From: Heliocybe sulcata
Taxonomy: Eukaryota; Basidiomycota; Agaricomycetes; Gloeophyllales; Gloeophyllaceae
DNA: 64,000 bases
Assembly: GCA_004369045.1 (NCBI GenBank)
Contig: ML213522.1
Span: 251,775 to 315,774, forward strand
Reading direction: 5' to 3'
The first letter of the stretch is position 1, and every line of letters starts with the position of its first letter. A model generated the notes under the pieces. It was not told where the DNA came from. It was given only the letters and a program-made list of their open reading frames with translations, and did not search any database. Below, piece by piece: positions 1-64,000 of the stretch. The position numbers and the translations under genes were made by a program.

Positions 1-1574
1 CTGTCTTCCGGATACCTACGGCCGGAAGAAAAGGATGGTCCCGCCTCGTCGATAATGAGTTAGGGAACTACGACTATCTTATGGGCGCTGATGTACGTCC
101 GTCCTGCTCCCTGCATATCACAGATCGTGACCGCTCTATATTATTCTAGATAGATCATAATCACCTAGACGTACAGAAAGACTTGTTTGAGTGGGGGTCT
201 TGGGTGCTCGATGTCAGTAGCCGTTTTTCTCGTGATTCATTAGGCTGCGCGCGCTAACGGTCTCAGACGACAGGTGCCACCGGATTCCGCCTGGATGCTA
301 TCAAGCACATTGACCGGGCCTTTCTTCTTCAATTTGTGAGCACCAGGCACATACTGCGGCCTCATCCACTCTCATTAAACCCTCGAGGTAGCTTCTCAAG
401 ATGAAGCAACGACCTGAACGAAAGAAGATGTTTGCGGTTGCAGAATATTGGTCCGGCAAGTGCGTTTGTCGTCTTCGGCTATGTTTTTGCCCCTTTGATC
501 TGTTGTTGCCATACAGCGTTAACCTTCTTCTTCCTTACATTCGAGCCTTTCAAGGACAAGTAAGTCTCCGCACTTTCCTTCTCCCAAGTTGCTTCACCGT
601 TTACTGCAACTCAATATATCTGACTGTACGTATCTGTAATCTACAGTTGGCTTTCTTCGACGTGCCCTTGCATTATAACTTCCACCGTGCCTCCCGCCTC
701 GGGCCAAACTACGATTTGCGTATGATATTTGGGAGGACGGTGGTCCAGCACCGTCCGGGGGACGCAGTGACATTTGTGGATAATCACGAGTGCGCTTTCT
801 TGCAATTATTCCAGTTCCTTCCTTCCGCTAATACTTGACTCAACCTGTCTGATTTGATAGTACGGTATGATCTATGTTATATATGCGTTCTTGACATAAA
901 TGGACTGACATACTTGCTACAGGAAATCGGCCAGTCTCTTGAGAGCTGGGTACACGACTCGTTCAAGCTGCAAGCCTACGCGCTCATCCTCCTTCGGCCT
1001 GCCGGTCATCCGTCTGTATCCTCTCGCTTCTCTCCTCGTTTCGCTGTCCCCTCATTCACTCTTCTCATAAATTCTTCCTCTAGCTGCGTTTTTTATCACG
1101 ACCTCTATTCTGCCTCCTCATCCCACATCGCCTCGAAACTCCGCCTCCTGATGCGAGCCCGCAAGACTCACGCGTATGGCGCCTGCGCTGACTACTCCGC
1201 GTCGGGCAATTGTGTTGGGTGGGTAAGGGTAGGCGATAGGAGGCGTGCAGGCTGCGCAGTCGTGGTATCTAACGCCAAGTAAGTCACTCGATAGACAACG
1301 TTATGTGGGTATCTAATGTGTATAGGTTGCCCAGGAAACAACCGGGCGTGAGGATGAACGTCGGCGTGGTATGTATCTCGTTCAGGCTCAATGTTGTTCC
1401 TCTCATACTCAGCGCGGCCTACGTGATGAACCTTAGCACAACGCTGGCCTCACCTTCAAATCCTACTTCCATGGCAGCCATGGGGACTCCCGTCTGATTC
1501 CTATCGACGCAGACGGCTTCGGTGTATTCCCTTGCCCGAACGACGTTATGGTGTGGGTGCGAAACAGCGAGTAG
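1..1574 (+). CDS. Alpha-amylase, GH13 subfamily 5 (partial, 5' end outside window)
   Basis: Hydrolyses alpha-1,4-glucans. The three GH13 acids are all visible: the nucleophile in GFRLDAIKHID (about 270-325), the acid/base Glu in FAVAEYW (about 430-452), and the third Asp in VDNHDT. GQSLESWV, then CVFY with HDLYS, and GWVRVGD follow in family order, and the protein ends DVMVWVRNSE at the stop 1572-1574. The frame is cut by about nine short introns. The Asp codon of VDNHDT is split: the exon ends at 789 with GA, and a 4-nt exon 861-864 supplies T and ACG before the next exon at 923. No signal peptide can be judged because the N-terminus lies upstream. The GH13_5 class covers bacterial liquefying amylases and fungal, usually intracellular, enzymes, so a cytosolic role is possible. 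The gene looks intact over the part present. Confidence 0.87.
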
Positions 1575-2189
1575 ATGATAGATGGAGGACGATGAAACTG
1601 CGCATCATACGAAACATAATATTACTATAGACAGGTTCAATAATCAGGTTCAATAATATTACGATGGAGTACACCGAGGCCGACCCAAATAGTTTCATCT
1701 GACTGCGCAAAGCGTAGAGTGGGATCTCGTGCAGCAGGGATTCGCGCTGATTAAGGATAGTGTAACACAGCATCAGGAGCATGTTAACTTGTACATATGT
1801 CAGGGCAGTGTTTTCCAGACGGCCTGCGGATACGACATGCGTTAGGTTATGGCGCACAGCAATATCGAGGCAATCACTGTTTCCTTTACCCATCAGTTGC
1901 CGAGAATCCTCTCCTTGCACGAACGAAATAACGTAAACCTCATGAGCTCATAAGAGACGTCGTATTACATACAGACATTCTCGAGCCCACCAAGGGTCTC
2001 AAGGCACCACAAAACAAACACAATAAGGAGCACGTAGAGAGGTTACACACTACAAAATAGGTCGTAGAAGGGAGAAGGGCATTAAAAGATATGGGTACTT
2101 GTTGAATCCGTCCTTCAACGGGAATGTCGGTATACGCGTCCGAGTCAACAAAATACGATGAGAAGAGTGTGCAGATCCAAAGAGCATGC
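1575..2189. other. Intergenic, convergent 3' ends
   Basis: This holds the 3' flanks of the amylase (+) and the GPI protein (-). Short open frames on the minus strand (1546-1920, 1940-2221) show no recognisable domain and lack splice support, so no gene is called. Confidence 0.6.
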
Positions 2190-3131
2190 TTATACCACGA
2201 CGGCCGCGACGAGGGCGCCAACGAGGCCGGCGGCGCCGAGCTGGGCGACGCGCGCGGGAGCGGCAGCCGACGAGGACGTGGTGGACGGCGAGCTCGAGGT
2301 GGCGGAGCCGCTGTGGGAGCCGCTGCATACAGAGGTCAGTATCCAGCTGGAGGAAGGATTGTGAAGCGGAGCTTACGAGGGCGAGGTGGAGGTAGCGGCG
2401 TGCGAGCCAGAGCTCGTGGTTGCGGCACCGGAGGTTGTGCCAGACGCGGCAGAGGTGGTGGCTGCAACAGAAGAAGTGGCGGTGGTTGTCGATACGGAAG
2501 AAGCGGAGGAAGAGGACGCGCTCGTACTGGAGCCAGTCGACGAGGCAGCGCTGCTAGACGTACCTGAGCTTCCTCCATTGAGACAGCTCGTATCAGCTGC
2601 AGAGCATGTTAGTGGGCTGTAAAGAAAAAAGCAGGAGGGGGACTTGACGCACATCCACTCAGGACGGTGAAGGGCGCGGACTGGGCCGTCTGACCGGTGG
2701 AGTCACGGAGGGTGAGGCCGAGAGAAGTGCCAGCCTGCTGAGTGACGGTCCAGGTGTAGGAAGTGCCCTGCTGCTCGCCGAGGTTGACGAGGGCAGCGGC
2801 ACCGGGCTGGCCACCGGGGAGGATGCTCTATAGCGATCGGTAAGCGCCGTGAGTTAGGACATGCATGGAACGGCACAAACCAGGAAGTACGGGGCTGTCA
2901 AACGGCATGTCAGCTTGTTAGGCAATAAACAAAAACAGGGATCAACGCACCAGTGCCGCCAGTCCATGTGAAGAGGATGGGCTCGCAAACGACGACGTTG
3001 GTCCTAGCAACGATGAGCGACGCGGGTCAGCGCTGGCAGTAAGGGACGTACGGAGTGTTGATCTGCAGAGTGCTCTGTGCAAGGGCAGTGGCGAGGGCAG
3101 AGGCAGCAGCGAGGGCAGCGAAGAACTTCAT
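2190..3131 (-). CDS. Ser/Thr-rich GPI-anchored cell-wall protein, KRE9/KNH1-type N-terminal domain
   Basis: The start at 3131 opens a signal peptide (MKFFAALAAASALATALA), followed by the beta-sandwich seen in fungal GPI proteins of the yeast cell wall synthesis KRE9/KNH1 family: TNVVVCEPILFTWTGGTAPY, then a segment with SILPGGQPGA, TYTW-like SYTWTV and QSAPFTVLS. A long Ser/Thr/Ala-rich stalk with one Cys (ADTSCLNGGSS) ends in a hydrophobic tail (AAGLVGALVAAVVV), the pattern of a GPI-attachment signal. Five short introns join in phase: after NTP, after GGT, after APYFL, after FTVLS and inside the Ser-rich stalk. The protein should be secreted and anchored at the membrane or wall; the family is linked to wall assembly but its biochemical role is unclear. 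Proteins of this layout are abundant in Agaricomycetes. Confidence 0.82.
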
Positions 3132-3196
3132 GGCGACGACGAGGGGTGGGCGAGGAGCGGGGGTAAGCTGAGGAGGGAGGATGGTGCGACGACAAC

Positions 3197-3206
3197 TATT
3201 TATTGG
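3197..3206 (-). promoter_or_regulatory. CCAAT and TATA-like core promoter of the GPI protein gene
   Basis: Read on the minus strand the sequence is CCAATAAATA, about 66-75 nt upstream of the start codon at 3131. A CCAAT pentamer overlaps an A/T-rich TATA-like box. Confidence 0.4.
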
Positions 3207-3209
3207 CCG

Positions 3210-4667
3210 ACCCGGGTGCTTCCGTGTTTGGCTTGGGTAAACACGCGCGTGTTCCTGGTATCAAGTCTCTTCACCCGGCGCCCGCTTCTTGGCCTTTGCA
3301 GTATTCCTGCTCACCAATTCTCTGCGACACATTCATCATGTCGCCTCTGTATTCCCCTCAACTGACCTCGCAAGTATTCTAATTTGCAGAAAATACAGCA
3401 GATTGAGAGTGCGCGGTCGGATATTCTGAGTGATCGGACTGCGCTCTGGAAGCGACGAGAAGGACAAATTACACAAAGTTTACATCACCGAGTACGTACC
3501 CAACTGCCGACTCGTCTCTGCTCTGCTCGTCGTTTGCTGTAGCCGCCGTCACCCGAGAATTCCAGTCGCCACTCTCGCCAGCATCCTCGCTGCATCCATC
3601 CACATACCTATTCTTGGCCCTCCATTTTCCGTCCCCGTGTCCGCGTTTCTGCTCGCCTCGGACCATGAAACGCCCAGAATAATCCTTACGCGGAACAACG
3701 TCTATCATTAGCTATCCCCACTTCTCATCGTCGCTGCGCACTCCACTAACTGCCCGCTGCCTGCGCGTCATCTGCTTACGCCTCCTTGCCGCAATCCATG
3801 CTTTGAGCATTCTGCTGACTCCCTGGATGCGCGGCGAATCGTCGGGCTTGCCTACGTTGTCGCCATTCGGTCATGTAAGAGCTCGTTCGTAGGTAATGCG
3901 AATCCGTATCATGCTCTTCGTCTGCGCTGAGGCTTCAGTCTTACATGCCCAAGGCATGCGACAGGAGCTTGCACGAGGGCCTGTTTCCCTTACGAATCCG
4001 CCCCGTCTAAGTATAATTGCATTCGTCACCTATGACGGCAAGTGGACAAATGTCTGGAATTCCCGGCGGTATCCGAGTCGGATCACTATTCCATGCTGTG
4101 TTCGTGCTGTGCACGCCCTTTACCTTCCCGAAGAAATCTCAGGTCCAACCTGGAGGCAAGCCATGGCCATGTCCCATCCCCCTAGGAATTGGTAGGGGGT
4201 AGGCGCGCAGCTCTCTGACACTGGACGGGACTAATGACTCCGCTCACTCGCATGTCGGTGCATAGACACCGTGGCCTTGGGATTCCAGTGGCAGAAGGCC
4301 CGTCGATACCCAGTGCAGCCGGAGCGGGAACATCGCACTTCGCAGGAGAAGGGCAAGGTCGACAGCAATCGCAGGGACGAAAGCCGCGAGTCCTTTTCCA
4401 CCACCGGGGCCTGGCGCGGAAGCACACAGTGGGCCGCGAAACTGTTTCGAGGGCGGGTGAATACCGACCAAGTAGCAGGCCAAGGGCACGAAGGCGACTC
4501 TTTCGAGAAAGATGACATTTGCTCTCGTCCGATGTCTTGGAGATATGTGCGGCGAGGGCGAGCCAGAGCGGATATTCATCAGTATTGTGTATTGCTTGTC
4601 GTAATACCATCGGCCGCTTCGCATTATAGTTATGCGTATGCGAGGCTGAACGCGTCTTCACAAATGC
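3210..4667. other. Intergenic, no gene recognised
   Basis: Several overlapping open frames occur on both strands (for example 3430-3711 + and 4182-4661 -). They overlap one another in high-GC sequence, have no family resemblance and give no coherent spliced frame. Confidence 0.5.
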
Positions 4668-4674
4668 TATAAAA
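4668..4674 (+). promoter_or_regulatory. TATA box of the hydrophobin locus
   Basis: A perfect TATAAAA lies about 110 nt upstream of where the hydrophobin reading frame begins. It is preserved although the gene behind it is damaged. Confidence 0.6.
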
Positions 4675-4779
4675 GCCGCTTACACTCACCTGGGGTGCCA
4701 TCATCACAACTGCTCTCACTTCACTCGACACATCGACACGCCTAGGTTTGCTATACTCACCTCCACCTAACCACGAACA

Positions 4780-5235
4780 ACCTTCTCCTGCAGTAAGCTC
4801 CCTGCGGTCGCCATCCTTGCTGCCGCCACCCCGACCCCCGACGGCCTGCCTGCCCAGCTTGCAGGCAACTGCAATACGGGCTCCATCAGTGCTGCAACTC
4901 CATCCAGAGCGTGAGCAACTCTGTCGTCTCAGAGCTTGCAGGCCTTCTGGGTCTTGTCCTTCCGGACGCCACCACCATAGTAGGGCTTACCTACTCGCCC
5001 GCGGTTGGCATTGCTGGCGGTGCGTCTTGGCAAGCCATGCGTGCCTTGCTATACAGTGGGCACGGCGCTGATGTCGTCTGTGTCTTGGTAGCTCCGCCTA
5101 CCCTGTGTGCTGCGAGAACAACTGCTACGGTAGGCATCAACATTGGTGGCCTTCCTGGGCACTTTCATGGCTCCATCTTTTGTGTCCATAGGCTCCTTCA
5201 TTTCCTTGGGCTGCGTTCCTGTCAGTCTCTGCTAA
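4780..5235 (+). pseudogene. Class I hydrophobin, decayed
   Basis: Hydrophobins are small secreted eight-Cys proteins that self-assemble at air-water interfaces and coat hyphae. Readable parts are a leader (SKLPAVAILAAATPTPDG), GNCNTGSI, QCCNSIQSVSNSVVSELAG, LGLVLPDATTIVGL, GGASCSAYPVCCENNCYG and the C-terminus SFISLGCVPVSLC before TAA at 5233-5235. Two 62-nt introns join in phase: 5030-5091 with a GC donor, and 5130-5191 with GT-AG. Three defects are seen. There is no ATG between the TATA box and the leader (ACC stands where ATG is expected, 4780-4782). One base is missing between NTGSI and QCC, which shifts the frame. The Cys expected in the LTCSP motif is Tyr (LTYSP). Sequencing error could explain the frame break, but not all three together. 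It is the host's own gene, probably lost recently because splice sites and TATA box remain. Confidence 0.75.
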
Positions 5236-6562
5236 GGACCCGTATGAGTTACAGGTAAGCCCTAGGTGGTGGTGTATATCGCCGCGGCTGACTGAGGTAA
5301 ACAGTATTTCTTGTCACGAATAATATTAATAATGACCTCTTAGACTGTGAATGTTCTGTGCACACCTGAATGAAACATGGTTGTCTGCTCCTACAACGAC
5401 ACAGACATGACTCGCTACAATAGCCAAAGCAGAGGCCGAGCATTGATATTGAGGCCTAAGGTCCCGCCTACAAAGCTATTCTTCGGGTACATTTGATAGG
5501 GACCAACACAGATTCTGCTTTCCTGCTTTTTGAAAAGACAGCATCTGTGTGAATGCATAAACAACCAATACATTGTAATCATCAGATGGAGTGCTACGTA
5601 CAGCAAAGTGGATCGTATATCCGTCTTGGTGAGCTCTTGAAATGAGTGGACCTTCTCTACAAGCCCGACTCGCTTCCGCCTGGGGTTGCCAGAAGAATCT
5701 GCCGCGCCCAATTAGACTTGCTAGCGACGTCTCCTCAATCAAATTTAAACCGAGCAGGCAAGCAACGGGTTTCACGCCCAATTCACTAGGATACCGCACC
5801 GGGCCGGCCTCCCGCACCAATCAAGATGGATCAAGTGTGCAAGTGTGCAACATGTACATTGTACAGCGACAACATTCCGCAGCTCCTAAGTCGATGATAC
5901 TTTCTGGTCTGCAGTGCATCCCGACTACGAAGAAGCCATAGTTGGATAGTAGCAGAGTCGTCGGTAGACCGAGCGCGTAATATAGGGCAGTGCATCATAG
6001 CAGGGACTGCTTTTTGAAGTCTACAGTGAGGTCGTGCCACCAGAGCGCCTCGAAAGCCTCAAAGACTTGCTGTCAATCTGTAGCAAAGGAGAGGCAGAAT
6101 GAGTGTGGCTTGCGGATGGGCTAGATATCATCTTCGTCATCGTTACGATTGCCGACAGCGAGTTCGCAATCCCCAACCCTAAGTTGTAGCCACATCGCGA
6201 TTCAGACTCCGCGTTGCGTGAGAATTGTGCTCTTGTGGCCTGCGCACTTTTTATTTGGGCGGCAGTTCAAACGAGCTGTTCATCGTAAAGGGCTGTCGAA
6301 TTGAAGCCAAGTACAGCACTAGTGGGCTTAGCGCTATATGTCTGCTTGATCTTGAGGGTACCAGACTTTGTACGTCTTTAGTGGTTCTTCTTTACTGGCT
6401 GTTTTTATAGAGCACCACTTACATGCACATGCCAATGTTGCTTCGAATCTGTACAGATAATGGAATACATATGACTAGCATCCTGCCTCTAGTTCTGACT
6501 ACCGATCCTCCTCATGAGCCACGTCACTCATTCAATATTTCAGGTCATACCAGACAGCTAGC
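5236..6562. other. Intergenic, no gene recognised
   Basis: This contains the 3' flank of the hydrophobin locus and of the convergent PDI gene. Short open frames on both strands near 5415-5941 show no domain or splice continuity. Confidence 0.5.
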
Positions 6563-8333
6563 CTACAACTCCTCATGTGCGACCTCCTCAGCCTTCTCAA
6601 GAACCTCTTCCGCCTTCTCCTTCGCAAATGCAGCAAGCACATTAGCCTTGACTTTGATCTCGTCCAGTTTCTGCGGTGACAGTGTCCGCTTCTGCAATAG
6701 CGATGTCAACCTATCCGATTCCGGATCATCAGTTCGTCTTTCCGATCACACCGCCTGGGAAGGTAAAAGGACGTACCGGCGAGTCTCTCGCTCAACATAA
6801 TCCTCCGTCCCATTGACAACCTTCTCCATCACGCGGAGATAGTGCTTCCCATTCGCACCCGCACTCGCGGCGAGTCCTAGCGCCTCTTTGTACACCGCGT
6901 CCCTAGCCTCGCCCGTCGCGACGAAGAACTTGCTCGCGAGCGTGTCGAGCTCGGGAAGACGGCCAGCCTATACCACAGGTCCAAACAGTCAGTGTATCAT
7001 TCTCCCCAGGACCATCGGGCGAAATAAGGACCCCATTATACGTCGAGCCGAGAAGAAAAACCACAAGGTGCAACAGAGGAAGTGAGAGGACGGAGACGTA
7101 CCACGTCGTTCAGCAACCCACCCGGCGTCCTATGTGTCCCACATTTCCCGTTCAGATACTCCACAAACGCGGCCTCTGTACGCGGACCCTCGTAGGCCTC
7201 CGGTTCACCTTTGGAGCCCTTCGGGAAGAACTTGATCGTCGGGTACGAGCTGACGCCGTATTTCTCCGCGAGAGGGCGGTTCGGCTGGGCGTCGGCGTCT
7301 ACGTTGGCAATGATGCACTATCATACAAACATAAGTTATGAGACTGAGGGTGTGCGAGTGGTGAGCACGTACGTTCGATTCCACGGCAAAATCCTGCGCG
7401 GCCTTCTCGAGGTCGGGCTTCATATTCTTGCAGTGACCGCACCAAGGCGCCTGACCAAAGGTGAGTCTCAAGTGCATGGATATATCTGCTAGAAACTTGC
7501 AGTGAATGCAACGAGAACGTCTTTTGTATCATCCTAGGAGGGCTGAATTCAGTGACTGGATAGGAAGTGAAGTAAGAGGGACGCTAACCAGCGCGACTTG
7601 GTCGAAAGTGTGCGTGTCAAGGACTTCGTATGCGGGAGGTGGTGGCGGCTTGATCTTGGACTTAACGCCAGACTTCGTCGTGATACTGATGTAGGAAGAT
7701 CGTGAGTTCAATACGAGTGAGGCCAGCAAAACATGGTATACGCACAAGCTGGCTAGGGAGTCGAGATCGCGACCACTCTCGTATGGCTCAGCATTTCCCT
7801 TCCCATCAAACCATTTTAATGCTTTCATGTCCTCGTAAGTATCACATCCCACGAGACGACGAGAATAGAAAACGCACTGGGAAATCCAGAGACGCCATAC
7901 TTTTGCCCAAGTGGCTTACCAACTCCGTCCGCGTCAACCTTGGCTATGATGACCTTGTCTTTTGCGTGCGAATACGCATCTGCAAGTTGTTCGTATACAG
8001 GGGCAAGGTTCTTTGTGGAATACGTGAGTGACAGCCGAGGATGAGAGGTATTATGTGACGCACCTTGCAGTGGCCGCTGTGATCGACAGACATACATCAC
8101 TCTCGGAAGGCAGCATGGATATCAGTCAAACGTACCACCATGGTGCAAAGCTACCCGACAGATTTCAGTAACGTGGAAACTCGACCGAACAGCGACAGCA
8201 CTCACAACTCGACCAAAGCAGGCGCCCCTTTGCCGATGTGGTCATCCCAATTGCCGGGTTCGAGCTCAAGCACGTTTGACGCGCTAATAACCGCAGCCAG
8301 ACCCAGCCCAAAGAGCGACAACGACAACCTCAT
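6563..8333 (-). CDS. Protein disulfide isomerase, two thioredoxin domains plus ERp29-type C-terminal domain (TigA-like)
   Basis: Forms and rearranges disulfides in proteins entering the secretory pathway. The start at 8333 opens a signal peptide (MRLSLSLFGLGLAAVISA). Thioredoxin domain 1 carries [20 protein letters not shown] and domain 2 carries [18 protein letters not shown]; each has its cis-Pro region (VSGFPTLKWF; VSSYPTIKFFPKG). A helical ERp29 C-terminal domain follows (GRLPELDTLASKF onward), ending in HEEL, a KDEL-like ER retention signal, with the stop at 6563-6565. The gene is cut by about nine introns. The first active site is assembled from two tiny exons (8136-8150 and 8064-8076), while the second lies in one exon. 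The intron 7451-7500 fits a GC-AG boundary (donor GCAAGT). The architecture matches the fungal tigA/ERp38 group. Confidence 0.92.
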
Positions 8334-8588
8334 CTTGTCGTTAAGCAGTAGAGAGAAAGAAAGTGGTCGTACTGACGTGGAGGAGGAGCCTTGTAGCGCG
8401 ACTGTTGTGGCGTGGAGGACTGCTTAGTCAGGCGAGGCCGATCACCGCTGACTACGGCCTGACTACGCAGTGTCGACATTATCGCGTTTGCTCATTCGAT
8501 CAGTCAGCGATGGCTGTCCTTCAAAGATTTATCAAGCCCGAGGGCATCTTCAGCCACATCACTTATTTCTTAGCTTGGGTCAACTGTT

Positions 8589-10049
8589 ATGGCTTCAGAA
8601 CGCCGCGAAGATGCCGGGGAACTTGCAGAGGACGATGAGGAGGCGTTCATCGATGATAATGAAGTCTACGCCGAGGTCGAAGTCGATGGTGAAGGCCAGG
8701 GTGACGGCGGACTTATGGACGACGAGGACATGGACATGGCGGGCGGAGAAGACATCGTCTACGAGGACTCGTCGATTCAGCACTTCCCCACCCACGAAAA
8801 ATCTGTCTTCTGCGTCGCGACGCACCCAACGCAGCCCCTCGCTGCATCTGGCGCCGAGGACGATCTCGGCTACATCTGGGATATCGCCACGGGCCAAGAA
8901 ATCGTGAAGCTCACCGGACACACGGACAGTGTGTCAAGTATCGGGTTCAGTGCTGATGGGGAGATGCTCTCGACGGGCGGGATGGACGGCAAGGTGCGGA
9001 TATGGAGGAGGGTGGGCAAGGAGGACTGGAAGACCTGGGAGTTCCTCACCGAGTTGCAGGGCCCAGATGAAGTAATAGTGAGTCATGGATCCTGTCCGTG
9101 GTGGATACTGCATGCGAGGGCATTGAACAGTGGTTGAGATGGCATCCCAAAGGACATGTGCTCTTAGCCGGCTCTGTCGATGCTACAGTCTGGATGTGGC
9201 AATGTGAATCGATCCTCTGCTCTACGCCGTTACATGTACTGACGTTGGCCTAGTACCCTCCGGGAACACGATGCAAGTTTTTGCCGGGCACACAGGACCT
9301 GTGCAATGCGGTGAATTTACACCAGACGGTACGCCATAACCAATTGCTTCCTGGTTCCATCAATTTACGCTGTACGCCAGGCAAGCGCATAGTCACGGCC
9401 GATGCAGATGGCACGCTGATCTACTGGGACCCGCGCGACCCCTCCCCAATATTTAAACTCACATCAAGTGACGCTCGGTTCGAGCTCGACGGCATTACCT
9501 CCCTCGGCGTCAATTTCGCATCCACTGTCGCAGTAGTGGGCGGCGTTAGCGGCGGTGTGCGTGTCATCTCCCTGAGTAAGGGGGACATCATCGGTGGCCT
9601 TGCTGCGCATAAGGAGGGCGAGAGTATCGAGGCAGTGGCATTTGTTGATCTTACGGGGACCGGCGCGGGGACGGACATTGTGGTTACGGGCGGAACGGAC
9701 GGAAAGCTATGCATATGGGATCTGACGACAATGCGGCTGAGGGCGAGTATGGATCACGATGTGAGTCCTCCGTTAAATTCTTGATCTGGGGGGAACATGA
9801 CTCAAAGTCTTGCTCGCCATCCAGGACGCGATAACGGCCATTCTCCCTCACCCACCTCCGAAATCGCACCTTGTCGTCTCTGCATCTGCAGACAAGACCC
9901 TGCGCACCTGGGACGCTCGGACAGGTGCGCTCATCCGGAGTCACAAGGGCCACCACGGTCCGGTCCTGGGGGCTGCGCTGGGTCTGGAGGGTAGGGCCAT
10001 CGTGAGCGCGGGTGATGATGGCGTATGTTTGGTGTTCGGAACAGAGTAA
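8589..10049 (+). CDS. SQT1: WD40 ribosome-assembly protein SQT1 / AAMP homologue
   Basis: An acidic N-terminus (residues 1-60, with EDDEEAFIDDNEVYAEVEVD) precedes a beta-propeller of seven or so WD repeats. Clear repeats are SVFCVATHPTQPLAASG, HTDSVSSIGFSADGEMLSTG with KVRIWR, the SLGVNFASTVAVVGGVSGG block, VVTGGTDGKLCIWDL, and the last one with VVSASADKTLRTWD, ending at SAGDDGVCLVFGTE. In yeast, Sqt1 binds nascent Rpl10 (uL16) and chaperones it to the 60S subunit; the animal counterpart is AAMP. The acidic head and repeat order fit that family rather than a generic WD protein. Three or more short introns interrupt the gene (near 9079, 9200-9253, 9330-9380 and 9761-9823). It lies head to head with the PDI gene, with 255 bp between the start codons, so the two may share a promoter region. 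Confidence 0.82.
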
Positions 10050-10204
10050 GCGCGAGGTCAGAAGATGGTGTACCATTAGCCCTCCTCAATTTTGGCTCGC
10101 AGCTCTAGCTGATGGCTTTGCTGGAACGACTGTGCCCAAAACTTGTAGAACAGCACTGAAGCGTCGGCTCGATAATGACGTATCTGCACAAAATATGAAA
10201 AAGA

Positions 10205-10245
<41 letters not shown>

Positions 10246-10795
10246 GCAACATTGGGATTAGCTCACAGAGCCACGTGCCTTGTGCCTATGTAGAGTGCAG
10301 TCGTTGTACACAGTGGGCCCGGATTCAAAGCTGTGTAGCTCTCCTAAGTGTGGCCGTCGTGACTAGTGACAGCGTGACAGCCGCGCGGGATCACATGACT
10401 GAGAAGTGATAGCAGCGACTCACAGCGTCAATATCTCATCGCTTGTGGACCACGCTCGCACTCGAGCGTCCCAGCGCATTCCGTCAATAGGCCACCGGTG
10501 AGAGCAGTTTTTCTTGACGGCACACTATGATAGATCCCTTCGGCTGACTATTTCGTTGGGAATTGAGGGGGCGGGACGTTGTGAAATTTGTGCCTCCTCA
10601 GGCCTCAAGCTTGAAGCTTGACGGACTACCGTATATTCATTGCAACGTGTAACGGCATACGAAGGGGAGATCTATACGTAAGGTAACTATATTGGTATAT
10701 CCAAGGTATATTCTAGATACATTAGACTGTAGCGCCAGATTATAACCTACTGTTGACGACACATAATGGGCATGAGCACTCCTACAATTAATGCC
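10050..10795. other. Intergenic between convergent SQT1 and ROM2-type genes
   Basis: Apart from the (AAC)13 microsatellite at 10206-10244 and A/T-rich sequence around 10660-10780, no coding signal was seen. Confidence 0.6.
10206..10244 (+). repeat. (AAC)13 microsatellite
   Basis: Thirteen uninterrupted AAC units lie in the 3' flank of SQT1, followed by an AGC interruption. It is likely length-polymorphic. Confidence 0.95.
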
Positions 10796-13700
10796 TCAGA
10801 TCATATCCCACTCGTCCCATACACTGGGATCCTCTGCACTTGATAACCGAGATATTCCTGGCGTGTCTAACTCCGAGGTCGGTGTCAACTGAACAATCTT
10901 CTCACTCGCACCTTCCGCGTCGTCCTTGTCACCCTTCATAACGACGACGATGGAGTCGGTCGACCTGTAGCCTGAATGGAGAAGACGTATGTCCCTTCCT
11001 TCAATTACTTGCACCAACCGGCCGTTATGAATGTTCCGGACTTCGATGAAACGCGTGGAGAACAGCAGGATGTGGTCATCCCGGTGGATGTAGGATGTTG
11101 CCCGAGTTTCCCATCGCAGAAATCCAGCTTTGCGACCGGGCTCGCCGTGACGGGTAATGTAACATCCCATTTCTGCGCGAGAGAATGCAATCAGGGAGTG
11201 CTAGACTGTCGGCTGTATGGAGCTTACCGTCGTAAACGACTAATAACTCTTCAGATGTACAGCGCACGACGCCCAGGGGACGTGACGTATCACAGCGCGA
11301 CTTCAAGGTGACAGCAGGCAGATTTCCATACTGATTACTGAAATCAGGTATCATTGAGAGGAGTGTGCCTCTGGGACATCAGAGAAATAATGAATATCTG
11401 CTATCTAGGAGTGAAAACAGATGAACATACTCTTTGCCGTCGTATATCATCGTAGCTTTCTCCGTCGAAACAGCCAAAGACTTGGCAAGCGGCGTTATCG
11501 CATGTGAGTCTTTAGGAATGCTAAAAGACTTGGGTATCGTCAATACTATGTCTGAGGTAATACCAAGCGAGCTTACTTGAAACACAGGCCGGAAGGATGG
11601 CGCTTCAGCAGGCGGGTGGTGACGTCGAGGGGTGATATGGGCCCCGGGATCAACGACTTCCAACATGTGCAAAGTTGTCTGTAGCAGTAAATTCCTTGTG
11701 GCATAGAAGACTGGCCCCAGTAGATGTAAAGTGAGCGGGTTGAGCGCTGTCAGAGAGATCAAACTCACTGATCGTTCGATCGGCAAAGACGCCCACGCGA
11801 AAGAGAACAACTCGATCACCGCCTACTCTCTGGCGTGATGCTTCGAGCCCTTGTGCGGATGCTTGTCCTTGACTGACTCGGGCTAGCATCTCTAAGGAAT
11901 AACTCCACAGTGACGACTCGTGGTAAATGACCAATTTGTTGAAGTCTTGGATGGCGACCATCGATGTCGGGTTAAAACATGAGAGGACCTTCCGGAAAGG
12001 TCCTGAAGTACTGCGGAATAAGCAACTGTATACAGTAGATAACAGTTGCCTTGCCTGGTGTCGTTTTTGAAACCAGAGATAAATAGACGCCTGTGGCGGA
12101 CCCTACTGCTAGGAATTTCCTCCCCATGCTGACTGAATTGCAATACGTTAATAACCACTCCAAACCATTCTGAAGGAATGAACGAACCGAAACATGCTGC
12201 TGCAGTAACTTGGCCCGTGAACTTAGCCCCTGAATTGTACGGGATACGAGGCGAGATCACACGGAAGAACCCGTCGTTCAAAGTGAAGGGTGCAAACCAC
12301 TGCCCCGCGTTTAGATCGAGTAATTCGGTTTTATTCTAATATCACACACCATGTTGCCTTCCTGTCTGGCCCTCCTAATACCCAGCGCATCCACCAGGGC
12401 AGAGTGCCATTTCCGTCGGGAGGATTCAGAGTCCGCATAGAGTGTGTACCTGCGAGAGGTCTTGGACGATGCATGGTATACCACGAAAGGGTATACGGGT
12501 CGGTAGCTAGGCCTGAGGGTTTCAAGCAAGCCACCTTCCTCGGAGCGCTCCTTCCGGTTCTCCGGCGGATCGTTGAACGATCCCAGGTGCAAATATTCTA
12601 GTGGTATCGGCTATTATGAAATTCAGATACCGTTGCTGCAAGACAAGGGACGGCATACCCTGGAGATGATCAGACGTCGGACTGTCCCATGGTGAACGTC
12701 TTCTCTGGTCAGAAGTACTTCGAGAGCGTAAGCAGGAAAGCATTTGTGAACATGTGGGAGGAAGGTACACACAGTAGTTGTCGAGCAAAGCAACAAACAA
12801 ATCGTGGAATTCGTTATACAGGGTGAGGTCTTTGGGACGCCTGGCCAATGTGCCTTGATGAATTAAGCTCCGGCTTTCGTCGTACAAATCCATATCCTAA
12901 AACGTGTCACATGACGGCATAGATACAGAGGTGGTACTTTACTCACGACAATCTCTCCTTTGAAGTAAACGAGGCTTTCGCATAATGACCAAAACTTCAC
13001 TTTGCCATTTGCAGCCTCAATACCCGGCTCTGTGCTCTTGATGAAGTCTGACATTATGCCTAGTATCAACGGTATCGACTCCTGATCGGGATGATCGAGC
13101 TCTGAATACTTCAGCACTTGTTCTAACAGCAGTCTTAGACGGGGAAGGCGAGTAATAGGCCTTGAGAGGTAGTCAAGGAGGTCTCGTTTCGATGTCCGGG
13201 GGTCGCTGGAGGTGTGACCGATGAATTGCGCGTACATGGGGTTTCTCCTTAACTCAGAGCGATGTCGCCCTTCGGCTAAGGGATAATGCTTGATATACGT
13301 TTCATATTCGTTCTGGAATAAGAGACAGGCTAATTGATGGAATGCTGGTATCAGTTATTGATACACTCGGAACACGCGGCACTTACTATCGAGTATGATG
13401 TCGGCTACACTTTGCACAATGGGATGCTGTTCAGTCTGGCGCTTGTATAGTGCGCCAAGCATTCGCTGGTGATGGGCAAGAATTTCGTCCAGATTGTAAA
13501 AGACTTCCTTGATGAATCCGCGGAGCCGATCACGAGGGATTATAGGAGGATCAGCATCCAGCAGAGGTCGCATCCAGACCTGAGCTTGTCGTTAGCTTTT
13601 AAATACGAGCGTTGGTGTAATGGCAGTACCTCGGAAATCAGCCGTAAACCATCCACGTAGTCTGCCTCAGTCTTGATAATCTCAAAGATGACGGATTGTC

Positions 13701-14508
13701 TATGGACTTCTTTCTTTCCGAGGGCTTCGCGCGCCTCTGGAGGGACAAGGCGGTGCCACTCTCTATCTGACTGAGGCAGCTCACCAGTTTGGAACTGGCG
13801 GATACCCTCCTCTGCATCGAGTCTGTACAATACTATACATTAATCGAAGCTTGTAGATGAGGTATCGAAATTGTAACACACGTCAGATTTGAGAGCTCAG
13901 CTGATAGACTGTCAACCGATGTGAGAGGTGTCAGCTACAACCATCGGTCGCACTCTTAACATAGACATCATTGTGGTCGATTTATTCACCTGTGGACTGA
14001 ACTCTACCTCGGAGGATGCTATCGAAGGTGTCCTAATCGGACTCGAAGGGCTCGGAAATGGACTGGGACCAAGGTCGCTTTGAGAAGCACGATGCCTGGC
14101 ATTTAGCGTGGACCTTCGAGAATTGGAGCGATAGACACGAGGCTCTCGAGGGGCCACAGGTAAGGTGGTAGCTTCGAGCTCGTATGCACTAGTTGCACGA
14201 CTTCGAGGGCGAGCAGGAACGCTCAATCTGGGATCGAGAGGTGTATGAGGTGATAGGAACGATTCTCGACTATTATTCTCCCAAAGGTCGGCTCTAGCGG
14301 TGGGTCTATTCACTTCAAATGCATACGGAGACCAAGCTGACGGCGCAGAAGGAGGCTCTGACCGAGGAGCGATATTGATATGCGGGTGAGGGCGTGCATT
14401 CGCATGACCGTAAGAGGACGGCATCTGTTTACCCTTGTTTGCGTGATTATGGGCCCAATTTTCCCAAGTCAGGCTTTCTGCCTTCAACGTACCTCGCGAT
14501 AGCTGCAT
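10796..14508 (-). CDS. ROM2: Rho guanine nucleotide exchange factor with DH, PH and CNH domains (ROM1/ROM2 type)
   Basis: Activates Rho1 in the cell-wall integrity pathway at the plasma membrane. The start at 14508 is followed by about 190 disordered Ser/Pro/Arg-rich residues. The DH domain runs from about 13800 to 12870: RQSVIFEIIKTEADYVDGL (first conserved DH helix), LLDADPPIIPRDRLRGFIKE and SRPITRLPRLRLLLEQVLKY (CR3-like helix). The PH region follows (FVVYHASSKTSRRYTLYAD with WHSALVDALG near 12311-12450). The CNH domain covers about 12280-10796, with FRKVLSCF, VAIQDFNKLVIYHESSLWSY and LLFSTRFIEVRNIHNGRLVQ, ending VWDEWDMI. At least ten introns are needed. Yeast Rom2 has an upstream DEP domain that I do not see here. 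The symbol is by family. Confidence 0.85.
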
Positions 14509-14736
14509 CCTGCTCTTGTTCGCAGTCGTACTCGCCAGATATTGTTATTTGGTGAGCAGCGCTCGACACAGATCCAGACGTAGACTCATTGATCCTGGAC
14601 TTGTCCAGGATTACGGGTTTGGAGAACCATCACGAAGGACGCGTCCATCACGTTTGCCATTGTCGCAGTATTGCCAGGGTCAGTTTTCGTGCACTACCCA
14701 GCTTACTGGAGACAGGCCTCATCTGTGCTCAGGATA
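14509..14736. promoter_or_regulatory. Divergent promoter, ROM2-type gene (-) and Ser/Pro-rich protein (+)
   Basis: About 230 bp separate the two start codons. No TATA box is seen, so this looks like a compact bidirectional housekeeping promoter. Confidence 0.45.
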
Positions 14737-17022
14737 ATGGTTGAAGAAGAGAGGAATGACTTGTTTGACGAGTCAGAGTCGCTTTTTGGCTCGCCTCCGC
14801 CGTCTCCTGGGAGACCTAGATCACCGGGGATAGCTCTCCCTAGTGGTTCGAGTTTTGCAGACAATGTGGGGACCATTGCACTTCCTGGGCCTCATACGTA
14901 TTCTGAACTACCAGTAGTTCCACCAGACTCACTTCTGAGTGTTCCCAACCATGTGACACCCCCCGCACCAGTTCCACCACCACCACCATCCCAGCAAGCG
15001 CTATCCCAAGTGGTTAGCCAGGTCCCAGACCGCCGTAGCGCATCATCCACACCCGGACCTTCTGGGAAACTGCGCAAACCGAAGGACAAGGGAAAACAGA
15101 AGGATAAGTCCAGTACCAGCACGCCCCGACCGACTCCTCCTCCTATCCGGATGCCAGACCCTGGTGCGCCGCTCCCACCAAACTTCCTGCGTAACCAACA
15201 AGCACTGCTCGGCTTGGCTGGTCTGGTAGGTGGCGTCAATCCCGCCCATCTGAATCGAAGCGGTGCCGGATCGAGCTCTAAAAACCCCATCATCGTCGAA
15301 GAAGGTCATGATCCACCATCTCTTGCCCAACGTACTCGCTTGCCTCACATCGATCCCTCCGTCTTACCACCCCCCTCCATTGAGGCTATACTCGAAACGC
15401 TGGTCAAGCAGAAGAATATATTCCCCGTTCTTGGTTCCATCTTGAAGCTGATCTCTGGCGCAGCAGCGTCGTCTGCATCACATCTCTGTCAACATTCCCC
15501 TTCACCAGCCCCTTCGGCGGAGAGCGAGGGACCGCCACCCGCCAAGCGAAAGAAGATTGCGAGAGTGCCGGCAGGTGCGTCCAATTGGGATGTTCCTTTT
15601 CCCTTGGACAGCAGTGAGAACTCCCAAGAATACCTTGCCAATTGGGAGCGGGCAAGGACAAAACAGCTAGTCGTGCAGCTCGTAAGTCTCATCAAGACTG
15701 CTGCCAACAAGGCTGCTACGAAGGCGTACATGGAGAAAGTTCAGCGGGAGATGCCCCGCGTACCAGCAGCTCCCTCTCCAACGACTGTAACGAACGTCAT
15801 GGGTCATTATCGTCCTGCTACGCTTTTCTATGGGTCAGATCTCGATGAAGAGACCCGGGGATCGAGCCAGGGACCGGCAGTGCAGGCGTCTGGACTTCCG
15901 GCGCTCGAAAGTTCAGCGTTGGATCTCCAGGGCATGTTAACGGACGTCAGCAATGGCAACGATGCCTTACGCACTGCTCCTCAAGGATCTGCGTCTGTAT
16001 CTCCTGCTTCAGATTCTTCAGCATACGGGGAACTTCTGGCCTCTTTCCTGTCTGGTACCTCCAGCGACCAAGCCGCTAACGCGGCGAATCCAAATATCCT
16101 GAATCTCGAAACGCTACCCGATGTTTCTACGACTACGGACGATAACGCGATGGACATCGCAGAGTGGGTGTCCCTGTTTCAATCTCTACCGCAGCCAGAA
16201 CCCGAATTCGAATCGGATGGTACACAGGCTCCTGTTGCTCCAGTGGAAACGAGTCCGGTAAACGAGAAGGCCGTGCAAAATTCCCCTCCGCTCACTGCAA
16301 CGTTTGTCAACGCTGCTCCTGAGCCAAGCCAGGATATGGATCTTAATATCGACCCGTTCCTGCTCGCCTTGTCCCAGGTGACGGAGGCTCATGCTCAAAC
16401 TCATGCGTCAACATCAGAGTTCGCACAGCTGCCTGCGCTATCGCACTCTCCGGTAGCCTCCACCAGTTCGGTCGCCGGACCACTGACACCGCCCGGCTGG
16501 GATGCGGGCATCTTCACTGAGCCAAACGTCTTTTCGAATGCAACTGGTATGTTCCTATCCTGGGATGATGTCTTTGCAACAGATCATACTCACATACGTC
16601 CTCCTGCAGCGGATGACCCTCTGGCTGCGGCCACGATGCTGTTGCAGCTCGCATCCGAGTCCGCGTCTCAGTCCTTGCCTTCTCAACCTCCGCCAGTTCC
16701 GACACAGGGCGGCACCAGCTACTCGCAGCTTAGTACAGCCGGCCCAGAGCGGGCGTTCCAGCCCTTTGGCGCACCAACTCCGTACGTCTCGATACCCAAT
16801 GCACCAGCCAGTCCCGCGCCCGGCCCAGCATCGCTTTCCATCCGTAGGACAAATAGGCCAGCTGGAAGCAGCACGAGGAATCCAAATAAGGAGGATATCC
16901 TGCGCAGGTCGAAGGAACGGAGGAGACAACTGTTGGCTGAGATTGAGAGGGCGAAGATTCAGCTGTGGGAGACGACTTTGGAACAGGGTGTACTGACTAA
17001 TCTGATCAAGGATAGTGGGTAG
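14737..17022 (+). CDS. Uncharacterised, largely disordered Ser/Pro/Ala-rich protein with basic-helical C-terminus
   Basis: I do not recognise the family. The frame stays open without introns for about 760 codons. I prefer the ATG at 14737 (MVEEERNDLFDESESLFGSP) over the in-frame ATG at 14671, because the latter adds 22 residues unlike the rest. Most of the protein is low complexity, with a Lys-rich patch (KLRKPKDKGKQKDK) and a nuclear-localisation-like PAKRKK. The last 55 residues are predicted helical and charged (KEDILRRSKERRRQLLAEI, then QLWETTLEQGVLTNLIKDSG), resembling a short coiled coil or bZIP-like tail, but no proper basic-region zipper is present. Nuclear location is an inference from the basic patches. 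Confidence 0.75.
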   Translation: MVEEERNDLFDESESLFGSPPPSPGRPRSPGIALPSGSSFADNVGTIALPGPHTYSELPVVPPDSLLSVPNHVTPPAPVPPPPPSQQALSQVVSQVPDRRSASSTPGPSGKLRKPKDKGKQKDKSSTSTPRPTPPPIRMPDPGAPLPPNFLRNQQALLGLAGLVGGVNPAHLNRSGAGSSSKNPIIVEEGHDPPSLAQRTRLPHIDPSVLPPPSIEAILETLVKQKNIFPVLGSILKLISGAAASSASHLCQHSPSPAPSAESEGPPPAKRKKIARVPAGASNWDVPFPLDSSENSQEYLANWERARTKQLVVQLVSLIKTAANKAATKAYMEKVQREMPRVPAAPSPTTVTNVMGHYRPATLFYGSDLDEETRGSSQGPAVQASGLPALESSALDLQGMLTDVSNGNDALRTAPQGSASVSPASDSSAYGELLASFLSGTSSDQAANAANPNILNLETLPDVSTTTDDNAMDIAEWVSLFQSLPQPEPEFESDGTQAPVAPVETSPVNEKAVQNSPPLTATFVNAAPEPSQDMDLNIDPFLLALSQVTEAHAQTHASTSEFAQLPALSHSPVASTSSVAGPLTPPGWDAGIFTEPNVFSNATGMFLSWDDVFATDHTHIRPPAADDPLAAATMLLQLASESASQSLPSQPPPVPTQGGTSYSQLSTAGPERAFQPFGAPTPYVSIPNAPASPAPGPASLSIRRTNRPAGSSTRNPNKEDILRRSKERRRQLLAEIERAKIQLWETTLEQGVLTNLIKDSG

Positions 17023-17382
17023 CGCTCTACCTACAATAAGGCAAGCTCGGCGTATGTAGTCCAAACGAACAGTAATATGCATCACTCAAGTTATAATGCA
17101 GATTTCTATGCGGCGATTGGGATATTGTGATTTCAATCGGCCTTGCATTCAAAACTTGCGGGTGCTTCCAGACGGGCGGAGATCATCCCGCCAAGTCGCC
17201 GTCTACATATATGAGCTAACGGCAGTTGTACGTACGCGGGGGTCAACCAATAATGTTCGTTCCAGACGTGTCGCTGCCCTTGCACTTGCCTCCAAAGCAT
17301 CCCCCAATACCCTGGTATACTGTAACTCGGTAGAGAAAGACTACTCGCATATTGCCACGAGTCGAGTTCATTCTGCGTCAGA

Positions 17383-18229
17383 AGTAAGTTGCGTCGACGG
17401 CGCGTGCTTCTTGATCTTCTCTGTGGGCGCCATGCTGATCATTCTGGCAGTGGCCTCAGCCAAAAGTCAAAAACGTGCTCTTAGTTCCGCCAAGGACAAC
17501 TCACCAAAGGGCAAGAAAACGAAGGCGGCAGGCAAGGAGGAAGATGGCGCTGGTGGTAAAGAGCTTAAAGTAGTCGAGGAGGCTGAGCCTTCGAAGAAGG
17601 AAGCGACACCGGAGAAGACTCCAGACGGACAAGACCTCCTGCGCTACCCGCTCAAGGCGCTCCCCGATCCTGTCGTCTTCTACTCGTGGGCGGAGGCCGC
17701 GAGCAGCTTGATTTCTGGGGACGGCTACGAGTCACCTGTCTTTAATTTGAAGTCGCAGATCGTCGATGCGTATAAGAAAAAGAAGCAGCAAGAGAAGGAG
17801 GGAGAGGACGAAGAGTCCTGTTGGTACGACGGGGTAGTGAGCTACGATGGTGCAGGTGAAGAGGGGGAGGTCGAAGTAGAAGAAGAGGAGGAGGAGGAGG
17901 GAGAGGAAGAGAAGGGCGAGGCCGGTCAGTGCAGGAAGCTGCTCCTGAAGGAGTATGAGCGCAAGTCGAAGGAAGCCGATGAGATGGTAAAGGAGATGAA
18001 AGAGAAAGAGGGTATTGACCAGTACGGGTGGTGGTGGGAGTTCACGTTCACCCGCGCGGAACCAGAGGGGATCGTGCCGAAGATGAAGGTGACGTTCATG
18101 CGTCCGCACGGTTTGACGGAGAAGGATGAAGACGAGAGCGCGACGCTGTGGGTTAAGGATGTGAAAGTGGCGGATGCCGAGGGGCATAGGATGATGAGCG
18201 GGATCGTAGACTACATAGCCGAGTGGTAG
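17383..18229 (+). CDS. Uncharacterised acidic protein; start codon split by an intron
   Basis: I do not recognise the family. The best gene model starts with A at 17383, splices out 17384-17450 (GTAAGT to GGCAG, 67 nt) and completes ATG with TG at 17451-17452, giving MASAKSQKRALSSAKDNSP. The unspliced frame open from 17096 runs through the same exon but has an unconvincing N-terminus. The protein has a Lys-rich head, a conserved-looking block (LRYPLKALPDPVVFYSWAEA), a poly-Glu stretch (about 17865-17915), a charged helix, and a C-terminal module with GWWWEFTFTRAEPEG, MKVTFMRPHG and ATLWVKDVKVADAEG, ending DYIAEW. The tail looks like a small beta domain. Position just downstream of the preceding + gene (about 360 bp) implies no operon. 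Confidence 0.65.
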
Positions 18230-19636
18230 CGAGTACGGTCTGGTTACTAGGTGATCTCGTTGGCGGGGCGAGCGACGTGGCCTTTTGTATGACTCGGTGA
18301 CGATGGAACTACAAATCAAAGGGAAAAGAGAAGGAAAGTTATCCGGACTGGCTCTCGGAGCATCTGAGTAGAGTGGGCCGGAGGCGAGAAGGGAAAGCGT
18401 GAATACAGACAAGTCTCATGTGAATTAAATGTGCATGAGAGGGACGAGAGAGCACGAAACCGACGTAGCGCGAGTAACAGCCGAAGACCGTACGGCTGAA
18501 GAGATGGCGTCGGCCACAATGGAGTGGCAGCCAATCACAAACCGCGACTGCCGTGTTGGGTGCACAGCGCGCGGGAGTCTGCTACAAGCCAAACTGTGAA
18601 CTTCACCAAGCATGCTAATCGGACACCGGAAAGCGGTGGGTCAAGAGAAACAAGCTCGAGCCCAACGAGAAGTTGACTGGGATTGGAGGGTAGCAGGTCG
18701 CCTGGATCTCGAGTATATGCATGAATCTCGCATACATGGGCTACCATATGCATGAGAGCCATGGGAGTCATTTGAATAACGCACTCCATATTTTCCATGA
18801 TGGTTTGAACAGGCAAAACTGCTCCCTATACTACAGTGCGACGTTAGCTTGCCATGATGTTGGAGGAGATGATATCGAGAATTTCATGCATATATGTTAA
18901 TCACCGTGACCAGGCGCGTCGAGTGCTGTGAGCAACTGCAGCAATCATGTCTGAGAGCACTCTGCCCCTGTCCTAGTATTACTGCTAATGTACATATAAA
19001 GGTCGAAAGACGATCCTTCGCTGGTTTGGTATACTTGACATAATTATGCAATTGTTTCTGCGCAATTATATTCCCACGGCTGGTTATCAATACCTCCTCA
19101 GTTCAATACCTCCTCGGTCAGACAGCGTCAATTCTACAGGCTATCGGACGTCACGGATTCGCTGGTATACGAGGCCTTGTCTTGGCCCTTGGCAAGTTCT
19201 TGTGCTTCCGTCCCGAACATCGGCTATGACTCGCTCTGACTCTGCGTGACTCACCCTTGTTGCGGTACCGCGCCGGCACGCGCACGAAGATTCAATATTC
19301 TCCAAGCTTCAGCTTCAGGCGTCAGGTAATGCATGACAAGACCGCAGATAGCGCTCCCAGAGATCCACAAGGCGCCTACTCTCTGAACCATAAATATTTC
19401 TGGGAACCGTCATTAGCCTCTGCGGAAGCAACACAGGTGGCGTATTTCCAACTACCCCGAAGTGTCGGTCGAACATTGAGTACTTCTCCGTTGCTTCCCT
19501 TGCTGTGACGTCCCGGGAGCATGAGATAGCGTACAACTATTCTTCCATGCCGGGGCTTGCGCAAGCTCAACGGCAAGGGACACATATATACCATGCCTGC
19601 TCGACGTCGGGGGCAGCCTAACCCAACTCTGCAAAG
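18230..19636. other. Intergenic, no gene recognised
   Basis: Only short, overlapping frames are present. Just upstream of the aldo-keto reductase an ATATATA stretch near 19581-19590 could serve as its TATA element (about 50 nt before the ATG). Confidence 0.5.
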
Positions 19637-21118
19637 ATGTCTTTCTGGTCGCCTCCTCCCCCTCCCCCTACTAAGCTTGCCCGCTATCGCCAGTTGGCCC
19701 CCAATGCCAGTGTGCACGTCTCCCCACTCCAGCTGGGCGCCATGAGCATTGGCGACAAATGGGCAACGCTGGGCATGGGCGCTATGGACAAGGAGTCTTC
19801 GTTCAAGCTGCTTGACGCATTCTTTGAAGCTGGAGGTAACTTTATCGACACCGCCAATACTTAGTGAGTGCTGCTGGTAGTTCCTTGTTCTGCGAGTGCT
19901 TATCCTGTGCAGTCAGGACGAATCGTCCGAGGAAGTTCTTGGCGAGTGGATGGAGACCAGGGGCATTCGTGATCAGATGGTGATTGCCACCAAGGCAAGT
20001 CCCTCGCTTGCTCAGTCCTGCTTGTTCCAATTCAACCATACTATTTCTATAGTATACGGCGCATTACAAGTACAGGGACGACAGTACTGCCATCAAAGTG
20101 AACTATATTGGCAACCACGCCAAGTCCATGCACATGAGCGTTAGGGACTCCCTCAGGAAGCTGAGGACCGATTATATCGACGTCCTTTACGTTCACTGGT
20201 GGGATTACAACACGAAGGTCGAGGAGGTCATGGACGCTCTTCACACCCTGAAGATGCAGGGCAAGGTGTTGTACTTTGTGCGTTTTCCTCATTTATCCCC
20301 CGAGTACGCAGCCTGAACATATGCCACTCTCGCGCAGGGTATCTCAGATACGCCCGCCTGGGTCGTCGCCAAAGCGAACGCGTACGCTCGCTACAACAAC
20401 AAGACACCCTTCATCATGTACCAAGGAGCCTGGAACGTCATGTCGCGAGACTTTGAGCGAGACATTATCCCCATGTGCCGGGATGAAGGTAGGCAGTGGT
20501 CTTCGACTCTGATTGAATCGACTCATTCGGGCACCGACAGGCATGGCCCTCGCGCCGTGGAACGTGCTGGCCGCTGGCCGCTTCCGCACCGACGAGGAAG
20601 AGGAGCGCCGTCGCAAGACCGGTGAGAAAGGCCGCACCACTTTCTCTCCCGAGTGGGAGCGGACCGAGGACGAGAAGAAAATGTCCCATGCGCTCGAGAA
20701 GGTCGGGAAGGAAGTCGGGGCTCCCTTGACAGCTGGTAAGGCAGCTTCGCTTGTTACCGACATCCCCTTGCTAACCCTGCGGGTAGTCGCCATCGCATAT
20801 GTGATGCAGAAAACGCCCTACGTCTTCCCCATCATCGGGGGTCGCAAGGTCGAGCACCTCATGGACAATGTGAAGGCTCTGGACGTCGCCCTTTCCGACG
20901 AGCAGATGGCATACCTGGAGAGCATCCTGCCGTTCGAACCCGGCTTCCCGCACAACGTTATGGTAAGCAGCCTTGCGGTTGGAATACTATCTAGGAGCGG
21001 TCGCTGATAGTAGCGTGTTCTCCAGGGCAATGGCACCGACTCCTCGCCTTGGTTCAAGGCTATGGTCCAGGCTGATAGGGTGACAGGGGAGAAGCCCATC
21101 AAGCCGGCCAAAAATTGA
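19637..21118 (+). CDS. Aldo-keto reductase, aryl-alcohol dehydrogenase (AAD) type
   Basis: NADPH-dependent reduction of aldehydes; basidiomycete AAD enzymes reduce aromatic aldehydes such as veratraldehyde during lignin turnover. The start [20 protein letters not shown] is at 19637. Catalytic residues of the AKR fold are present: Asp and Tyr in [12 protein letters not shown] (Tyr after the first splice), Lys in MVIATKYT, His in [11 protein letters not shown]. Cofactor-binding segments follow ([45 protein letters not shown]). Six introns of about 45-65 nt interrupt the frame, and the protein ends [12 protein letters not shown]. Length (about 390 residues) is normal for AAD/AKR9. No signal peptide is seen, so it is cytosolic. 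It appears complete. Confidence 0.9.
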
Positions 21119-22297
21119 GCGGGCGCGGGGCTCTCGGTCATCGTCGATGAGCAGCCTGAACTTGTGTATACAACGTAAGCGGAATGTATGATTAGCGTCA
21201 TTAGCAGCAGTGAGAGAGATGTTAATTGAGTTTATGTGGTGTTGGATGGAGTTATGTGTGAGCCAAGGAATCCGGCGTCAAAAAACCTGAGCGTCCATTG
21301 TGAGCGAGGTCGAACGCGGATTACTGGTTGCAATCCCGCCGCCCCCGTATCCAGTAATGACTTGTCGATGCAGAGTCCTCCAGGCAGAGTCCTCCAGTGG
21401 CGACGCCGAGTAGTGCCAAAGTATGCCGAACGCCTACACGGGGGACAGAGATACAGACTTGCTGGAATACTTGCACACCGTCGCAATCGCCTCACAACGC
21501 AAGCTTTCCTTCTCTCTTGAAACAGAAAATCAACGATATTCCTCGGGCGGAACATACACATTGTCCAGACGGACCCGGGACGGACATAGTTCGGAAGTCT
21601 GCACACGTCCATGGTGCCTGAGTGAGCGCCTCGGATACAAAGAACTCCAGGATCTCGATGTCAGCGCGTAGCCAGAGCCTTGCCATCACTCGTAGACGTT
21701 TAGTCGACATATGAAGTACGGAGGTCTTATTGAGGACTACGACTTCGCGGATGGAGTCTGCCTTGACACGCTCGCTGACATGAGAGGGTGTTAAGCCAGT
21801 CGGGTCAGACATATCTTCATCATCCGGTGATACTTTGTAGAATCATCAGATATGTGTAGCAGTGAAGTATGGGCCGCGGAGTCGCTCGGCTCACTCGCCT
21901 TCGACATATGGATTCTGCAATACAGGGTAAGTTAGCGTTAGCCCCCGTCCTGCTGGGCTAAGATACCTATACGTGGGACCGGGAGAGCATACACGTTCGG
22001 CGTATGCATTTCGAACACGATAGGGAACACCGCTGTCCTTTTTGCTGCCGGTCACGAACCGATTATTTAACGCGGTAGGTTTATATGTAGCCGGCCAGAG
22101 ACGATCCAGTCCAGTTCCGAGGCCTGAGGAATAATGATTGCAGTATGAAACTTAGGAACCTGCAGATCTGAGTCTATCTGAGTGCAGAGTGGGCCGGTGC
22201 CAAGCGGGCCGCCGCGGCGCAGCGCGCACGTGACGGACGCGAACGCGCGACGCGTCGAACGACGAACGGACTCAACCGCTCGCCGCCACCCGCCACG
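21119..22297. other. Intergenic, possible short minus-strand frame
   Basis: A minus-strand frame from 21812 begins MSDPTGLTPSHVSERVKADS and looks mildly protein-like for about 60 codons, then loses character. No acceptable splice continuation was found, so it is not called as a gene. The motif GCAGAGTCCTCCAG occurs twice in direct tandem near 21372-21398. Confidence 0.4.
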
Positions 22298-25200
22298 ATG
22301 AGCTCCTCCGCAGACATCAAGACCACATTGAAACGACTGGCAACTGAACGCGAAACACGCCGCGCGAAAGTCGCTGCCGCCCTGCAAGAGGAGGAGGACC
22401 CGCTCGCGGCATACGTGCAACTCATCAAATGGACCGAGGAGAACTATCGGGGAGCTCTGCTCGGACACTCAGGCTTGCTAGTCTTGCTGGAGAAAGCTTG
22501 CAGGACATTTGTGGACGATCCGAGCTATAAAGGAGACCTACGGTACTTCAAGATATGGGCGCGTTACGCCAGTCTGGTGGAGCACTCTTCGATGGTGTAC
22601 TCTTATCTTCTGGATAAAGAGATCGGCGTGGTCTTTTCTCAATTGTACGATGAATATGCGCAGGCGCTGGAGAGAGGACGACAGTGCGTTCCATGCATGA
22701 TGTGTCCCTAACTTCGCTAATGCTACGTGTAGGTATGACAAGGCGGACGAAATGTACCAAAGGGGCATCCAACGCCGCGCGAGACCGGTAGAACGTCTGC
22801 GGAAGAACTATGAAGAATTTAAGCGACGGTCTACGACTACACCACGATCTATGCCAACCGCACCCCCGCGTCCCCGCTGCAAATGGGCAGCAGAAGACGA
22901 GATGCTCCGACAAAGCCCTCTGCGAAACATTCTCCCATCCACGCCCGTCCTACCTTCCTCCTCGTCTACCCCTTCCAGTCCGCCTGCCCCTTCTATGTTT
23001 CTTCCCCCTGAATGCACGGCCGAAACTCGCTACAACGTAATGACTGCCCCACCCGCAGAAGGCAAGCGCCCGGAGAAGCTGCAATTCAACCTCGACTTGC
23101 TCTGGACCAAAGAAGGCGGCGAGTATTGTATCGAGGAAGCGCGCGCCCGGTCGATGGGTCTCCTCAACAAGAAATGGGATCGGGATGCAGACCCCGCGTC
23201 GGTGCGCGTGCAGTTCAACGACGACGGGCAGAAGACGTCTAAGCAGTATACCACAACGAGCCGCCGGCTGGCGGGCGCGGAGCCGACTGTGACGATCAAC
23301 ACGAAGGAAGCACTGGCGGACGTCTTTGGGATGTACAACTCGCCGGACAAGTCGATGCGCTTCGCCAACGTAGCGGGGAGTAAGTACGCGCCAGTCAAGA
23401 AGGTGGAGCCGATGGCACCTCTTGTCTTTACTCCTAAACAAAGCTCGCATGCGAATGAGAACGAGAACGCGAAGACGCCCGGTAAGTGCCTTCTGGGAGT
23501 GTCAGTATATTGACTCATGCGTCCCAGCTCAAGGTTTCCGTCCATTCGTGGATGAGAATGCGGATGCAGGTCATCGTGCGGCGGCTGACGAGAATGCTGG
23601 TGCGCGGCCAAAGACGCCAGGTGACTGACCAGTACTTCGAAATCGAAGTCAATTAATTAACGGTTTTACCATAGCTTTCCAGCCGTTCGTCGATGAGAGC
23701 GCAAAGAGCACCACATCGATCGTCTTCAAGGTATGTCTTGTACCATCTGCCGAATCTTGGGCAGATACTTAATTACAATTTCGAACTCCCTAGACTCCTG
23801 ACGCAGGTCGGAGAGCGTTAGGGGCCAAGGAGCCTGGTACAGCGCCCAAGCCAGAAGCAGACGAGAACGCGCCTACACCTGCTTTCGCACCCAAGCCCTT
23901 CTCTGCGCCTGTTTTCAGACCGGCGCAGGACGACCAGGCAGCAGCTGCGGCCCCTGCGGCGACGAAACCCTCGACAAGCAGCCAGGTATTTATGCCCTTC
24001 AGAGACACGAATGGCCCCGGGCGGGTGTTCAGCCGCCCGGCAGACAACGCGTTCGTACCGAAGAGAAACGTGCTGGGCGAGAAGAGAGACGAGAGCGCGC
24101 CAAAGCCTGTTTTCAACCGCGCACCTCTACAAAGCGCGTTCGCGCCACAAGTGCATGACGTCCAAGAGGAGGCGCCTGAATCCCAATACGACCCAAGCGA
24201 TAGCAGCTGGGATGACGACGACGACGACGACGGCGACGGCGAAGCGGAGGATCAGCAGGTCGCATACCAGCCGGCCGAGGAGGACGACGGTTTCACCGAA
24301 TCTGAGGAGTACTTCGAGGAACAGGAGGAGCTCGAGCCGTACCATACGCGAGAGGCGCCCCTCGGCGGTCGATTCGGGCAGTTCGACGTCATGACGCCGA
24401 TCACAGAACGGACGTACGAGTTCACAATGAGCACGCGTGCGTTCGGCACGCCCTCGACTGTCGAGCGGGCGTTCCTGCAGGACGATGCGCACGACGCTGC
24501 GGAGCTGCTCGCTCGGGAGCTGCGCACGGAGGAGACAGAGTGGGACACGTTCCATAGACGGTCTAGTCTGCCAGACGGAGCGGAGGAGCAAAACGCACCG
24601 CCCTTCCGTATTTCCGATGGGCATACGATACCGCTGCCGAAGAGCGAGGTGTTTACGCCTCCGGAGCAGCCACCACCGCGACAAGTTGGCAACCTTAGTC
24701 TCTCCGATACTCTTCTCGCTGTATCCTCCTTTGTCCCTCCAAATCCTTGCAATCCCTTCGACCCGGAGATCTTGAAGACGCTACTGGCTATCAGTCCGCA
24801 TGACGCTGCTTGCCACGACTTGAAAGGCCAAACTGCGGGGCAGCTCGAGAGCCTCCAGAAGTTCGCTGAGAAGCGCCAAAGGAGGTCGAGCGGGAGCAGC
24901 AGCGGAAATACCAGTCGGATCACCGAGGTTCTGGACGTGTTCGACCTGGGCATCGGGGACCGCCGGTTCGAGGTGAGCCACAAGCTGGGGGAAGGCGGCT
25001 TTGGGGCAGTATTCGCTGCCAAGGACGTCTCTGGCAAGCCAGATGAGGATGACGAGGATTTCGACGACGATGAAGAGGCTTCCTCGTATGCTGTCAAGAT
25101 TGTCAAGCCGAGAAATTTGTGGGAATACCATATCCTGCGGAGAGTCCACTGCACGCTATCGCAGCGACTCCGGCGATCGGTAGTCCAACCGCACGCTCTT

Positions 25201-25980
25201 TACGCGTTCTCTGACGAGAGCTACTTGATCCTCGATCTCTGTCCCCAAGGAACGCTGCTGGACGTCGTCAACAACGCTGGCAAGATGAATGTCTCTCAAC
25301 ATGGCGCCTGTCTAGACGAAGTCCTCGTCACATTCCTTAGCATCGAGCTTCTGCGTCTCGTTGAGGGCATACATAGCGCTGGCTTCATCCACGGCGACCT
25401 GAAGATTGATAATTGTCTTCTGAGGTTGGAGGACGTTCCCGGCGGCCTATCTGCTTGGTCCACAATCTATCAGCCGTCCGGCAAAGATGGATGGGAGTAC
25501 AAGGGGATTAAACTGATCGATTTTGGGCGCACCATCGACACGCAAGTCTTCCCTGCAGGCCAGCAATACATCGCTGACTGGCCGGCAGATGCACGGGACT
25601 GTTTCGAGATCCGGGAGAATAAGCCTTGGACGTACCAGACTGATTATTTCGGACTTGCCGGGATAATCTACTGCCTCCTGTTTGGCAAGTACCTCGACAA
25701 GGCCACCATAGTGCCCGTGGACGGCACGTCGGATCCGCAGCGGCCCCATTACAAGCTGTCCACCCCGTTCAAGCGGTACTGGAACACGGACCTCTGGATT
25801 CGTTTGTTCGACCTTCTACTGAATCCCTGCTTCGCTCGGGAAGACGGTAAACTCCCACTTTGTGAAGAACTGAGTTCTTTGAGGGTCGAGATGGAGGCTT
25901 GGCTGGAGAAGAATTGCGACCGGAGTTCAGGTTCGCTAAGGGCCTTGTTGAAGAAGATAGAGAAGTTCGTCAATAGTTGA
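22298..25980 (+). CDS. BUB1: Spindle checkpoint kinase BUB1 (Mad3/BUB1 family)
   Basis: Kinetochore kinase that signals unattached chromosomes. The N-terminal Mad3/BUB1 homology region 1 (TPR-like) spans residues about 25-150: DPLAAYVQLIKWTEENY, YLLDKEIGVVFSQLYDEYAQ, then after an intron YDKADEMYQRGIQRRARPVE. Homology region 2 follows, with PTVTINTKEALADVFGMYNS. A middle section with several short introns contains three FxPFxD motifs (23536, 23677, 23989). An acidic disordered stretch precedes the kinase domain from about 24960: GEGGFGAVF loop, YAVKIV lysine, HGDLKIDN catalytic loop (HGD in place of HRD, as in BUB1), IDFGRTID metal-binding motif. The last exon is a single open frame to TGA at 25978-25980. 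I see no KEN box in the N-terminal extension. One gene may serve both Mad3 and BUB1 roles, but that is inference. Confidence 0.92.
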
Positions 25981-26148
25981 ACTGGATCGTCCTAGATTTT
26001 GGTTCTTTATGTATCGTTATTTTTATGTCGCCTTCTTGCTTTCAAACCATGGAGCTCATCAAACAACCATCGCATTCCCACTGGACAGATAGCTACATGA
26101 GAGCAACAGTCAGCCCGGAGCGCGTATAACATCCCTCGTCCTGGACCA

Positions 26149-29100
26149 TCTACATCCCCACAGGAGGAGCCGGCGCTGATGGCGCAGCTTCGTATGGGTG
26201 TGGAGGCATGCCAGGTTGCATCATCATGGGGTAGGGTACGGCGTGCTGAACTAAGAAAGAGGTGAGACAGGAGCCAACAGCCATGAGACACAGTCGAAAA
26301 CCTACGTTGAGGGCTTTGATGATAGTATGGGTGGGCATGAGCAGGGATGGGAGTCGGCGGCATTGAGGGCCGGCCTGGGGTACCGTTGGGAGGTGGGTAG
26401 GCACCAGGTGGAGGAGGCATGTATTGCGGAGCTGCAGTATCATTCATTAATATTACCACGCAGGGTGTACTTATTCCGCTCACGTGGCATCTGTCCCATC
26501 TGCGGGGAGGCGTACATCGCTGGGGAGACCACATCAGTATGACCTAATGTTAGTGTACGAGGATAGAAGTTTACCGTTCGGGGGCATGGCATATGGGTAC
26601 GGCATGGGTTGCATGTGAGGACCGGGCATGTAACCTGGGGGTGGAGGCATACCCGCCATCATGGGCTGAAAGGCGAGGTCAAGTTAGCGTACGGCGAACA
26701 ACCTCCCAAGGTATGCCATGTTACCTGGCCAGGGTAACCGTAAGGCGGGTAAGCGTATACAAACGCCCGGGGAGCTTGTTGTTGAGACTCTTCTTCGTAA
26801 GACTGAGGCGGCATTTGTGGAGGACCAGGGGGAGGCGGGATATGTGGAGATTGTTGCTGCGTGGGGACCGTGACCGGCGGGAACATAAGCTTGTACGGCT
26901 TGCCGTTGTAGGGCCATAAAGCGTCTCAAGAAAACCCGTTTGACATCTTGAGAGCACCGACAGCTTGGACGTAGAGTACTCACTGACAGCGGATGCTTCT
27001 GCAACCTTGTTGTACTTGAACGGATTGAAGTCGTCCCTCATTGACACAGCGGGCGTCTTTTTGATGACACGAGGACCGAAGAAGGGGTTGGGAGGAGCAG
27101 ACTGGCACAAGAGTGAGAACGTGATAGAGACGATTAACTACGGAAACATACGCTCTCAGCCGCTTTGCCTTTCGGCGAAGCGGGGCTATTTGAGGGGTTG
27201 GGTGACGTCGTCGTCTGTCGCACAAAAGGAAAAAAGAGCCAGTCAGTGCCCGATCCTCACGACACACCAGTAGCACATTACAGGTGTGAAAGCCACAGCC
27301 TTGGGATTTGGCTTAAAGGACGGAGCATTCACACTTAACCGGGGTGCATTAGGCGACGGCGGCACAGCAGCGCCGCCTATCGTCGCGCCTGTCGAGCTCG
27401 CAGCAGAGCTCGCACGGGCCTGTCCATTTGGTGTTGACTTCTTGCCCTTGAACGGCGGGATGGGCTGGATAACCATAGAAATTTTGCCATTGTCCGACTT
27501 GCCAGCCGCAGACTTGGACCCAGACACTACGTTGGCCGAAGATGAAGCATTGAGCGTCGGCTTCAAGGAGCTGCCGCCCGCGACGGCGGATGTTTTCACA
27601 GTGGTGAGTTTCGGTGTCTGCGCCGGCGATGGCTGTTTGACGCCTGACGACGGGGACGGGGCCATGACGGACGTTCCCGACGTGCCGATGGTGCGAGCCT
27701 GCGCTGAGGCTGCATCCTTCGCAGACTTCTCCCTGATTTGTCGCTGCTTCTCTTCATCCTTAGCCAAGATAGGAACCAAATCCTCGGGAATAGGTTTGTT
27801 GAGCTTTTAGTAGATATAGGCTGTGAATACCCGTTATGAACGACGACAACTACTCTGCCCACCTTAAAGCTCTGACTGAACTTCAGCAATTCCGCCCTCC
27901 GCTTGTCCAGCTCATTCTTCACCAATGCCTGCCTCTTCTGCGTCAGCCTCTCCTTCTCCACCGTAACGAACTGTCTGAAGGCTGGTAATGGGTCCGCAGG
28001 AGGCTATAGACGACGCCATCATACAACGAGAAGAGGAAGATAGGATTAGCATGATGTGTCAAGCCGAGGGCAACAGAGCGAGGCAAAATCAGGACGTCAC
28101 CTTATTCGCAGCAGCAGCAGCAGGGGTAGGAGATGTGGTCTTGGGGGGTGTGGCGCCCGACTGCGCTGACTGGAGAGCAGAGCCATCCGGAGCATTGACA
28201 GAAAGTTTGGGGATTTCGGCCTTTGCCGGAGCAGGAGCACCGGGCTTGCGAGCGCCAGGAGGGACATACGCATTTGCGCTACGGACAACAGCGCCGTACC
28301 TTGCAAGTAAGTCGAAACCATTAGCCTCGGAATGGAAACCATAGGTCAATCTAGGCTTACTTGTCCTCCTCATTAGCGCCGGCACCCTCCGTCGTGTCCT
28401 GAGTCCGTTCCTCCGCAACATGCGGATTACTTGTAGCAGCCTAGCGAGGCGCCAAAGAGTAATAAGGGCTCCGAAGCTGATCGGACAAGATGCAAAGCTT
28501 ACCCCCATTATTTCGTTAGCAATTCTCTGCGCCTCCCGCTCACGCTCCTTGAAGTCTGGCCGTGAACGATCCAGCTTCGTAGTGTACAGATCCTCATTCC
28601 AATCCGTCTTGACGCCAAAGAGGGTCTCGTTCACCGAGAACTGGTCCCACTTCAAACCCGTATTCGACGACGGACCAAACGTTTCGTCGTCGGCAGCGCT
28701 CCGGCCATTTGGGCCAATTGATGGCATCGGCGAATCCCCCCATGACTGCAATTCGCGCTCCCTGCGAGGAGCCGCCGTTTGGCTGATGTCGGTGTCTGTC
28801 TTGAACGCTGGAAGAGGTATGAAATCAAAAGGGCCGACGCCCTATAATACGCTCGCCACTTACTGTCTCCATTTGTCCCGTTTGTTGGACGGGCGTCCGC
28901 GGGTCCTGATGTCCATGTGTCAATGTTGGTGGAAGCGATGAACAGACGGTCCTTCAGGGGCGCTCCAGGATTGGTTACCTCCTTGACGTCCTTAAGTGTT
29001 ACGCCTGTCGTGTCGCCTTCGCCATTCGTCGAGGCAATCGTACCCTCATACCGCTGTGCGGTCTTGGTCAGGAGCGTGATAGTCGTTCCCTGCGAACAAT

Positions 29101-29459
29101 GAGTCGGAACGTCTCGCCACCTGAGAACATCGACACATACGGTCAAACCGGAGAGTGCTTGCAAGACGCGATCACTGGCGGCGTCCGGGGTACGGGTACC
29201 GTTCGGCTGGGCCAAGGGCGGGAAAGAGCCGCCTTGCGGGCTGGTGGGGAGACGTGCGGGGTTGTTAGCGGGCGAGAACGCGGGCGACGCGCGGCCACCT
29301 TGGCCCCATGCAGACGGCCGCCTACTCAGACGCAAGGAGAGAAAGGGACACGGTGAACGACACGTTCGAGCGAACCCGAGTGAAACGGACAGACCGGCCT
29401 GAATCTGGGGCGCCACCCCTTCCCCTCGCTGATTTCGGTTGCCGAGCAGTCGTGGCCAT
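26149..29459 (-). CDS. PBP1: Ataxin-2 / Pbp1 homologue (Lsm, LsmAD, PAM2-like, Pro/Gln-rich tail)
   Basis: RNA-binding regulator of poly(A) tails, stress granules and TORC1 signalling; partner of poly(A)-binding protein. Start at 29459: a short first exon ([19 protein letters not shown]) joins in phase to [14 protein letters not shown]. The Sm-like domain of ataxin-2 is clear ([38 protein letters not shown]), followed by the LsmAD domain ([34 protein letters not shown]). A PAM2-like segment lies near 27286-27320 ([13 protein letters not shown]). The C-terminal quarter is Pro/Gln/Met-rich ([18 protein letters not shown]), ending SAPAPPVGM, with the stop at 26149-26151. About twelve introns are required. 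It converges on BUB1, whose stop is only 168 bp away. Confidence 0.88.
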
Positions 29460-30499
29460 CGAGTGAGAGAGCTAGTATGAAAAAGATATCGAGTAGAAAG
29501 AGAACAGAAAGGAAAGGGAAAGGGAGACACGGAAAAGAGTCGTGAAGTAGCGATAACGCAGTTCGAGAGCGCGACTCGAGGGTACACAGGAACAAGTCCC
29601 GAGGCGGCGACAGCAAGAGCGATGCTACCGACAACAACAACAAAGACAGGCTGGTCGTCAAGACAGACAGCGTCGAGGACTAAGGAGCCGTGGCAGGAAG
29701 CCCTTGGGCAGTGGACGGACAAGAGTTTGGTCGAAGAAAGCAGAGAGTGCAACGGCCAACACTAACCGGGGGGCCTCGACACCCTCACGCCTTTGCTTCC
29801 GCTGGACCCCAGCCACTTTAGTATGAGTGCACTGCTTCCCAGTCTATTACCTTCTACCAAAAGTCATACCGCCCCCTCCTTTCTTCACAGGTTATGCTCA
29901 GTCTCTCCTATGGTAGAGGAGGCCGTGACGTAGCATAACAAATAGCAAACGCCGCACATAATCCCGGGGTCCGAGGTACTGTCGTACAGATACAGACGTC
30001 GCAAATAACCTTAAACACGGTACGTGATGCTCGTCTGCATCGGTACAGGAAACTCTTCTGCAATTGCAGGACGTCCAGCGCTCACAGGACCCGTCTCGGA
30101 TAAATTTCTCGACGCTACCCTGGTCTGTGAGCCCGCCGAGCTTTAATATTCATGACTATGTGAGCAACGTGCCCGGCATGCCTGCAGTCGATCGCTCCAG
30201 GCAGCTTAATATCATAGAGAGGGCTGGGTCTAATCCGCCGAATACTCGGACCGCTGCCTGTTACATCAATCACAAAAAGCGCAAACAAGGGGCCTAATAC
30301 ACAGCACAGGTCCTGCAGTGAAAGATCAACAGATGGTCGGCGGTGCAATCCTGAAACCAAACTTAAATGAGTAGACCTCTAGCCATAGCAAGACTTGACA
30401 TTGCTAAATCGAATACACTTTTGGCGCGACTGCTTTTATGAGCCCGATAGATTGCACCTCGAGAGCAGACTGAGAATAACCGACACTGCAAATCCGCCA
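29460..30499. other. Upstream region of the ataxin-2 gene
   Basis: No coding signal was recognised; one minus-strand frame that is open further upstream of 29459 is not needed by the spliced gene model. Confidence 0.5.
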
Positions 30500-31993
30500 A
30501 CGCGCAGTCATCAATAACCGAAGACATTGACAGTCGTAAATGTCCTACGTTCCTCTGGGCCAGTGAGTCTTAACGGTGAATAAGACACAGGACGGAGAGA
30601 AGACACAGGATTCCGAAGAGCCACGGAGCGCCTTGAAACATCACAGGGGTCGCATACCAAGAGCAGAGGACACTGTCCCGAAATAAAAGCCGCCCACCAG
30701 TCCTCCGCGGTGGGGTATCTCAGCAATCATCTATCGCGGCACCCGATACCACGACGCAGAGGTTCAACTATGTAGTCACTGCGTCCGCGCTATTTGAATG
30801 AGGTGGGGAAAGCGGGGAAAGACCACTATACGAACATACCTTCACGACCCGAACGACAGGCCGTACCCGACGGTGTGCCGACAGTGGCGCTCCGCCACAG
30901 GGAAGGGCACTACGATCGCGATTAAAGCCAACACACCTATCGCAGAGATGCCTATAACGCCTTCCGATGAGAGTCTGCTGCGCGAGTCAGCATAGGACGA
31001 CTCGGACGGAACCTACTGTGGCGTTCGGCGCGATTTGAAGCCAGTGCCGCCGTACTATGCTCATACAAACGGCGCCAGTATTCGTCTTTTGTATACGCTC
31101 GTGAATCAGTATGCTGGGCCGGGAACATACCGAGTGAAGAGCGGTCGCGAGCCTATGCAGATTCCGCCGGGAAGGCACAGTTGCTGTAGCTAAAGTCATA
31201 TCCTAGCCGAAGAGTATTCTGCACTCAGAACCAAAGCAGCAGAAAGACGACGGTGGCTGTTCTTGTGCATCCGTAAACGACACTAGTTGCCTAAGACTTG
31301 TACGGGTGTATGTGGTTGATGTTCAGAGCAGCAAGATGTGGACAATGCGTCGAGCTCTGGAAGCTAGAGGACGACCCTCGAATCGCATATCCAGAGCGAG
31401 AAGAGTAGTGTCGGTGATACCGCCGGCGGAAGAGTATGTCTAAGCAGTTGGGCCGCAGGAGTCCGGTATGCTCGAACCATTGAGGGCGTCCAAGCTCGAG
31501 ACACTGCACCACAAGATTCATGCACGGTCCATCGATATAGCTGGATGTCGTCCAGCGGCGAGAGGATGGTCTAGCCAGAAAAAGCACGTACCGCCGGAGA
31601 AGCACATTAGGTAGACCCAGAATTCAGCCAGAGAGAAAGCGCCGGTAAATGGAACCAGAAGTCCCGCATGGCCTGCATATCTAGAGCGCGGGTTTAAGTA
31701 CCCCATCAGCGTCTTGTGGAAGAGAGAAGGGTTCCACGTTCAAGGCCAGCCACTGGATTCTGCAGCACCGTACGGAAGATTACCGCGGTCCATTGCTTGA
31801 CAAAGTCATATTCGTCGGCAAGATACGATCCGTGATGAGGAACAGCGTATGCGACGGGACGTTCGACAGAGATCGAGAAAGAGCCGGAGGTGGCCTCAAA
31901 AAACGGCCATATGGTCGGTATGCCTGAGCCTACGCATATAAATACTCCATGGGCGCATTGCGTCCGGAGGGACTTCTCGCAGAACACTGTCAA
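30500..31993 (-). other. Possible uncharacterised or decaying membrane-protein locus
   Basis: I do not recognise the family. On the minus strand several stretches read like real protein. One near 31930-31750 carries GIPTIWPFFEATSGSFSISV, then RPVAYAVPHHGSYLADEYDF and a block with LQNPVAGLE. A stretch near 31690-31570 is hydrophobic (GLLVPFTGAFSLAEFWVYLM). One near 30965-30870 contains a membrane-helix-like GVIGISAIGVLALIAIVVPF. I could not join them into one frame with acceptable splice sites, so either the gene is degenerate or I have the exons wrong. Confidence 0.3.
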
Positions 31994-33524
31994 GAGCTAT
32001 AAATGCATCAGCCACACTAGACCAAGATGGGTCGATACAAAGCGATTAGAAGTCACCGGCGTGTGGTCGCAGGATTGGATTGTGATTTCATGTGACTTTG
32101 CTGGTGGACGTTTCAGGAGATACAGGAAGACCTTGCTGTATGCGATATCTTGAAGGTTTCCCTCACTGAGTTATAGCACCAGTGGCAGGAGTCATCATCT
32201 GCCATACTACACTGTACTGATAGCGTAGTTGACCTGGATTGTGGCTCGTGAACCGTTGACGGCCTTGAAGATTGGCTAGTTTACCTCCGCACTTGAGTAC
32301 CGAGTGGTCGAGGTGGGTAGATCTAGAAATTGAGTTGACATGTTAACGGCATCCATTCCAAGTAAGAAAAACTTGGAATGTGTCTAAGCAAGTCCAGAGT
32401 CGTGCACTGATACCATCGTACACACCATAGTCGGTGCCGCATGAACGCGTTGGACAAGGCAATGGACGAGACTTGCTTGGAATGGCGTGGGTGCCATAAT
32501 TCACACGCCCCCCTTCCTGCTCGTCGCCATGTTTCGCTTCCAGTTTTCCTACGAGCTTGACACGCTGCTCGACAAAGTTAAGCATACAGATCTTCCTAAT
32601 AATCGCCCAGGGACATTCCAATAGAAAGCCGGTCATTTCTAAGAAACCATACCAACAAATTTCAGCGCCACAATGCCCGGGGACAGAAGTAACTCCAAAA
32701 TTATCAGAGTTATTCCCGTCTTGATGCACAAGTCTGCTCCCGATTCCAGGTTCGCGCTCGAAACACCCAAGTATAATCCGCAACTAAATCAGCACGAGCT
32801 AGGACCTCTTATCGTGATTCGCCCGTTCAAGTCGGCGACCCGACTCGCAATCCATACCGTTCACCATAGAAGCATGGCATTGCCTCGGAATTTTCTCTCG
32901 CACCGTTTCACTGCCGGAGAGAACGACGGCACTTGCACCGTAGAAGAGTCCTGTAGGATCGTCGTACCTGGAGAATGCAAAGTCCGAGGGAGGCGAGGCA
33001 CCCGGGTTAGCATGTCAATTGCGATGGCAGTGGCGGTCGGTGCCGTACTGACAGCGACATGCAGCTGATCCCTGCCATTGACGCCCATGTCTGAAAACTT
33101 TTGTCACGTAAACCTTGCCAGAGATTTAACTTTGTATCCAATCTCGGCGGGTGCAAGTTGACTTTGCCGCTGAGTTTAGCGAGCCAGAGACTTGCACCCG
33201 TGACCCAGTTATTGGCGCTACGTACCTCGCCTATTGGGAGTCAGATGAGCAGCAACGCCACCGGTGAGTAACACTGCGGCCCTGCAGCAGAGAGGCACGC
33301 CGATGTGTGATCGCTTCTATGCAAGAAGCTCGGGATCCGCTAGCCCATGTCAATTCCAAATCTGCCAGTTTCCCCACACCAGTCACGTCTCTTGGCGGTC
33401 ATCAGTCCACGAATGGCCCAACACCTACAAAAGGCTGCTCCAACTTGCAGATGGCCGCACCCTTTCCCCTTCGTCCCGGGCCCTCCTGCACCATTACATC
33501 CTCACCTGATCGTCCGTCCCCGCC
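31994..33524. other. Gene-poor stretch
   Basis: Isolated minus-strand segments look protein-like, notably near 33010-32880 (PSDFAFSRYDDPTGLFYGAS) and 32580-32520 (LNFVEQRVKLVGKLEAKHGD), without a coherent gene. They may belong to the same lost locus as the stretch at 30.5-32 kb. Confidence 0.35.
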
Positions 33525-34966
33525 ATGCCCAACCTCGAAGGAAAGCTGCGATATGCGGACGTCCGTCCTCGCGGTGGCGCTCTGAGCCTCTGGGAGAGGT
33601 CCAGACGCCGCAATGCCCACTGGCTCATGGAGTGCTTTGCTGAAGCAGTGAGTCTGCCATATCATCTTCGAGTCTTGCATCCTGACCATCTCGCCAGTTC
33701 GGTTGCTTCCTGTACGTGTACTGCGGTGTGTATCGTCACTTGCGGATTTCCCTTGCTTGAGCTGAAGTGATCCATGTTAGGAGTTGGATCGACGGCGGGC
33801 TATGTCCTGGGCACCTTGCTGGACCTGCCAGGCGTCTCTTGTCAGTTATTCCCCATCTTCAATATTGCCCTCACCTCACGCCCACGCACTCAGCCGTGTT
33901 CCAAATCGGTTTCGCGTATGCCCTCGGTATCGTCCTCGCCTTAGTGATCTGTGCCCCAACGTCCGGCGGGCACTTCAACCCCGCCATGACCATCGCTGCT
34001 GCCGTCTTCAGAGGCTTCTCCTGGAAGAAGGTCCCTCGGTGCGCTTCGCCACTCTTCACCCCGATTGCGATTGTACCATGCTCACGATAGATCGATCGCA
34101 GATACATCGTCGCGCAGATCCTGGGTGGTTACATCGCGTGCCTGCTGGTGTATGTCCAATACAGGGAACAAATTCTGGTCAGCAGTCACCTTCGCCATAG
34201 TAGTCCAATTCCCGTACTCACACATGCTTCTGCAGCTCGTCGACGAGGCTCTCCTTGCCAAGGGGACACTCAGCGCTATCAACTTCACCCCGCAAGGTCC
34301 CGCGGGTATATTTGGACTATACCCAGGCAGTCCCTACAACCTCGGCTACGTCTTCCTGAACGAGCTAACCGTCGTACGCACCAATCTCTGCCATCCCACG
34401 CCCTCTTCTGATTACGCTGTAGGACTTTGTCATCGCAATGACCATCTTCTCCTGCCTGGACCCCTCCAACTTCTTCGCACCACCGGCCGCCGTGCCCTGG
34501 ATCATTGCATTCGCATAGTGAGTTTCCCCCCAATTTCTCCATTTCCTCAACTGACAACCCCCTCCCAGCGCGGTATGCATCTGGGGCTATGCCCCCGTCG
34601 GCATCGCCGCCAACACCGCGCGCGACCTGGGCGGGCGCCTCATGGTGCTCACAATCTGGGGCACCGAAGCCGCAGGCGGACGCTACGCCGCCATCGCCGC
34701 GCTCACCAACATCCCTGTCACTCTCTTCGCTGGCTTCCTGTACGAGATGCTTCTCGCGGATTCCAACAAAAGTACGCAGTCGTGGTTACTTCTTGTCTTG
34801 CCAGGGACGCTAATTTCGTGTGATACGTCCAGTTATCCCCGACGCGCAAAGGGAATTCATCGAGTGCCACCAGGCCCACCACGATATGGACGACGATACC
34901 ATCGGCGGAAGGTCTCCCTCCTCGGTCCGAGTCGACGAAAAGATGGTCCCCTCCCTGGAGGCTTGA
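33525..34966 (+). CDS. MIP-family channel (aquaporin / aquaglyceroporin-like)
   Basis: Water or small-solute channel of the plasma membrane. After a cytosolic N-terminus (MPNLEGKLRYADVRPRGGAL), helix 1 is joined from exons (FGCFLYVYCG, then VGSTAGYVLGTLLDLPG). Helix 2 and loop B carry the first signature SGGHFNPAMTIAAAVFRGFS. Helix 3 (YIVAQILGGYIACLLVYVQY), helix 4 (FVIAMTIFSCLDPSNFFAPP), helix 5 with AVCIWGYAPVGIAANTARDL and helix 6 with PVTLFAGFLYEMLL follow. The second box is NTA in place of NPA, keeping the Arg and Asp of NPARD. The tail is hydrophilic with paired His and Asp, and the stop is at 34964-34966. About six introns are used. The relaxed second box and a long extracellular loop fit fungal X-intrinsic or aquaglyceroporin-like groups; substrate cannot be read from sequence. 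Confidence 0.87.
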
Positions 34967-35205
34967 TATACCAGTTCGCTTGAGAGGGCATGGTCCACGG
35001 GGCTCGAGAGAGTAACGTGAGGTCGCCGGACGAAGTTCTTTATTGCTATACCTATTGATCCTGCTTTGCTGTTGTCTGTATTACCTATACGTTTTGACCT
35101 GAATCTAATGTACACCAACGCACAATATATTGATCGACATTTTGTCCCTTTCCTGAGGCCGTGACATAGTCCAACTATTCAGAGCAAATGACCCGCAAGA
35201 AATGA

Positions 35206-36667
35206 TCATAGCTTTGCCCCGGCTCCGTGATCGACTTTGACAACCCTTGTAAGAGGTCATCAGTAACGAAGAGTTTGGAATGGGCTCGTCGCAGAGCAGA
35301 CGTACAATTTCCCGGTATTCCCGCCACTGAACAACATCGGCAGAGCCGTAGGGGCGTTCTCGAGACCCTCCACTATGTGGAACTTGCGCTTCAATGTGCC
35401 ATCCGCAAGCCATCCTGCAATCTCCTCGGCCGCTTTGGAGTATTGGTCGGCGTAGTCGAACCTAGAGGACATTCAAGATGAAGATGAGGAAGGAAAGCTA
35501 GTGGGGGCTACAAACACGATGAATCCCTGAATTTTTGCGCGTTGTGAGATCAAGGTCAGGTAGGAGGTGAGGCCCTTTGGTTTCCTGTCTGCGCAAAAGT
35601 CGAGATGGAGCTCGCCTCGAGTTTTGGGAACTACTCACTGTAATCCGAAATCGCGCCTGCAGAGCATGTGCAGGATAAGGTATCCGCAAATACGGACAGC
35701 GCAATCCGACGCACCGCACAGAGCAATCCTTGCACCCTTATTCAGCCTCGTTAACATGAAATCCAGCATCTCTCCCCCAACATTGTCAAAGAACGCGTCC
35801 AAATAGCCCAACTTCCTGAACTCTTCCTTCCAGCTGGGGCTCTTGTAGTTTAGCGCCTTGTCCGCGCCCAGTTCCTTCTCCAGCCAGTTGCATTTCTCGT
35901 CGGATCCGGCGATGGCGATCACTTTTGCGCCTTTCTTTTTGCCCATCTGGCATACGAGCGAGCCTACGGAGCCGGCAGCGCCTGAGACGACGAGCGTTTC
36001 GCCAGGTTTGAGGGCGCATATATCTTCGAGGCCCTATGAGGATGTTAGGATAGCGCGGAGGGGGACTCGCCCGGGGACTTACGAAATACGCTGTCATGCC
36101 TGAGCTACCGAGGGGCCCCAGGAAGTCAAGCAACTCGGCCCCTTTTGGCAATCTGTATGCGAAATGAACAAAGACATGGACAAGAGTCGATGTTGCACGT
36201 ACGCAATCTTCTCCACCGCACTCGCCTTCAATACGGCGTACTCCTGCCAGCCTGCAAACCACGTCGAAACATAGTTCCGCTGTCCACAGAGTAATCACAC
36301 ACCGAACGTCCCCCTCACAAAATCTCCCTGCTTGAACTCCGTTCCCTTGCCCGGGTCAACCACCGTCCCAAGCCCCATCGCCCGCATGACCTCCCCAATC
36401 TGCACTGGGGGGACATAACTTCGCGCGTCGTTGAGCCAGCCGCGCATCGCCGGGTCGAGCGACAACCAGTGCACCTTCACGAGGACTTGGCCATCCTTGA
36501 GCTCGGATGGGAGCGCGACGACTTCTTTGCGGAAGGCGCTGGAGGTGATGTCGGCCTTCGGGCGCTCTTGGAGAACGATGCGCGTGTAGTCTGCGGGCGG
36601 CAAGGAACAGACGAATTTCTGACTTAGTAAATGTTGGTGTCTCGACGAAAGGAATTGACGTACTCAT
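35206..36667 (-). CDS. Medium-chain NAD(P)H-dependent reductase (zinc-independent MDR, quinone/alkenal reductase-like)
   Basis: Reduces activated double bonds or quinones. The first exon seems to be just ATGA (36667-36664); splicing GTACGT to GTCAG gives MKFVCSLPPADYTRIVLQER. The GroES-like part has VLVKVHWLSLDPAMRGWLND (the LSLDP/MRGWL motif of leukotriene B4 dehydrogenase-like MDRs) and KQGDFVRGTFG. The Rossmann part has GLEDICALKPGETLVVSGAA continuing GSVGSLVCQMGK, then KVIAIAGSDEKC, a FFDNVGGEMLDFMLTRLNKG block and the RKFHIVEGLENAPTAL tail, ending DHGAGAKL with the stop at 35206-35208. There are no structural or catalytic zinc ligands. About seven short introns are needed. An alternative start is the ATG at 36603. 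Confidence 0.85.
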
Positions 36668-37092
36668 GGTGGGTGCTGGTGGCAAGGGATAGAAGGAGGA
36701 TGGTAGGTGAAGCCGGCACCGGAAATAGCGCGTCGTCACGTGGGACCGCGCACATCAGCGATATCAGGCGCGGTAGCCGTCGCATTGATTCAAGACACAG
36801 AGGGGAAACCTAACACAAGAATGTAATGAACAGAGGAAGAGGCGCATGCATCAGACCGGGCGACCGTCGTTCAAGACGACGTCCAAATTAATTCTTTGCC
36901 GGCAAAGCAGACATATCCCAAAGCGGTAATGAGCACCGCCACGAAATTAGACGCGCGCGATTGCATGTGATTCCCTCATCGCGCTGGCTCACCCAGTTCT
37001 CCTCGAGGTCTCGCCTAGCTCAGAATTTGTCTTGCATCCTGCTCGCCACGAAGCCTGCCCGCCTTCTCCTCCTCGCCTCCAGTCACCAGACC
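36668..37092. other. Divergent intergenic region
   Basis: This holds the shared upstream region of the reductase (-) and a small membrane protein (+). CACGTG at about 36735 is the only motif noted. Confidence 0.4.
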
Positions 37093-37852
37093 ATGTCTTC
37101 CCTTCTCAGGCTGTCGCGCCACACCATCAAGCAGCTCAAATTCATTGCACCCGGGCTCGCGATCACCTATTACTTTAACATCCACGACAAGTTCTGGGGG
37201 ATAGTCGATGATCGGACAGGGTGGGCACGGTCAGTGTTCTTACACTCACGAACCATTACTACCTGGGATTAATTAGGCAGGCTGAATAGGACACTCGCCT
37301 TGTCGTCACTAGGCTTGGGCGCTGTCACGATCGCACTGTTCCTGTATGTCTTGCTTGTGCCTTGGGTGAAAGGATTACCCCCAGATGTATGTCACAGCTA
37401 GTCTCACTTGCGCTCTTGCGAACTAAGTGGTCCTCCTTGGCGATACAGTACCGATCATGGCGTAGATCGGGGGAATTATCCAAAGTCATTCCAGTACGTG
37501 CTACGCGTCCAGCTTCATTATTCGATTCGATCAAGCTTTCACCGGTGGAATTCGTTCAACTAACTATGCACTGCAGGTGTTGACTGCGTCCATCGTCACC
37601 GGCTGGTCCTCGTTATCATTTACACTAGGACAGTGGTCCGGCTTGGGATTTCTGGAAGGCATTATAGGCGGTCAGTCTGCGTCTGCCCGTCATTATTCCA
37701 TTTCAACTCACGTTACCTCTCAAACATTTTCCCTGCACTGTGCACGATCTTCGACGACCCGCTCGACTCTATCGTCCGCAGCCTCGGGCGTCTACGCACT
37801 AGCATTCGGCCTACTCGGCCTTCTCCCAGCACCCAGAGTACACCGACGATAA
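37093..37852 (+). CDS. Small uncharacterised multi-pass membrane protein
   Basis: I do not recognise the family. A phase-consistent model of five exons gives about 155 residues: MSSLLRLSRHTIKQLKFIAP with LAITYYFNIHDKFWGIVDD, then LSSLGLGAVTIALFLYVLLV, YRSWRRSGELSKVIPV, TASIVTGWSSLSFTLGQWSG and ASGVYALAFGLLGLLPAPRV before the stop. Three or four hydrophobic segments suggest an integral membrane protein. An open hydrophobic frame continues just downstream (near 37862-37910), so a further exon is possible and the C-terminus is uncertain. Confidence 0.55.
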
Positions 37853-38518
37853 CCATCACTATTGGCAGCCCTCATACTGCTCTCTACCGCCCTATCCTCC
37901 ACCCTGGTCCTCGCAAGATGGACAGTGGCTCGCCGACACCAACGCTGCTCAATCTCGTACATAAACCTATCTAATGGCACCAGCCACATTCCCGACCTCT
38001 TGTGTCTCCGTGACACTGTTGAATTGGATATTCCTGACATGGACAAGCGACCGTATGCCCTTGCTATGATGTATATAATGAAGGTTCTTACTGGCTCAAG
38101 CGTATGTGAAGACAGCGAACTGTGCTGCTGTTGTATTCGCCTGGCGTCGTCGAGTTCATGCCCACCCACAGCGAGAGGTCATCTGAGTCTGGATCGTGCT
38201 CTCTCTCATCAAGCGGCATCGTGGAAGGGACTTCATATTCGGCACGAATGGCACGAACTTCCATCTTGATGCCGCAGCTGGCCACAATTGTGGAGAGAGC
38301 CATAAAATTATAATTATAACGTACTTGGCCACACCTTTAACTGAGTAATTCTGATTACGTCATTACCACGTGCATCACCCCGCAGCGCTTTCGTACTGCA
38401 TCCCGACTGCAAGTGATCTTCGGGCAACCTCGAGGCCTGCTCGCCTTTATATAATCCCCTTACCTCCTTGCTTCCTCCCATATCCATCAAATCAACTTCA
38501 CGCTTGAAGCTGCGACTG
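37853..38518. other. Intergenic
   Basis: Possible extra exon of the membrane protein near 37862-37910; otherwise nothing recognised. A TATATAA-like stretch at 38448-38454 is about 65 nt upstream of the next gene. Confidence 0.4.
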
Positions 38519-39612
38519 ATGACCAACAATCCCTTCATCGACCAGGCGCAGAGCGCATATTCGCGCTTTCCCGACATCTCCAGCCCTGGACCGCAGCTTC
38601 AAAGCCAGTACACATCCTGGGCGCAACCACAAAGCACACCTGCGCCAGGATTCGGCTACCAACCGACAGGCTACGTCTCTTCTCCTTACCAACAAGCACC
38701 ACAGAGCCAGTCATGGGGATACGCCCAGGCTAACGGTGCAGCGGGGTACGGCGGACCTGCATCTCCTGGATTGGCGCCACAAATGACTGCGATGCCCTAC
38801 CAAGACCCCAGTATGTTTCAGCAACAACAACAGATGGGATACGGCATGGCACAGCAGCAGCAGCCCCAGTTTACGGGCTACCCAGGCGGCGCAGGATCGT
38901 ATATGTACCAGCCCGGGTACAACAACACGCCACAGCAGCAGCAGCAATCCCAGCCGACGCAGACACCGGGGTATCTGTCCGAGTTCGACCCCTACGCGGA
39001 TGTCGGGCGGGGATGGCAAGGGCAAGGGCAGGGACAGGGGCAAGCTGGTGGCCAGCCTGCAACCCCAGGCCACACGCGATCGTCCTCCTCCTCCTCGGCC
39101 TCAGGATGGAAGGCGACGCACCCGAGGGAGTATATCAGGCAGAACAAGCCGCAGTTGGAGAGCTGGGACAGCTATGCCTGGAAGCAGCTCGAGAATGCGT
39201 GCGATGTGCTCAAGGAGGCGTGGGCGGAGCGGAAGAAGGAGTTGGAGGAGCGGATAAGGCAGCTGGGGTACGGCGGCGGCGGGTGGTACGGTGTTGATCA
39301 GGAGAGGATTCGATTGCAGGATGTGAGTGGTCGATTGAATATTTGGGCTCCGCGCCACACCGCTTATTCGTCTTCCTGTACAGCTATCTAAGGAAGCGGA
39401 TGGACATTTTGGTATGCATTCTATGTTATGTCCCGCTGAATCACGACTGATCTTATCCTTTGCTAGGCGCCATCGCTGCTTCCGCCTTCCAACTACGCGA
39501 AGTGTTTTCGGGATACAGACAGTCCAGTGATCCAGCAAGTCGACAGCGCGTCCGCGAAGCCGTCAACGCGGCTGTTGCCAGCATGCCTGATTGGCCTTCC
39601 AAAGTCTACTGA
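38519..39612 (+). CDS. Uncharacterised Gln/Gly/Pro-rich protein with conserved helical C-terminal domain
   Basis: The family is not recognised. The start is the ATG at 38519 (MTNNPFIDQAQSAYSRFPDI). The N-terminus has an NPF tripeptide, the ligand of EH domains in endocytic adaptors. Residues about 25-195 are prion-like, with Gln runs, Tyr-Gln-Pro-Gly repeats and a (GQGQ) stretch. The last 125 residues are folded-looking: HPREYIRQNKPQLESWDSYA, WKQLENACDVLKEAWAERKK, then IRLQDLSKEADGHFGAIAAS and a helix ending MPDWPSKVY. Two introns join in phase after RIRLQD and after DGHF. The NPF motif and the charged helical end suggest an endocytosis or vesicle-related adaptor; this is inference only. Confidence 0.72.
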
Positions 39613-40873
39613 TGTCCGTCTGACGAATACCGGGATGAAACGAGACAGATGTCTGTATTGGTGTAATGGTATGTCACGAAACGGACTATTTATTCGTGCC
39701 ATAGAATTTGTAGTATCATCTTGTTCTTTTTAGTCCGCTGCCTGCGCCCTGCTTCTGTTCATCGTCAATGATGAGCCATATTGTTGTATTCCGGGCCAGA
39801 TACTGAACATTCTGCATTGACCGACTGGGTTTCAGGAGCTTGTGTATATCGCGATCTGGGTGACAACGAACGTGCAGCAGCATCATTAGGTCATGCTCTA
39901 AGTACTGGATATCATGCAGCGATTGAGTTCAATACCCCACAGCTGTCCGTGGTTAGGGTTGGTCTATAGAGCACCAAATGCGACACGTACAGTGAGATTG
40001 GACTTCATGTATAACATACTCTGGTAAATATTTGAAAACCCTGGTCTAGCCAGCTTGGGGTAATCAGCATCCTACTGACAAGGCTGCAGGAAAGAGAGAC
40101 TCTCAAGGGAACCCCGGAAGGACGAGTCCATCCGGCACGGAACTGTATCGTCCACGCGTTCTGTGAATTATATAGTGGGAAACGTCCAGGATAGGGATGG
40201 GAAGCCTGGGGAGCATGAGCGGGAGCTTACCATCACTTACAGCTGGTTTAGCCCCGTCCCTTTGTCTTGGCATTGCTGGACTCTATTTTTCGAGTCTGCG
40301 CCTTCAGGCGAAACTATCCCAGCGCTCGATCTTCAGTCATGCTGTCTGGTCGCGCCACACCTTCGCTCGGACTCGCCGTTGTGGCTCTTCAGTACGATCG
40401 GACCTGTCACGTGACCCACCGGGTCTTGCACGACCCCCCACCGAGAAATCGGACACGACAGTGAATATCATCTGAAGCTGACCCGATTTCTTTTGCTCTC
40501 TTCCTATCTTCATATCAACGGGGCACGCGGGCACGCGAGAATTCAGACTGACACCGGCAGTAGTTTCCGAGTAGATTTCTCGCGTGACAGTTCACTGACG
40601 ACACTGCATCTCAGTAGCAAGCAGCACCGGTAAGCGACCCGTAAGCGCTTGATAAGCTACCTGTAAGCATCGAAATTGCTCTATTTGTGCTTAAAGCGCT
40701 TACCAAGGCTTAACGAGGCGGCTGATGTGCTCGAACTGACGCGTCCGGCGCCGTAGCCGTAACCCAAAGAAAGGTTCACATGCCCGCATCTTCGTGACAT
40801 AGTAGGACGACATTACTTGATGCCTTCCGACGTCGAAGTCAGTACGCACGATGCGCTGCGCTACTACCATGAG
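39613..40873. other. Intergenic, no gene recognised
   Basis: Short frames only. Around 40630-40710 TAAGCGCTT-type words recur in both orientations (GTAAGCG, AAGCGCTTAC), a weak palindromic cluster about 200 bp upstream of the monooxygenase TATA box. Confidence 0.45.
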
Positions 40874-40880
40874 TATAAAT
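40874..40880 (+). promoter_or_regulatory. TATA box of FAD monooxygenase copy 1
   Basis: GAGTATAAAT context, 41 nt before the start codon; copy 2 has the matching GAGTATAAAA at 49229. Confidence 0.6.
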
Positions 40881-40920
40881 ACGGGTGCCCGAAAAGCCGC
40901 AACTTCATCCGCTGGCATAC

Positions 40921-43138
40921 ATGTCGACTACGGCACCCCAGTCACTTCCGGTTCTAGTCGTAAGCTCAAACTCGCTCGCTATTGGTATCAACCGAAGCTC
41001 ACCTTGGCTCCAGGTTGGAGCTGGCCCAACAGGTCTTGTTCATGCGCTTACTCTGCGCCAGAGTGGCGTACCTGTTCGCATCATCGAGAAAGCTCCCAAA
41101 CCGTTTGTTGGTTCACGAGGAGCGGGAATTATGGTATGTCTCGTTCGAATATATGTGGTCCTTAAGACTAAGTGCGACTTAGCCGCGTACTGTAGAAATC
41201 TACAACTCGCTTGGGGTGCTGCCGGATATTTTGCAAGTCGCTGTCCCGTTGCCGCTCAACCGGGAGTATAAATTACCAGGCGGCACAGAAGTCAAGAGAG
41301 ACTTCAGCATGTGTCCGCGCTCGCACTCTACGCCTGGTATCCCGTTTGTAAGACAGGACTCTTTGACAGATGGAATCGACTCTTACTTCTGTTTCCCAGT
41401 TCAACCTGTACATGTTGGGCCAGGATATGGCTCAGGCCATCCTGCGTTCTCATTTGGAGAAGTATGGTTGCCATGTCGAGCATGGCACGGCGCTGTGTAA
41501 TTTCGAACAGCACCCGGACCACGTCGAAGTGAATCTGGCCAAGAATCAAGATGGCACCGAAAGTCAAGAGACCTTCTCGGCCTCCTACGTCGTAGGGGCC
41601 GACGGCGCCCGAGGTTAGGTTTTTCATGCTAATGAAGTAAAGCAAGACATTTGACAGTTCATGACGCAGGCATTGTCAGGAAGCTTCTTGGTCTCTCGTT
41701 CGATGGCGAGAGCACAGGAGTCGGTGTCATCATTGCAGATGTGAAAGTGCGGGGACTGGAGCGCGGTGTAAGCGCCTCGGCTTTATTGCAATCGTGTATA
41801 CGATACTGACATTCTGCAGCACTTCCATATGTGGGGCGACATGGCCACCGGCTTGTAAGCTGGTACTATATTCCGTGCTGAGAACTACTCATATACACAT
41901 TTTCAACTAGTTTCTCTGCTTTACCACGGTACACGCATGATGACGATACCTTCTGGATGATCCTTTGGGGTTCAGGGGTAGAGGAGAAAATGACTGCCGA
42001 TCCGGAAGTTGTGAAGCTCCTCGTGCGGAAATTCACGGACAGGTCCGACTTTGAAATTATGGATTTCCTGACCTTGAATTACGTCGAGTAATTCATCTTT
42101 CTCTTGCGCTGCCTCAGGCTTTTCTTACCACGACGTGTATGCAGATTCAACGTCCGCATGGTTTCTGAATTTAGTCGAGGTAGGGTATTCGTAGCAGGAG
42201 GTGAGCACCTCTTCCTCACCGCTTCTGGTACCGCTGACCAGATCACAGACGCTGCACATGTCCATAGTCCAACTGGTGGACAGGTAATCATTCATGAATT
42301 AATGTAACAGCGAGTAAGCTGACATCATTCCAGGGAATGAACAGCAGCATTATGGACGGGGTGAGGATCATATCATTTTGTACAGAGAACTTCTTATTAA
42401 TCTTGCGCCTTCCGTCATTCGCAGTTCAACCTGGCCTGGAAACTCAGCCTCGCGTACAAAGGCTTGGCCTCTTCGACTCTTCTCCAGTCCTACACCGATG
42501 AACGCAAGCCGGTCATCCAAAACATGCTGAAGGTTACGACCGAGACCTTGGAGAAGACCCTTCGGAAGGATGATGGCGGCTGGGAGCGCGGGGCGAAGTA
42601 CTATCAGCTGGACATGAACTACCGAGGAAGCCCGATCGTTGTCGACCATCGGCAGGTGGACGTCTTGAATGCTCCCCCGGCGAATGTCTATACGATCAGC
42701 TTCGTCGGGACAGTCCAGGCTGGCGACAGGGCACCTGATGCGCCGAATCTGCTCGACCTGAAGCGGACGGACACCGCGCCGGCCATAACCAACCTGTTCA
42801 GGATCTTCAGGCCTACGAAGCATACGGTGGTGGTACTCTCGAATTCAGGGTCAGCTGCGGACTTAGTCGTCGATTTCTTGCGCGGCGCGAAATATCCCGC
42901 CGATTTCATCCAGACAGTGTTTATTCTGCCGGCTTCCGTTGCGGTGCGCGAGAGCGATACTCTGCCGCAAACGGACTTTGTGCTGAAGGACGCCGACGGT
43001 CACGTCTACGAGGGATACTCGGTGGATCCGTGGAAGGATGAGGTAACAGTGGTTATCGTTCGTCCGGACGGCGTGGTCGGAGGGATTGGAAATGGAGTGG
43101 TGACCGTGAAGGACTACTTCCAAAGGATCTTTGCCTAG
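40921..43138 (+). CDS. FAD-dependent aromatic monooxygenase (phenol 2-monooxygenase-like), copy 1
   Basis: Hydroxylates aromatic or polyketide substrates with NAD(P)H and O2. Start MSTTAPQSLPVLV, then after an intron the dinucleotide-binding VGAGPTGLVHALTLRQSGVP. Next are PRTVEIYNSLGVLPDI, MLGQDMAQAILRSHLEKYGC, SYVVGADGARG (the DG motif) and, split by an intron inside the Asp codon, VAGDAAHVHSPTGGQGMNSS (the GD motif), then FNLAWKLSLAYKGLA. The C-terminal third (from about 42650) is the thioredoxin-like domain of phenol hydroxylases, ending YFQRIFA. No signal peptide is seen. About ten introns match those of copy 2 in position and sequence, showing tandem duplication. Substrate cannot be assigned; there is no adjacent biosynthetic core gene. 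Confidence 0.9.
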
Positions 43139-43824
43139 ATTTTGGATGCTGTAATATGCCACTCTATGATGTACTACTAGTAGATACCACCACCACTCTT
43201 CAGCGTGAGTATACCACCCCCACTCCCTAGCTAATAGCATGTCTCATGAAACTCCGATCCCATTTCAGGCGGATGTGCATCTCCCTTGCAGCTTGACTCT
43301 GCACCGAACGCTGTGTGCTCAAATCAGGCTATTCCGTCTAGTCTTGCTCCTGCCCGCTGCTTCAGACGCAGTGGGCGCTCTCGGGATCGGGATTATTCCT
43401 AGGATTGCGCGAGAACGTTCTGCCGGCAAGTCAGGACGACGCCGCAGGCGCCGCATTGACACTTCAGCGCTCAGCTTCATGAATCACTCAGTACTCAACT
43501 CCTGGTCGAAAGGCTGCACATAACCCCCGACGGGTCCAATACAACCTGCACACAGTATCTCCTCTCGCGGATGAGATACATCGATATATCGCTGCCGGAC
43601 GCGGCCGAAAGAACATGGAGCCTATCAAACACGTGTAGGACATTCAACAATGCACAGTTGGGCAAATGAGGTTCGCGACTCCTCGGCGCGCACACCGTGA
43701 CGAGCGCGGTTATTCCTGGCCTTTGACTCAGCTATAAGCCTCGCGGTCGCTGCGTGTGCCCAGATCTTCAACAGAGACTTCCTATGGTCATTGTCGTCTG
43801 GCCCAAATTTACTTGTCGACTGAG
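43139..43824. other. Intergenic, no gene recognised
   Basis: Short overlapping frames with no domain; contains the 3' flank of monooxygenase copy 1 and the promoter side of the GH5 gene. Confidence 0.5.
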
Positions 43825-45624
43825 ATGTTCTTGCTGCGTCTGTTCGTAACACCGACTTTACTATTCCTGTTCTCGAGCTCTTTGTCCTTGGTACTGGCTC
43901 AGCAATGTCGGCTGGTGCGCTCCTCAGAGGCTCTGGTGCCCTCGCCAGATGAACCTTTTCCTTCTTCCGGCCCGGGGACTGGGAATGGGACAAGCGGATC
44001 GGGATCAGGCTCGGGTTCTGGCAACACCACCGCAACACTACAACCTTTCAAGTACGGGCAGACACCTGTACGGGGGGTGAATATGTGAGTTCGTCATCCC
44101 AAGTGAGTCACAACTGAGCTGTGACGCCATATGCGGGATACAGCGGCGGTTGGCTGGTGCTTGAGGTGTGTAACGCACATATGGACGAGACGACTGATAC
44201 TGATGTGATCCAAGCCTTACATCACCCCAAGCTTCTTCAATGCTACGAACAATACAGACGTGGTAGACGAATACACACTGGGACAGTTGATCGACCGAGA
44301 CGTAGCCTTGCAGATGCTGCAGAATCATTGGGACACCTGGATAACGGAGCAAGACTTTGCGGACATTGCAAGCGCGGGTCTGAACCATGTTCGGTAAGCG
44401 GCAGCGACCGTGGTCTCGTCTAACTCTCCCAACCTTTGTCGCAGGATACCTGTCGGATATTGGTCCGTCCCCATTACCTCCGCTGATACGAACTACACCA
44501 CGTCCGTGGACCCATACATCCCAGGCGCTTGGCCATACCTCCTTAAGGCCCTCAATTGGGCCAAGGCACACGGTATCCACGTCATTCTTGACCTGCACGG
44601 TGCTCCCGGATCGCAGAACGGGTTTGATAACTCGGGCCAGCGCACATCTAATCCCGTTTGGGGTCTCAACACAGCAAACCAGAGCCGCACATTAGACATC
44701 ATTACATTCATGACCAAGGAGGTCGGCGGGATGGTAGACGTGATCGAGCTACTTAATGAGCCAGCCGGGTTTAACGGGAATAACTGGGCTTCCGCGATAC
44801 GGACTTACTGGCAGAATGGATATCAAGCTGTGAGGGACACGGCAGGGGACAATATCAAGGTGATGATCGAAGATGGGTTCTTGGGTATCACGGTAGGTGC
44901 TATTGAATGTCATACCTGGTCATGACACTGATATCACTAAGGATTGGGAGAACTTCTTGACCGCGCCTAACGCTCAAGGCGTCATTATGGACACTGTGCG
45001 CTGTCCTGTGCGTCTGCTTTGCGCGGTGTACTGAGATCAGCTGTAGCACCAATATCAGGTGTTCAACAACGACCAGCTTGGATACTCCCAGGATGAACAT
45101 ATCAGCGTACGTCCACCTACCCTCCGAAGTCCCCCTTCCTCGGCTCATGTCAGACACAGTCTACATGTGCACTCAAAGACGGTTACTCTTCATATGTAGA
45201 CAATAACATCTGGATGGTGATGGGCGAATGGACGACCGCCATGACCGATTGCGCGACATGGCTAAATGGTCGCAACGTCGGGGCGCGGTGGGACGGTTCG
45301 ATGAACACCGGGCAGACGTTCGGCTCGTGCGACGGATACTCGGGCGACTCGTCGACCTGGTCCAGTGATTATAAGACATTCATGCGTAGGTTCTGGGAGG
45401 CGCAAGTGGATGTGAGCGAGGCTGCGTCCGGGTGGATATTTTGGTGCTGGAAGGTGAGTGCTGTGATTTATTAGTTCATTGCTATTTTCTTTCGGTGCTG
45501 TGGTTGACTTTGATGGGTTGTGTAGACGGAAAGCGCGGACGATTGGAGTTACCAGAAGGGCGTGGAAGGCGGGTGGATACCAAAGGACCCTTCGGACAGA
45601 ATATATCCGTCGATATGCGACTGA
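43825..45624 (+). CDS. Secreted exo-beta-1,3-glucanase, GH5 subfamily 9 type
   Basis: Cleaves beta-1,3-glucan during wall remodelling. The start MFLLRLFVTPTLLFLFSSSL opens a signal peptide (to about residue 25), followed by a Ser/Gly/Thr linker (SGSGSGSGNTTATLQPF) and the catalytic domain: GVNMGGWLVLE, PYITPSFFNATNNTDVVDEY, LNHVRIPVGYWS (conserved Arg), VILDLHGAPGSQNGFDNSGQ, the acid/base Glu in IELLNEPAGF, HQYQVFN, and the nucleophile Glu in VMGEWTTAMTDC. The end is WSYQKGVEGGWIPKDPSDRI up to the stop at 45622-45624. About eight introns are used, including very short exons around GGWLVLE. Length (about 430 residues) is normal. It resembles yeast EXG1. It lies between the two monooxygenase copies but shows no functional link to them. 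Confidence 0.9.
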
Positions 45625-45877
45625 CACAGCTCTGCCCGGAATCTACATAGGACATGATGTTGTAAGTTATCACGATTATAGATCATCGCACCAGCGCACT
45701 CTCGATGGTATAGTATTGCTGCAGCTGTATCGCCTGCGTTCGATCGAAGTATTGGAGGTAGGGCTTGTCCACTGGAAGGGTCGGCCGTATGTCGGGTTTG
45801 AAATCGAGAAGTCCGCCATCATAAGCACAAACGAAATAGGCGGGCGCATGTGCGTCCAGCAAGGCTGCCGAAGCCAT

Positions 45878-46208
45878 CTACACTGGTTCATGATGAATTC
45901 TCAGTGCACTGGTAGGAGGCGGACAATCGTTGTTGACAGCCCATTCCAGCGCTTCGACTGCGCGTCGACCTTTGGATGGTACTGCGCTTTTGACAACTGC
46001 GTCAGGGGTGCCGCGTAGCCCGTGGCCGAGGTATGCGACGACAGGTGCGCTTCGATTATTTAAATCTATTACATATTCATGGCCGCTTCCCTTCAGGATT
46101 CGACGTTCGGGACGGATGCCGGCGGTGCACAACTCCCATAATGATCCGGCATTACCCTTGGAAACGCCTCCACTTGAGTGAAGACTTGCGTTTAAGCTCG
46201 GCCGCCAT
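45878..46208 (-). CDS. Small uncharacterised protein, low confidence
   Basis: A two-exon model starting at 46208 (MAAELKRKSSLKWRRFQG) joins in phase to GAPVVAYLGHGLRGTPDAVV and a segment ending CPPPTSALRIHHEPV. No family is recognised, and the intron would be about 105 nt with several alternative acceptors. An open frame further along the minus strand (45877-45683, MASAALLDAHAPAYFVCAYD) may be a separate or additional exon. Confidence 0.3.
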
Positions 46209-46853
46209 GGCGAACTAACGGCGTATGCTTGTCATGGATTTCTGCAAGCCGCGCGGCTCTATAACCAGCACTCATCTAGCAGAAGCATTCTATCGCAATC
46301 GTTGGCAGCGGTCAGATGTCGTTCAGGGACGAATGAAGTGTTATCGCATCTACTCGAAGATTCGATTCTATACCCGGCATGCCAAAGGCTGAACGGTCTC
46401 CGCTGGATATCGGGTTGCCAAACATACACATGAATATCACCGTCGTGATCCTTGGTACCGGCTCTTTACTGGAATCTACGCCCGCCCCTCGCAGCTGTGC
46501 AGTACCGCCCCCATGGGCTCGAGATAAATGCTCAATACCTTGCCTCTGTGCTGAGCGAGACCAGGATCCCACAGTTTCTAACGGGTAAGCATTAGAATTT
46601 ACTTCCGCTGGGCTGATGGAGCTCTGTGAGCACGATTGGAGCTTGGCATCGGACGCCCAGCATCTGCAGATCGGCTGTATATTCACGTCTCTGTTGTTTT
46701 GATTCTCACACGATGCACGTTTTATTCTGGCAATTTGTGAGGGTCAGACAAGCGCAACAGTCAGATCTCGCTCTGTCATTCTCTATCGTCTTTGCTGGGG
46801 CTGGCACTGATTGCGTATCTGGTGCACAGGTAGCAATATAGACGCCGTTACTT

Positions 46854-48308
46854 ATGGCTTCGGCAGGCAGTACGTATAGTTAGGCCGATTCAGCAAACCG
46901 CTAAGCTGACGGTAGATTCAGAATCTCGTCATGAACTCGACACGTTCTGCCGGATGAATGGGATCGTAGACGAGAGGTGCTGGCGTGACGTCCGGGAAGG
47001 TGGGGAAGACCATCTGCCGCGATGGATGGCCACCATCGACAGTGAGTACTTTTCGAGTCTGAGACGGTGCACGAGTAACCATTATGATTTCTAGTCGGTG
47101 GTCGACTGAGCGGCACGGGAAGAGGCTCGAGTAAAGCCGAAGCCAGAGATGCAGCGGCGAGAAACGCGCTCGAGAACTGCGCGTCCCCAGGTGCTGCATC
47201 TCAGCCTGCACCGGAGACTCCGGCAGCGAGCCAGCAGTCCGTCCGACGCCGCGGGCCACCAGCACTGGAAGAGGAGGATCCGTTTCGTGCGACTGCTTCC
47301 GGCGTTCAACCCTCTGCATACCGTTTCCTCGACGGTGCGGGCCGAGCATCTGGTGGGACACTGTCGACCTCTGCGAATAGGGCGACTCCCACTCTGCAAC
47401 ATGGGTTTCCCCTCAGCCCGCCGATGACGCCAAGTACTAGTGCCAGTCCGTCTTCCCTTACGCCGATGTTCTCGTCTCCCCCTCGCTCTGGATCTGCCAT
47501 ACCCTTGTTTCGACAGCCTTCTAGCGGGAACGGCAGCACTCCGGTCATAGGGTTTCGCTTGAAGCTATTCCTTGGTGACAATCCTCGCAACTCAAATCAC
47601 TTCAGAGAGACGGAAATCATTGAAGGATGGGACGACGAAATGATTTTGCGCCATTTGGGCTTGACATATGATGAGATGCGTGGCAAATGGCGTAGGAGAC
47701 TGTCTATCAAGCGATTATGGTGAGGTCCTCTGAATTTCCATGCAGAGTCAGGCACTGAGAGCATGGTCCTCACTTCCTTCATAGCGAAGTATCACTGGTG
47801 AAGGTAGCAGAGCCATCCCATGATAATGCTTATGGGCGGTTACTTATCAAGACCTTGCTAGCACGCACCGGGCTATTGGTGCGACAAAAGCTCGTACCAT
47901 CCCGAACAACCGGGGCCGTATAACATTCCAGCCTACATGGCTGCACCGGCCCTTGCACAAGGTAAACATGCTCTGAAGGGATATCTGTCAGAAATATCCG
48001 AGGCATCGGAGGCTCAACTAGGAATCACGCGAAAGGGGAAGTACGAGTTGGGGCTGAGATTCGTGGAGGGATGGCAGGCGGCGCCGATCTTAGTGGTAGG
48101 GTGTCTGGTGGTACTGGCGTCGACGGTGGTGTTCGCCATCTGTTATTGGAGGAACCACGGCGATTTGTCCACGTCCTTTACCATTGCAGGTGAGTGAAGT
48201 GGTACCATGAGAACGATTGTCCCTCATTGCTTCCCCGCAGCTTTCATTGCCGGTTTGTGTGCGACGCTCCTCGCGGTTGTTCAGATCGTGATATCAATAC
48301 GCAGTTGA
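46854..48308 (+). CDS. Double-stranded RNA-binding domain fused to a C-terminal membrane-anchored fungal domain
   Basis: Exon 1 is 16 nt (46854-46869) and exon 2 begins at 46916, giving MASAGNSESRHELDTFCRMN. The dsRBD follows (residues about 8-75): GGEDHLPRWMATIDIGGRLS, GTGRGSSKAEARDAAARNAL; the final GxGxSKxEAxxxAAxxAL helix is diagnostic. About 125 disordered Ser/Pro-rich residues lead to RLKLFLGDNPRNSNHFRETE, EGWDDEMILRHLGLTYDEMR and KWRRRLSIKRLCE. A 13-nt exon (47785-47797) joins in phase on both sides to HAPGYWCDKSSYHPEQPGPY, ALKGYLSEISEASEAQLGIT, LRFVEGWQAAPILVVGCLVV (first membrane helix) and FTIAGAFIAGLCATLLAVVQ (second helix). The end is ISIRS with the stop at 48306-48308. If the last junctions were wrong, the gene would stop at 47723 without the membrane part. 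From memory, the tail resembles a two-helix end of uncharacterised fungal proteins. Function unknown; membrane-tethered dsRNA binding is inference. Confidence 0.7.
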
Positions 48309-49228
48309 GGTAAAGGTGCCGTATTACCAGATATATTCGACTCTTGCTTGTTCGCTTAGGTGCCATGTTAGCGCTGTCCGATGGTGGCTAGTTCTCAGAG
48401 GTCAACTGGCAGGCCTGTCGAGGCGCGAGCCAATAGCCCATCCGGGAGCATGTGCTCGGGTCCGATAATAACAGTGAAGCCCCAGCTACTACTTCGGCGG
48501 TCCCCTCTGCATATGCATACGAGTGTCGTGGCAGCGCTAGCTCAGCGTAGTACTTTGCTGGCCGCACTGGCTTACCTCGTAACCGCGGCGCTGGTTGGGC
48601 CGGGTCCTACCGGGTCATAGAAATCTGTTTCACTTCTTGTCCAGTTCGCGCAAAGAGCACCCTTACCGCCCTTGTTTCATGCAGGAACGTTTTATATTCG
48701 TACTTAGAGATGTCTGCTTGTGCACGGAATATTTTGTGATCTGATTGGCGTCTGTTGTGCAAGGCGTATTTGAAAGTGCGAGTTGTGGCGTCTCGCAACC
48801 GAACTCGCAACCGCCAAATTTAGCGGGCAATCCGGCTCACTTCTTGTCCAGCAAACCTGTAACTGATCACTGTGATCCGAAACATCGGAAATTTTGACAT
48901 AACATGTGAAGATTGCATACATCAATTTAGAGGGCTGTGTAATAGCAGCAGGGAAAGGGAGGCATGGATATTTCGTTAACGTTAAAGTGACCGGCGGCAG
49001 GGGGCACTCCATAGTACTGCGGCAAGTTTCGCAGCACGGCCGAGACGTTCGCGTCGGCTCGGCGAGGGAGGCGTTACTAGTATCTGATTAGATCACGTAT
49101 CGTGCCGCCATCTTGCGTACTCAATTTTACGTAAACCCCCTTCAGCTGCGTCCTTTGCTTCCGCACAGCAGACTTGGGCGTACGTGTTTTCCCTTGCGTA
49201 CGACTACGCGCCGGACGTCCTTCCAGAG
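48309..49228. other. Intergenic, upstream of monooxygenase copy 2
   Basis: No gene recognised; short frames only (for example 48381-48620). Confidence 0.5.
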
Positions 49229-49235
49229 TATAAAA
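49229..49235 (+). promoter_or_regulatory. TATA box of FAD monooxygenase copy 2
   Basis: TATAAAA in a GAG context like that of copy 1, 46 nt before the start codon. Confidence 0.6.
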
Positions 49236-49274
49236 CGATGCGTCAGAATTCATTCACTTGCATAGTTATCGACC

Positions 49275-51490
49275 ATGCCATCCCAGTCTCTTCCCGTCCT
49301 AGTCGTATGAGTCTCACTTCAAGTGGTATCTACCGACGCTGACCGTCGTCTCTAGGTCGGAGCAGGTCCAACAGGCCTTGTTCATGCTCTCACTCTATGC
49401 CAGAGTGGTGTGCCTGTCCGTATCATCGACAAGGCTCCCAAACCGTTTGTTGGTTCTCGAGGAGCGGGCATCCAGGTTTATCCGTTTCAAACATGTCCAC
49501 CTGCCACTACTGACTGCGTCCAAATGATATAGCCACGTACCCTCGAGGTCTATAACTCACTTGGGGTTCTCCCGGATATCCTCACCGGCGCTGTTCCCAT
49601 GCCGATCAACCGGATCTATAAGCTACCAGGCGGCACCGAAGTCATGAAGGACTTTAGGATGTGTCCGCGATCATACCCGACACCTGGAATACCGTTTGTA
49701 AGTCCGACTCTTACATGGGGGCTCGGCTGTCACTTACCTTTCAATCCCAGTTCAATTCGTACATGTTGGGCCAGGATGTGGCTCAATCCATCCTGCGTTC
49801 TCATCTGGAGAAATATGGTTGCCATGTCGAACATGGCACTGAGCTGCGTACTCTGGATCAGCACGCAGACCGCGTTGAAGCACAGATAGTTAAGCACGAG
49901 GATGGAAACGAAAGTCCAGAGACTTTCTCTGCCTCGTATGTCGTAGGGGCTGACGGCGCGAGAGGTCATATTCTTCCTACAAGAGAGCCAAGGTATTGCA
50001 TCTGACGGATACCATGCAGGTGCCGTCAGGAAACTCTTAGGTCTCTCGTTTGAGGGACAGAGTACAGGAGTTGGCGTCATCATCGCGGACGTGAAGGTCC
50101 GAGGCCTGGAGCGAGAGGTAAGCGCATCGCTTTCCTTGGAGTTATGTTTAAGCAGCCGACCTTCTGCAGCACTGGCACATGTGGGGTAACATGTCCACCC
50201 AAGGGTAAGTCGGCATTACATTACGTCTTGCGCTAAACCTGACTCAAACATGCATTGTTAAACAGTTGCTCTGCCTTACCGCGGTACACTCATGACGACG
50301 AGACCTTCTGGATTATATGCTTCGGTAAAGAGATAGAGGAAAAGACGGCTTCTGATCCGGAGGCTGTGAAGGCGCTCGTGAAGAAATTGACAGACAGACC
50401 TGACATTGAGATCACGGATTTCCTGACTTTGAATTACGTCAAGTAATTCATTTTTCTCTCCTGCTGCTTTAGGTTTTCTGACAGCGACGATTATACAGCT
50501 TCAATGTCCGCATGGTTTCTGAATTTAGTCGAGGCAGGGTATTTGTAGCAGGAGGTGAGCACGTCTTTCTCGTGGCTTGTCGTACCGCTGACCGCATCAT
50601 AGACGCGGCACATGTCCATAGTGCAGCTGGCGGACAGGTAATGACTGTCGTTACGATGCGCCACGGAATCAGCTGACACGGTTTCAGGGCATGAACAGTA
50701 GTGTCATGGATGCCGTGAGGATCATGTCTTTGTGCCGAGGACTCCTTACTAACCTTGCGCCTTCCCTCGCTCGCAGTTCAACCTCGCCTGGAAAATCAGC
50801 CTTGCGTACAAAGGCTTAGCCTCCCCAAATCTCCTCCAGTCCTACACCGACGAACGCAAGCCAGTCATTCAGAAGATGCTAAAGGTCACGACCGAGACCT
50901 TAGAGAAGACGGTCCGGATGGACGACAGCGGCTGGGAGCGCGGGATGAACTTCTACCAGCTGGACGTGAACTACCGGGGCAGCCCGATCGTTGTCGACCA
51001 TCGGGAGGTGGACGCCTTGAAGCCTCCCCCGACGAATGTGTATACGATTAGCTTCGTCGGGACAGTCCAGGCCGGCGACAGGGCACCTGATGCGCCGAAT
51101 CTGCTCAGCCTGAAGCGGACGGACTCTGGTTCAGCTCTCACCAGCCTGTTCAGGATCTTCAAGCCCACGAAGCACACGGTGATGGTGCTCTCCGCTTCGG
51201 GGTCAGCTGCGGAGCCAGTCGTCGACCTCTTGCGCGACGCGAAATATCCCTCGGATGTTGTGCAGACAGCGTTTATCTTGCCGGGATGGGTTGCGGCGCG
51301 CGAGAGCGATGCTCTGCCGCGAACAGACTTTGTCCTGAAGGACACGGACGGTCACGTCTACGAAGGATACTCGGTGGACCCGCGGAAGGAGGAGGTAACA
51401 GTAATTATCGTTCGCCCGGATGGTATGGTCGGAGGGATTGGAAATGGAGCGGCGACTGTGAAGGAGTATTTCGAAAGGGTCTTTGCCTAA
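49275..51490 (+). CDS. FAD-dependent aromatic monooxygenase (phenol 2-monooxygenase-like), copy 2
   Basis: Close paralogue of the gene at 40921. Start MPSQSLPVLV at 49275, then VGAGPTGLVHALTLCQSGVP, PRTLEVYNSLGVLPDILTGA, MLGQDVAQSILRSHLEKYGC, SYVVGADGARG and the split GD motif VAGDAAHVHSAAGGQGMNSS, where copy 1 and most of the family have SPTGGQ. The C-terminal thioredoxin-like domain is complete and ends YFERVFA. Intron positions are the same as in copy 1. The frame is intact throughout. The change in the GGQ loop lies next to the flavin ribityl/pyrophosphate site and may alter activity or substrate choice. Confidence 0.9.
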
Positions 51491-51760
51491 GCGCAGAGGC
51501 TGCAGTACTTTATCTGATACCCATTTGGACCGAATAAAGTCATCCCCACTCTTACGGATATATTAATATAAATTATTCTGCAGTTCTTTGTACGTGTCAG
51601 TGTTATAGTACAAGTGAATGAGAGTGTACGGACAAAGACATGTCGCAGTGTGGTACCTTCCACTGCTCTGCACTTGGTTGGACACGTGCCCTTCCAGTCT
51701 CTGATGTCAAAACGCCGCTCGCTGTAGCACTGTTCGTGCTTACCGTGGTCCTAGGCCATC

Positions 51761-52258
51761 TTAGCTTGTGGGATCCTTGAAGCCTTTCAAGACAAGAAAA
51801 TCCATCACGTCAATCACAGCGGAGAAGCCGTTTGTGTTGCGTCCCAGCTGGATGGTGCTCATCATGCTGTAAAAGAATTTATCCGTGCCTGGCTGCCGAA
51901 ACGCGAACAGGACATGGCCTTCCCACACGGGCTTCTTGTCATTGCTCGCCTCGATATTAGCCGTGAGGGCGGTGACATCTATGGCAGAGGCCTCGACGTT
52001 CAGCTCGTTCTTGAAGGTGTTGACAATCTGGTTGACCATGTTGGAGACGTTGGCCTCCTCCAGAACGATCTTACTGATTCTTAGTGGAATTGGATAGAGG
52101 ACACTGCCTGGCGCGGTGTTAGTGGGGCACACAGGCGACAGCTCAGGGACCAGAGGGTTACCTTGGTACTCGTTGACAGCCTCGACGAAGCCTGGCCAGT
52201 CGAATGCAGTGGGGACATTCCCGTCGTTTAACTGCCAGTAGTGGCTGAAAAACTTCAT
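51761..52258 (-). CDS. Candidate cytolytic delta-endotoxin (Cyt / volvatoxin-like) family protein
   Basis: The minus-strand frame encodes about 165 residues, with segments such as YWQLNDGNVPTAFDWPGFVE and FKNELNVEASAIDVTALTAN and a C-terminal half alternating beta-strands (VLFAFRQPG, MMSTIQLGR). Overall character and length resemble the single-domain Cyt-type proteins known from bacteria and from the mushroom volvatoxin; I name the family with moderate doubt. The part seen is an uninterrupted frame and looks whole from its first ATG; the true 5' end is not settled. It lies just downstream of, and convergent with, monooxygenase copy 2. Confidence 0.5.
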   Translation of the reverse strand: MKFFSHYWQLNDGNVPTAFDWPGFVEAVNEYQGNPLVPELSPVCPTNTAPGSVLYPIPLRISKIVLEEANVSNMVNQIVNTFKNELNVEASAIDVTALTANIEASNDKKPVWEGHVLFAFRQPGTDKFFYSMMSTIQLGRNTNGFSAVIDVMDFLVLKGFKDPTS

Positions 52259-53149
52259 AACCTGTAGGCTAGCTATGATGAGAGCTGGCGGCAGCTTCGA
52301 GAAAAGATTGAAGGTGGTAGCTATTAATCGACTTGTGAGTCAATGATCATAACCGAGAGACGAGATTGTCGGCCATTATGAATGATATAGACTGGAGACT
52401 GTGAGGTGCCAGAGTGCGACGAGGACGAGAACATGGTCTTCTAGTCCTTTATGCTGAACCGGGATGATTTGTCCGGCGCGTACTTTCGTGTCATCATAAA
52501 CTGGCTTCGCTACCGTTCATTCAGAAAGAGCACATGCTACAAATGACCACGATGCAGCGCCGCCATCGGTCTTCGAAGAGGGTAACCCTGCCTGGCAGTT
52601 TACAGAGAAGAATGAAGTTCATATGAGCAGCTTACATCGGAAGTTTCTAAAAAATGGAGTACATACCGCGTGCACTAGCATAGTGTCGAATTAGGTTAAT
52701 GAGTGGATAACGATACGCACTCAAGCAATGTAGTCGCTGACACTGGCTGGGAATCCTCTGAAGTCTACGTGAAGTCTCATAACAACTGTGAATTTGCCGC
52801 GCACAGTACAGTGCACCATGTTGCACTCGTGAGCCAGGCTGTGCCAAATAATATCGCGGAGCCATGATATTGTATCTGTGACGCAACGTGTCAGCACGTG
52901 AGGTCACACAGCTCACGCGTCACTGACGAGCCGCACGATCGACGAATCGGCTGGTCTCAGACTTGCCGTCCATCGCGCTGCCGCCGACCGACACAACCTC
53001 CTCAGGCAAGGCTGTCTCGGGTCGGCTGCCGCGCACGGTGACGGATAAAAGGCGACCGTGTCCCGCCAGCTATCCCCAGTTTCTCGCATTCTACACACCG
53101 CGCCTTGCTTTATATTCCCGAGACTTCTACGCTCTTCGTATCTGTCATC
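52259..53149. other. Intergenic
   Basis: No gene recognised apart from possible 5' sequence of the neighbouring minus-strand gene. CACGTG-like words occur near 52895. Confidence 0.4.
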
Positions 53150-53749
53150 ATGCTGTCCTACGTCTTCGAGAGCTTCAGTAGCATCGGCGACATCTGTCAC
53201 GAAGGCGCCTTCCTTGCGTTGCCCAACACCGACTTGCCTGAGTGGGACGTCCTTGGACAGGATTTCCGCGATGACGGTGATGAGATCGACGACGACAACA
53301 ACGGCGACGACGACGAGGAAGAGCAGGGGAAGGTTCAGGAGGACGATAGCTGTGCGGGGCCGCGGATCACGTATGAGGAATTTGTTGTGGAGATGGAGAC
53401 CGCTCGGCGTGCGTTGGAGGCGAAGTTGGCGTCGGAAAGGTCGATGTGGGAGCATTTGGTGCGGGAGGATGACGACGTAGAGGAGAGTGAACTCGAGGAG
53501 GAGGAAGATCAGGATGAGGCGGAGGCTGGAATGGTGGACGAGGCGGGCGTGGACGTGGCGGATATGAGCATGCTCTCGTACTACTACCGCGATGAGTCTT
53601 CATTATCTATCAACTTCGATGCTGACGCTTCCCTTATCAAGGATTGCGACTTTGAGGGGGAGGTACAGGAGGCCCTGGCGTACGAAGCTGATCTGGAGGA
53701 TTTCGAGGAGGACGACGCATGGGGATTTGAGGGGCTGTCTATGGCGTAG
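53150..53749 (+). CDS. Uncharacterised, highly acidic protein
   Basis: Single-exon frame of about 199 residues starting MLSYVFESFSSIGDICHEGA. It has two Asp/Glu-rich blocks (DDNNGDDDEEEQG; EESELEEEEDQDEAEAG) around a charged helix (YEEFVVEMETARRALEAKLA), and ends FEEDDAWGFEGLSMA. A TTTATA element sits at about 53109-53114. The family is not recognised; the composition recalls acidic histone- or nucleic-acid-mimic proteins, but no such function is claimed. Confidence 0.6.
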   Translation: MLSYVFESFSSIGDICHEGAFLALPNTDLPEWDVLGQDFRDDGDEIDDDNNGDDDEEEQGKVQEDDSCAGPRITYEEFVVEMETARRALEAKLASERSMWEHLVREDDDVEESELEEEEDQDEAEAGMVDEAGVDVADMSMLSYYYRDESSLSINFDADASLIKDCDFEGEVQEALAYEADLEDFEEDDAWGFEGLSMA

Positions 53750-53913
53750 ATGAGGGGGGAAAGGGGAGGGGGTGAGGGGTGAGCTAGGGAGGGAGATGGG
53801 GGGGAGGTAAGTATGGTGCATCATTTATCTACCTATATCTAGCGGCGGCGGCGGACACATTCGAAGGACTCCTCATTGTTACAAAACTAATTAATACAGT
53901 TCTACCTCTACAT

Positions 53914-54502
53914 GCAGCCACTCACCTTTTACAGATATCTACGCACAACAGTCCATCCATATTTCAAGAACAATCGCTTCCGGTGCAGTCTTCGTGAGTG
54001 ATTCTTGTCCCCCCTTCCTCGGAGGAGCCTTGCGGGCGTCCGGCCAACGTCCGTATTGCTCTTCCATCTTTCATGCTTATGGTTTGAATCGATGCTGACT
54101 ACTCTTTTGCGAGGGACACCGATCAATTCCTCAAGATACGATCGATCACAGGTCTACATCCGAGTGCGGTGAGTAATGCTTAGCTTCCTCTTCTTGGGTG
54201 GAGTCTTGCGGCGTCCGGCCAACGTGTGCACTGCTTCCCCCGAGGTTTACGCTCGTTTGAACCGCTTCTGACCACCCTTCTTTCGAGGTACCCCTGTCGA
54301 GCTATGAAGACGTACATCCGAGTCTATACTCGCATACACGGTGAGTCACTCTTTGTTGTTAGATCTGGGAGACCGGCGCGGCGTCCGGCCAACGTTTGCT
54401 TTGCGCTCCCATATCTATATCTCGCTGTCGAATTGATGCTGACCACGCCTTTATCGAGGTACACCGAACGATTCATGAGCCCAGGGCCGCTCACGAAGAA
54501 AG
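53914..54502 (+). other. Possible small gene built from tandem exon-intron units
   Basis: ATG at 53914 opens MQPLTFYRYLRTTVHPYFKN and continues in phase over two introns (TPINSSRYDRSQVYIRV; AMKTYIRVYTRIH). Exons of 55, 53 and 44 nt (54114-54168, 54288-54340, 54459-54502) alternate with introns of 120, 119 and 118 nt. The frame then closes early in the fourth exon, although good splice signals continue to about 54800 (next exon from 54637 encodes GLSQARPLNWDTNQKIHVAV in another phase). The locus may be a small real gene, a noncoding spliced RNA or a decayed gene. Confidence 0.35.
53994..54458 (+). repeat. Three related introns (118-120 nt) in tandem, sharing an exact 16-mer
   Basis: Units at 53994-54113, 54169-54287 and 54341-54458 each begin GTGAGT, contain GGCGTCCGGCCAACGT (at 54035, 54210 and 54380) and end with a CTGAC branch-point-like motif followed by CGAG. 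The 16-mer spacing is 175 and 170 bp. Confidence 0.85.
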
Positions 54503-54902
54503 GTACGTTACTTCTTCACTTCTCCATATCGCCCTTTCTTTTGTTCGCGGTCTTGGCCAGCTCGCGAACCCTTTTGTTTCCTACCACCTTTCCTCTTGTC
54601 GAATTCGAACATCGTACTGACTCACCTACATACCAGGGCTCTCTCAGGCGCGTCCCCTCAACTGGGATACTAACCAGAAGATTCACGTCGCTGTCCGTTC
54701 ACTCGCGTTCCTATCGCGAAAGCGCGAGGCCTCGCCATTTCACCGGGTTCGTAATGTGGTCTTTTTTACACTGCTACACTCAGGATCTGACGTTCTTACT
54801 CATGCAGACCATTGCTGCGAGACGTTCTGAAGCAGCGTATGAAGCCCTTGAAGCCGGTTGGGGAGTTGGAGGACGATCCGTGACGCCTATCTGACACTAC
54901 AA

Positions 54903-55327
54903 TTGAAGGCTTCAATAGCTCTTGGACACTTGCTCTTCTCCTTGTATAAATGCTTTTTTGTAATGAAATGATATGCTTCTGAAAGGACTGTCTAATCTAA
55001 TCATTCGCTTGTAACTACGATGCCTGCATTCCCTAAGTCACGTGCGAAGTGATGTGACAGACGCGTTCGCGCGCGACTCTGGCTAAGCGCTAAGCCCTCT
55101 TCCCTCTGAAGTACCTACCGCTGGGATGGACGGGGACGCTGCTGACGACGACGGTGGTGGGGAGCAAGGTCCTGAATGCTCTGCTGCGAGCGACGTTGCA
55201 ATCTGAACTGACGTCGGGGAGAACCGTATCTGCACACGATTGGTTCCCTCTGGACGCGTCCTGGCTGGTGGCTGACCCAAGGTCCGTGCGCATTCGTATC
55301 CAGACTGCCCGCCGCTCCTGCTGGGGA
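54903..55327. other. Intergenic
   Basis: No gene recognised; the promoter of the coiled-coil gene lies at its right end. Confidence 0.45.
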
Positions 55328-55333
55328 TATAAA
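55328..55333 (+). promoter_or_regulatory. TATA box of the coiled-coil protein gene
   Basis: GGGATATAAACC lies about 160 nt upstream of the start codon; the intervening leader is C/T-rich, as in many highly expressed fungal genes. Confidence 0.5.
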
Positions 55334-55490
55334 CCCGCCGCCTGCGCCTCTCCTTCCCATCGACATCTCTTCCCTCTTCTCCAACCATCGAGCCAGTCTC
55401 TTGTCCTCGACTCTACCACTACTTCATACACTCGCTCTCATACATACCCTCTGTCGATCACTACCACTACTTTCCCTTACATCTACCATC

Positions 55491-56537
55491 ATGCCTTCTG
55501 TCAAGGAGACCCTCAGGTCCTTCCAGGCCAAAGCCGCCGACATCAACTTCCTCAAGCAGTCCTTTGTCGCTCGCGTCCTCAAGAAGGACCAACCTGCCCG
55601 TATTACCCGAGAACCATCCTCCGAGCTCATGGTGTCGCCCCCTTCCGCTGCCATCTCGCCTTCATCCTCCACCTCCTCCAGGCCGTCCACTCCGCCCTCG
55701 CCTACTCGCCGCCGAATCCCCCTCACCCCCGAGCACGTCAAGAAGCTGTTCAAGACTAAGAAGCCGGCGCCCGCTCTGCTCGAGTCCACTAGCGTCCCTA
55801 CTTTCAGGGTGAAGCAGGTGCAGGGTATGATCGAAGCTATGGCGAAGCAGTTGGTCGAGGCGAGGGCTATCATTGCGGAGAAGGACGGTGAGATCGAGAA
55901 GAGGGATGAGGAGCTCATGAATCAGAGGGTACACTTTGCCCAGGAGATGCGGGCCATCATCAAGGAGAAGGACGACGAGATCAAGACACACAGTGAGCAG
56001 CTTGCCCACGAGAAGATGCAGTACGACGAAGACATGCGGGCTGCTATTGACGAGAAGAACGCCCAGATCAAGAACCACAACGACCAGCTCACCGCCGACC
56101 GCCTTCAGCTCCAGAGATTGCAGAAGCTCATCGCCGAGAAGGACGCCGCGATCAAGGACTGCCACGACCGTCTCTCTATGCAGAAGAACCAGTACGAGGA
56201 GAAGATTCACGCCATCGCCGCAGAGAAGGACGCCGAGATCCAGAAGCTCAACGACCAGCTCGCCGACGACCACACCCAGATTGAGAAGTTGCAGACGGTC
56301 ATCGCCGAGAAGGACACCGAGATCAAGGACCTGGACGCCTTCGCCGACGAGCTCGACGCTGCCAACAACGACAAACAGACCACCATCGACCGCCACGAAC
56401 TGGACCTCGAGGACCAGAACACCATCATCGTCACCCAGGAGTCGCACATCCGGGACCAGGACGCCCACATCGCAACCCTCACGCGCGCCCTAGAGCTCAA
56501 CAAGATGCACTCGGAGGTGGAGCTATTCTATAACTAA
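55491..56537 (+). CDS. Uncharacterised long coiled-coil protein with internal repeats
   Basis: Start MPSVKETLRSFQAKAADINF at 55491, preferred over the upstream in-frame ATG at 55401 because the C/T-rich leader encodes nothing convincing. Residues about 45-80 are Ser/Pro-rich. From about residue 105 to the end the protein is a continuous coiled coil with six copies of an EK(D/N)xxI motif spaced 28-29 residues (AEKDGEI, KEKDDEI, DEKNAQI, AEKDAAI, AEKDAEI, AEKDTEI). It ends MHSEVELFYN. No introns or membrane segments are seen. The function is not recognised; a structural or septum/cytoskeleton role would be a guess. Confidence 0.75.
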   Translation: MPSVKETLRSFQAKAADINFLKQSFVARVLKKDQPARITREPSSELMVSPPSAAISPSSSTSSRPSTPPSPTRRRIPLTPEHVKKLFKTKKPAPALLESTSVPTFRVKQVQGMIEAMAKQLVEARAIIAEKDGEIEKRDEELMNQRVHFAQEMRAIIKEKDDEIKTHSEQLAHEKMQYDEDMRAAIDEKNAQIKNHNDQLTADRLQLQRLQKLIAEKDAAIKDCHDRLSMQKNQYEEKIHAIAAEKDAEIQKLNDQLADDHTQIEKLQTVIAEKDTEIKDLDAFADELDAANNDKQTTIDRHELDLEDQNTIIVTQESHIRDQDAHIATLTRALELNKMHSEVELFYN

Positions 56538-57160
56538 ACTATATGGTGAGTTCCGGTGGTTGCGTGTGATCCTTTGCGACGTCGCTGACGAGATCTTGTC
56601 AGACAGCATATGTGTCTTACGACTACACGACTTTATGACTGTACCATCACCTGCCCGACCACATCGCCACCAAGCTCTTCGAGGCTCCCATACCCATTGT
56701 AGCAACTAGCGTTTCTTTCAAGATTCATTATAGACGTATCATTGTGTGTACCAGATATTTTCTTCTCTATCTTACGGTCTAGAAGGGTCGCGTGGCTAAC
56801 CAGCGCCCGGTTACTCATCTCACGAGTATTATCATTTCCTAGTTCATTGTATCCCTAGTGTATTCATAATTAGTGTACAGAATCACAAGAGACGTTACGA
56901 GCATAGTCGTGATATGAGAAAATAGTCGCCTTTTGACTGTGCTCATCAAGCTTTGAGTAGCACTGTTCACATTCTGTATGACCGAGTCTGACTGTCCCCT
57001 TGTTTACGATACCGCGTATTCTCTTGGTTCAGAGCACATTGCGTGAGGCGAGTCCGTTAACGAGTCTCAGCGCGTAGCTCCCGAGTTCAAGCGAAAGCAT
57101 CGCTGTCGCTAAAATGTCTAAAATCTAAGCAGCACGACATTATGCATGAGGAGCCAGCCG
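56538..57160. other. Intergenic
   Basis: A/T-richer sequence between convergent genes; no coding signal. Confidence 0.6.
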
Positions 57161-58899
57161 TCAATACTCCAGCACATACACCTCTCCATTGAAGAGCCCC
57201 ACCCCCATCCTCCCCAAGGCCTCATCAAACGCAAGCGCGCGCACCGCGTTCGGGCGGAAGGGCAAATTCGGGTACGCGCTCAACAGCGTCCTCGTCCCGA
57301 AGCTCTTGCTCCCACCCGCATGTGGCAGCGAAACGCCGACGAGGCGCACCTCCTCCGTCTCGACGTCGCGCTGCAGCCAGACGCCGCGGCGCCCCGCGGG
57401 CCCGAGGCGCGGGAGGTCGGCGATCTGCGTGCCCCCGCTGAAGCTCGGGGGGAGGTGCAGCGCTCTTGGGAAGACGGCGAACTTCCTTGGGGAGGAGGGG
57501 GCGGGGGAGGGGGGCAGGGGGAGGCTGGCGTGGTAGAGGCGCGTGAGGGCGCCTTCGCCGAAGCGGAAGGTCGTGAAGGTGAGCCGGGGGGAGGGGGTGG
57601 AGTAGGGAGGGGGGTTGGAGGAGAGGGTGAAGTCGAGGGCGCCGGGGAGTTTGGAGACGATGGCGTCGAGAATGGGTGGGTCGAAGTCTGTCGGTTGGGG
57701 GTCCGCTTGTTGGAGATGGGAGGGAGGAGGGAAGGGGGAGGGAGAGGTGGAGTGTGCGAGGGATGGCGAGGATAGGATCTCGGGTGGGATCGCATATGAC
57801 CGGACAAGAAGAGCGTCTTCGAGAGCACCGAGTACAACGAGCTGCGTTGGGTACAGGGCAACGTGTACTCGCTCCAGAGTCTGGAACTGAGATTCAGCTG
57901 TACTCTGCGATGCTGAGATAGGGCTAACTGACCTCCTTGAACCGTATGTGCAGTAGTCGTTGCACTCCGGTTCGTATATTCAGCAGAAGGACGTGGTCAG
58001 TTTGACCCGGCGGGTCAAACAGCTTCACGAGCGTGGCGACGACGATATCCCCGAACGACAGAACCTGATAGAACACTCCGTGGGATGTCGACGGTCTGTT
58101 GATGTGATGCACCAAGATCACCTTACCGCTTGAATAGTGTACCGGCGGCGTGATAGTGGCAGCTTTCGGTTCTATGTAGACGGTGTCAAGCTCGGGTAGA
58201 GAGGAGAGGGCGATTCTATAGACTTGAAGGAGTCTTTAAAGAGTGAATAATTAACATCGACAAAGGAAATCCAGGATGCACGCACTCTTCGCCAGTTATG
58301 GTGACAGTCAGGGCGAGCACAGCATGTCGTTCTCCGTTTCCTTCATCCAGAGTGACTGCAAAGTTCCGAAAGTACCCGTGTCCCTCAAATGCAGCCGCTC
58401 GGTAAGGCTCTCCATCGTGCGGCACCGCCCAGAACGCAAACGTCGTGCTCTGCCGACCTCGCGGGCGGTTGCGCTGAGCAGTCACAAGCCACTGCGCCCC
58501 AGGCAGCCAGCGCAGCTCGTCAATATTTGTCCTTTGTATTCCAGCCAGAACTGGAGTAAATCGGTGCATTGTAGGCTCCGGCTTGGACCAGTTCGCGTCC
58601 AGCCGGAGTGCGGCGATGCAAAGAGGTTGTATCCGAGAGGCCGGGAGAGACCAGATGGAGGTGTCCGGCGGGATTGGAAGAGGGAGAGGAAGGGCCGATG
58701 CGAGCTGGTGCCATAGGTAGTCGGTGGAGGTGAGTGCGAAGAGGGTGCGGCATGTCTATTGCGGGAAGCGTCAGCTCGGACGTCACGTGGCATCTGCAGG
58801 AGACACACTTGCCTGCTTTAGCGATAAAATATCTGGGATAGAAAGGCGTACAAATATCTCAATGAGAATATCATCTGGAAGCTGGGCGAGGGATAGCAT
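57161..58899 (-). CDS. F-box protein
   Basis: Substrate adaptor of SCF ubiquitin ligases. The F-box is at the very N-terminus: MLSLAQLPDDILIEIFVRLS, IPDILSLKQ, then across an intron TCRTLFALTSTDYLWHQLA. This intron (58756-58812) has a GC donor (GCAAGT) and an AG acceptor; the join restores the conserved LKQTCR of F-boxes. The rest is a beta-propeller-like substrate region: FAFWAVPHDGEPYRAAAFEG, GKVILVHHINRPSTSHGVFY, FGDIVVATLVKLFDPPGQTD, RVHVALYPTQLVVLGALEDA, FDEALGRMGVGLFNGEVYVL. The stop is at 57161-57163. Such proteins form a very large, fast-evolving family in Agaricomycetes, so the target cannot be named. Confidence 0.82.
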
Positions 58900-59110
58900 A
58901 CAGGATCGACACTTTGGTGGCAGCAGGCAACCAGACTGATCCTGAAAAGTTCCAAGTGTGGCTCAGTAGAAATCTAGCTGCAAGATTCTGAAAATTCCAG
59001 GGAAAAGGCAAAGAATCCTGAGAAGTCGGACGAGTACTCTTCAATCAGCAGCTCGTGTGTTCCATATAATATAATAGTCATAACACTTGTCTGACTTGTT
59101 TCAAGGACGT

Positions 59111-59118
59111 GGCGACGC
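59111..59118. repeat. Target-site duplication, left copy
   Basis: GGCGACGC, repeated exactly at 59894-59901 on the other side of the inverted-repeat element. Confidence 0.75.
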
Positions 59119-59893
59119 AGGACCCTTGATAATACTAATGGAGGTCTGATCCGGAAGTAGACGATTCCGGCCGTTTTGACCGGGACTCTAATTTCCTTTT
59201 TGGGACGACTTTGACCGGGATCGCACACAGACCTTCGTCCAGAGGGCCATTTTGACCGGGATGCTCTGATTAGACCTCGAAAATTTCGAATAAATTGTGA
59301 GAAAATCAAAAAAGTGCTACAAGCATACTGATAGGCATTTAGGCTTCAGGCATCTACTCCTGTAAATGTCTTTGTATATCAGAAGGGATATCTCGAGCAG
59401 ATGACCGCCGTTCTTGAGCCCGGAGGCCATAGGCGAAGAAATGCAAAGCCGATCCAAATACCAGCGTCGAAAGCCGGGATATCTCCACCAATATTGATAT
59501 CCGTATGCGCATCAGCAGGGACGACGAGCGAGCCGCAATATTAATGTCGTGGCAAGGACTGGAAATTAGCTTGAGCAAATTTAGAGTGTAGGAACATGAC
59601 TACAAACAGCAGCCACAAACCACAAAAACCAGGTTGTTTTGCATCTTAAAGATGTGGATTAGATAGTACAAATAGGCGACCTCGTGCAGTAGATGTGGCG
59701 GCGGTCATCCAACTTTTTGACCGGGATCCGATCCGACCTCGCGACGAATGGCCACTTTGACCGGGACGCGTGGACCCGACATGCCGTGGCTATGTCGGAT
59801 TTTGACCGGGACTTGACCCCGACATGGGCCACCGGCGAGGGCCATTTTGACCGGGACTCCGATTAGACCTCCATTAGTATTATCAAGGGTCCT
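59119..59893. mobile_element. Non-autonomous terminal-inverted-repeat DNA transposon, 775 bp
   Basis: The ends are perfect 29-bp inverted repeats: left 59119-59147 (AGGACCCTTGATAATACTAA then TGGAGGTCT) and right 59865-59893. The match continues a few more bases with one mismatch. An 8-bp direct repeat GGCGACGC flanks it on both sides; an alternative reading gives CAGGACCC ends with a 6-bp GCGACG duplication. No transposase frame is present. Seven exact copies of TTTGACCGGGA, all in + orientation, lie in two clusters near the ends (59175, 59210, 59251 and 59716, 59756, 59801, 59846). An 8-bp duplication with subterminal repeats fits hAT, P or KDZ (Zisupton-like) elements, the last being abundant in basidiomycetes. 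The perfect ends suggest a recent insertion. It sits 130 bp upstream of the gene at 60023. Confidence 0.85.
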
Positions 59894-59901
59894 GGCGACG
59901 C
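59894..59901. repeat. Target-site duplication, right copy
   Basis: GGCGACGC, identical to 59111-59118. Confidence 0.75.
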
Positions 59902-60022
59902 GTCGAAGAGTCGGTACAAATACCGACAAATACGATCAGTGGCAGGCGTCTCAAGCTCAGGTAAGTACCGAGGCTGCTGCGTGCATTACTCATTTATCAG
60001 TGCATCTGCTATCGTCGTGGTC

Positions 60023-62372
60023 ATGGAGGGCACCAGAACTTCGTCTCTAGCTGCTACGCATCCCACAGACACTAGGGACGCGGACTCCATGTCCGACTCT
60101 GACTGGCTCGATGTCGCCAGTGGCAGGGACTCTGAGGACGCCGAGTCAATCGTCGACCGCCTATCGCGTCGCTCGTCCATGAGCTTCACCGGTACTAGCG
60201 ACAGCGCTGGGAACGCCATATCTGAGCGGTGGGAAGGCCTAATCGACGACCGGGACAGCGAAGATGAGTTTGTGATAGAGCAGCCTGCTAGCGATGCCGT
60301 ACCGCCTCGGGAGATTGATAGGCCCGGGGACGCGGCGGCGGACGAGGAGAACGTGAAGGCGGCGTTGGACCAGAGCATGATTAGCACGCTAAGCTCCTCG
60401 CGGTCGAGCTCGCACTCGTTTGGCTGGGCGTCGCGTAGGGACGTTAGGCTATCCTTTCCTGACCCTATCCTATCCAACTCCGTTCCCGCCTGCACGTCTG
60501 AAGAACGCGACGACCTCAACCATTCCTACGATCGGATTTCTCGCTCAGAGTCTGACTTGGAACTTGGGAGCAGGGGAGATGCGCCGATGACTCTGGACGA
60601 TCTGGGTATCATTCCTACACCCGAGGTTATCCCACAAGTAGAGCCTGCCTCTCCCGGCGTCCTTGTGGACGCGGATCTCAACATTGTTTTATACGGTTGT
60701 TCGTCGCCAGTCAAGGTCACTCTTGTTGATGACATTCTGAGGAAGGTTGCCGCGGCCTCTGGGGCATTGCTGTCTTCCCCCGCGTCGTCGGCACGCGTTC
60801 TCGAGGATGGTGAACTGGGTACACGTGGTATCATTATTACAGACAGGACCGTCCCCACAATCCGTGACGCGGACGTGATGGTATGTTTATTTCTCACTTT
60901 CTTAGTGTATTAACTTCACAAACCTCGCCAGTCGAGTCTTGAGTCGTCCCCTTACACTCCAGACCGATTTCACACCTCCCTGGCGATCGTTTACTTGCCG
61001 TCTTCCATAACACGGGAGTCGATCGAAGAACATACCTTCTATCTCCCTGTTTTAGTTCCACCCGCATGCATCATCAATTCCTTCTCCGAAGAGGTTGAAA
61101 GGCATGCTGCCAGACAGCGCTGGAATATGTTGAGCATCCCAGAGAGCAAAGTGCTCCGCTTGACCCCCTCTCGAGATGGAGATTTGGTGCCCGGGATCGT
61201 GAATGCCCAGGACGTTGAAGAAATGAGCGCGGGAGACGTACGAGACGCAATCGAAGCCCTATTTGCACAGCCGAGTACTCCTTTGCCAAAGAAGAAGGCT
61301 TACCTCCGGGACTTGGGTACTAAAGTCAATGTTCTCGCCGTGTAAGTCTTGGCAGGCATAGTATGATTCAAGCTCTTTTACTGATTGTATCGATAGGCTT
61401 ACCGTGCTTCTCTCCGTACTTCTCACCTATACCCTCAAGGATGTAGGCCATCACTTGCTTCCCACAACCCGTGGAGGCTCCCCAACAGTCGAGACTCTGA
61501 ACGAGTCAGCGTCTGTTCCGCAGCCGGCAGCCGTCCCGCTTGCAGAAGGAGACCTAACCAAGGCACTGATACCATCATCGGTCAAGGATTTCGCCCTTGC
61601 CATCTTCGATCCCGCTTCGCCCTCCAGTTCGTCTTCTTACCTGCCGCCGGTGTCTACTCGGGCGGCTGTGAAGAGCGGAGTCGCAGTGGGTAAGGACGCT
61701 GCAGCGCACTGCATTTCAGGACGGGGCCCCCCGATGCAGGTGCCATTGACTGACCTCATGGTTCGCCCTGAAACGCAAGTTCCTGCGCTGAACAGTGCCG
61801 CGGCCGGGGTCTCGAAGGCCTTGTCAGTCATTGCGCCCTCACAGGCCGGTACATCGTCGAGCTGGAAGGGCAAGGGTAAAGCCAAGGAAGAGGAGCCCAT
61901 GGACGTCACAGCATTGAGCCTCCGGGTGATTGGCTCGCTGGTCGAATGGTTCGATATCCAGGCTGTTCTGGAAGGTGTCGGGCGAGACGTGAAGGAGCTG
62001 GTGGATGCGCTGGAAGAGCTGATGACCATGATCGGGGATATGGTGGCCCAGGGCCGGAAGAGTCTCCTGTCCTTGGTTGCCAGCATGGAGCGGCCACGCA
62101 AGGAGACCCCAGTCCAAGTTTCTGAGAGGAAGGGCCTCGCTGGCGTCGTCGGGGAGAAACATTCGAGGGCAAAGCAGCGGGCTAGAGAGATTAAGGAGGC
62201 AGGTCAGAAGTGGGTGCTGTCCAGCATGGCGGAACGGGCCGACCGCGCTCGCAAGCAGGCAAAGGTTTTGACTGGGCAGGTATCTGGTCATGCCGATGTT
62301 TCAAAGGGCGCGTACGAGGCGAAGAGGGATCTAAAGCAGCTCTCTAAGGGGATCCTGGAATATTTGCTCTGA
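60023..62372 (+). CDS. Uncharacterised protein with disordered N-terminus and one membrane segment
   Basis: The family is not recognised. Start MEGTRTSSLAATHPTDTRDA at 60023. The first 200 residues are Ser/Asp-rich and disordered (DSDWLDVASGRDSEDAESIV). A folded-looking section has VLVDADLNIVLYGCSSPVKV, GIIITDRTVPTIRDADVM and, after an intron, RFHTSLAIVYLPSSI, FYLPVLVPPACIINSFSEEV and KKKAYLRDLGTKVNVLAV. A membrane helix is formed across the second intron (VLTVLLSVLLTYTLKDVGHH). The rest is a lumenal or cytosolic helical region with VEWFDIQAVLEGVGRDVKEL and REIKEAGQKWVLSSMAERAD, ending LKQLSKGILEYLL. Two introns, both in phase. The alpha/beta section before the membrane helix could be a nucleotide-binding or phosphatase-like fold, but no motif proves it. 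Confidence 0.75.
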
Positions 62373-62805
62373 TGCGGTAGTTATTGTATGGACGAGGAGC
62401 TGGGATCTTGGTCTACCGTTCATGTCGAATGTCGAATGTTCATGACGGTTGTAACCTTTACTATCTTTCAAGGGACTCTGATACGTTTCTTTGTTTTCAA
62501 ATGTACTTTGTGGATATCCGATATAAGCCACTATATATTTTACGTTCGCAATGATGAGTTGAGACCGGATGAGATAAACGTCACCTGTATTATCTCCCCA
62601 GCCACCGATCAACAATGTCTGCATGTACACTGGTGTATATGTGGCTGCTAGATCTCTAGAAAGAAGGATACCCGTGCGTGGCATTCACGCTGCCGTATAC
62701 AAGGTCGTGGTCTGCCCCAGTGTTTGCGACATATGCCCCGAGCTCATCGAGTCTGTGCCAAACACTTGTCATCGTCGCTGACACGAAGCTGAGCTACAGA
62801 CAAGC
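62373..62805. other. Intergenic between convergent genes
   Basis: A/T-rich, no coding signal. Confidence 0.6.
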
Positions 62806-64000
62806 TCACCCGAACTCTGCAAGAGCAGCGGCCCACGCTTCGAAGCTATAGTCCAAGGGCATGCTTTGTTGCTCAGGCGTAAATTCAGCGAAAGCTGATT
62901 CACCGGCGGCGGCTCCTGAGCAGTCCGGGCCTAGAAAATTCGCCCAGTCATCGGGTGTTGAAGATGTCGCAACGACAGGGTCTTGCACGCTTCTCGCGGG
63001 GTAAATCTCTGGCAACCTGGTCGCATGCACTGAATTTGCGTCAGTCATGGAACTATGTGCTCCAAGATTCGATGGATATGCTTGACTGGTATTAGCGTTC
63101 ATGTTTCCAAAAGCTGGATCAGATTCATTGAAACTCGCGCGGAGGGATGTGTTCGTCATATTTGTTGCGGGGATTGATGAGAACCGGGAGGAGCTGGTCT
63201 TGGACGGATCAATGAGCTCCGAAGGTATTTGGACGCGATATCGGTCTACGGCACTCTCTGCTGTGATGCTGGGGACAGCGAGGGAGTCAGGACTATCCGT
63301 GGGGCTGATATCATCTGTTTCCCTTTGTCGCTTATTAGGTACCGCCGTGTGAGACGTAGAAAGCGGAATATCTCCGACCGAGGCTAAGTCAGAGATAATA
63401 TCGCTGCGGACGAGCGCCGTTAGCTCATTTATTGTTGAGGATGACGCGGTCTTACACAAGTCTACCAGTTGAATACCAGCTGTACGTAGTAGCAGATTCG
63501 TTATTTGGAAAAAAAAGAGGATGCAGTAGTGGAGCGTACCGTTCTTCCCCTTGCTTAAGAGCGACCCAACACTTGCGAAGATCATCCATTTCTTGCGCGG
63601 GATCCGATGGCATCCCTGATTTCTTCCCGCCCCAAATCTTGAACAACAACACGACAGCTGCGGTCAGCAAGGCTGGCTAAGACGAACAATCAGTCGGACG
63701 GATGATAATACGAGCTGCCCGACTTACATAAACGAAAGGAGGGAAAGGTCCCTCTATGCGTCGACGCGCAACATCCATGACGTTCGCCATGGACCGAGCA
63801 GCATTGGTGCAAATGGTCAGAGAAGGGAAAGGCAGTCGCGAAGGCTTTTGCGGGGTGGGAATAAATGGCCTGTGCACGAGGATGCGGACGCGGTAATAAT
63901 TGCAATATAGGTACGCTGACTGGAAGAAGAATACTCGGTCTTCACGCTGAGGATCCCAGCGGACTGTGAGAGATATCAGAGGCATAGACGTTCTGGCGTC
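62806..64000 (-). CDS. Zn2Cys6-type fungal transcription factor, C-terminal part (runs off the window)
   Basis: Only the C-terminal half is inside the window; the DNA-binding cluster would lie upstream (beyond 64000). The fungal-specific transcription factor domain (PF04082 type) shows FFFQSAYLYCNYYRVRILVH, RPFIPTPQKPSRLPFPSLTI and CTNAARSMANVMDVARRRIE, with PFPPFVY continuing across an intron to PALLTAAVVLLFKIWGGKKS and MDDLRKCWVALKQGEER. The remaining 200 residues are a Ser/Thr/Asp-rich activation-type tail (KRQRETDDISPTDSPDSLAV) ending SFEAWAAALAEFG, with the stop at 62806-62808. The target pathway cannot be read from this part. Confidence 0.8.

What the first reader, a model, noticed from the sequence alone, without database searches (positions are those of the whole stretch)
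46854..48308. Double-stranded RNA-binding domain fused to a two-helix membrane anchor
A canonical dsRBD (GGEDHLPRWMATI with GTGRGSSKAEARDAAARNAL) is followed, through a Ser/Pro linker and a 13-nt exon that fits in phase on both sides, by a domain with two hydrophobic helices. A membrane-tethered dsRNA sensor or anchor is not a standard fungal architecture; it could relate to mycoviral RNA recognition or to RNA transport. This is my best candidate for an undescribed system in the window.
Basis: partly seen in the sequence, partly recalled or inferred. Interest (0 to 1): 0.75.

Follow-up and report, generated by a model that had tools for sequence, protein, structure and literature searches.

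The report
Membrane-anchored double-stranded-RNA-binding protein in fungi
A wood-rot fungus carries a gene, cut short in public annotation, whose product joins a double-stranded-RNA-binding domain to a small folded domain and a membrane hairpin, so it could hold double-stranded RNA at a membrane; what it does is untested.

Summary
Window 46854-48308 (+) reads as one six-exon, 393-aa gene of Heliocybe sulcata: dsRBD (Pfam dsrm, E 1.6e-7), Ser/Pro/Ala linker, then a C-terminal module ending in two hydrophobic helices. A second gene about 32 kb away has the same order end to end (26% identity) and the same intron phases. The 13-nt exon is better read as 19 nt: my models of all five module genes found in this genome have it, and the public protein for this locus, which lacks the dsRBD, contains its residues; one public model of another family member uses a 13-nt-like form. 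The module also sits on other N-termini in H. sulcata and Neolentinus lepideus, the only two species that one limited profile search returned. A modest-confidence model suggests a beta-grasp-like part before the hairpin. Most likely a membrane-tethered dsRNA-binding adaptor. Architecture is well supported; RNA binding, location and an antiviral role are inference, with no transcript, binding or localisation data. New variant of a known kind.

The parts
46854..46869 (+). exon 1 (start codon, MASAG)
   Evidence: a phase-1 intron just before dsRBD helix 1 also in the paralogue
46916..47041 (+). exon 2: first half of dsRBD (helix 1 to strand 2)
47095..47719 (+). exon 3: second half of dsRBD, Ser/Pro/Ala linker (residues 77-199), start of C-terminal module
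   Evidence: single open frame across all three
47785..47803 (+). 19-nt micro-exon (EVSLVK)
   Evidence: same length and place in my models of 5 of 5 module genes; residues present in public protein P0001
47862..48189 (+). exon 5: rest of predicted beta-grasp-like part and membrane helix 1 (about 48075-48143)
48241..48308 (+). exon 6: most of membrane helix 2 and stop
   Evidence: phase-1 intron before it in my models of 5 of 5 module genes
46930..47180 (+). dsRBD, residues 11-76 (spliced)
   Evidence: Pfam dsrm 1.6e-7 over residues 31-75; PKR dsRBD1 alignment over residues 11-74; coordinates
47550..48302 (+). C-terminal module: predicted beta-grasp-like part (residues 200-333) plus membrane hairpin (334-392)
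47424..48308 (+). extent of the public protein OE88DRAFT_744610 (236 aa), which starts at an internal Met and lacks the dsRBD

Best explanation
One intact gene encodes a 393-aa protein with a single dsRBD at the N-terminus, a flexible linker of about 120 residues, a small predicted beta-grasp (ubiquitin/RA/PB1-like) part and a C-terminal two-helix membrane hairpin. With no hydrophobic N-terminal segment and a very short loop between the helices, the dsRBD and beta-grasp part most likely face the cytosol, and the protein is inserted by its tail into an internal membrane (ER or outer mitochondrial). It would capture dsRNA on that membrane and present it to a partner bound by the beta-grasp part, as a dsRNA-binding adaptor; the most plausible ligands are replicating mycoviral dsRNA or structured mRNAs. 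Shown: open frame and splice sites, domain order, a same-order paralogue, a module family reaching a second genus. Inferred: transcription as one mRNA, orientation, membrane insertion, RNA binding, partner recruitment, ligand. The architecture alone I would put at about 0.85; the confidence below is for the whole statement.
Confidence: 0.45

Rival explanations
1. The protein tethers the cell's own structured mRNAs to a membrane (Staufen-like localisation or ER-local translation), with no antiviral role.
For: dsRBDs of the Staufen type are among the weak sequence matches (6sdw, E 0.098). Flanking genes show no defence cluster: FAD monooxygenases, a BUB1-type kinase, an LsmAD protein.
Against: A single dsRBD, low conservation between paralogues (26%) and a family returned from two genera only, in a search of limited reach, suit a fast-evolving role better than core mRNA transport.
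Confidence: 0.22
2. The dsRBD no longer binds RNA and acts as a protein-protein domain, pairing with other dsRBD proteins of the fungus (such as the dsRBD kinases or Dicer) and bringing them to a membrane.
For: Incomplete basic patch and net negative charge; genes with kinase and dsRBD domains exist in the same genome. That dsRBDs can dimerise (PKR, TRBP/PACT) is recalled knowledge.
Against: The His of the beta1-beta2 loop (GEDH; GSDH in the paralogue) and two basic residues of the helix-2 patch remain.
Confidence: 0.2
3. Two neighbouring genes, a short dsRBD-only gene and a module gene, are wrongly joined by reading through.
For: Short dsRBD-only genes appear to exist in this genome (C5). Public models split the pieces differently at the two loci. 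The paralogue's public model stops at the in-frame TGA at the intron donor, which corresponds to the stop near 47723 in the window gene.
Against: Exon 3 is one open frame from dsRBD to module; the same join occurs in the paralogue, in public model P0008 and probably in N. lepideus P0007.
Confidence: 0.07
4. A decaying gene copy that no longer makes a useful protein.
For: Weak codon bias, GC3 0.58; the family member on C5:1467k lacks the first membrane helix.
Against: Open frame, GT-AG splice sites and conserved module residues intact in both dsRBD genes.
Confidence: 0.06

Closest known systems
PKR (vertebrate dsRNA-activated kinase), dsRBD1
   Same: Best PDB sequence match to the dsRBD, E 9.5e-5, aligned over residues 11-74
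   Different: No kinase domain here, one dsRBD instead of two, a membrane module in its place; PKR is soluble (recalled)
RIG-I-like receptor / MAVS pairing (recalled, not tested)
   Same: Idea of dsRNA recognition coupled to a membrane-anchored adaptor
   Different: Here sensor and anchor would be one chain; no CARD or helicase found by Pfam
SID-1/SIDT dsRNA channels (recalled, not tested)
   Same: Membrane protein linked to dsRNA
   Different: SID-1 is a many-helix membrane protein without a dsRBD (recalled); here two helices and a dsRBD
Ubiquitin-like / RA / PB1 beta-grasp domains
   Same: Predicted order b-b-a-b-b-a-b and convergent weak structural matches
   Different: No sequence match to such domains in Pfam or PDB; followed directly by a membrane hairpin
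Staufen/TRBP-type dsRBD adaptors
   Same: Weak dsRBD sequence similarity
   Different: Those have several dsRBDs and no membrane helices (recalled)

Membership tests
dsRBD (Pfam dsrm PF00035) | profile score above the curated cut-off | tested here: met
   32.2 bits against 23; paralogue, my splice, 26.4; paralogue, public splice, 18.5
dsRBD (Pfam dsrm PF00035) | canonical RNA-contact motifs (GPxH loop, KKxAK patch; motif names recalled) | tested here: inconclusive
   GEDH keeps the His; K-A-E-A-R keeps two of three basic residues
dsRBD (Pfam dsrm PF00035) | binds dsRNA | not testable with these tools
   needs a binding assay
two-helix membrane protein | two hydrophobic stretches long enough to span a membrane | tested here: met
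   19-residue Kyte-Doolittle windows above 1.6 start only within 329-341 and 364-375 in the window gene, and in two similar runs in the paralogue; two long helices in the model
two-helix membrane protein | actual membrane insertion and topology | not testable with these tools
   no localisation data
beta-grasp (UBL/RA/PB1) domain | beta-grasp fold | tested here: inconclusive
PKR-type kinase | protein kinase domain in the same chain | tested here: not met
   Pfam at E up to 10 finds no kinase in the 393-aa protein
Gloeophyllales module family (defined here) | homologous C-terminal module with 19-nt micro-exon and phase-1 intron before helix 2 | tested here: met
   my models of 5 of 5 H. sulcata genes; profile comparison of subfamilies, probability 98.3; public model P0005 reads one of the five with a 13-nt-like form

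The most novel reading that the evidence does not exclude
A lineage-specific, single-chain membrane dsRNA receptor in mushroom-forming fungi: the dsRBD senses mycoviral replication intermediates at the membrane where they are made, and the membrane-proximal beta-grasp part relays the signal, possibly to the dsRBD kinases encoded in the same genome. The same anchor module would be a plug-in receptor base carrying various N-terminal parts.
Probability: 0.15. Interest if true: 0.85.

Novelty: new variant of a known kind. Interest (0 to 1): 0.52.

Why it matters
Fungi have RNA interference but, as far as I recall, no known membrane-tethered dsRNA receptor; four of my paper searches looked for such an architecture or for fungal dsRBD proteins with membrane segments, and the titles and abstract starts they listed showed none (one search listed 20 of 64 papers; no paper was opened). 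If the dsRBD binds RNA and the hairpin anchors it, this is a compact, testable design for dsRNA recognition at membranes, and a candidate route into fungal antiviral biology. It is also an annotation lesson: the public records show an uncharacterised protein without the dsRBD at one locus and a dsRBD protein that stops just before the micro-exon, without membrane helices, at the other.

Full report
Identity and gene. The window lies in a 31.6-Mb assembly in 51 contigs, G000:C20:251775-315774. A protein search names it Heliocybe sulcata: the locus's public protein is OE88DRAFT_744610, order Gloeophyllales. Six exons with five short GT-AG introns give 393 aa from 46854 to 48308. The public protein begins at an internal Met at 47424 inside exon 3 and so lacks the dsRBD, but is identical to residues 158-393 of my model, micro-exon included.

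dsRBD. The spliced protein passes the dsrm cut-off (32.2 bits, E 1.6e-7); separately the halves do not. PKR dsRBD1 is the nearest solved relative by sequence (E 9.5e-5), aligned from helix 1 to helix 2. The RNA-contact patch is partly kept. The search for PF00035 in the own genome lists 15 stretches at E up to 10; 2 of these 15 belong to genes with the membrane module, the window gene and the paralogue. I fetched the loci of the other 13: they include a tandem pair of kinase-plus-dsRBD genes, what looks like a multi-dsRBD gene and short dsRBD-only genes. Printed output was cut for one locus with two stretches (L026), and I built gene models for none of the 13. No module search hit any of them.

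Same order in a second gene. On the same contig, opposite strand, L021 holds a 377-aa gene with dsRBD (E 1.0e-5), linker and module; the alignment with the window gene runs end to end, 26% identity, E 1.5e-30 in a two-sequence comparison. Intron phases agree except for one extra intron in the paralogue's linker. The public model of this gene, P0008, is named a DRBM-domain protein and stops at the TGA that overlaps the intron donor before the micro-exon. It also chooses another donor inside the dsRBD, which adds residues and lowers the dsrm score to 18.5 bits against 26.4 for mine. So the public annotation shows the membrane end at one locus and the dsRBD end at the other.

The module. Searches of the genome with single members found five loci, a lower bound: these two and C5:993k, 996k and 1467k. 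My gene models of all five have a 19-nt micro-exon at the same place and a phase-1 intron before the second helix. An open AG-N19-GT piece occurs by chance in 27-41% of resampled intron regions for one gene, so a single case proves little; five in register, encoding similar residues, are better evidence. Of eight public proteins, five have the equivalent residues (P0001, P0002, P0003, P0006, P0007), one a 13-nt-like form (P0005, the C5:1467k gene), one lacks them (P0004) and one stops before them (P0008). No public protein for C5:993k was returned. The C5 genes have other N-termini, rich in proline in two of three by eye; C5:1467k lacks the first membrane helix. A profile search returned seven proteins, three of H. 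sulcata and four of N. lepideus, both Gloeophyllaceae. The search missed P0001, a known member, so absence elsewhere is not shown. N. lepideus P0007 begins with what looks like half a dsRBD, which suggests the same fusion there, though Pfam sees none in it; P0006 shows none in its public model.

Mechanism. No hydrophobic N-terminal segment, hairpin helices in the last 60 residues and a loop of about seven to nine residues between them suggest tail-type insertion with both ends in the cytosol (inference from sequence). The long linker (22 S, 20 P, 16 A in 123 residues) would let the dsRBD reach. I favour a membrane-tethered dsRNA-binding adaptor. Against it stand the missing RNA and transcript data, the partial basic patch and the low-confidence models.

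Surroundings. The gene sits between two similar FAD-monooxygenase genes (42401-43135 and 50753-51487); a BUB1-type kinase and an LsmAD protein lie further upstream. Of the 30 ORFs of 200 aa or more in the window, I scanned 18 (10, 8); at E up to 0.001 none matched a family that I recognise as defence- or virus-related.

Noticed in passing
L022 (G000:C1:1075500-1084500): Tandem pair of genes with a protein kinase domain followed by dsRBDs: a PKR-like domain set in a fungus, in the opposite order to PKR (order in PKR recalled). Judged from neighbouring ORF pieces; no full gene models were built.
   Followed up: partly
L024 (G000:C5:1057500-1063500): Short genes of about 65-75 aa that seem to hold only a dsRBD; one, joined across an intron by eye, scores 32.4 bits for dsrm.
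   Followed up: partly
L023 (G000:C1:1028500-1033500): ORF pieces that look like several dsRBDs in one gene.
   Followed up: no
L025 (G000:C31:212000-216500): dsRBD-like ORFs beside an ORF that resembles a retrotransposon gag (resemblance judged by eye).
   Followed up: no
window 42401-43135 and 50753-51487 (+): Two similar FAD_binding_3/Phe_hydrox_dim monooxygenase genes flank the dsRBD gene, apparently a tandem duplication.
   Followed up: no
G000:C5:1467k (L041): Module gene lacking the first membrane helix, with micro-exon and final intron present: a shortened variant or a decaying copy.
   Followed up: partly
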